Positions 1 through 38,336 of a DNA stretch of 38,336 bases are shown piece by piece (within the stretch, counting starts at the first letter, position 1; every line of letters begins with the position of its first letter). The position numbers and the translations under genes are program-made. The notes under the pieces are model-generated. The model was not told where the DNA came from. It was given only the letters and a program-made list of their open reading frames with translations, and did not search any database. The stretch covers positions 1 to 38,336 of the forward strand of contig JABDCY010000010.1 in the NCBI GenBank assembly GCA_013287855.1, read 5' to 3'. Source of the DNA: Candidatus Babelota bacterium. Its GTDB lineage: Bacteria > Babelota > Babeliae > Babelales > Vermiphilaceae.

Positions 1-315
1 GGCACAGGCAACCCATTTTTCACGACCGACACCAGCGCCATCTTGCGCGGTCTACAAATAAAAGCTCACGAGGTCTGGAAAGGCACCAATGTTGATGGCA
101 TATATTCTGCAGATCCAAGAAAAAATCCGCAGGCAGAATTTCTTAATGAAGTCACCTATGCCCAAGCCCTTGAAAAAAAATATGGCATCATGGATTCAGC
201 AGCTTTTGCCCTTGGCTCAGAACACAACATAAATTTGCGAATTTTTAATATTTTTGCACCACAAGCACTCGAGCGCGCTGCTCATCATGAACAATTTGGA
301 ACCATTATTCGTTAA
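1..315 (+). CDS. pyrH: Uridylate (UMP) kinase, C-terminal part; gene starts outside the window
   Basis: Frame 1 reads GTGNPFFTTDTSAILRGLQIKAHEVWKGTNVDGIYSADPRKNPQAEF, characteristic of bacterial UMP kinase; followed by frr as is common. Confidence 0.95.
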   Translation, partial: GTGNPFFTTDTSAILRGLQIKAHEVWKGTNVDGIYSADPRKNPQAEFLNEVTYAQALEKKYGIMDSAAFALGSEHNINLRIFNIFAPQALERAAHHEQFGTIIR

Positions 316-355
316 TTCGCCTTCGCATAAAGCTATGGCGTAAGAAGGACACGTT

Positions 356-943
356 ATGAAACAAATCGTACTGGTAGAAAATAATACCAAAGATTTTGAA
401 AAGGCAATGGACGAGGAAATGAATAAAGCGATTAAGCATTTTGAGGGCGAACTCATCAAAATTCGCACTAATCGCGCGCATACCTCGATGGTGGAAAATA
501 TTCCCGTGTCAGTCTATGGCGAACAAGCTATGCCGCTCAAAAATATGGCAGCTCTTTCTGCTCCAGAACCTAAGCTCATTGTGATTCAGCCATGGGACCT
601 TGGCATAATAGCCGACATCGAAAAAGCACTACAGGAATCAGATCTTGGCGTTACGCCAATCAACGATGGCAAGCTAATCCGCATCCAGTTGCCAGATATC
701 ACTACCTCACGTCGTGATGAACTCATCAAGTTGCTCCATAAAAAATTAGAAGATTGCAAAGTTGCGGCCCGCAATATCCGTAAAGATTTTAATAACCTCA
801 TCCGCGATGCAAAAAAAGATAAAGAAATCTCAGAGAACTTTGCTAATCGTCTTGAAGATCTTTTGCAGAAAATTACTGATAAATATACAGCTCAAGCCCA
901 AAAACTCAGTGATACCAAAGAAAAAGATCTCAAGATTGTCTAA
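356..943 (+). CDS. frr: Ribosome recycling factor
   Basis: 195 aa; KIRTNRAHTSMVENIPVSVYG, PLKNMAALSAPEPKLIVIQPWD, LIRIQLPDITTSRRDELIKLLHKKLEDCKVAARNIRKD match RRF. Confidence 0.97.
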   Translation: MKQIVLVENNTKDFEKAMDEEMNKAIKHFEGELIKIRTNRAHTSMVENIPVSVYGEQAMPLKNMAALSAPEPKLIVIQPWDLGIIADIEKALQESDLGVTPINDGKLIRIQLPDITTSRRDELIKLLHKKLEDCKVAARNIRKDFNNLIRDAKKDKEISENFANRLEDLLQKITDKYTAQAQKLSDTKEKDLKIV

Positions 944-1060
944 GCCTGACTCTTCGGCTTTGCTTCCAGCCGTCGCCTGCGGCTATGGCGTACACAGCAA
1001 GACAGGCTTTATTTTCTTACCGTCTGTGTTACAGTAATATACATCTTTGAAAATATTTAT

Positions 1061-1133
1061 GGGCTGCTAGCTCAATTGGTAGAGCGACAGACTCTTAATC
1101 TGCAGGTTGTTGGTTCGATTCCAACGCAGCCCA
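1061..1133 (+). tRNA. tRNA-Lys (anticodon CTT)
   Basis: Cloverleaf: acceptor GGGCTGC/GCAGCCC, D arm GCTC-AATTGGTA-GAGC, anticodon loop CTCTTAA, T arm GTTGG-TTCGATT-CCAAC. Confidence 0.95.
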
Positions 1134-1190
1134 TACTTCGCTAAAGCTTCGTATGGCAAGCCACCTAGGATTAAATAAGCGAAGTATGCG

Positions 1191-1220
1191 CCCTTCGTAG
1201 CTCATTAGAGCGAAGTAGGG
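1191..1220. repeat. Dispersed palindromic repeat (CCCTACTTCGCTCTA..GAGCT.CGAAGGG family), copy 1
   Basis: Reverse complement of cccttcgtagctcattagagcgaagtaggg closely matches 31840-31868. Confidence 0.6.
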
Positions 1221-1289
1221 CTAGTCGCGCAGGCTACGCCTGGCTGACGCCATCTTTTCAAAGGAGTTAGATAAAGCTGTTGGGCCATT

Positions 1290-1338
1290 GATGTCATCCT
1301 GACCCTGAAATAAATTCAGGGTGACAAATCAGGATCCA
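1290..1338. repeat. Variant of the GATGTCATCCTGA...GGATCCAT palindromic repeat
   Basis: gatgtcatcctgaccctgaaataaattcagggtgacaaatcaggatcca; same ends as copies at 16183, 30945 and 31111. Confidence 0.6.
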
Positions 1339-1446
1339 TTTTTTGGAAGCCAGGCAAACAGATCCTTGAATTAACGTTGCAATAAAAATAAACTAGCCTT
1401 CACAAGTTTTAATTTGGTCCCACAACTGACAACAGTTTGGGAAAAG

Positions 1447-1528
1447 GCAAGAGTGGCGGAATTGGTAGACGCGCTGGACTTAGGATCCAGTACCGAAAGG
1501 TGTGGGGGTTCGAGTCCCTTCTCTTGCA
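1447..1528 (+). tRNA. tRNA-Leu (anticodon TAG)
   Basis: Acceptor GCAAGAG/CTCTTGC, class II variable arm (taccgaaaggtgt), loop CTTAGGA, T arm GGGGG-TTCGAGT-CCCTT. Confidence 0.93.
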
Positions 1529-1546
1529 TTAAAAAAAGGAGCTTTA

Positions 1547-2848
1547 ATGGCACAAGAAGCAACGTCTTTACATTTCCACGTAGATTACAAGCATCCTACA
1601 TTATGCACAGCCACAGTAAAAATTCCGCCCCGTTTAGTCGATGCAATTTACCAAGAAACGCTGCAAGGCCAAAAACAATACACGTCTGCGCAAGGCTTTC
1701 GCCAAGGCAATGTACCGGTTGGCTATATCGAGCATAATTTTAGAGCAAGCTTGCTTGAACATCTGAAAGAATTTCTTTTCAAGCATATGGTGCTCAGTTA
1801 TTTGTACAAAGAAATTCGCTTACAAAAACTCACGCTTGCTGGCGAGCCACGCCTTACCGATATCTTTCTTGAACCTCATCGCACCGCCGAATTTTCATTC
1901 GAGTGTTCACTGTTTCCTTCAGTTATCTTACAAAACTGGAAATTTTTCCCCTTCAAAGCGCCAAAGCGCAAAAATTACAAAGACCTTGATCGTCAAGTTG
2001 ACACGTTTATTAAAGATGAACGTGATGCTGCGGACAAACACGATGCAAAAACCATCCACACAAATGACTGGGTCTGCTTTGATATGACGTTGGTTGATGC
2101 CAAAAACAAGCCGATCTTTGGTACGTACAAGGAACGTCTTTGGCTTAAAATTGGTGATGAAGAGGCTGATCAAGAATTCCGGGACCTCTTTTTAGGCAAA
2201 CAGGTGGGTGATCTTATTCGTTCAAACAACATCTGCCTGCAAGAATATTTTAGTGATTTCCTTAACACTAATTATTGTTTATGTCTTGAGATTAAAGATA
2301 TTTTAAGCCATAACTTTTTCTGCTTTGAACTATTCAAAAAACACTTCAGATTAAAAACTAATAAAGAAATGTTGCAAAAACTGATCGAAGTTTTTTCGTA
2401 TCGCAATGATATGACGCAGCGCAGAGCAATTATCGAAGAGACGTTTAAAATTCTCCTCGCAAAGCATCAGTTTGATGCACCGAATCATCTCGTATTGCGC
2501 CAACAAAAATTGGTGATGGATGCCGTACAAGAAAATCCTGACTACAATGTCTATCGATCCCAACACGATTTCAAAGAGCGGGTTCGCGACCTGGCTGAAA
2601 AACAAATCAAAGAAGTTATGATCATCGATCAAATTGCATATCAAGAAGATATTATCGCTACGGATGATGACATTAAGTGTTATCTCAACTTCATCAAGCG
2701 ACAACGCATGAAGGACTTTTTATATTTCCAGCTGCCTGAAACAAAAGTAGGCGGGCAAGAATTACCACTTTCTTCGGAATTTTTGAAACAATATTGTTTG
2801 CGCGAGAAAACCTTAAATTATATAATTTATCATCTGACGAAGAAGTAA
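1547..2848 (+). CDS. tig: Trigger factor-like ribosome-associated chaperone/PPIase
   Basis: N-terminal ribosome-binding-like region with QGFRQGNVPVGYIE, PPIase-like central part (NDWVCFDMTLVDAKNKPIFGTYKERLWLKIGDEEADQEFRDLFLGKQVGD), helical C-terminus. Start set at ATG 1547 after AAGGAG. Confidence 0.75.
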   Translation: MAQEATSLHFHVDYKHPTLCTATVKIPPRLVDAIYQETLQGQKQYTSAQGFRQGNVPVGYIEHNFRASLLEHLKEFLFKHMVLSYLYKEIRLQKLTLAGEPRLTDIFLEPHRTAEFSFECSLFPSVILQNWKFFPFKAPKRKNYKDLDRQVDTFIKDERDAADKHDAKTIHTNDWVCFDMTLVDAKNKPIFGTYKERLWLKIGDEEADQEFRDLFLGKQVGDLIRSNNICLQEYFSDFLNTNYCLCLEIKDILSHNFFCFELFKKHFRLKTNKEMLQKLIEVFSYRNDMTQRRAIIEETFKILLAKHQFDAPNHLVLRQQKLVMDAVQENPDYNVYRSQHDFKERVRDLAEKQIKEVMIIDQIAYQEDIIATDDDIKCYLNFIKRQRMKDFLYFQLPETKVGGQELPLSSEFLKQYCLREKTLNYIIYHLTKK

Positions 2849-2910
2849 TGGTTCGTAGACAACAGAGGAAACGTATTTAACATTTTGAATAATCAGAGAT
2901 TTCTTCTATT

Positions 2911-3024
2911 CCGTTCGTGGTGAGTGATTTGCGAAGGTTTCCGAGCAAATTGTATCGAACCATAAAATCCTTATGAAAAGACCCTTCGATACACCTCGCA
3001 AGGCTCGGCACTCAGGGCGAACGG
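2911..3024. repeat. Modular palindromic intergenic repeat, copy 1
   Basis: CCGTTCGTGGTGAGTGATTTGCG...AGCAAATTGTATCGAACCATAA...CCCTTCGATACACCTCGCAAGGCTCGGCACTCAGGGCGAACGG; termini are inverted repeats; homologous to 15369-15531. Confidence 0.8.
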
Positions 3025-3125
3025 TAGGGAAGATAAAACCCTCCTCTAGCAAAATCAAGGGACAGGATGACACCAATACCAAAAATCAATTTGTTCGACT
3101 AACTAATAAGTTCGGATGCTAAAAC

Positions 3126-4058
3126 ATGGAAAAAAATCAAGTCCACAAATTAATTATTATAGGCTCAGGCCCTGCGGGATACACCGCAGCAATCTATGCT
3201 GCTCGTGCAGCTCTCAATCCTCTGGTGATCGAAGGAAAAAATCCCGGCGGCCAACTCATGGGCACCAGCTATGTTGAAAACTGGCCCGGCGATAAACGCG
3301 TTCTTGGCCCCGAGCTTATGGTGCGCATGAAAGAACATGCACAAAGTCTAGGCACCACCTTCATGGCACATGACATTGTCAAAGTCAATTTCAGCAAACG
3401 GCCATTCACCCTTTGGACTAATCGTGATAAGGAGCTGAAATGCCATGCAGTTATCATCGCAACGGGCGCCACATCAAAACGACTATGTGTTCCTGGCGAA
3501 GATGACTACTGGGGCAAGGGTGTCACTACCTGCGCCGTATGCGATGGTGCATTCTACAAAGATAAAGACGTGATCATTGTTGGCGGTGGCGACACAGCCA
3601 TGGAAGATGCGTCATTTATGACCAAATACACTAACAAGATAACTATCATTCAGGTAATGGAAAAGCTCACAGCGTCGGCCGCAATGCAAGAGCGCGTGCT
3701 GAATAACAAAGACATAAAGATTTTGTACAACAGCACCATCACTGCTATGTATGGTGATGGCAAACATGTCACGCAAGTGACTATAAAAGATACTAAAACC
3801 GGCAAGGAAACTAAAAAATCTACCGATGCAGTTTTCGTCGCCATTGGTCTCAACCCCAACACACAAATTTTTAAAGGGCATATCGCCTTAGACAAGTACG
3901 GCTACGTTGACGTCAAAAATCACACGCATACTTCCGTTGAAGGTGTATTCGTAGCTGGTGATGCAGCGGATTACCGCTACCGACAAGCAATAACTTCGGC
4001 GGGCACTGGATGCATGGCAGCTTTGGATGCAGAGCGATATTTATCTGAACAAAAATAG
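3126..4058 (+). CDS. trxB: Thioredoxin-disulfide reductase
   Basis: GSGPAGYTAAIYAARA, redox motif CAVCDGAFYKD, GGGDTAMEDA, C-terminal GVFVAGDAADYRYRQAITSAGTGCMAA. Confidence 0.97.
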   Translation: MEKNQVHKLIIIGSGPAGYTAAIYAARAALNPLVIEGKNPGGQLMGTSYVENWPGDKRVLGPELMVRMKEHAQSLGTTFMAHDIVKVNFSKRPFTLWTNRDKELKCHAVIIATGATSKRLCVPGEDDYWGKGVTTCAVCDGAFYKDKDVIIVGGGDTAMEDASFMTKYTNKITIIQVMEKLTASAAMQERVLNNKDIKILYNSTITAMYGDGKHVTQVTIKDTKTGKETKKSTDAVFVAIGLNPNTQIFKGHIALDKYGYVDVKNHTHTSVEGVFVAGDAADYRYRQAITSAGTGCMAALDAERYLSEQK

Positions 4059-4071
4059 TTTGGAGAAAAAT

Positions 4072-4656
4072 ATGAGCAATAAATTACTCCGGTCCCTAGT
4101 TAGCTTTGTATTTTGTGCCCAGCTTATGTGCATGGATAAATCTGACAAAACATTACAACAATATTTCGAACCTGGGAATTTTGAAAATTGCATACGGATC
4201 GTGCAATATTTGGGTTTTTACAAAAATCACGATTCCTGGGGCGTGAATTCATATACCCGAACACAGCAAACTATATTTGACGGTAAGCAAATTTACAATA
4301 GACAAACCTCTCCAAATTACAAATATCATTATTCAAATCAGACCGTATCCATGGAAGAAGATGGTTTCGACATCTACTCCTCACAAGGCTCTTTGGAAAA
4401 AATACTTGCCGACCTATTTGTAGCAGAGAATAAAGAACTACTCAGTTTATCGTTGCCAAAAGAAACATCTCTCTTAGTTTATTATAATAAACCGTGGGCG
4501 TTTGAGCGAGACAATGAAAGTTATAACATCACCATAAGTAAAAAAAATTGCACGTCAGACGACTATTGCATGTTAGAAAAACCCCTAAGTGGTCCGGAAT
4601 TGTTTGCCAAAATTAAGCAGATGTTATCGCAAGCAGAAGAAAAAAAAGATACCTAA
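4072..4656 (+). CDS. Secreted protein, member 1 of a tandem paralog group
   Basis: Start ATG 4072 after GGAG; hydrophobic signal ending LMCMDKS; C-terminal motif SLEKILADLFVAENKELLSLSLPKETSLLVYYNK shared with the next two genes. Confidence 0.75.
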   Translation: MSNKLLRSLVSFVFCAQLMCMDKSDKTLQQYFEPGNFENCIRIVQYLGFYKNHDSWGVNSYTRTQQTIFDGKQIYNRQTSPNYKYHYSNQTVSMEEDGFDIYSSQGSLEKILADLFVAENKELLSLSLPKETSLLVYYNKPWAFERDNESYNITISKKNCTSDDYCMLEKPLSGPELFAKIKQMLSQAEEKKDT

Positions 4657-4674
4657 CTCAATGATAGGAACCCA

Positions 4675-5295
4675 ATGTTTATACGCTTAATTTTGAGTTT
4701 GCCATTGCTCATAATTCTATGCAATGTGATGATTCTTCAAAGTATGGATACTGCTGATCTTTTTCCAGGATACAATGATGGACTAACAACCGCAGGTCGA
4801 ATGGCTTTAGACGAACAATTGCGAAAAGCTGAAACTCGGCAACGCAGCAATAATTGTTTACAAGTCACAAAGACTACCAACGGATGGACATGCACGACGG
4901 GTACCGTAACGCACGTCACAAAAGATAACAAAGTATGGAAAAGCTATCCAATCTATTCAATGCAATTTTCAAGCAATGATATAACCACCAAAACCCAAGG
5001 GTTTGATGCTAATGAATATCCCATTGATGAGTCATTTGAAAAAAAATTGGTAGAAACATTCATACATGACAACAAAGATTTTTTGAGTTTAGCACTGCCA
5101 GAAGAAACGGTACTTCGTTTCAAACGCCTTCAATTCTGTCCTAGCTATGTAAAAGATGGGTATGCCACGTTAGACTTACATAATGCCACTAAACCGCATG
5201 TGCAGCATATCGTTGAAAATTATGAAGATGGCATCTCAGAACAAGCGTTACTTCATAAAACCCGTGATTTAATATCCAAACTGAATAACTCCTGA
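4675..5295 (+). CDS. Secreted protein, member 2 of a tandem paralog group
   Basis: Signal peptide MFIRLILSLPLLIILCNVMILQS; motif FEKKLVETFIHDNKDFLSLALPEETVLRFKR; KVWKSYPIYSMQF. Confidence 0.75.
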   Translation: MFIRLILSLPLLIILCNVMILQSMDTADLFPGYNDGLTTAGRMALDEQLRKAETRQRSNNCLQVTKTTNGWTCTTGTVTHVTKDNKVWKSYPIYSMQFSSNDITTKTQGFDANEYPIDESFEKKLVETFIHDNKDFLSLALPEETVLRFKRLQFCPSYVKDGYATLDLHNATKPHVQHIVENYEDGISEQALLHKTRDLISKLNNS

Positions 5296-5318
5296 GCTCG
5301 TGAGCTTCAATATAGTTC

Positions 5319-5445
5319 CCGCGAGGGGGGATTTGAAAATATCACAATTTGGCGATATACTAAGTACTATTAAGACGAATTTTACCTATAGGGTTATAAT
5401 TTTAGGGGATTATCATGTCAGTAACGCACTTTAAAAAAAATAGGC
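5319..5445 (+). repeat. Direct repeat, upstream copy: duplicated rpmH leader plus first rpmH codons
   Basis: atttgaaaatatcacaatttggcgatatactaag...aggggattatcatgtcagtaacgcactttaaaaaaaatagg aligns with ~6195-6325. Confidence 0.8.
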
Positions 5446-6230
5446 GGGGTAGTTGGATGAAAATACATAACATTCTAGTATCATTAGCATGTTGTACATT
5501 TATAAATATGGCCATGTGTATGTCGGATGATGATGGTGAGGACTCCGAATTGAGCAATAAAAAGCCTGAGAATTTCGTTGAATATCAACGAGGTCTTCGC
5601 CAAACAGCTTTAATAGACACGACTATATCGGCACGACTAAGAAATGACTCTGTAAAATATACCGTTAGTTCTAACGTTCGAGTCACAGAAAATGGCAAGG
5701 AGCTATGGAAAGGTAGACCAACGTATTCCTTATTGTTTCACACTGACGAACGAAAAAATAATAGATACGTCGATTGCACCATGGATATTTATCAGGGCGT
5801 AGAAAGAGAGGAACAGGATTTTGACGATGAGTTTTATCCGTCCCGACATCATCAAAAGCGACTAGAATGTTTTATCCTACGATATGATTTTTTGAGAAAA
5901 CTAACATTACCTGCAAACACAGGTCTTTTAGTTACCAGAACTTATTTCAAAACTCCCCTTGATGATATGCTGGGTAGCAAGACCTGGGTTGAGGAAATAC
6001 TGGGTAGGGAGGAACGTTTCACAACAGACGAGGTCCGCCAATTCCTAAAGTCGATACAACGTGATAAGTCTATGACAACTCTCCAATTTGAGGATGAGCC
6101 ATTTAGTAAACGGATAACTAATCCTAAAATTGATTTCATATCACATTCACGGCAGGTACTAGAAGATGAAACCAATGAGTGGGTACGAGAGCGCGAGGAC
6201 CAGAATCAATTTGAAAAAACTACAATTTAG
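5415..6230 (+). CDS. Secreted protein, member 3 of a tandem paralog group; ORF begins with an rpmH-derived leader
   Basis: N-terminus MSVTHFKKNRRGSW resembles Rpm[14 protein letters not shown]; an in-frame ATG at 5457 starts the signal peptide MKIHNILVSLACCTFINMAMCM. Motif HHQKRLECFILRYDFLRKLTLPANTGLLVTRTYFK. Confidence 0.7.
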   Translation: MSVTHFKKNRRGSWMKIHNILVSLACCTFINMAMCMSDDDGEDSELSNKKPENFVEYQRGLRQTALIDTTISARLRNDSVKYTVSSNVRVTENGKELWKGRPTYSLLFHTDERKNNRYVDCTMDIYQGVEREEQDFDDEFYPSRHHQKRLECFILRYDFLRKLTLPANTGLLVTRTYFKTPLDDMLGSKTWVEEILGREERFTTDEVRQFLKSIQRDKSMTTLQFEDEPFSKRITNPKIDFISHSRQVLEDETNEWVREREDQNQFEKTTI

Positions 6231-6325
6231 CGATACACTAAGGAATATTAGAATTATCATACCCGTAAAGTCATAGATTTTAAGGATTTATCATGTCAGT
6301 AACGCAATTCAAAAAAAGCAGAAAA
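6195..6325 (+). repeat. Direct repeat, downstream copy: end of member 3 gene, rpmH leader and first rpmH codons
   Basis: caatttgaaaaaactacaatttagcgatacactaag...aaggatttatcatgtcagtaacgcaattcaaaaaaagcag aligns with 5319-5445. Confidence 0.8.
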
Positions 6326-6439
6326 AAACGCAATAGAAAACACGGCTTTTTTGCCCGTATGGCTACTCGTCATGGTCGCAAGATTATGAACCGTCGCAGA
6401 GCTTCAGGTAGAAAACGCCTCGCAGTTCACGGCTACTAA
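6293..6439 (+). CDS. rpmH: 50S ribosomal protein L34
   Basis: Manual translation [48 protein letters not shown] (48 aa, below the ORF track cutoff); followed by rnpA. Confidence 0.96.
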
Positions 6440-6448
6440 GACTTATCA

Positions 6449-6823
6449 ATGCCGCGTAGTGCCCAAACTATTTCCCATTTCTCTCCTAAAGAAATTTCAC
6501 AGCTATTTAAGAAAGCCCGGCGCGTCCTCACGCATCCGGGCCTTCATATTTTGGTGGCACCCGCCAACCAGTCCTTGGGCCGTGTCTTGGTCGTTACCAG
6601 CCGCAAAATTGGCAATGCCCCTACCCGCAATAAAATCCGGCGCCAACTTAAGGCTATTTTCTATGAAGAAAAGTTATATGAAAAAGGGGCCGATTGCGTC
6701 GTCATTGTGAAACTAGGGGGACCAAATCTTGACTTTCCACACCTCAAAGAGCTCCTGCTTAAGGCATTCGCTATTTATGCAACTACTCAAACACATCCCT
6801 CAACTGATCGCCAAGCTTCTTAG
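6449..6823 (+). CDS. rnpA: Ribonuclease P protein component
   Basis: VLVVTSRKIGNAPTRNKIRRQLKAIF is the RnpA RNR-type signature; follows rpmH. Confidence 0.92.
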   Translation: MPRSAQTISHFSPKEISQLFKKARRVLTHPGLHILVAPANQSLGRVLVVTSRKIGNAPTRNKIRRQLKAIFYEEKLYEKGADCVVIVKLGGPNLDFPHLKELLLKAFAIYATTQTHPSTDRQAS

Positions 6824-6989
6824 TTTTATGATCATGGGCCTGCGCCCATTGTTGGGGCCAGCCACCTGCCGATTTCCCATTTCATGTGGTGAGTTTGCAG
6901 TACAGGTGTTACAAAAAAAGCCTTTGTATAAGGCCGCTTGGGCCATCATACAAAGGCTTTTAGTTTGTATTTCTGTGCGAAAATCTTAA
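6777..6989 (+). CDS. yidD: Membrane protein insertion efficiency factor YidD
   Basis: GLRPLLGPATCRFPISCGEFAVQVLQKKPLYKAAWAIIQRLL resembles YidD; overlaps the 3' end of rnpA, a typical arrangement. Start uncertain (6729 or 6777). Confidence 0.85.
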   Translation: MQLLKHIPQLIAKLLSFMIMGLRPLLGPATCRFPISCGEFAVQVLQKKPLYKAAWAIIQRLLVCISVRKS

Positions 6990-7000
6990 TGTATTTTATT

Positions 7001-7999
7001 TTATTTTGTCCCAGATGTACTTGAGCTAGCACTTGCAGTAGATTTTTGTCTAATGACTTGCAAAATATTATTTATGTCTTTAAGTTTTGCACTGAGTCTA
7101 CCTTCCCATTCACCGAGTGTTATGCTTTTTTGGAGTATTTTATCTGTCAGTTTTGGAATATTCGACGCCTGCAATTGTTTGAGCGTACCTTTCAAAAAAC
7201 AATCATACTTCATTTTCGCTGCTCTGTTAGCAAAGGAGTACCCAATTTGTCGAATTGCCCATAATTCCACGTCATCATCCCTTTTTTCTGATTTCAACTT
7301 ATCAATTGTTTTCCTAACAGTATCCAAGTCAGCAAAGTCATTTAACCCAAGATACTTATAATAATCCCTGGTACCAATTTGTTCATCAGGTTTGCGGAAC
7401 CTATTTGCTATATTTATGTTAGCAATATATGTGTCTTCGACTTCCTTCTCAAAATTCGGCGATGTGCGCGACCACAATTCTTGTGCTATATTCTTAAGAT
7501 CTTTAAGTTTCTCGATGGTATTAATAATCGAAGCGCACACTAATGCTAACTCACCAACGTTCAGTGGTTCCACTTTCTTATTTTCTATATTACCAAAGAC
7601 CTTTTCCATTCCTTCAAGTTGAGCAACATCATCATCATACTCAGTTACCTGATTATCGGTTACTGTTTCAACTGAACTTTGAACCTGCTGTTTTTCCAAA
7701 ACTTGAACAGTAACACTGAGCGCACTCATAGCGGTTTTAAAGTCGGAAAGTCCATATTGAAATGATAGTGGAAGATCTTGATAGAAGATGTTTGGCGAAA
7801 TTTTAAAATCCTGAGGCGACGTAGGTTGCAAACTATCTTGCTCCTCAGCTTGTTCTATTTGTTTATTTCCTGCAAGTCCTGATTTTTGTGTAGATGACGA
7901 ACCCGCATTCTTTGAATTCATTGCATGAACATTGGGTATTAGCAATACCAATAGGGTAATACTAAACCCATAGAACACCTGCTTTATACTATTTTTCAT
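7001..7999 (-). CDS. Secreted protein with a degenerate J-domain-like C-terminal region
   Basis: Start inferred at MKNSIKQVFYGFSITLLVLLIPNVHAMNSK (ORF open to 8068). RDYYKYLGLNDFADLDTVRKTIDKLK...AIRQIGYSFANRAAKMKYDCFL resembles a J-domain without HPD. Confidence 0.7.
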   Translation of the reverse strand: MKNSIKQVFYGFSITLLVLLIPNVHAMNSKNAGSSSTQKSGLAGNKQIEQAEEQDSLQPTSPQDFKISPNIFYQDLPLSFQYGLSDFKTAMSALSVTVQVLEKQQVQSSVETVTDNQVTEYDDDVAQLEGMEKVFGNIENKKVEPLNVGELALVCASIINTIEKLKDLKNIAQELWSRTSPNFEKEVEDTYIANINIANRFRKPDEQIGTRDYYKYLGLNDFADLDTVRKTIDKLKSEKRDDDVELWAIRQIGYSFANRAAKMKYDCFLKGTLKQLQASNIPKLTDKILQKSITLGEWEGRLSAKLKDINNILQVIRQKSTASASSSTSGTK

Positions 8000-8199
8000 A
8001 ATATCTCCATATATAAAAATACCTCTTAATATACAACTTTCATGTATAATTCTATCATAAAAATACAAGTTGTCAATTATGAGAGATTTGCATTTTATAG
8101 ATATGGGAAAATACTCATATGGATTAGGGCTTTATAACCCTATTCTGGGTGAGATTAGTAAAAATTTATAGGGTTGCATTTCAGCGATTTGTGAACATT

Positions 8200-8550
8200 C
8201 TATTTGTTTTTATCAGAGACATCATCTGTATGATCCGGTGAGCAACAACAATTTTTAATTACGATTTTTCCATGTGCTGCTGCTACATAAAGATTAGTTA
8301 AGGCAACACCTGCTAAAATACCAGCTGTGGGATTGACACCACAACTATTCTGATTACAGGTATTTTGAGGGGTATAAAATAATGCAAATGCTGATCCTAA
8401 ACCTGATGTCATAGCCACACCACCGTGAAATAGCACCTTACTTAATGCCTGTTTTGTTGAAATTTGACGCTGTGGTGGTTGCGCAAAACAGACATCAGAG
8501 AGAACAACTATGGTCATGAGCAATACTATGTGTGGGAACATTTTTTTCAT
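8200..8550 (-). CDS. Small secreted/membrane protein (tandem group)
   Basis: Signal peptide MKKMFPHIVLLMTIVVLSDVCFAQ; hydrophobic segments; RBS AGAAAGG upstream. Confidence 0.65.
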   Translation of the reverse strand: MKKMFPHIVLLMTIVVLSDVCFAQPPQRQISTKQALSKVLFHGGVAMTSGLGSAFALFYTPQNTCNQNSCGVNPTAGILAGVALTNLYVAAAHGKIVIKNCCCSPDHTDDVSDKNK

Positions 8551-8622
8551 ACAGATACCTTTCTCTTACTAAAACAACTGACATGTTAAAGGTACTTGGG
8601 GCAAGCAGAAAAAATCGAGAGA

Positions 8623-9033
8623 TTAACCTTCGTTGTCAGAATTAATAGCATCTGAATCATCTTGATGTAGGTAGTTCGTGAGCGCGATGGTTCCATTACG
8701 GATTGCGATAGCGCCACTCATGAGAGACAGCGCACCGTAATATAACCATTTGCCACTTTCATGCACACTTTTGGCGTTTGCAGTGGTAGTACAGTGAATC
8801 CACTGGCACACAGTAACACAGCCTGTGAGTGTAAAAACAACACCATAAGCAGCGGCTTCATGTAATGGTTTTTTCCAATCACGGTGATCTTCAGAATTTA
8901 GTTGGATCGTATTATTTCGAAGTCGCTCGCGCAACACCTCAGTGTGCGGCAGCGGTTTACCATGGGAACTGCTACTGATGATGGTAAACATCATAAAAAA
9001 AATAAACTGTGCTTTAACTTTTGGCATGTTCAC
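8623..9033 (-). CDS. Small secreted/membrane protein (tandem group)
   Basis: WKKPLHEAAAYGVVFTLTGCVTVC...GALSLMSGAIAIRNGTIALTNYLHQDD resembles the product of 9030-9368. Confidence 0.65.
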   Translation of the reverse strand: MNMPKVKAQFIFFMMFTIISSSSHGKPLPHTEVLRERLRNNTIQLNSEDHRDWKKPLHEAAAYGVVFTLTGCVTVCQWIHCTTTANAKSVHESGKWLYYGALSLMSGAIAIRNGTIALTNYLHQDDSDAINSDNEG

Positions 9034-9368
9034 TTGTCTTTCTGATTTTTAGGCTGAGCATCATCTTTTACTGCATCTTGCGTAAACAGATAATATTTGA
9101 GAGCCGCCGCACCATTGGTTAATGCTGCAAAACCATTTAATAAACTTGTTACGGCTAAACCACCGAACGCACCATTATCCAATACTTCTCGCTTTGGGTC
9201 ATACGCACATAAGGCTAAACATCCTGCTAATAATGAAACGCTACCAAACATATAGGCATTGTTAAGTGGCCCCTTCCACGATGACTTAGCTTTGGGTTGG
9301 GCGATGGAAATAGATGAAAAAAGTATTGTCATGGTGAAAAACACCGCATAACAATTAAAGGTTTGCAT
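9030..9368 (-). CDS. Small secreted/membrane protein (tandem group)
   Basis: Signal peptide ending SISIAQPK; WKGPLNNAYMFGSVSLLAGCLALC...SLLNGFAALTNGAAALKYYLFTQD; overlaps the next start by 4 nt; GGAGTGAG upstream. Confidence 0.7.
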   Translation of the reverse strand: MQTFNCYAVFFTMTILFSSISIAQPKAKSSWKGPLNNAYMFGSVSLLAGCLALCAYDPKREVLDNGAFGGLAVTSLLNGFAALTNGAAALKYYLFTQDAVKDDAQPKNQKDK

Positions 9369-9429
9369 CGCTCACTCCTTTACATCAACAAAGCAAAATC
9401 CACCAGATACACTGAGTGAGCATTCACAT

Positions 9430-10827
9430 TTATAACAATTCACTCGCCAATTTACTGAGCTCACTGCGTTCGCTGCTTTCAAGATACACTGATCCGAACA
9501 TTGCTTGGTCTTTAAACCGCTCACTGGCTACCACAAGTCCATTACTGCTGAAATCTAAATACGGCGAGTCGATCTGGTATGGATCACCGGCCAAAATAAT
9601 TTTGCTACCTTCACCCACACGAGTGATCAATGTTTTAACTTCATGCGGTGTTAAATTTTGCACTTCATCAATAAGAATATATTGATACGGAATTGAGCGC
9701 CCGCGCATGTAGGTTATTGCTTCCAAACTTAAGCGCCCTTTTTGAATAAGATTATCAACACTTCCTAAACCACCACGAATATTCTGATGACGGTACCGTT
9801 CTTTTCTGTGTCCTCGTTGATATCCGCCCTCCCCTTCGCCCGTTGTAGCTTCCTCCAAATGTTCTGAAATCGCTGCATGGTGCACAATAAATTCGATATT
9901 GTCATGAATCGGCAACATCCAGCTGTGTAATTTTTCTTGAATATCACCGGGCAGGTAGCCGATATCACGACCCAATGGCACCACCGGGCGAGAGACCAGA
10001 ATTTTTTGATAATCATCATGAATAAGTACTTGATGCAAACCAGCAAGCAAGGCAAGAAATGTTTTTCCTGTTCCCGCAGGTCCAAACAATGTGACTAACG
10101 TAACTTCTTTATCAAGCAATAAATCAAGTGCCATGAGCTGTTGAGGGTTGCGCGCTTGCAAAGGCCAGGCAAATTTTGGTTGATGCACTTCTTTGAATTT
10201 TTTCGAGCCTAAATATCGAAATACACGATAGTTGTGCTTATTACTTTGACTTTCGAGCAACACAAATTCGTTTTTGTTCAGCTTGCGTTGCTCAAGAACT
10301 TCCTGCAATCCTTCAGGGAATTCTCCTTTAAGTTGCACAGAAGCGCCCGTCGCTCGAACCCAGCCATGATAAAATGCTTCTTCGCTTACTTTGTCTTTGA
10401 GATAATCCTGAGCATCGATGCCCAGAACATTAGCTTTCACCCGCGCATTTAAATCTTTACTGATAAATTCTACCGCTTGTCCTTGTTCTTTGAGCAAAAG
10501 TGCCATTGATAATATTTCATTATCAGGAGAATTAAATGACAAGAAAGGGGAGCGTTTTTGTGTGAGATCGGGAAACAAAACTTGTACATAACCACCATTG
10601 TCAAGCTCGACACCATCACGCAATGAACCACGGGAACGCAACTCATCAAGATACCGAATAACTGCGCGCGCATTGCGGCCGCGATCCGAAGTTTCTTCTT
10701 TTAATTGATCAAGTTCTTCCAGAACCGTAATAGGCAAAGCGATACAAGATTTTTCAAAAGCAAAGAGTGCTTTGGGGTCATACACTACAACATTGGTGTC
10801 GATGATATATATCTTCTTGCAATCCAT
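9430..10827 (-). CDS. PIN domain-PhoH family ATPase
   Basis: N-terminal PIN domain (KKIYIIDTNVVVYDPKALFAFEK..), PhoH ATPase with Walker A LFGPAGTGKTFLALLAG, YILIDEVQNLTPHEVKTLITRVGEGSKIILAGDPYQID. Start set at MDCKKIYI. Confidence 0.93.
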   Translation of the reverse strand: MDCKKIYIIDTNVVVYDPKALFAFEKSCIALPITVLEELDQLKEETSDRGRNARAVIRYLDELRSRGSLRDGVELDNGGYVQVLFPDLTQKRSPFLSFNSPDNEILSMALLLKEQGQAVEFISKDLNARVKANVLGIDAQDYLKDKVSEEAFYHGWVRATGASVQLKGEFPEGLQEVLEQRKLNKNEFVLLESQSNKHNYRVFRYLGSKKFKEVHQPKFAWPLQARNPQQLMALDLLLDKEVTLVTLFGPAGTGKTFLALLAGLHQVLIHDDYQKILVSRPVVPLGRDIGYLPGDIQEKLHSWMLPIHDNIEFIVHHAAISEHLEEATTGEGEGGYQRGHRKERYRHQNIRGGLGSVDNLIQKGRLSLEAITYMRGRSIPYQYILIDEVQNLTPHEVKTLITRVGEGSKIILAGDPYQIDSPYLDFSSNGLVVASERFKDQAMFGSVYLESSERSELSKLASELL

Positions 10828-11053
10828 TACGCGCCTTTTTTTAAACACTTTTTTGAATTTCATGCCTCTTATTACTGAACAAACGTTATGGAGAGTAACA
10901 TAGCAGACACAACCATGCAAACAACAATAGTATCTTTCGCTATAAAAGACCGTTCCGTGCAGATTTTTTTGGTTGCAATCTTGACAGAAAGACTATTTTC
11001 GATAAAAATTGATGCGACAAAATTCATATAACATGATCACGTTTAGGGGAAAC

Positions 11054-11503
11054 ATGATGTTCCGACACTATTCTAAAACTACCCTGCTTATTGCTGCTCT
11101 CGCATTATCCATAAATCTGGGTGCAATGGAATCTACAAAAAGAAGTTGGGAAGCTTTGGGAAAACTGCCTGATGCTATTGCATCGATTGAAGAATTATCT
11201 AATTTACTCACAAACTTTCTCAAAAATCCTATTGTTAATAATGAGGCAATGAATGCACTTGTAGCTAAAGTTGATGGCTTGGCAACATCTGCACAAGTTA
11301 CCGAATTAGCGTCCAAACTTGAAATCAATAACCGCCAAGCAGCTGAGCTCGTGGCGCGCTTGAAAAAATATGAGTACTATACAACACATGCCGTCCTTGC
11401 TGTTGGCGTTATTGCCAGTGCTTATGGTGCCTGGAAACTCGGCTGGTGGTTAAAGACTGCCTGGGAGACCAAAAAACAGCAAAAATCGGTAAAAACAGCT
11501 TAA
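11054..11503 (+). CDS. Secreted protein with C-terminal membrane anchor
   Basis: Signal peptide MMFRHYSKTTLLIAALALSINLGAM; helical middle; C-terminal TM HAVLAVGVIASAYGAWKLGWWLKTAW; GGGGAAAC before ATG. Confidence 0.7.
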   Translation: MMFRHYSKTTLLIAALALSINLGAMESTKRSWEALGKLPDAIASIEELSNLLTNFLKNPIVNNEAMNALVAKVDGLATSAQVTELASKLEINNRQAAELVARLKKYEYYTTHAVLAVGVIASAYGAWKLGWWLKTAWETKKQQKSVKTA

Positions 11504-11529
11504 TTTTAACGATATACCCTGAAAATCAT

Positions 11530-11558
11530 TAACCCGCCGTAAAAAGCGGGTTTTTTAA
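11530..11558 (+). terminator. Rho-independent terminator
   Basis: aacccgc-cgtaaaaa-gcgggtttttt. Confidence 0.9.
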
Positions 11559-11684
11559 TACCTTCAGGTTTTTTGTAAACGTATCCTCCCCTGAAAATAT
11601 AACCCTAGCTTACCCTATTGACAGACTGAATTTAATGCTATAGATTAGTAATAATAATAATTGTAACAAAATGGAGGTTTTATT

Positions 11685-12713
11685 ATGTTACGTTCTACTT
11701 ATTTGAACCTGTTAGTTATGGGTTCGTTATTGGGATCCCAGGCAGTTAATGCTGCTGATTCAATGGGTGATGCAGTTAAGATGGCATACAATGATGCCAA
11801 AACTGCTGCAAAAGATGTGGTTGTTGCTGAAGGTACCTATTATGTTGATAAGGGTGCTGATATCCTTGGCACAGCAAAACACAACCTGCGTACCAGACCA
11901 TTAAACAGTCTTGCTAGTGGTATTACAACTACCACGAGCTTTTATACTACCCTGAAAGATATGCTGCAACCTAAATGGCAAGCATTTACCTCTTGGTTTA
12001 ATCTTTCCGATTCATGTAATCCAGCTACTGCAGAAAATCTGATTACGGTGCCTGGCGAGGATGCGGTTAAAGCTGTTGCTACAGCCATGACTCCTGAAGA
12101 ATTTGCCAAAGCAATCTCAACATCAGACGCTACTAAAGCTGTGCAAAAGTTCGGGTCAGATGCAACTAAGACTGCGCAAGAATTCGGCAACAAAATTATG
12201 GCAACAAAAACGGGCATGGAACTAAGCAATGATATTACTTCTCTTGCTAATCATGTTTCGCAAGTGTCACAACAAATTTCTAAGTCTGCTAAGAATGCGA
12301 AAAAATATACATCACCTTGGGAAAGAGTTCCTTTAACTCCAGAAGCGCAGAAACTTGTTGAAGACACAAAGCAACTTGTTACGAATGTTGCATCTTCAGC
12401 AACAAGATCAACGCAAAATGCTGTTGAGTCATGCACTGATGAAATGTCTGAAGCATGTCGAAATAAATGTCAGCAAACAGCCACTAAAGAACTACGAGAA
12501 AAATTCCTTAACAATGATGTCAAGAACAGCGTAAATGACACCATGTGTTGCACTGGAATCACCAACGTAAATGACGTTATACATGCAGTAGTTGGCGCCG
12601 CTGTGATCTCAGCAGGCATCTATGGAACTTACACACTTGGTTCTAAATTATGCTCATGGCTGTACAATAAATATTACAGCACACCAGTGAAAGAAGAGCA
12701 AAAGCAACAGTAA
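11685..12713 (+). CDS. Secreted helical protein with C-terminal Cys-rich segment and TM anchor
   Basis: GGAGG upstream; signal peptide MLRSTYLNLLVMGSLLGSQAVNA; Cys-rich segment SCTDEMSEACRNKCQQT; C-terminal TM HAVVGAAVISAGIYGTYTLGSKLCSWLY. Confidence 0.75.
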   Translation: MLRSTYLNLLVMGSLLGSQAVNAADSMGDAVKMAYNDAKTAAKDVVVAEGTYYVDKGADILGTAKHNLRTRPLNSLASGITTTTSFYTTLKDMLQPKWQAFTSWFNLSDSCNPATAENLITVPGEDAVKAVATAMTPEEFAKAISTSDATKAVQKFGSDATKTAQEFGNKIMATKTGMELSNDITSLANHVSQVSQQISKSAKNAKKYTSPWERVPLTPEAQKLVEDTKQLVTNVASSATRSTQNAVESCTDEMSEACRNKCQQTATKELREKFLNNDVKNSVNDTMCCTGITNVNDVIHAVVGAAVISAGIYGTYTLGSKLCSWLYNKYYSTPVKEEQKQQ

Positions 12714-12743
12714 ACTGCATAAGTTTCACTTATTGAGAAATGA

Positions 12744-12779
12744 GAGGTCCGCTCCTACGAAAATAGGGCGGACCTTTTT
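12744..12779 (+). terminator. Rho-independent terminator
   Basis: aggtccgc...gcggacctttttg hairpin with T run. Confidence 0.88.
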
Positions 12780-12858
12780 GTTGCTCGCAATCCAATACTT
12801 TTCCTGTGTTACAAACCTGTTATACTGGCTTCATAGATTATTACTAAAATAAGGACAT

Positions 12859-13031
12859 ATGGTTCGACTATGCTCACCACGAACGGATGATTTTATACTC
12901 TCGATAATAGTAATTCCTTCCCGCCATAAAGTTATTTTTTTGTGTCGACAGGAACCATAATCTGACAATTTTCTAGAAATCTCCCGAACTGAAAAATTTT
13001 TATCCGTTCGTGGTGAGCACAGTCGAACCAT
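12859..13031. repeat. MITE-like element with ~30 bp terminal inverted repeats
   Basis: atggttcgactatgctcaccacgaacggat (12859-12888) versus atccgttcgtggtgagcacagtcgaaccat (13002-13031): one mismatch over 30. Confidence 0.85.
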
Positions 13032-13059
13032 AAGTCCGAATAATACCAGAGGAAGCCCT

Positions 13060-14769
13060 ATGAAGAACAAATACTCCCTTGCAGAACTGCGACACTCAAC
13101 AGCCCACCTCATTGCCCATGCGGTAACTGAACTTTTCCCTCACACGCTGTTGACTATAGGGCCAGCAACTGAAGAAGGGTTTTTCTACGATTTCTTACCA
13201 GAGCGCAATTTTAAAGAAGAAGATTTGCCCATTATTACGCAGCGCATGCAGGAGATTGTCAAGCGCAACATACCACTCACACACCGTGAAATATCAAAAA
13301 CCGAGGCTCGTGAGATTTTTAAAAACAATCCTTTCAAGATGGAGCTTATTGATCAAATCCCTGGTGACACCGTAGGGCTTGCAGAACAAGGCGATTTTTT
13401 TGATCTGTGTCGTGGCGGCCACGTGGCTTCGACCGGAATGCTCGGTAACTTTAAACTACTTAATATTTCTGGATCGTATTGGCGTGCTGACAGAAATGGC
13501 CAGCCACTACAACGGATTTCCGGTACTGCGTTTTTTACCGCAGAAGATCTTGCCGATTATGAACGCCGGGTGCAAGAAGCAGAAATGTATGATCACCGCC
13601 GTCTGGGTAAACAACTTGATTTATTTTCATTCCATGATGAAGGTGTTGGATTCCCCTTCTTTCATCCCAAAGGCAAAAAAATCATCAATATACTTACCCA
13701 ATATTTACGTAAATTACTTGAAGCTGACAACTACCAAGAAATTTCAACACCAATTATGCTGAGCGACGAACTCTGGCGCCGATCAGGGCATTATGCGCAT
13801 TACAAACAAAACATGTATTTCTGCAACATTGATGATACAACATATGCAATTCGCCCCATGAACTGCCCCGGAGCGATTTTGGTCTACAAAAATCGCCCGC
13901 GTTCTTATCGTGAATTACCACTTAAATTTGCTGAATTTGGTCTGGTACACCGTCATGAACTTTCGGGCGTGCTCCATGGTCTTTTACGGGTACGCGCATT
14001 TACCCAAGATGATGCGCACATTTTTTGCACCGTAGATCAAATAGAAACAGAAATAGGCAAGCTCATTGCCATGATCTTCAAAGTTTTTAAACATCTTGGA
14101 TTTGAAAACATACAAATGGGTTTATCAACAAGACCCGAGAAATCCATAGGCAGTGATGAACTATGGGAAAAAGCAACCCAGGCATTAATAAATGGTCTTA
14201 AAAAAGCAAATTGTCCGTATATTATTAATGAGGGCGACGGCGCTTTTTACGGCCCAAAAATAGACTTTTTAATTGAAGACTCAATGAAGCGCAAATGGCA
14301 ATGCAGCACTATTCAAGTCGATTTCTTCCAACCGGAAAATTTTGATTTAAGTTATATTGCACCAAGCGGCAAAAAAGAACGCCCCGTCATGATTCACCGC
14401 GTAATTTACGGGTCTCTTGAGCGACTTTTTGCCGTATTACTTGAACATCATAAAGGAAATCTTCCATTCTGGGTGTCACCAGTACAAGCACGCATTTTGA
14501 CCATCACCGATGAGCAAAAAGAATATGCGAATACGCTTTTGGCTAAACTGCAAGCCGCTGGCATTCGTGCGGAACTTGATGAAACGGGCGAACAACTTGC
14601 GGCACAAATCAAAGCTGCGCAGCTTGATAAAATTCCATGGATGCTCGTGATTGGTAAAAAAGAAGTAGAGAATAATACCATCACCTTGCGTAATCGCGAT
14701 GGCAAACAAGAATTTGGATTGACACTAGAAGCTATTCTTGAGAAAGCGCATACGTTAAACAACCAATAA
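13060..14769 (+). CDS. thrS: Threonyl-tRNA synthetase lacking the N-terminal TGS domain
   Basis: Begins at the editing domain (LRHSTAHLIAHAV); class II motifs IRPMNCPGAILVYKN, LVHRHELSGVLHGLLRVRAFTQDDAHIFC, PVMIHRVIYGSLERL. Confidence 0.97.
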   Translation: MKNKYSLAELRHSTAHLIAHAVTELFPHTLLTIGPATEEGFFYDFLPERNFKEEDLPIITQRMQEIVKRNIPLTHREISKTEAREIFKNNPFKMELIDQIPGDTVGLAEQGDFFDLCRGGHVASTGMLGNFKLLNISGSYWRADRNGQPLQRISGTAFFTAEDLADYERRVQEAEMYDHRRLGKQLDLFSFHDEGVGFPFFHPKGKKIINILTQYLRKLLEADNYQEISTPIMLSDELWRRSGHYAHYKQNMYFCNIDDTTYAIRPMNCPGAILVYKNRPRSYRELPLKFAEFGLVHRHELSGVLHGLLRVRAFTQDDAHIFCTVDQIETEIGKLIAMIFKVFKHLGFENIQMGLSTRPEKSIGSDELWEKATQALINGLKKANCPYIINEGDGAFYGPKIDFLIEDSMKRKWQCSTIQVDFFQPENFDLSYIAPSGKKERPVMIHRVIYGSLERLFAVLLEHHKGNLPFWVSPVQARILTITDEQKEYANTLLAKLQAAGIRAELDETGEQLAAQIKAAQLDKIPWMLVIGKKEVENNTITLRNRDGKQEFGLTLEAILEKAHTLNNQ

Positions 14770-14789
14770 ATTTTACCCGAGGAAATTTC

Positions 14790-15332
14790 ATGAAAAAAAC
14801 ATTAGTACTAATAACTTCGGCATGGTGCATCGTCACCCAACTTTTTTGCATGGACGATAAGCCACTAGGGATTAAAAAGTTACACACGTTTCCGAAGTTA
14901 ACAACATATGACCTAACGAATGCCGTAAATACGGCGCTGGTAAAACCAGAAGAATGGACGTCTGCAAATGTTCAATCAGAGATGACAGAGGATGGAGGAA
15001 GCAAGCTAGGTGTTTACCTAAAGAGAAAAGATGATAGCAGTGATGCCTGGATAACGTGCAGATTGAGCAAGGATGATAATAAAACAACTCTTCTGAGTTT
15101 TAAGCCTGTCCAACGTCAAACTTCACCTATCGTAATGCAACACGTAAACTCAATCAATGGGCCTAAATATTTTTGCATGTCGATGGTAGATGATTACTCT
15201 GTATGGACATTTAGTCCCGCCGATAAAATTACCTTTGGTGGCAGTTGGACTTCTGCTAGTCAAATGACCGTATTAGCTGCAGTGATCAATCATCATTTAA
15301 AAGATAGCTTTGACGAGCAGCAAAAAAAATAA
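14790..15332 (+). CDS. Secreted protein
   Basis: Signal peptide MKKTLVLITSAWCIVTQLFCMDD; GAGGAAATTTC before ATG; C-terminus altered by the adjacent repeat. Confidence 0.75.
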   Translation: MKKTLVLITSAWCIVTQLFCMDDKPLGIKKLHTFPKLTTYDLTNAVNTALVKPEEWTSANVQSEMTEDGGSKLGVYLKRKDDSSDAWITCRLSKDDNKTTLLSFKPVQRQTSPIVMQHVNSINGPKYFCMSMVDDYSVWTFSPADKITFGGSWTSASQMTVLAAVINHHLKDSFDEQQKK

Positions 15333-15368
15333 CTAACGCGAATTCGGGATAAGGAAATTTTTTCAAAT

Positions 15369-15531
15369 CCGGTCATGTGGTTCGACTAAGCTCACCATGC
15401 TCGGGATTGAGGTGAGGCTCCCCTGAGCCTGTCGAAGGGTGATTTGCGTAGCAAATTGTATCGAACCATAAGTCCGAATTAGGAATGATCCTTCGATACA
15501 CCTCGCAAAGCTCGGCACTCAGGATGACCGG
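15369..15531. repeat. Modular palindromic intergenic repeat, copy 2
   Basis: CCGGTCAT...ATGACCGG ends; core GTGATTTGCGTAGCAAATTGTATCGAACCATAAGTCC...CCTTCGATACACCTCGCAAAGCTCGGCACTCAGG shared with 2911-3024. Confidence 0.85.
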
Positions 15532-15574
15532 ACCTAATAGCTTTGACGAGCAACAACAAAATAATCAGTAAAAC

Positions 15575-15605
15575 AAAAATCCCCGACACACATCGGGGAT
15601 TTTTA
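15575..15605 (+). terminator. Rho-independent terminator
   Basis: aaaatccccga-cacaca-tcggggattttta. Confidence 0.9.
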
Positions 15606-15692
15606 TTACTACGTCGCAACTATTGCTCTTGTCATACAACATTTCCTACGTTGGTATTTGATTTTTAATACACACGTAGTTGTAGGGGTTGT

Positions 15693-16178
15693 ATGAATGT
15701 GCGTAAACAATTATTTTTTGCCTATCTTGGTGCATGCTGTGGTGCCAGCATGTTTTGCATGGAAAAAAAAATAACATTCAGAGCATCAACATGTGATGAT
15801 TTTACACACTATAAACAACATGTTGGAGAAGACCTAACCTTCTGCAGTCATCCAGATTTCTTGACGGGTCAAAATGCTCTTATACAGACAATTCCCCACA
15901 TTGATGGAAAAGAAACCATCACTATTTTGCTTGGTGCGCATAAGTTATACAAAGAAACGATTAAATGCACACTTGGGGCGGATGAAAAGAAAAAATTAGT
16001 CGCGGTAGAAATAAAACCTCAGGAAGAGAGCACCAAGGGAATTACCAAGTGGCAAAGCAATCCTGAAAATATCATTACATTTCCTACCTATGTAGTTTCA
16101 AAACATAGAATGCAGTTACTGACTGAAGTTCTTAATGCATTTTTGAAACGTGAATTTGAGCAGAAGAAGAGTGAATAG
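15693..16178 (+). CDS. Secreted protein
   Basis: Signal peptide MNVRKQLFFAYLGACCGASMFCMEKK; TAGGGG upstream. Confidence 0.7.
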   Translation: MNVRKQLFFAYLGACCGASMFCMEKKITFRASTCDDFTHYKQHVGEDLTFCSHPDFLTGQNALIQTIPHIDGKETITILLGAHKLYKETIKCTLGADEKKKLVAVEIKPQEESTKGITKWQSNPENIITFPTYVVSKHRMQLLTEVLNAFLKREFEQKKSE

Positions 16179-16182
16179 GAAT

Positions 16183-16211
16183 GGATCCTGAAACAAGTTC
16201 AGGATGACATC
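16183..16211. repeat. GGATCCTGAAACAAGTTCAGGATGACATC palindromic repeat
   Basis: Sequence match to 30945-30974 and 31111-31139. Confidence 0.85.
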
Positions 16212-16516
16212 GGGGTAGATCATGTCACGAGGTGTACTCAAAAAAACTTTAACTATGAAAATTTCCTTCACGCTTGTCGGTGGCATGTAGCATCACCCGC
16301 CCCGGCTTCCTGCACCTGCTTACGGTGGATGCGTACATGCCCTTCGACAAAGCTCAGGATAAACTCCCTCCGCAGCAGTAGAAGGCGCCTGCCCGCCGAA
16401 GCTTGCCGAGCTGGAAGGCCCGGATAAGCGAAGGCTGGGAGTGTGCACCATACAAGCGTTGAGGAGATTCCAAAGGGGAACTCCTTTGGTGTCCATCGCT
16501 AAGGGTGACAAGACCC

Positions 16517-18490
16517 TTAGCAAAAAAGCTTCTCCTTAATATACCCATCAACCACTTCCTCTAAAATCGTCAATGGAGCCATACCAAGTTTAAGCACCGC
16601 ATTATGAAAATCGCGAATATCGAATTTAGTGCCTAATATTTTCTTCGCCTTCTCTCGCAACTCAAGAAATTTAAGCTGACCAATTTTATACGAACACGCT
16701 TGGCCTGGCAGCACAAAATAACGTTCAACCTCGGTAACTACACTTGGATGTTCCATACCCGTGATACGTTCCATATATTCAATCGCCTGCTCCCGTGACC
16801 AGCGTTTTTTATGAATTCCCGTATCAACCACTAAACGCACGGCACGCATAAGTTCATCTTGCAAGTGTCCTAATTGCGCATACTGCGAAGAATAAAATTT
16901 ATGTTCATACGCAAGCTTTTCTGTATACAACGCCCAGCCCTCAATGTACGCATTATATCCTTCACCTAATTTGCGCAACACTGGCATATCGGCAGCTTGT
17001 TGGATAGCAATTTGGAAATGATGACCCGGTTCCGCTTCGTGAATCGCCAGTGTTTCCATGCCAAACAGTGGAATCTCATTCAAACTACGCAAATTAACGT
17101 AGAACATTCCTGGACGGGAACCGTCAAGACTTGGTCCACAATAATAAGCACCTGCCACGCCATCTTCTTCATGTTGTGGCACAGCCTGGATAGTTACTGG
17201 CGTCGGAGGCAAAATATCAAATAATGGATAGAGTTCTTTTTGAGCACGTTCAACAATTTTCCTGAAATCTGCAAGACATTGCGCACGCCCTTCTTCAGTT
17301 TGCGGATAATAAAATTCCGGTCTTTTTTGTAACTCGTACATCATCTGACCAACTTCTTTGGCATCGTCCACAATACCTACAAGTTCAAGAATGCTGCGCA
17401 TCTCATTCGTTATTTTTTGCACTTCCAGCAAACCAATCTCATGAATTTCATCCGCAGACAAATTGGTCGTCGTATGATGTTCAAGCATGTAGGCATAATA
17501 GGCATCGCCATCAGGCAATGCCCATACCCCGTTGTTTTCTGCGACTTCATGCAATTCTGCACAATAGTCTTGCAGCTGCTGGAATGCCGGCAACACGTTG
17601 GTTTGCAGGATTTTTTGCGCTTGTAAAACATATTTCTTTTTATCTCGCCAAGGCAAGTCCATGCTATTGAGAGCTTTCGCCAGGGTCTGATAGAAATAAC
17701 TTTGCGTAACATCGGCAGAAATTGTTTTGCTCATGCTCTGCATGACGCGCTCAAGCGTAAATGCTGGGGGAACTATGCCAAGTGTTTGTTGATATTCCAT
17801 GAGTTCAATAGTTTGTTGTAGTTGAGTAGGAATTTTGGCAAGCCGCGCAAGATAATTTTCAACATCTTGCCGTATCTCAAGCTTGTGATCCCGGGTGAAT
17901 AATCCACCAAGATCAGCCAAAACGCCAAACATTTGGTTTACGACATAATCATGAAATAGAAAAGATTCGCCACGGGCAAGATGATTAAGCATCCAAGAAA
18001 AAATGTTGTAGGTGACTTTTTGATCGTACGTAAGATTGTTGCCTGCATAGCGCTCTAATAATTTCACGCACAATTTGCGTTCATTAAAATTTTGTATGCG
18101 GATCTGTGCAGAAACATCATTGAGATAGGCATTGTGGTCACGAATACCAATCGCTTCAAAAAGAGACGTATTGCTGAGTCCTTGCGGATCGCGCGCCACA
18201 AAGACTAAAAATAGTTCATCAAAAAAAGCATCGATATCATTAAAATCGATTTCTTTTCCTTCATAGGGACTATCAGATTTGATTGCGGCAACAATTTTGA
18301 GCGCTTCTTGCCTATTATTTTTGGCAATTTCCGTAAGAGCTCGCCAATAAAGGTCCGCATTGTGTTTGTCGGCAAATAATTTGCCCGAATCTGCCGCACG
18401 GCGATAAATGGCAGGACGGGAAATAAGGTCAGAAATCTGGATATTCAACATAAGAGCAAAAATTACTAAAGGGTTGAAATAGCGCATCAA
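16517..18490 (-). CDS. DUF885 family protein (putative metallo-carboxypeptidase), secreted
   Basis: 657 aa; signal peptide MMRYFNPLVIFALMLNIQIS; HEAEPGHHFQIAIQQ motif, GEGYNAYIEGWALYTEKLA, GQACSYKIGQLKFLELREKA typical of DUF885. Confidence 0.92.
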   Translation of the reverse strand: MMRYFNPLVIFALMLNIQISDLISRPAIYRRAADSGKLFADKHNADLYWRALTEIAKNNRQEALKIVAAIKSDSPYEGKEIDFNDIDAFFDELFLVFVARDPQGLSNTSLFEAIGIRDHNAYLNDVSAQIRIQNFNERKLCVKLLERYAGNNLTYDQKVTYNIFSWMLNHLARGESFLFHDYVVNQMFGVLADLGGLFTRDHKLEIRQDVENYLARLAKIPTQLQQTIELMEYQQTLGIVPPAFTLERVMQSMSKTISADVTQSYFYQTLAKALNSMDLPWRDKKKYVLQAQKILQTNVLPAFQQLQDYCAELHEVAENNGVWALPDGDAYYAYMLEHHTTTNLSADEIHEIGLLEVQKITNEMRSILELVGIVDDAKEVGQMMYELQKRPEFYYPQTEEGRAQCLADFRKIVERAQKELYPLFDILPPTPVTIQAVPQHEEDGVAGAYYCGPSLDGSRPGMFYVNLRSLNEIPLFGMETLAIHEAEPGHHFQIAIQQAADMPVLRKLGEGYNAYIEGWALYTEKLAYEHKFYSSQYAQLGHLQDELMRAVRLVVDTGIHKKRWSREQAIEYMERITGMEHPSVVTEVERYFVLPGQACSYKIGQLKFLELREKAKKILGTKFDIRDFHNAVLKLGMAPLTILEEVVDGYIKEKLFC

Positions 18491-18757
18491 AAAAGCTCCT
18501 TTTTTTACTCATGATTTTTAGATATGTAAACAGTCTATAGAGCGCACATTGTTTGGGCAATTTTTTACTTATGTTTCGCTGAAAAACGCAAGAAATTACG
18601 CTTTCTGCTTCCTTTTTTGTTGGACAAGAACGATAAAAAAGCCTTTTTTATCGTAAAATACGCCAATTTTTACAGCAATCATTGATTTTATGAATTTACA
18701 AGTAGTAATATTGTAATGAAATAAAATTTTTATTCTTGGCTTTGTAAAAAGGTAGTT

Positions 18758-19270
18758 ATGGTGAAAAAGTATCTGTTTTTGGGTTTTCTTGCAGGAACTA
18801 ACCTGTTTGCCGTGCAAGAAATTTATATCAGCGGACTAACAATTGCCTGCAAAACATTGCACAATGTGCGTACAAAAGGGGATTTTGAAATAGGCAGCCC
18901 TTTGCAATTTAAGTACATGACGCAACAATCCGGATCGTGCCTTATTAGTTTTACCCAAAGCGAATCCGCTCAAGGTAGCGCAAAGATAGTTTTGCTAACT
19001 CCAGCAGAAAGAGGAAGCGGCAAAACACCGGCTGATTATGGGTATGCCGGCAATTTTCAATTCATGTATGTTACGCCATATCCAAATGCAAAAACCATGC
19101 AAAATTATTATAGAGCCTTCGTCGATTATGGTGATAATCCAGAGATTAAAAAAATATTAGAGGCGTTAAAAGTACCCCGTCATGCAGTAACCAAAGAGGA
19201 AGAAGCCAAATTACAGACTAAGGCTCCCGCAAGCGATAAAGACATGACAAGTTTAGGCGCTAAATTCTAA
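18758..19270 (+). CDS. Secreted protein of unknown function
   Basis: Signal peptide MVKKYLFLGFLAGTNLFAVQ; followed by a terminator. Confidence 0.7.
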   Translation: MVKKYLFLGFLAGTNLFAVQEIYISGLTIACKTLHNVRTKGDFEIGSPLQFKYMTQQSGSCLISFTQSESAQGSAKIVLLTPAERGSGKTPADYGYAGNFQFMYVTPYPNAKTMQNYYRAFVDYGDNPEIKKILEALKVPRHAVTKEEEAKLQTKAPASDKDMTSLGAKF

Positions 19271-19298
19271 CAACGCTTCATTAAATTCACCCCTATAT

Positions 19299-19339
19299 AA
19301 AAGCCCAATTGTGTATCCCCCTACACATGGGCTTTTTTT
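19299..19339 (+). terminator. Rho-independent terminator
   Basis: aaaagcccaattgtgt...acacatgggctttttttg. Confidence 0.88.
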
Positions 19340-19432
19340 GTTGCTCAATGTTAGTTTTTTGCAATTAATTATAATAAATATATATTAAATTTATAATAAT
19401 TATTATGTTGTAATTTTTTAGGGGGAATTTAT

Positions 19433-20167
19433 ATGAAATTGCTTATTAATCTAACTATCGGTCTTTTAATATTCAGCCATGTGAATATTGTTGGTGTCCT
19501 GCATGAAGAACAAAAAACGGCTATCAGAGATATGATCGATTTTGCTATGATTATGTGTCGAGGCGGAACCTGTGGCTGGCACTGTGATCCCAGACCGTTT
19601 CCCGTAGAATCATGTTTTTCTACTCTAGCAAAAAAAGCTACTAATACCGCAGATCCAGAAATAACATTACACCAAGATGCCCAAAAATATTGTTTAGCTC
19701 ATTTTATATGTGCTTCATTGCCATTTATCCATACTGATGGTGATACTAAAATTTCCAACGATATTATCACAGCTATCAGTTTATCAGGCAATATTGATTT
19801 CAATGAACACTATAATATTTGGGAAAACAACGGTCATTATGAGCCATTGGCTGGATATCTGGAAAAGCTTGATGCTGAAACAAAAATGAGGACGCTCAGA
19901 TTAATTGATGATTTGTCATTCGGTGAGCATATTTTGATAATGGCATACAGCTTTAAGGCGTATCAGTTAGTTCAATTTTTATTAGATACGATACAAACTA
20001 ACAATTTAAGGAAATTCGTATTAGATACAAATAATACGATGAAAGAACAAAATTTTCTTTTTCCAACTAACGATTCTCAAAAAAATCTTGAAAATCTGAG
20101 AACAATATTGCGCATGCTTGATACAAAAAAATTGCCTAAATTTATCATAAATAGTGCTTCTAAGTAA
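19433..20167 (+). CDS. Secreted protein of unknown function with Cys-rich N-terminal region
   Basis: Signal peptide MKLLINLTIGLLIFSHVNIVGV; Cys-rich CRGGTCGWHCDPRPFPVESC; AGGGGG upstream. Confidence 0.7.
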   Translation: MKLLINLTIGLLIFSHVNIVGVLHEEQKTAIRDMIDFAMIMCRGGTCGWHCDPRPFPVESCFSTLAKKATNTADPEITLHQDAQKYCLAHFICASLPFIHTDGDTKISNDIITAISLSGNIDFNEHYNIWENNGHYEPLAGYLEKLDAETKMRTLRLIDDLSFGEHILIMAYSFKAYQLVQFLLDTIQTNNLRKFVLDTNNTMKEQNFLFPTNDSQKNLENLRTILRMLDTKKLPKFIINSASK

Positions 20168-20179
20168 GATCAATTAACA

Positions 20180-20863
20180 TTAGCGCCGTCTCTTTACGCC
20201 AATTTTGGGACACAAATCAGAGATTGCGCATTTTGAACAAAATGGAGAAATAGGAACACAGATATTCTGCCCCCACATGACCAGCAGATGATTATAATCA
20301 ATCCAATACTTGGCAGGCAAAAGCTCTTTTAATTGCTTCTCGGTTTCTTGCGGAGTTTTAGAGGTAACCAACCCTAAGCGGTTAGAAATACGATGCACAT
20401 GAGTATCAACGCACAAGGCTGGTATGCCAAACCCCTGTCCTAAGACCAAATTGGCCGTTTTTGGCCCTATACCTTTAATAGATACTAGCTCGTCCATGGT
20501 GGCTGGTACATTGCCCCCAAATCGATCAATGAGATCTTTACTGACCGAATGGAGCTGTATGGCTTTGCGGCGATAAAAGCCAACAGGGTAAATAAGGGAA
20601 GCAAGTTTTGGAATGGGGATTTTGAGGATTTCTTCTGGAGTTTTGGCGACTTCAAATAATTTAACGGAAGCAGGTAAAGAAACAGTATCGCGAGTACGTA
20701 AGGAAAGGAGGCAACTGATGAGAATAAGGAATGGGTCACGACCAAACTGTTTTACTATAAAAACAGAGGCAGGCTCGACCATATTTTTGGTTGCTTGGCG
20801 CAGGATAGTTATAATCCTTATCGCTCGGGCTTCTTGGTCAAGACCTGCCACAGATTTCTTCAT
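20180..20863 (-). CDS. nth: Endonuclease III
   Basis: HhH motif VSIKGIGPKTANLVLGQGFGIPALCVDTHVHRISNRLGL and Fe-S pattern CVPISPFCSKCAISDLC (C-x6-C-x2-C-x5-C). Confidence 0.95.
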   Translation of the reverse strand: MKKSVAGLDQEARAIRIITILRQATKNMVEPASVFIVKQFGRDPFLILISCLLSLRTRDTVSLPASVKLFEVAKTPEEILKIPIPKLASLIYPVGFYRRKAIQLHSVSKDLIDRFGGNVPATMDELVSIKGIGPKTANLVLGQGFGIPALCVDTHVHRISNRLGLVTSKTPQETEKQLKELLPAKYWIDYNHLLVMWGQNICVPISPFCSKCAISDLCPKIGVKRRR

Positions 20864-20910
20864 TACGGGTAAGCATTTGGTGAAACCTATTGCTTATGAT
20901 AAACTGATGC

Positions 20911-21012
20911 TTATGCACCACCTGGAGGTGCTACTGATAAAACAATGACAATAACTGCTACCAGCTTGCCAAATAGTTTGTGAAATGAAGTTATTCGAGA
21001 ATTTTTAACCAT
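20911..21012 (-). CDS. Micro-ORF, 33 aa, hydrophobic with C-terminal PPGGA; candidate signal peptide or leader peptide
   Basis: Manual translation MVKNSRITSFHKLFGKLVAVIVIVLSVAPPGGA*; RBS CAAGGAGTACCT-ATG; divergent from the 21150 gene. Confidence 0.6.
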   Translation of the reverse strand: MVKNSRITSFHKLFGKLVAVIVIVLSVAPPGGA

Positions 21013-21149
21013 AGGTACTCCTTGAATTAAACATGATAAATTAATGGTTTAAATAATTGTATAATTGGTATATATAATTACTTGAACAATAATTATTATA
21101 ACAAAGTAAGTATAAGCATAGCGTTTAGTAAAAGTAATGGCAATAAACT

Positions 21150-23909
21150 ATGATAAATTTTATTAAAGACATCACTCTTTCGTTAGAATATTTCATTGGA
21201 AGTTATCCAATTGTGCTCATCACTTCTTGCATCGCATTTGCGTTCAAAATTTTTATTGCCAGCAACCTGATCTTTAAACTTAAAAAATCTAACAACAGTC
21301 CTGCTTTCCGTTCATGGATCCTCTTAGTGGTCATGGTTATTAGCGCAAGTTTTGTCGATCTTTCGTGGATCATAAAAATGACTAAAGAAGTGTTCTTGCC
21401 TTCTTTAGATAGAAAAGTTGTTCTATTTTTTATACGAATAGCATGGGGCTTCATCGCAATTCAATATTTAGCATTATCCCTCTTCATTAAAAGCCTTCTT
21501 GAAAAAAATTATAAAATAAAAAAAGTTGATCTCATCCTTTCCATCGGCAACATTTGCATGTTCCTATTTTTTATTGGACTGGCAATATACGATCATAACT
21601 GTCCGTCAATGGAGATGAGACCTATCATAGAAGCAATAATACAAAAAATAGGCTTCACGTATGTACTTGCAAACTTAGCTTTTTCAAGCCTTGTTTTTGG
21701 CATCAAAATAATGAGATCCCATGAGTTGCCGAGAATTTTACGCAATCAGCTGAAAATTTTCTTGCGACTTTTGATAGCGCCTATTATTGTTTCCGAATTC
21801 ATTCAAATTTACCCGTTCGATTTTGCCCTAACCTGGATTACCAATAACTATACGGTAGTGACTTTAACTGCCTTGCTACTCACTTATACTATCTATCATT
21901 GTATGCGCAAAGTTATGGGACTCCGGTTCCTGAATTTCCAAAAGCAGGTTGAACTTCCTATCCATTTTAATTTTATTAAAGACTTTAAGGGCGTTCTTGA
22001 GCAGCTCAGCTTGGTCACCACTACTAAAGAAATTAACCACATTATCCAAAACTTTTTTAAAGAAGCATTCCACATTCCGCCAAACAGAACGCGCTTGTAT
22101 ATCCGCAACCTTGATGTAAGTAGCGGCAACACAAATCTGCAAGACCTTGCGCGAGAAGCGGTGATTGTTGAAAATTTCATTAATGCTCACACCGGCACCT
22201 GCTCCGTTAATCTGGTTCTACAAAAAACGAAAATATTAATCACCGATGAACTTGCATTCAGCAATTTTTATGAAGAACAAGCAGATTACCAAAAATTACT
22301 TACGTTCCTGGAAAGCATTAATGCCGACATTTTTATTCCTATTCATGAAGGGCAGGTCATTATTGCCTACATTATTGTTGAACGCTATGCGCGCATCGGC
22401 AGCTCGCCACATGGCAATGATTTATATAGCAATGTTGAACAAGATCAGATACAGGTATTTGCCAGTTATTTAGGCAATATTATTAACTTGCTCCAGCATC
22501 GCAACCTGCACTCGCTTATTCAGCTAGAAAAAGAACTCAAAGAAGAGCTGTTCCATAAACACCAAGAAATTAATCAGTACAAAGAAAGTATGCGGCTGTT
22601 TTTGAACCACGCACAAGATGAACGCAAAATTGGCATCATGTTTTATAAAAACCGTTCATTTGTATTTGGCAACCAAACCGCCAAAGAAATGGTGGGCATC
22701 AATGTCAACACACATCAAGGTCATCCTATTTCAAAAATCCTTAAAGAGTTGGCTCAGCAAGTGTTGGAATACAAGGCACCGCAACTTATGTTTGCTCATG
22801 ATGCTGCCGGCAACAAACTGGTGCTTTCTGGCATCCTTAATTTGGAACAAAATAACGTCATCATCACCTGCTATTATCCTGAAGTTTCCGATCTCATTAA
22901 GCGCAAAATTGATCTGCTCAAAGATCCAACCAAGTGGGATTATCTACTATATTTAGAAACGACACAGTCGGGCAAACTGATCAATCAACTTATTCCGGGA
23001 TCCGGTGAAATATTGCTGAATTTTAAAATTGAGCTGCTTAAAATTGCGCTCAGCAAAAAGGCAATCTTGCTCAATATGCCTGACGAGGATTTAAAAGCGA
23101 CCGTTGAATTGTTGCATCATGTGAGTCTGCGAGAAAACTTGCACATGTTGACCTTGCAAGGCCCCAGCAAGAATATGGACGTGGCCATTAAACTATTTGG
23201 CATCAACCCGATTTTTGGTATGAACACCGAAGGCAACGTGCCATTACTTGAAAAACTCAATAATATCGGGACACTATTTATAGAAAATATTCATTATCTC
23301 GACCTTGAGACACAGGAATATTTGGCAGAATTTATGAAATATGGTGTGTATCGGGTGTTCAAAAGTGATCAAAAAGCTACGAGCAATGTGCGCATCCTCT
23401 GCTCAACTACGCTGAATCTGCAGAACCTTGTACAAGATGGCAAATTCTTCCAAGCATTATTTAATGAGCTTAAAGCAACGAGCCTTGTTATGCCATCACT
23501 GCTTACTTTACCAGAATCTGAGCTCAGTGATCTTACCGTCGGCCTTACCGAACAAGCCATCAAAACAAATACGTTCAAAAATCTGCTTGAACTCACTGAC
23601 AAAGAAACTAAACGTCTCTTGGATGCCCGCCCTGCAAGTATTTCAGAACTACGCACCAAAATTCAGCAACTGCTTATTAATAAATCAAAGAAAAATCAGA
23701 TATATCAAGAATCTGAATTTGATCCTGCCTATGATATTACCGATCCAGAATTGGCCGAAGCAGCCCGCCTTGGCAAGTATGCACTGAAAGATCCGCGCAT
23801 CATGTCATTGCTGTGGAGCAAATTTAATAATCAGAATAAAATTGCAACCTTCTTGGGCGTCAATCGGTCTTCGGTGAATCGCCGATGCAAAGAATATAAT
23901 TTGCTATAA
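21150..23909 (+). CDS. 7-TM/GAF/PAS membrane regulator with degenerate sigma54-activator AAA+ domain and Fis-type HTH (paralog 1)
   Basis: Seven N-terminal hydrophobic segments; GAF-like and PAS-like regions; GTLFIENIHYLDLETQEYLAEFMKYG and VRILCSTTLNLQNLVQDGKF match bEBP Walker B and sensor I regions; C-terminal NQNKIATFLGVNRSSVNRRCKEYNLL is a Fis-type HTH. Confidence 0.85.
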   Translation: MINFIKDITLSLEYFIGSYPIVLITSCIAFAFKIFIASNLIFKLKKSNNSPAFRSWILLVVMVISASFVDLSWIIKMTKEVFLPSLDRKVVLFFIRIAWGFIAIQYLALSLFIKSLLEKNYKIKKVDLILSIGNICMFLFFIGLAIYDHNCPSMEMRPIIEAIIQKIGFTYVLANLAFSSLVFGIKIMRSHELPRILRNQLKIFLRLLIAPIIVSEFIQIYPFDFALTWITNNYTVVTLTALLLTYTIYHCMRKVMGLRFLNFQKQVELPIHFNFIKDFKGVLEQLSLVTTTKEINHIIQNFFKEAFHIPPNRTRLYIRNLDVSSGNTNLQDLAREAVIVENFINAHTGTCSVNLVLQKTKILITDELAFSNFYEEQADYQKLLTFLESINADIFIPIHEGQVIIAYIIVERYARIGSSPHGNDLYSNVEQDQIQVFASYLGNIINLLQHRNLHSLIQLEKELKEELFHKHQEINQYKESMRLFLNHAQDERKIGIMFYKNRSFVFGNQTAKEMVGINVNTHQGHPISKILKELAQQVLEYKAPQLMFAHDAAGNKLVLSGILNLEQNNVIITCYYPEVSDLIKRKIDLLKDPTKWDYLLYLETTQSGKLINQLIPGSGEILLNFKIELLKIALSKKAILLNMPDEDLKATVELLHHVSLRENLHMLTLQGPSKNMDVAIKLFGINPIFGMNTEGNVPLLEKLNNIGTLFIENIHYLDLETQEYLAEFMKYGVYRVFKSDQKATSNVRILCSTTLNLQNLVQDGKFFQALFNELKATSLVMPSLLTLPESELSDLTVGLTEQAIKTNTFKNLLELTDKETKRLLDARPASISELRTKIQQLLINKSKKNQIYQESEFDPAYDITDPELAEAARLGKYALKDPRIMSLLWSKFNNQNKIATFLGVNRSSVNRRCKEYNLL

Positions 23910-23913
23910 AAAT

Positions 23914-23940
23914 AGCCGCTGAAATATGCGGCTTTTTTTT
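23914..23940 (+). terminator. Rho-independent terminator
   Basis: agccgc-tgaaatat-gcggctttttttt. Confidence 0.9.
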
Positions 23941-23974
23941 GTATGGTGCACTTATCAAAAGCATGATAGAAAGA

Positions 23975-24688
23975 TTAAGTTTCAAAAATTAGATAGTTCC
24001 TTATTGCCTCAATCGTTCTCTCTGAAATTCCAGTATTTTGCACAAAAGAATCAACATCAAAATCCATCGCTCTAATTTTTTTGAATAATTCTTTTGCTAC
24101 CTGCTCTACTTTAAGATAGCTTTCTTCATCACTAATTTCTGGAAGATGTGTAACCCTTTCATCACCGAGACTCTCGCCCAACTTCTGTACAATGTACCTG
24201 AATTCCCACAGCCAAAAATACTCCTCGAGAATTTCTTTGAATTTCTGCCATGTAGTAAATTTCTCGCAAACGACAAAATCATCATTGGACGGTACAAAAA
24301 GCGGTATTTGATTGTCTTCTTTAGCTGCATCATTGCAGGTAATCTTTTCATTTACTTCTTGTCCTTGCATGTGTTTTTCCGCGATATCCGAATGTAGAGT
24401 GCGTAACACTTCAACTTCCTGCTGAATGCGGATTTCTCTAATAAAAGTTTCGGCAACTGATGTTGCCTTGTGCATCTGCTGATTTCGTGCAGTCGCATAT
24501 AAGAACTCCATTAACGCAAGATCTTTCTGCTCGTATGCTTTAAGCAACTGTAAAACCAGTTGGTTTTCTGGTTTCTCTATTAACTCAGTAGAATCTTGAA
24601 TATTAGAATTCACTTTATGAAAAGAAGTTAAAAGTGCAATCAATAACAACATGTTGAAAAATTCTTTCACACGAAAGTACCGAAACAT
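23975..24688 (-). CDS. Secreted protein of unknown function
   Basis: Signal-like N-terminus FFNMLLLIALLTSFHKVNS; helical, charged body. Confidence 0.65.
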   Translation of the reverse strand: MFRYFRVKEFFNMLLLIALLTSFHKVNSNIQDSTELIEKPENQLVLQLLKAYEQKDLALMEFLYATARNQQMHKATSVAETFIREIRIQQEVEVLRTLHSDIAEKHMQGQEVNEKITCNDAAKEDNQIPLFVPSNDDFVVCEKFTTWQKFKEILEEYFWLWEFRYIVQKLGESLGDERVTHLPEISDEESYLKVEQVAKELFKKIRAMDFDVDSFVQNTGISERTIEAIRNYLIFET

Positions 24689-24735
24689 AGTTTGCTTTCA
24701 GAAATATTGTTGCAAATAGCGTTTAGTAATGTCTA

Positions 24736-24767
24736 ATAAAAAACCTACCTTAACATCGGTAGGTTTT
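24736..24767 (-). terminator. Rho-independent terminator downstream of the 28 aa micro-ORF
   Basis: Minus strand: aaaacctacc-gatgttaa-ggtaggttttttatt. Confidence 0.85.
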
Positions 24768-24792
24768 CTATTTCATATATCTATAATTATTT

Positions 24793-24879
24793 TTAGTGGG
24801 CAGAGCCATCAGGTGGCCAGCGGAACATGGAACGCACGCTGGTCCAGATAGATCCCATCATTTTGAAGCATTTTAACAT
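24793..24879 (-). CDS. Micro-ORF, 28 aa, C-terminal PPDGSAH; candidate signal peptide or leader peptide
   Basis: Manual translation MLKCFKMMGSIWTSVRSMFRWPPDGSAH*; RBS-like TTAAGGGGAAGTTT-ATG; own terminator; divergent from the 24968 gene. Confidence 0.6.
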   Translation of the reverse strand: MLKCFKMMGSIWTSVRSMFRWPPDGSAH

Positions 24880-24967
24880 AAACTTCCCCTTAACAATTTG
24901 CAAGAATTTTAATACCTTACTTGCTAGGGTAGTATAATATTCCGGAATAGAAAGTGCAATAAAAAAC

Positions 24968-27721
24968 ATGCTCGATATCGTAAAAAATCTTTATACACTA
25001 TTTAATTGCCCACAATTTTTATTGTTCGCTATCCTTTTTTCCGTGGGTATAAAATGTTACTTTCTTCGTCTGCTTATTCCCCAGGGGTTGCGATTTCGTG
25101 CTGCTCTTAAACCATGGATGCTTTTGCTCGGGGTAGTCATTGGTTCCATGTTTGGTGATGTTGCCTGGTTGCTTAAATTAATTCGCATATTATTTATTCC
25201 CGACATTCCCTACCCATTACTTATCACCGTCGTGCGCATTTCCTGGGGGCTTTTAATTATTCAATATCAATCACTCGGGTTTTTTATCGAAAGTTTGGCT
25301 GAGAAAGATTATCATCTCACTGCATGGCGCAAAGTACTATTTGGTATCAGTGCAGTATTTTGTTGTTACTTTTTGTTTATCGCATTTTTTGATAATAATC
25401 TCACCGATTTTTATGAACGCAATGTGGCATTACTCTTGCCTACTCATCTGGCACCATTAGAAATTCGCATGTTCCGGTATACGGTCCTCTATTTACTCAA
25501 CCTCATTACGCTACCAAGTCTTTTTTTAACCATCATAAAAATCCGGCGCGAGAAACTTCCCAAAATCCTCAAAAAACAACTCAAGATTTTCATGCTCTGG
25601 TTCATGGTGCCCTATCTGATCACCGAGTTTCTCATCGCTATGCACAGCTACTATGCAAGCCTGCATGCACATACCTATTCTATTGTTGGTATCTCGACCA
25701 TACTGCTTTCCTATGCCGTTTATTATTGCCTGCGCAAAGTGCTGCATCTGCGCTTCCTCAACGCTGAACAACGTATACCATCGGTAAACAATACTACCTT
25801 CATCAATGAATTTAAAAATGTGCTTGAGCAACTGAGTCATGCAACGAGTGAGCAAGAAATAGAACGTAGTGTGCAAGCGTTCTTTAAAGAAACCTTTAGC
25901 ATCGGTATGCAACGCACACATCTGTATGTTCGCCCAATCCACACAGAAATTAATCACGCACATCACTCGTCTGAACGCTGTAAAACCGAAAGTCTTATTG
26001 AAAATTTCGTCACAACTTACGACACCACAAGCGCACTCGCACAATTTTTGCGCACATCAAAAGTAGTGATCCGCGATGAAATTGAGTTTAATAGCTTCTA
26101 TCAAGAAGATGAGCTGAGCAAAGTATGTATCCGCGCACTTGATGCGGTCAACGCTGATGTGTTCCTGCCTATTTATCAGCAGCAAACTATTGTTGCTTAT
26201 ATTATTGTTGAACAATTCTCACGACCCCAAGAATTTTTTGATCTTGGTGAACGAGACCAAATGGTAGTATTTGCCAACTACTTGAGCAATGTGATCAACC
26301 TGCTGCAAAATCGCAATTTAGGGTCGCTGCTGCAACAAGAACGGGAACTACGAGAAGAATTGTACAACAAGCAACAAGAAATAAATCAATATCGCGAGTG
26401 CATGCAGGCATTCATCCGCAGTGCGCGTCAGAAAGAAATTGGCATTCTTTTTTATAAAAACCGTCGATTTATTTTTGGCAATCAGACGGCAAAAGAACTC
26501 ATCGGTATCAACATCAACACGCATGAAGGTCATGCACTCACCAAAGCTATGAAAGAGCTTGCAACCCAAGTGCTCAATTACAAAACCTCCAAAACAATTT
26601 TTGCGCATGATACTGCGGGCAATAAGTTAGTCATCTCCGGCATCCTTAATCTTGAACACAACAACGTTATCATCACCGTGCATTATCCAGAAATTTCAGA
26701 CATTATTCGCAAGAAAATACATCTGCTCAAAGATCCAACCAAATGGGATTACTTGCTGTATCTTGAAACAACACAATCGGGCAAATTGATCAATCAAATG
26801 ATTCCTGGTTCTGGTGAAATTTTGCTTAATTTTAAAATCGAGCTGCTCAAAATCGCGCTCCACAGAAAAGCACTTATTTTGACGATTCCTGAGCAAGATC
26901 TTTTACCCATGGTTGAAATCTTGCATCATATTAGTCTGCGAGAAAATCTACAGACGCTTAACCTCACTTCAACGTCCAATCCTATTGATATTGCCGTAAA
27001 ATTATTTGGCATAAATCCTATTTTAGGCTTGCGTCCAACTTCCAGCACACAACCTTTACTTGAAAAACTTAACGGCACCGGCACCCTATTTATGCACAAT
27101 ATTCATTTCTTAAGTCTCGAAGTACAGGAATATCTCGCTGAATTTATTAAATTCGGTTTTTATCGGATATTCAGAAGCGACCAAAAAATGAGCAGCGATG
27201 TGCGCATTATCTGTTCTACCGATTACAACCTTGATACCCTGGTACAAGAAGGGAAACTCTCTACGCACTTATTCAATGAGCTAAAAACTACTACTCTGCA
27301 CATGCCATCATTGGAAACGTTGCCCGAAAGCGAGCTCAATTCGCTCACGGATGGATTCACTGAGCAAGCAATTCGCACCGATACGTTCAAAAATATTCTT
27401 GAGCTCAGCGAGCGAGAAAAAGATAAACTGATCAGTTCTCGTCCTGCGAGCTTGCAAGAACTCAAAACCAAAGTGCAACAAGTCTTGATTCAAAAATCTA
27501 AGAAAACTAATATTTATCATGAAACACAATTTGATCCTGCTTACAACATTAATACGCCAGATCTCACGCATGCTGCTCGCCTTGGCAAACATGCACTCAA
27601 GGACCCAAATATCATGGCAATGTTGTGGAACAAGTTCAAAAATCAAAATCAGATTGCGGCATTTTTGGGGGTAAATCGATCTTCAGTTAATCGGCGATGC
27701 AAAGATTATAATTTGCAGTAA
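24968..27721 (+). CDS. 7-TM/GAF/PAS membrane regulator with degenerate sigma54-activator AAA+ domain and Fis-type HTH (paralog 2)
   Basis: Paralog of 21150-23909; near-identical block LLKDPTKWDYLLYLETTQSGKLINQMIPGSGEILLNFKIELLKIAL; C-terminal NQNQIAAFLGVNRSSVNRRCKDYNLQ. Confidence 0.85.
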   Translation: MLDIVKNLYTLFNCPQFLLFAILFSVGIKCYFLRLLIPQGLRFRAALKPWMLLLGVVIGSMFGDVAWLLKLIRILFIPDIPYPLLITVVRISWGLLIIQYQSLGFFIESLAEKDYHLTAWRKVLFGISAVFCCYFLFIAFFDNNLTDFYERNVALLLPTHLAPLEIRMFRYTVLYLLNLITLPSLFLTIIKIRREKLPKILKKQLKIFMLWFMVPYLITEFLIAMHSYYASLHAHTYSIVGISTILLSYAVYYCLRKVLHLRFLNAEQRIPSVNNTTFINEFKNVLEQLSHATSEQEIERSVQAFFKETFSIGMQRTHLYVRPIHTEINHAHHSSERCKTESLIENFVTTYDTTSALAQFLRTSKVVIRDEIEFNSFYQEDELSKVCIRALDAVNADVFLPIYQQQTIVAYIIVEQFSRPQEFFDLGERDQMVVFANYLSNVINLLQNRNLGSLLQQERELREELYNKQQEINQYRECMQAFIRSARQKEIGILFYKNRRFIFGNQTAKELIGININTHEGHALTKAMKELATQVLNYKTSKTIFAHDTAGNKLVISGILNLEHNNVIITVHYPEISDIIRKKIHLLKDPTKWDYLLYLETTQSGKLINQMIPGSGEILLNFKIELLKIALHRKALILTIPEQDLLPMVEILHHISLRENLQTLNLTSTSNPIDIAVKLFGINPILGLRPTSSTQPLLEKLNGTGTLFMHNIHFLSLEVQEYLAEFIKFGFYRIFRSDQKMSSDVRIICSTDYNLDTLVQEGKLSTHLFNELKTTTLHMPSLETLPESELNSLTDGFTEQAIRTDTFKNILELSEREKDKLISSRPASLQELKTKVQQVLIQKSKKTNIYHETQFDPAYNINTPDLTHAARLGKHALKDPNIMAMLWNKFKNQNQIAAFLGVNRSSVNRRCKDYNLQ

Positions 27722-27780
27722 AAAAATGTTGATCTCAGTTAATAACTTGTCTATTAAAATAATTATGCGAAGGATATTGT

Positions 27781-28176
27781 GTGGAAAAAGCACTTGTTGC
27801 AGCCAGTCTTGTTCTTTTCAGTTACTCTTCAGTGAGAACTATGATATGGGCGCACATAACACATATAAAAAATGCTTCGCCATATACGATAAGAATATTC
27901 GGAGGAGGCTACTATGACACGCCTAAAAGTGATGAGCTCCGCGGCAAGCACAAAGCAACCAACATATTCTTCGATTCGGTTCATAATAACAGTTTTTGTG
28001 TCCAAGTATGGGATTTTGATGAACAATTTACAAAGGCTGATCTAAAAACAGAGCTCAGCTATACAATTAAAGGCATGGGAGTCTATTTAGAAGCAAATAA
28101 GCAACTTCAAAACATACAAGATATGGATAATATTTCCGTCGTTGTTTCTAAAAATGGGAATGTAACTTTAGAATGA
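27781..28176 (+). CDS. Small secreted protein (related to 35711-36073?)
   Basis: GTG start after GAAGGA; signal-like N-terminus; IKNASPYTIRIFGGG and terminal ISVVVSKNGNVTLE. Confidence 0.6.
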   Translation: MEKALVAASLVLFSYSSVRTMIWAHITHIKNASPYTIRIFGGGYYDTPKSDELRGKHKATNIFFDSVHNNSFCVQVWDFDEQFTKADLKTELSYTIKGMGVYLEANKQLQNIQDMDNISVVVSKNGNVTLE

Positions 28177-28205
28177 GCATACGCGAGTAAGCTATAAGGA
28201 GATGT

Positions 28206-29126
28206 ATGCAGCACCCAGAATTTATCCAAAAAAAAGATGAATTTTTACGCTATCTCAGAGTTGAGCGCAATCTCGCATTGAACACACAACGCGCCTATGA
28301 AAGTGACCTCAATCAATTTGTTGAATTCTGGGCTCAATTATCTGAGGATGAAAAACAACATCTTTCCTGTCGCCAAATTCTTGAGCGGTATCTCATTAGT
28401 CTCTTTTACAAAAAAATCGATAAAACATCTATCGCGCGCAAGTTCTCCTGCTTTAAATCATTCGAAAAATTTCTGCGTGCTCAAGGTATTGAATTAGCAC
28501 TCAAACTCACGCGACCGCGGCTTGATAAAAAATTGCCAATATTTTTAAGCATCGAAGAAATTACGCATCTGCTTGATACCGTACAAAATCATGAGCTGCC
28601 TACGCGTCGTCCCTATCGCGACAAAGCAATTTTCGAATTTTTGTATGCAACGGGAGTGCGGTGCTCGGAACTAATCAATATCACCGTTGCACATATTGAC
28701 TTGCAGAATAAAACGGTACGGATTATGGGTAAAGGCAAACGAGAGCGCATCGTGCTTTTTGGTCAAAAAGCGTATGATCGCTTGCACGAATATTTTAACC
28801 ATGAGCGACCACGTTTTTTGAATCCCTATGACCAATTATTCCTGAATTATCGCAATGAGCCGCTCACCAGCAGATCGGTACAACGGATCATAGAAATGTT
28901 TCGTTCCTGTCTGAAAATTCAACGCCCTATTACACCGCACAAATTGCGTCATTCGTTTGCAACACACTTGCTCAATCAAGGCGTCGACTTGCGCGTAGTG
29001 CAAGAACTATTGGGCCACAAAACGCTCTCGAGCACCGAAAAATATACCCACGTTTCTATCGAAGAACTCAGTAAAATGTGCAATACTATCCATCCTTCTA
29101 ATGATTTACTTAAAAAGGAATCATAA
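28206..29126 (+). CDS. xer: Tyrosine recombinase XerC/XerD
   Basis: ATGVRCSELINITVAHIDLQNKTVRIMGKGKRERIV; HKLRHSFATHLLNQGVDLRVVQELLGHKTLSSTEKYTHVS. Confidence 0.95.
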   Translation: MQHPEFIQKKDEFLRYLRVERNLALNTQRAYESDLNQFVEFWAQLSEDEKQHLSCRQILERYLISLFYKKIDKTSIARKFSCFKSFEKFLRAQGIELALKLTRPRLDKKLPIFLSIEEITHLLDTVQNHELPTRRPYRDKAIFEFLYATGVRCSELINITVAHIDLQNKTVRIMGKGKRERIVLFGQKAYDRLHEYFNHERPRFLNPYDQLFLNYRNEPLTSRSVQRIIEMFRSCLKIQRPITPHKLRHSFATHLLNQGVDLRVVQELLGHKTLSSTEKYTHVSIEELSKMCNTIHPSNDLLKKES

Positions 29127-29129
29127 GCG

Positions 29130-30863
29130 ATGCAGGTTGCGCATAAGATTCATACCAAAAAAATTTTCTTCCTCTTTGTGGGTATGACGCTGATGCTTAT
29201 CATCATTTTCATGCGTCTTGCCTACCTACAAATTCATTTAAATGAGCTGTTGCATGTGCAAAGCAAAAAAAATTTCCTGCGCATGGAAGTAATCAAACCT
29301 GCACGCGGTAACATTGTCGATTGTCATGGCACACTGCTGGCGACAAATCGTCCTGTGCACAATCTGTATTGGTGCGGCGGCGGCAAGCAAACGATCACCG
29401 AAGAGTATCGTCAGATGCTCGAAAAAATCGAATTAATTATTGGCAGCCCCATTCTGAGTAACACGCACCTAGTGGATGATATTCGGCGCGCAGAGCGTCA
29501 ACAAAATCGTGTATTGCTGAAAGGCGATTTAAGTTTTGAAAAATTATGTCAACTCGAGGAACTATTTCCTGAAGGTGACAGCCTGTGTATTGAAACAGAG
29601 TTTCAACGTTTTTACCCGCATGAATTTTGCGCAAGTCACCTGCTTGGCTATTTGGGCAATATAAAAGTAGATCCCCAAGGACGCATGGGCATTGAGCAGA
29701 TTTGGGAAGACCAGTTGCGAGGAAAACAAGGCGTGCAACAAAAGACAATCAATTCTGTCGGCAGAAGTTTGATGGTGCAAACCATTGAAGAAGCACTCGC
29801 AGGCACTGATATACGCACAACCCTCGACCTGAACATTCAACAACTGATTGAGACTATTTTTCCTGAAGACGCGAATGGCACCTGCATCCTCATGAAGCCC
29901 GGTGATGGTTCCATTGTTGCACTAGTGTCTCGTCCCAATTTTGATCCCAATAAATTTCTTGCGCCACTGTTAACCGCAGATTGGCAAGCCATGCAAGAAG
30001 AGCAGTTGTTTCTTAATCGAGCTTTCAGTGCAAGCTATCCGCCCGGCTCCATTTTTAAATTGGTCACTGCCAGCGCTGCCCTGCAAGAAAATATCATTAC
30101 CCAAGAAACCTGTTGGTTTTGTCGCGGCTACATCACCTTTGCTGACCGCAAGTACCGCTGCCAATGCCATAAGACCTGGGGAAATGCAGAGCTTACTGCA
30201 AAACAGGCTTTGGCGCGCTCATGCAATACCTTTTTCTATGAAATTGGGAAAAAAATTCCTATCGACACACTTGCCAATTATGCACATCGTTTTGGGCTTG
30301 GCGAAAAAACTTCATCAAGCTTCCCGGAAAAAACCGGACTCATTCCCACTAACCGATGGAAAATGCAAACCAAAGGCGAGCGTTGGTGGCCCGGTGAGAC
30401 GCTACAAGCAACTATTGGTCAAAGTTTCCTTTTGGTAACACCCATACAAATTGCTCGCATGATCGCCAGCATTTTTACGGGTTACCTGGTAGCACCACGC
30501 ATTGTTGCTGATGAGCCAATCGTACAGGTACCATTAAATATTGCTCGGTCAACACGCGAGTTTTTACAAGACTCGATGAAATCGGTAGCTACACAAGGTA
30601 CTGGACAAAGAATGAGTCGACTCAAAGATTTTGAAATTTTTGCAAAAACAAGTACCGCACAAACCTCGGGACTTGAAAAACGAGATCTAGGTAATGAATA
30701 TCTTGAGCATGGATGGTTTGTGGGACACTTCCAATATAAACAGTACGAACCATTGGTGTTGGTGCTGCTTATCGAAAATGCAGGTACTGCACGAATTGCA
30801 ACCGGCGTTGCAAAGAAATTTTTACTCGAATATAAAAAATTCATGGATATGACGCATGCGTAA
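29130..30863 (+). CDS. mrdA: Penicillin-binding protein 2 (class B PBP)
   Basis: RLAYLQI...KPARGNIVDCHGTLLATN; SxxK YPPGSIFKLVTA; SCN; IGQSFLLVTPIQIARM; KTG position reads KTS. Confidence 0.92.
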   Translation: MQVAHKIHTKKIFFLFVGMTLMLIIIFMRLAYLQIHLNELLHVQSKKNFLRMEVIKPARGNIVDCHGTLLATNRPVHNLYWCGGGKQTITEEYRQMLEKIELIIGSPILSNTHLVDDIRRAERQQNRVLLKGDLSFEKLCQLEELFPEGDSLCIETEFQRFYPHEFCASHLLGYLGNIKVDPQGRMGIEQIWEDQLRGKQGVQQKTINSVGRSLMVQTIEEALAGTDIRTTLDLNIQQLIETIFPEDANGTCILMKPGDGSIVALVSRPNFDPNKFLAPLLTADWQAMQEEQLFLNRAFSASYPPGSIFKLVTASAALQENIITQETCWFCRGYITFADRKYRCQCHKTWGNAELTAKQALARSCNTFFYEIGKKIPIDTLANYAHRFGLGEKTSSSFPEKTGLIPTNRWKMQTKGERWWPGETLQATIGQSFLLVTPIQIARMIASIFTGYLVAPRIVADEPIVQVPLNIARSTREFLQDSMKSVATQGTGQRMSRLKDFEIFAKTSTAQTSGLEKRDLGNEYLEHGWFVGHFQYKQYEPLVLVLLIENAGTARIATGVAKKFLLEYKKFMDMTHA

Positions 30864-30944
30864 TTTTGCACAATCAGTTTCTTTTGTTAGGAATTTTCAG
30901 GTTTAGTAATGTATTTGATTACAAGAATGTATCCTCATCCACCT

Positions 30945-30974
30945 GATGTCATCCTGAACTTGTTTCAGGATCCA
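30945..30974. repeat. Left arm of inverted pair of the GATGTCATCCTGAACTTGTTTCAGGATCCA repeat
   Basis: Inverted relative to 31111-31139. Confidence 0.88.
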
Positions 30975-31110
30975 TAGAATAATTATGGGATCATGTTAAT
31001 ATCTGAGGAGAAAACCAGATCTAGATTTACCATATATGTTGGAAAAATTGTTTTTTCGAAAAACAAACTCATGAATTGATTTGTTGAAGAATTCTTGATA
31101 TCAGTTCACT

Positions 31111-31139
31111 GGATCCTGAAACAAGTTCAGGATGACATC
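31111..31139. repeat. Right arm of inverted pair of the GATGTCATCCTGAACTTGTTTCAGGATCCA repeat
   Basis: ggatcctgaaacaagttcaggatgacatc is the reverse complement of 30945-30973. Confidence 0.88.
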
Positions 31140-31235
31140 GGAGGACAGCAAAATTAATCAACAATAGATAAAAATATTCCATTTGATGGCAACTAGTCGA
31201 TCTAGGTCAACACTATAAAAACGAAAAGGAATCCC

Positions 31236-31727
31236 ATGAAAAAACTTGCACTAATCTTACTCGCCACTTCTTCTATCATTTCACCACAACTTGTCATCAC
31301 TAACTTGCCAGCAGAAAAACAAGAGGTTGTCGCAGAGGAACAACAAGCACCCGCTGCACCTCAGCAAACAACCATAGTTCAACAAGAATCACAACAAGCA
31401 CCTTCCTGGAAAAAATTTTTTACCACGTATGCATCAACCATAGTGGCTGGCGTGCCCGTTGGTATGACGACGGGCGCATTATGTGCTTATGTTGAAGGCA
31501 AGACTGGGTGCCCACTATTCCTTAGTTGGCTCATATTTTGGGGCGTGCGTGGCACGATGGTGAAAACTATTTGCGATGATATGGAGCGTAATCATATTCC
31601 GCACAACAGATTGCGAGCTCATGAGTGCGCTTTTGTCGCTGATTGGGCCACTTATTTTGCAATATTAACTACCTGTTTTGCAAAAACAGCCTGGTGTTGT
31701 AAATTTGCTCAATCTCAAATCAGTTAG
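31236..31727 (+). CDS. Secreted/membrane protein with Pro/Gln-rich N-terminal segment
   Basis: Signal peptide MKKLALILLATSSIISPQLV; QQAPAAPQQTTIVQQESQQAPS; hydrophobic C-terminal part; AAAAGGAATCCC before ATG. Confidence 0.7.
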   Translation: MKKLALILLATSSIISPQLVITNLPAEKQEVVAEEQQAPAAPQQTTIVQQESQQAPSWKKFFTTYASTIVAGVPVGMTTGALCAYVEGKTGCPLFLSWLIFWGVRGTMVKTICDDMERNHIPHNRLRAHECAFVADWATYFAILTTCFAKTAWCCKFAQSQIS

Positions 31728-31839
31728 CCTTAAAAACTTTAACCTATGATCTTGTCCAATCCAAAATGAAGCAAATGAAGCGCTCACCGGCTTAAAAGAC
31801 GGTGTATCGCGCGGAATTCTTCGAAGCCAGAAATAGTGA

Positions 31840-31868
31840 CCCTACTTCGCTCTACGAGCTTCGAAGGG
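31840..31868. repeat. CCCTACTTCGCTCTACGAGCTTCGAAGGG repeat, copy 2
   Basis: Inverted match to 1191-1220. Confidence 0.6.
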
Positions 31869-31928
31869 TTCTACCCTGCCATTCATCCCCAGCCTTGAAA
31901 GGCATGGGGTTTTCTGGCGAAGTAGAAT

Positions 31929-31967
31929 AAAAAACCGCCATCAAAATTGATGGCGGTTAATTTTTTT
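31929..31967 (-). terminator. Terminator of rpsT
   Basis: Minus strand aaccgccatcaattttgatggcggttttttattc. Confidence 0.9.
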
Positions 31968-31977
31968 GCTTGGTTGA

Positions 31978-32256
31978 TTACTTTTCAACACCGTGAGCTT
32001 TTTTTACTCGTTGCGCTAATCTACTGATTTTGCGAGCTGCGGTATTGTGGTGAATAACACCTTTGCCTTTTGCACGAGCCAATTTGCTTTCTGCTTCGCG
32101 CAGCAATGTCATGGTGGTTGCTGCATCAGTACCTTCTTCGAGAGCTACTAATACTTTTTTGATTGCTGTTTTTACTGCTGTTCTACGTGCAAGATTTACT
32201 TCGTGGCGCACTATATCTTTACGCGCCTTCTTTTTAGCCGCTGCTAAATTTGCCAT
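31978..32256 (-). CDS. rpsT: 30S ribosomal protein S20
   Basis: MANLAAAKKKARKDIVRHEVNLARRTAVKTAIKKV...KGVIHHNTAARKISRLAQRV. Confidence 0.97.
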   Translation of the reverse strand: MANLAAAKKKARKDIVRHEVNLARRTAVKTAIKKVLVALEEGTDAATTMTLLREAESKLARAKGKGVIHHNTAARKISRLAQRVKKAHGVEK

Positions 32257-32278
32257 ATTTTGTAACCCTTAAAGAAAT

Positions 32279-32482
32279 CTAAACAATTTTTTTTACTTTT
32301 CCTGCTTTGACACACTTTGTACAGACCTTACCACGATGCACTGCACCAGAATTATCGCCTGCGCAGCTATAACGCATCATATGCACATTAGGAAAAACCC
32401 AACGTTTTACTTTGTTATTGGCATGGCTGACCAAGTTTGCAACTTGAGGTCTTTTTTCACAAACAGTACAAATTCTTGCCAT
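32279..32482 (-). CDS. rpmB: 50S ribosomal protein L28
   Basis: MARICTVCEKRPQVANLVSHANNKVKRWVFPNVHMMRY..., typical L28. Confidence 0.96.
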   Translation of the reverse strand: MARICTVCEKRPQVANLVSHANNKVKRWVFPNVHMMRYSCAGDNSGAVHRGKVCTKCVKAGKVKKIV

Positions 32483-32641
32483 TGCGTATAATCCTTATCT
32501 AGTTTACCCCAAGCTCACTATTTTTCGCTTGGGACCCATAATTTATTTCGGACCCTCAATCTAAACTATTACGCAGATTGGTAAAGGGTCAACACGATAG
32601 ATACTATTCTAATCAAAAAAAGGCTTTTTTTCAAATGAAAT

Positions 32642-33409
32642 CTAGGATTTGAGAATATCCTTTAGCGATCGGTACAGTTGAGGTGTCATCGCCAGGCAGG
32701 ATTTTGCGTCTTTTGTTATCCTAGCGCCTGCTGAATCTACCACCACCCCACCAGCCTCCTGGACCAACAAACTACCTGCGGCTATGTCCCACCAATATAG
32801 TTTTTCAGAGATCATGCCGTCAATCCGCCCGCAGGCTACATAGGCCAGATCCAACGCTGCAGCTCCTAAATGGCGGAAGGTATAGGGGAAAGGTATTTTA
32901 TCAAGCAAGTTTTTATAGCCATGGGCATCGGTGTAGGTAAAACAAATAACAGGAGAATAATTCTCATGCTGCAGTACTTTAATCGGTTTACCATTGAGGC
33001 TTGCACCTTCTCCAGCCTTGGCATAAAAAAATTCGTCAAGCAAGGGTTGATATACAACACCTTGTACAACAGTCCCCTTGTAGGTCAAAGCCACCGAGAT
33101 GCAAAAATAACCAATATGGTGACCAAAATTATTGGTTCCATCGAGCGGGTCGATCACCCAGCAATAATCTCCACTGCCTTGAGCTCCTGATTCTTCGGCT
33201 AAAATAGCGGAACCGGGCAACAAGTTTTCTAGTTCTTTTTTTAGCAGATTCTCACTTGCAATATCGGCTTCAGTAACCAAATTCATAGGGGATTTTTCAT
33301 GCATCTGCATGTGCGCTTTGCGGTAGACATCTAGTATCAACTTGCCTGCGGCCCGTACGATGGTTTCTAGCGCACTAGAATCTACGCCTATCATTATGTA
33401 TTCCTTCAT
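32642..33409 (-). CDS. suhB: Inositol monophosphatase family protein
   Basis: AILAEESG, WVIDPLDGTNNFGHHIGYFCISVAL, WDIAAGSLLVQEAGGVV. The ORF is open to 33451, but that extension lies in a repeat. Confidence 0.9.
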   Translation of the reverse strand: MKEYIMIGVDSSALETIVRAAGKLILDVYRKAHMQMHEKSPMNLVTEADIASENLLKKELENLLPGSAILAEESGAQGSGDYCWVIDPLDGTNNFGHHIGYFCISVALTYKGTVVQGVVYQPLLDEFFYAKAGEGASLNGKPIKVLQHENYSPVICFTYTDAHGYKNLLDKIPFPYTFRHLGAAALDLAYVACGRIDGMISEKLYWWDIAAGSLLVQEAGGVVVDSAGARITKDAKSCLAMTPQLYRSLKDILKS

Positions 33410-33419
33410 AATTGGATTT

Positions 33420-33520
33420 ATGGTTCGATACGATTTGCTTTCGCAAATCACTCACCACGAGCGGGGAAATAATATCTTCCCCCGGTCATCCCGAGTAGCC
33501 GCTCACGGCGTATCGAAGGA
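33420..33520. repeat. Modular palindromic repeat, copy 3 (rearranged module order)
   Basis: atggttcgatacgatttgctttcgcaaatcactcaccacgagcgg ... ccggtcatcccgagtagccgctcacggcgtatcgaagga. Confidence 0.75.
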
Positions 33521-35338
33521 CTATGCTAATTGATGAGAAATACGTGGTTCAAGACCCAACAACTCATAAATTTCGCTCGCATAGAGTGTTTCTTTTTCGA
33601 GCAATTTATTGGCCAATAGATCGAGCTTATCACGATTTTTTCTCAAAAGATCCATCACCTTCTCATAATTAGTGGTAAGGATTCTACGAATTTCTTCGTC
33701 AATTAATGCACCGGTTTTTGCAGAAAATTCCAATTTCTTGTTCGGATTGTACACTACAGGACCTAAATCAGACATACCATAATCACACACCATAGCATGC
33801 GCAATCTTGGTAGCAGACTGGAAGTCAGAAGCAGCACCTGTCGTCATATTATTAAATACCAGCTCTTCGGCGGCACGACCACCCAGGGCTGCCATGATGA
33901 GAGCAATAAGTTCATCTTTGGTTTGATGATATTTTTCACGTTCTGGCATCCAGTGGGTAACGCCCAAGGCACCACCTCGCGGCACAATAGTCACTTTGTA
34001 TAAGGGATCAGATTCATTTGGTTTTAACAATCTAATAAGCGCGTGCCCTGCTTCATGGAATGCGGTAATTTTAAGATCTTCAGGCGTTTGGCGCATTGTC
34101 TTATTTTCTTTACCCAGCATCGCTTTGTCACGTGCAAGATCAATATCATGCATCGTCACCAATTCTTGATTCTTTTTAGAGGCAATAATGGCAGCTTCAT
34201 TTAGTAAATTGCCTAAATCAGCCCCTGAAAATCCGGTTGTGCCTCGTGCAACTCTCTGCAGGTCAACATTTGGATCGAGCTTGATATCTTTTGCATGCAC
34301 CTGCAAAATTTGTTCACGGCTAATAAGATCAGGAAATGGCACAAAAACGGTACGGTCAAAACGACCAGGACGCAATAATGCTTTATCTAACACATCTGGT
34401 CTATTGGTTGCAGCAATCACAATTACTGAGCCACCGGTTGTTTGGAATCCGTCCATTTCTGTCAATAACTGATTCAGCGTTTGTTCACGCTCATCATGAC
34501 CACCACCAAGTCCACTGCCACGGTGGCGACCAACGGCATCAATTTCATCAATAAAAATAATGCTTGGTGCATTTTTGCGTGCTTGTGCAAATAGATCGCG
34601 CACGCGCGCTGCTCCAACGCCCACAAAAACTTCGATAAAATCTGAACCGCTGATGCTAAAGAATGGACAATTTGCTTCCCCAGCTACTGCTTTGGCAAGC
34701 AACGTTTTACCATTACCTGGTTCACCAACTAATAAAATACCACGAGGAATTTTGGCGCCCAAACGCTGATATTTAGCGGGATTTTTGAGAAAATCTATGA
34801 CATCGTGCAGCTCTTCCTTAGCCTCAGCTGCACCAGCTACATGTTCAAAATTCACTTTGATGCTGGACGGCATGAACAATTTTGCTTTGCTTTTGCCCAT
34901 GGAAAACAAGTTACCGCTACCGCCACCGCTGCCACCGGCAGCTTTAATTTGACGAATGGTATACCAGGCAATCAGAAGGAGCATTAAGAATAAAGCGCCT
35001 ATAAAGGAGAGATACCAAACATTTGATGGGGTTCCCACTGACGCATCAACATTATGTTGACTCAAGGACTCCCACAAAGATGGGTTATTAACAATGACGG
35101 TTTCAAAACGTTCGTTATTTTTGAATATACCTTCAACATGTTGGCCAGTAATATGTACCGATTTAACATCGCCAGCATTAACACGCTTAAGAAAAGACGA
35201 ATAGCTCAAGGTTTGTACTTGTCGCGTGTAGTCGGTAAGTTTTGTTAATACAAATAGACAGCCTACTATTACTAGTACGGCAACTACAAGATTACGTGGA
35301 CCCCCTTGAATAGGGCTTTTTTGCTTTAATTTTTTCAT
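33521..35338 (-). CDS. ftsH: ATP-dependent zinc metalloprotease FtsH
   Basis: [41 protein letters not shown] region, HEAGHA zinc motif, N-terminal TMs. Confidence 0.98.
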
Positions 35339-35543
35339 GTGATACCTGCTTTTTAACTGAAGAATAATTTCTATTACTAAGATTAAATATACTAAAATAG
35401 GTAGCTATTACTTCAATAGTTACCTTAAAAATGAGCAATTATGGGTTGTTTTTAACACTTCTTTAGTATACAACACTCAACTTCACCTGTCGATAGCCTG
35501 TAAATAAGGCTTTTCCCTCAAGAGAATTTTTAATCTAATGAAC

Positions 35544-35578
35544 AAAAAAAACCGATACGTGTTACCTAATCGGTTTTT
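35544..35578. terminator. Terminator-like hairpin, T runs on both strands
   Basis: aaaaaaaaccgat-acgtgttacct-aatcggttttt. Confidence 0.75.
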
Positions 35579-35710
35579 GCATTTATCCAAATTAGTTTTT
35601 AGATTTTTTATTTCTAACCTTTTAAAAAAATCTTGCATTAACCATTCCTCCCCGTGATATATTTATATTAGAAATGTTTAAGGGTAATTGCTTAAAAGAA
35701 GGGTGTTGTT

Positions 35711-36073
35711 GTGAGGAGTAATTTAATTCTTAATGGATTGGCAATAGGTATTGCATTAATACTTCTTGGCAATTTAAAAGGTGCTCAAATAGTAAAAATA
35801 ATTAATAAGAGTGAGTACTCCATATACACGTCTGGAAACAATACATCGAAGAAGGTTGCTCCATTTATGACGGTAAATTTATCACAAGATGCAGGATCGT
35901 TTTTTAACAGCTTCACACCATTACAAGTGTACCTAAATGATAAATTAATAGACACACTTACTAAAAGTGATAGTGGTAAGATTTCTTCAAACAAATTAGG
36001 CGAATTGTCAAATATTTCTCCGAAAGAGATTACAATAGAAGTTGATAAATCAGGCATTGTAACCTACAAGTAA
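35711..36073 (+). CDS. Small secreted protein (related to 27781-28176?)
   Basis: GTG start; signal-like LILNGLAIGIALILLGNLKGA; INKSEYSIYTSGNN; terminal EITIEVDKSGIVTYK. Confidence 0.6.
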   Translation: MRSNLILNGLAIGIALILLGNLKGAQIVKIINKSEYSIYTSGNNTSKKVAPFMTVNLSQDAGSFFNSFTPLQVYLNDKLIDTLTKSDSGKISSNKLGELSNISPKEITIEVDKSGIVTYK

Positions 36074-36183
36074 TTTAGCATAAAACTTAGTTTTAAATTT
36101 CTTGAATTATTGCTCGAAAATTAATCTGATTCATGGCGATTCTACTCTTCACACCTTTTTGCACGGCGAATAACAAGTAATCT

Positions 36184-36846
36184 TTATCTTGTTTTAAGAT
36201 AGACAACATATTCACCATAAAAGGTGGTAAACGCAGAAGATTCGCCTAGTCTATAATTGATGGTTGCACCATGTGTTTCATACGCTGTCAAAAATTCCGC
36301 GCTCCATCGCTGCGCGATGTTCTTAAATGTATTATAGGGCATCCAACATGCATCAGTAAGTTCAAAGTCATCTTTTACGATCTCATGCGAAAGTGGTTTT
36401 AAAACACACGCAAAACAAACATCAACAATATCATTGCGATCGAGCGCTTCCCGCCAACCGATGATGCCAAGAAATTCGGTATCGATGCCTGTTTCTTCTT
36501 TAACTTCGCGCATCGCTGCTTGCCAAATATGTTCGCCTCGCTTAACACCACCAGTAGGAATAATGTAGCCGCGCTCAGGGTAGTAGCGTTCTTTAACCAC
36601 CAAAATATTATTTTGACCATCGATCACAAGAGCACCAATACCAACGGTATGCGTAGCATAATCAGAAATATGTTCTCTTGAACCTCCTACTAATTCTCTA
36701 ATAAAAATGAATTCTTGTGCGCTGGTTGCATGATGAAATTCAAACTGATGACGCACAGCAATGGGAATATAGGCAGCTTGTTGCCAAGGAATTTTTAACC
36801 ACATTATTAAGCTGCTACTGTTCTGTTGCCAATAATTAAAAGACAC
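36184..36846 (-). CDS. NUDIX hydrolase
   Basis: Nudix box GGVKRGEHIWQAAMREVKEETGI. Start uncertain (GTG 36846 or a downstream ATG). Confidence 0.93.
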   Translation of the reverse strand: MSFNYWQQNSSSLIMWLKIPWQQAAYIPIAVRHQFEFHHATSAQEFIFIRELVGGSREHISDYATHTVGIGALVIDGQNNILVVKERYYPERGYIIPTGGVKRGEHIWQAAMREVKEETGIDTEFLGIIGWREALDRNDIVDVCFACVLKPLSHEIVKDDFELTDACWMPYNTFKNIAQRWSAEFLTAYETHGATINYRLGESSAFTTFYGEYVVYLKTR

Positions 36847-37028
36847 TACTAATTATCGCTCAAATTCCTCGCTCGTAGCGTTGTCGACAACAGACAGCGT
36901 GACATCATTATATTTATTAATGCTGTGAGGCAAAAAAGCGATCGCATTAAGACCTTGTATAAACAAAATAAATGCAAAAAAACAAAAGTACTATGAATTT
37001 TGTACGCTGTTAAGCATGGTGACTACCT

Positions 37029-37994
37029 TCAACCTTCTGCTTTAATAGCCTGCGCGATCAAATCAGATGATTGCAATAGGATTGATAAGTGCTTTGCACC
37101 AGGAACAATCTGACCTGTTACCAAATTTTTGGGATTGGCATCTGCGTAAGCCATAACTTTTTCTGCAACAAACTGTTCATCTTGATCACCGATAAACATG
37201 ATGACCGGTTTATCTAATTTGGCAAAGACTGCATTTGTATCATAAGGTGATGTGGCACAGGACATGGTGAAGGTATAATACCCCACCATAAGAGGATCTG
37301 CCAAAATTTCTGGTGAGTAGTTGAAATATACTGCTGGTGTATGGGCACAAAGTCTGCCACCCGAAATGCCACCAAGAATGTATACCCAGGTGCGAACTTT
37401 TTTTACAAAACTTGTTTCTGGGCTTGTATGTTCTTTATTGGCTCCCGAGTTTGGACCAAGATAAGGCGCTAAGCAAATGTAGCCAGTAACGAGCGGGGAG
37501 GGATTGTTTGCACCATAATTTAAGACAAGCCCAGCACCCGAGGAATGCCCCGACAAATAAATGTTGGCGTGCGGATGTTGCTGGTGCACAAAATCTACAG
37601 CTGTAGTTATATCAGTAAAAACTTGTTCTATGGTTGGCGCATCGCCGCGCGCCCCTGCAGACTTACCATGACCTCGAATGTCGAACATATAAGCACCTAG
37701 GTTGTACTGCTCTGCAAGTTGCTTGCCAATCAACTGATAAGGGGCATTTGTGTAGGCGCCGCCACCATGATAAAAAATCACAACATTTTTTGGTTCATTG
37801 CTTGGCAAGAAGGGATAGTAAGCAAGTTGACTTCCATCGCTAGCTTGCAAAAACAAGGGTTGTTTTAAAGAAAATGCTGGAATTTCATGTATTTCTTCGT
37901 ATGAAAATGGTTCAACCATGGGGAATATCTCTAGACTTTGTGTTATGAATATCGTGCACATTACGCAAATTATATTTTTTAACAATGAGATCAT
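37029..37994 (-). CDS. Secreted alpha/beta hydrolase (lysophospholipase-like, S33-type)
   Basis: VVIFYHGGGAYTN, FDIRGHGKSAGARG, nucleophile elbow SGHSSGAG, FIGDQDEQF, GAKHLSIL; N-terminal signal peptide. Confidence 0.9.
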   Translation of the reverse strand: MISLLKNIICVMCTIFITQSLEIFPMVEPFSYEEIHEIPAFSLKQPLFLQASDGSQLAYYPFLPSNEPKNVVIFYHGGGAYTNAPYQLIGKQLAEQYNLGAYMFDIRGHGKSAGARGDAPTIEQVFTDITTAVDFVHQQHPHANIYLSGHSSGAGLVLNYGANNPSPLVTGYICLAPYLGPNSGANKEHTSPETSFVKKVRTWVYILGGISGGRLCAHTPAVYFNYSPEILADPLMVGYYTFTMSCATSPYDTNAVFAKLDKPVIMFIGDQDEQFVAEKVMAYADANPKNLVTGQIVPGAKHLSILLQSSDLIAQAIKAEG

Positions 37995-38080
37995 GCTAAT
38001 TCCTAGATTCTTTATACTAATATTACTATTTTATAATACTTTTTTCCGTTCTGCAAACCCTATGCTTTAGAGTTTATTTT

Positions 38081-38336
38081 CTAGGATTTTTCAGTTAGAG
38101 CAATTAATCGCACTGGCGCTTCGGTCAGTCCAGCGCCTTTCAGGGGTAGTGCAATAATAAAACTACCTACCGCAGGCAATCGGTCTGCTTGCGCAACATT
38201 TTCAATAATAACAATGCCTTTTTTTAATAAAATAGCGTGTACTGGAAAACCATCTTCCTGGCGATCAGGCGAAAGGGTATCAATAGCCAAACCAACAATG
38301 CCTCGTTCAACCAACAATTGTGCTGCTTGGGCAGAA
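38081..38336 (-). CDS. Cyclase/kynurenine formamidase-family protein, C-terminal part; continues beyond the window
   Basis: GIVGLAIDTLSPDRQEDGFPVHAILLKKGIVIIENVAQADRLPAVGSFIIALPLKGAGLTEAPVRLIAL; frame open to the window edge. Confidence 0.85.
   Translation of the reverse strand, partial: SAQAAQLLVERGIVGLAIDTLSPDRQEDGFPVHAILLKKGIVIIENVAQADRLPAVGSFIIALPLKGAGLTEAPVRLIALTEKS

Follow-up and report, generated by a model that had tools for sequence, protein, structure and literature searches.

Divergent proline-rich micro-ORFs paired with seven-helix regulators suggest peptide signalling in Candidatus Dependentiae

The window analysed here, a stretch of 38,336 nt from a Candidatus Dependentiae (TM6/Babelota) MAG, contains two large regulator genes on the plus strand, each with a micro-ORF pointing away from it on the minus strand. 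The regulators, of 919 aa (receptor 1, 21150..23909) and 917 aa (receptor 2, the downstream paralog, 24968..27721), are members of a single receptor family. The micro-ORFs, MVKNSRITSFHKLFGKLVAVIVIVLSVAPPGGA (peptide gene 1, 20911..21012) and MLKCFKMMGSIWTSVRSMFRWPPDGSAH (peptide gene 2, 24793..24879), lie 137 and 88 nt upstream of them. A first-pass annotation had proposed two short minus-strand ORFs with good ribosome-binding sites at these positions, and we confirm their coordinates, strand, translations and strong Shine-Dalgarno (SD) sequences, AAGGAG at 21018..21023 and AAGGGG at 24886..24891 (minus strand, plus-strand numbering). Peptide gene 1 encodes a precursor that resembles a signal sequence and carries an outward PPGGA tail, and peptide gene 2 a product with a tail of the type [RKN][WYF]PP, which we call class 2. 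Pfam gave no credible match for the micro-proteins. A -10 box, TATAAT, precedes receptor 2 at 24933..24938 (plus strand). The flanking genes of the window comprise nth, the receptors themselves and a gene for a 237-aa protein that has no match in Pfam, and Rfam matches two tRNAs only, so that the window holds no riboswitch or known RNA element.

What lies beyond the micro-ORFs bears on an alternative raised in the same annotation, namely that they are regulatory leader peptides. On this reading, their PP motif would stall ribosomes and control a downstream gene. Ribosomes can stall at PPG, PPD and PPE, and nth (endonuclease III, HhH-GPD match; 20180..20863, minus strand) lies 48 nt past peptide gene 1 in the same direction. 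However, such control is very improbable because ORF2 ends at a strong intrinsic terminator (24740..24767, minus strand), a stem-loop followed by TTTTTT with a folding energy of -20.2 kcal/mol (z -6.2), although the pattern scan assigns its stem to the plus strand. Moreover, the genes beyond the peptide genes differ between modules, many tails (PPV, PPI, PPM, PPA) are not strong stallers, and a leader function would not explain the repeat units, the signal peptides or the covariation of the tail with the receptor described below. As for nth, similar frames follow the peptide gene in several relatives and it is a syntenic neighbour in many, but it is not itself part of the peptide/receptor system.

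The receptor family occurs in 69 of the 101 genomes of the phylum that were searched, and it combines a 7-TM bundle, a GAF-like domain, a degenerate sigma-54-type AAA domain and a Fis-type HTH. In receptor 1, with boundaries placed by hand from the structural model and the Pfam/NCBIfam and Foldseek hits, these correspond to residues 1-262 (21150..21935, plus strand), 263-470, 621-870 and 871-919, with a helical/PAS-like region at 471-620. AlphaFold models the whole protein with a pLDDT of 88.6 and the 7-TM domain with a pLDDT of 90.3 and a pTM of 0.87. The predicted topology of this domain is N-out and rhodopsin/GPCR-like, and its loops follow the positive-inside rule (K+R 2.5-4.1 for inner loops, 0.2-1.2 for outer ones). 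Seven helices coupled to a cytosolic output are also found in bacterial 7TM receptors (7TMR-DISM, 7TMR-HD, LytS/BtsS) and in GPCRs; unlike these, the domain has no credible Pfam match in the 55 members searched. Its top 50 fold matches in the PDB are GPCRs and one rhodopsin, but they are weak (E 0.0035-0.026, TM 0.4-0.6), and since none is significant (E > 0.003) we claim no homology to GPCRs.

The C-terminal part resembles, in its AAA domain and Fis-type HTH, the sigma-54 activators NtrC, PspF, FleQ and NtrX as well as TyrR, and Foldseek matches receptor 1 to NtrX/PspF/FleQ. Unlike sigma-54 activators, all 89 receptors lack Walker A, the Walker B acidic residues and GAFTGA, and they carry the 7-TM domain at the N-terminus. 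RpoN was found in 0 of 86 genomes, with four named controls positive, although the window's own genome is only 68% complete. Pfam/NCBIfam detect no HisKA/HATPase match in the receptor, which has a DNA-binding HTH instead. A search of the window's own genome for the HTH_3 family returned nothing useful.

Is the micro-ORF a regular companion of the receptor? A divergent upstream micro-ORF, usually SD-led, is present at 83 of 89 non-redundant receptor copies, PP occurs in 72 of these 83 candidates, and six receptors have no recognisable peptide. Because each single ORF is short, one could suppose that they are chance or artefactual ORFs. The count used a strict pattern: a divergent ORF with SD and ATG, 16-100 aa long, with PP within the last 12 residues. 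It appears in 58 of 87 receptor upstreams, against a mean of 0.28 in dinucleotide shuffles (maximum 2 of 87, 40 runs) and none when the receptor strand of these upstreams is scanned. The fetched loci amount to 550 kb and contain 165 intergenic SD+ATG ORFs. Such a PP C-terminus is present in 64 of them, every one of which adjoins a receptor (58 were counted directly; the other six are extra tandem copies or lie beside partial or second receptors). A separate scan of genome contigs yielded three loci only. The chance explanation is statistically refuted and can be set aside with near certainty. The pairing is confirmed as real, far beyond chance, and for peptide gene 1 position, orientation and architecture are kept across relatives. 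The prediction that a divergent PP-bearing ORF of <40 aa would accompany homologous regulators is borne out phylum-wide, also for remoter versions that have signal peptides with tandem repeat units; neither of the outcomes that would have refuted it, lack of a conserved micro-ORF beside homologous regulators or frame-disrupting substitutions in close relatives, was seen. In genome G055, for example, a receptor stands next to a divergent secreted-peptide gene. In 81 intergenic regions only three signals stand out: the SD of the peptide gene, with AGGAGT among the most enriched words; a -10-like word, AGTATAAT, which contains the TATAAT of receptor 2; and AAGATCAATA, close to where the receptor gene begins. 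A search of these regions for an operator dyad in common found none.

The peptides themselves share only a general architecture across the family: a basic N-terminus, a hydrophobic stretch and a PP tail. Of the layout first described for the two window peptides, the PP tail thus stands, but the F-x-K-[LM]-x-G-x-[LI] core and the fixed G-to-PP spacing do not hold as family features once all relatives are considered. Short forms are signal-sequence-like, with a mean charge of +1.6 ahead of the helix and -0.3 beyond it and an outward PPxG-type tail (median 7 aa). Long forms consist of a signal peptide followed by tandemly repeated units, such as [DE]DFPPMG in three copies (DDFPPMG..DDFPPMG..DEFPPMG, locus L083), PTPPxRY in five (L092), TKPGPDVPSF, LQCPPC and N[MV]PP[YF] in three each (L093, L088 and L125), and ALHMPPGF and SVFPPIS in two (L084 and L032). 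Tandem precursor genes occur at L091, L130, L113 and L016. Some class-2 peptides are only weakly hydrophobic, which leaves their export route uncertain. As candidate processing enzymes, M50 proteases are encoded in 27 of 29 genomes and signal peptidase in all 29.

This architecture allows a different reading, in which the micro-proteins act in the same cell, unreleased, as membrane-bound regulatory subunits of the 7-TM regulator, much as MgrB does for PhoQ. The basic N-termini and hydrophobic stretch would suit such a role, and the short forms could remain signal anchors. However, precursors with a signal peptide and two to five tandem tail motifs, together with the tandem genes, imply several released units, and class-2 forms such as MCIKMNFLFVLKNFFRRWPPSD have no convincing TM helix. 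We hold the subunit reading to be unlikely, though it is not dismissed by the covariation that follows, which a stable complex would also produce.

Peptide and receptor appear to have changed together. The proposal that the whole module was duplicated is upheld: the downstream paralogs group together in one clade (10 rows, support 99), and a distinct signature, [RKN][WYF]PP, is common to the peptides beside them. In partial Mantel tests, peptide sequence correlates with the outer 7-TM given the cytosolic part (r=0.25, 0 of 2000 permutations) but not with the cytosolic part given the outer 7-TM (r=0.04, P=0.29), and the first correlation persists without the downstream paralogs (0.17, P=0.006); phylogeny is not fully removed in these tests. 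Of the 919 positions, the seven that discriminate the classes most strictly are all found in the 7-TM's outer half, with some manual selection of class-specific positions and peptides. Likewise, a tandem pair in genome G011 is 92-98% identical in the cytosolic parts and 69% in the 7-TM, with unlike peptides; because dS is raised in the 7-TM part (0.78 vs 0.24), this pattern is partly due to gene conversion in the cytosolic part. Peptide dN/dS (0.39 over 28 codons, one tandem pair) is uninformative since orthologs are too diverged. The data support covariation between the peptides and the bundle's outer half, and none with the cytosolic part. This lends support to the first-pass idea of secreted peptides sensed by the adjacent 7-TM protein, secretion and sensing themselves being inferred.

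The same covariation speaks against a reading in which the adjacent regulator merely controls small toxins or peptides with antimicrobial or host-directed action, since it involves the outer sensor face and not the DNA-binding or cytosolic part; the tail is also tiny and proline-rich. Short hydrophobic peptides can nevertheless be membrane-active, and Dependentiae export many proteins (in Chromulinavorax, 44% carry signal sequences; PMC6561590). All in all, we give the toxin reading little credence.

Signalling systems with comparable logic exist elsewhere. In ComX/ComP and Agr (AgrD/AgrC), a membrane receptor with a variable sensor and a conserved cytosolic part is paired with a neighbouring peptide gene that changes fast, and the same division is seen here. 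Those receptors, however, are histidine kinases working with response regulators, whereas there is no kinase here, and no dedicated processing gene of the ComQ or AgrB kind figures among the window's flanking genes. In streptococcal Rgg/SHP, a tiny hydrophobic precursor is encoded divergently from a one-component regulator and its C-terminal tail is thought to be the signal (review: PMC13361665). As in Rgg/SHP, a small hydrophobic peptide gene adjoins the receptor gene, but Rgg, a TPR-type receptor, resides in the cytosol and binds its peptide after re-import, whereas the present system combines a 7-TM membrane receptor, pseudo-AAA/Fis output and PP tails in a Gram-negative-type phylum. RRNPP regulators, cytosolic and TPR-type with an N-terminal HTH, differ similarly from a 7-TM, GAF-like and AAA-like protein with a C-terminal HTH. 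The best explanation is that the system works like Rgg/SHP or ComX/ComP while being homologous to neither, a function that is inferred and not shown.

We think it likely that each module consists of a peptide pheromone gene and its receptor. The computed support comprises gene pairing, architecture, repeats, topology signals, covariation, the lost ATPase motifs and the failure to find RpoN; translation, secretion, processing, binding and the promoters controlled are all inferred, and no expression, peptidomic or binding data stand behind the pheromone reading. We envision that the micro-ORF yields a short precursor that would enter the Sec pathway, its N-terminus staying cytosolic and its C-terminus reaching the periplasm. 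The proline-rich tail would then be freed by a housekeeping protease, either signal peptidase I or an intramembrane protease of the RseP type; minimal precursors would give a single tail of about 5-8 residues, the larger, signal-peptide-bearing ones several repeat units. On the receptor encoded in the opposite direction, the tail may bind the outer half of the seven-helix bundle. This receptor would act as a membrane-bound one-component regulator. From there, the signal could pass through the GAF-like domain and the catalytically dead sigma-54-type AAA domain to the Fis-type HTH, which would alter transcription without sigma-54, probably also at the shared intergenic promoter. Duplication would have created two parallel channels, the downstream one using [RKN][WYF]PP peptides.

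On balance, though with some reserve, we favour the view that these modules form an unrecognised, phylum-wide class of peptide signalling among intracellular bacteria of Gram-negative type. In it, a GPCR-shaped receptor fused to a dead-sigma-54-activator transcription factor would read its own divergent proline-rich peptide, and a single genome could hold duplicated, orthogonal channels. The genome paper of Chromulinavorax destructans reports quorum-sensing mechanisms as absent (PMC6561590), and a literature search limited to open-licence PMC found no papers on peptide signalling in Dependentiae; the pairs point to unrecognised chemical signalling in such a group. If they do signal, peptide communication would extend across a whole phylum whose members are parasites and symbionts of protists, where a plausible use would be the timing of replication, division or exit inside the host cell. 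It would also mean that a sigma-54 activator scaffold was recycled after the loss of sigma-54, and that nature offers a set of many matched seven-helix receptor/peptide pairs for the study of specificity evolution and for orthogonal sensors.

The first-pass annotation had placed a short divergent ORF upstream of each of two duplicated seven-transmembrane (7-TM) proteins, and this arrangement stands. Both micro-ORFs lie on the minus strand at exactly the positions it gave, behind strong Shine-Dalgarno sequences: peptide gene 1 at 20911-21012 and peptide gene 2 at 24793-24879. Each points away from one of two paralogs, receptor 1 (919 aa, 21150-23909, plus strand) and receptor 2 (917 aa, 24968-27721, plus strand). 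The annotation further proposed that the adjacent protein senses a secreted peptide. The best supported reading is that a membrane-bound one-component regulator detects a secreted peptide signal, with translation, release, binding and target promoters all inferred. The annotation's other suggestion was regulatory leader peptides; a strong terminator closes peptide gene 2 (-20.2 kcal/mol, z -6.2), which makes leader-peptide attenuation unlikely.

The receptor is present in 69 of the 101 Dependentiae genomes searched, and a divergent small ORF, usually led by a Shine-Dalgarno sequence and typically starting 60-150 nt away, precedes nearly every copy. Among 89 non-redundant receptors, 83 have a candidate peptide gene (picked by score plus a dozen manual overrides), 72 of them with a Pro-Pro motif (PP). 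Without manual choice, an automatic count finds PP within the last 12 residues in 58 of 87 upstream regions, against a shuffle mean of 0.28 and none on the other strand. All 64 such ORFs in 550 kb of fetched sequence adjoin a receptor; this sequence was fetched for containing receptors (~78 kb is intergenic DNA near them) and is not a random genome sample. Receptor and peptide gene occur together in two complete genomes, taken as Chromulinavorax destructans SeV1 (G055, PMC6561590) and Noda2021 (G022, PMC8812299), and in G073, which may be Babela massiliensis (unconfirmed).

Relatives' intergenic regions (e.g. loci L099, L100, L104, L105) show strong enrichment of AAGATCAATA a few bases 5' of the receptor start codon, where a Shine-Dalgarno sequence is often lacking; AAGATCAA occurs in 12 of 81 such regions versus 0.2 expected. 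An endonuclease III gene (nth, 20180-20863, minus strand) lies 3' of peptide gene 1, and in many relatives (L039, L043, L047, L049, L051, L057, L064) the peptide gene is likewise followed by nth or an nth-like frame. This is apparently where the module sat ancestrally. A bidirectional terminator-like hairpin directly follows receptor 1 (23914-23933). Between it and peptide gene 2, a 237-aa protein without Pfam match (23975-24688, minus strand) is probably a lineage-specific insertion, since in many relatives the receptors form tandem pairs only about 300 bp apart.

In the receptor, sequence profiles detect a sigma-54-type AAA region and, with a weak match, a Fis-type HTH. The AlphaFold model, built with 89 relatives (pLDDT 88.6, pTM 0.61), starts with an N-terminal helix and seven long helices, which are followed in order by GAF-like, helical/PAS-like, AAA and HTH regions; we assigned the names GAF and PAS from this model, with no Pfam match behind them. 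PDB matches include NtrX, PspF and FleQ. None of the 89 receptors retains Walker A, the Walker B acidic pair or GAFTGA, and a search of 86 genomes found no sigma-54 (0/86, named controls positive). The AAA part is therefore, judged from sequence, a dead scaffold and the receptor cannot be an ordinary sigma-54 activator. Positive-inside counts place the N-terminus outside. Modelled alone (pLDDT 90.3, pTM 0.87), the 7-TM domain fits no Pfam family and best matches GPCRs and one rhodopsin, so weakly (E 0.0035-0.026, TM-scores near 0.4-0.6) that we claim only similar topology for the model.

Peptide and 7-TM domain vary together. The downstream paralogs form one clade (10 rows, support 99); in its peptides, taken with those of three fast-evolving downstream copies outside it, the residue two positions before PP is basic or Asn in 9 of 11 cases versus 2 of 44 elsewhere (P = 4e-7), and the one directly before PP is aromatic in 9 of 11 versus 10 of 44 (P = 5e-4). 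The seven receptor positions, of 919, that best separate the classes all fall in the outer half of the 7-TM bundle, and looser cut-offs still favor it (e.g. 10 outer, 5 inner, 1 cytosolic). Peptide-core distance follows outer-7-TM distance with cytosolic distance removed (r = 0.25, 0/2000 permutations; still 0.17, P = 0.006, without the downstream paralogs), and the reverse gives r = 0.04 (P = 0.29). One tandem pair (G011) has cytosolic domains 92-98% identical, 7-TM domains 69% identical and unlike peptides. In this pair dS is raised in the 7-TM part (0.78 vs 0.24), which shows, as far as sequence divergence can, that gene conversion outside this part contributes. Gene conversion or not, 7-TM domain and peptide behave as one specificity unit.

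The main rival is that the peptide stays in the membrane as a non-released subunit. Precursors come in two formats. In the short ones, of about 20-40 aa, a basic N-terminus and a hydrophobic stretch precede an outward ~7-residue tail with PP. Long ones have a signal peptide, recognised by eye from a basic start, a hydrophobic core and an AxA-like site; their mature part often consists of tandem units: [DE]DFPPMG x3 (L083), PTPPxRY x5 (L092), TKPGPDVPSF x3 (L093), LQCPPC x3 (L088), N[MV]PP[YF] x3 (L125), ALHMPPGF x2 (L084) and SVFPPIS x2 (L032). Several loci (L016, L113, L091, L130) hold two or three tandem precursor genes. By analogy, such multi-unit secreted precursors and multiplied genes have the look of peptide pheromone genes; neither leader peptides nor accessory subunits would be expected to show them. 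For a secreted signal, signal peptidase (found in 29/29 genomes) and RseP-type proteases (27/29) are available to process the precursors.

At L091 (G051) and L130 (G080), three tandem precursor genes beside one receptor have nearly identical C-termini (SCVKKG; C[EA]HGVPPYEE). Peptide genes at L033 and L086 (G084) adjoin distant receptors and have, without a PP tail, a common C-terminal WVKEQRKAK.. segment; one genus (L076, L077, L078) combines shorter receptors (about 796 aa) with Ser/Gly/Thr-rich secreted peptides.

Our search of the open literature turned up no account of peptide signalling in Dependentiae, and according to the Chromulinavorax paper mechanisms for quorum sensing were absent (PMC6561590). 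The logic has precedents in Rgg/SHP and ComX/ComP, but neither peptide nor receptor belongs, on the tests applied, to a known peptide-signalling family. Thus, we judge the system a variant of a familiar logic, with a credible case for greater novelty.
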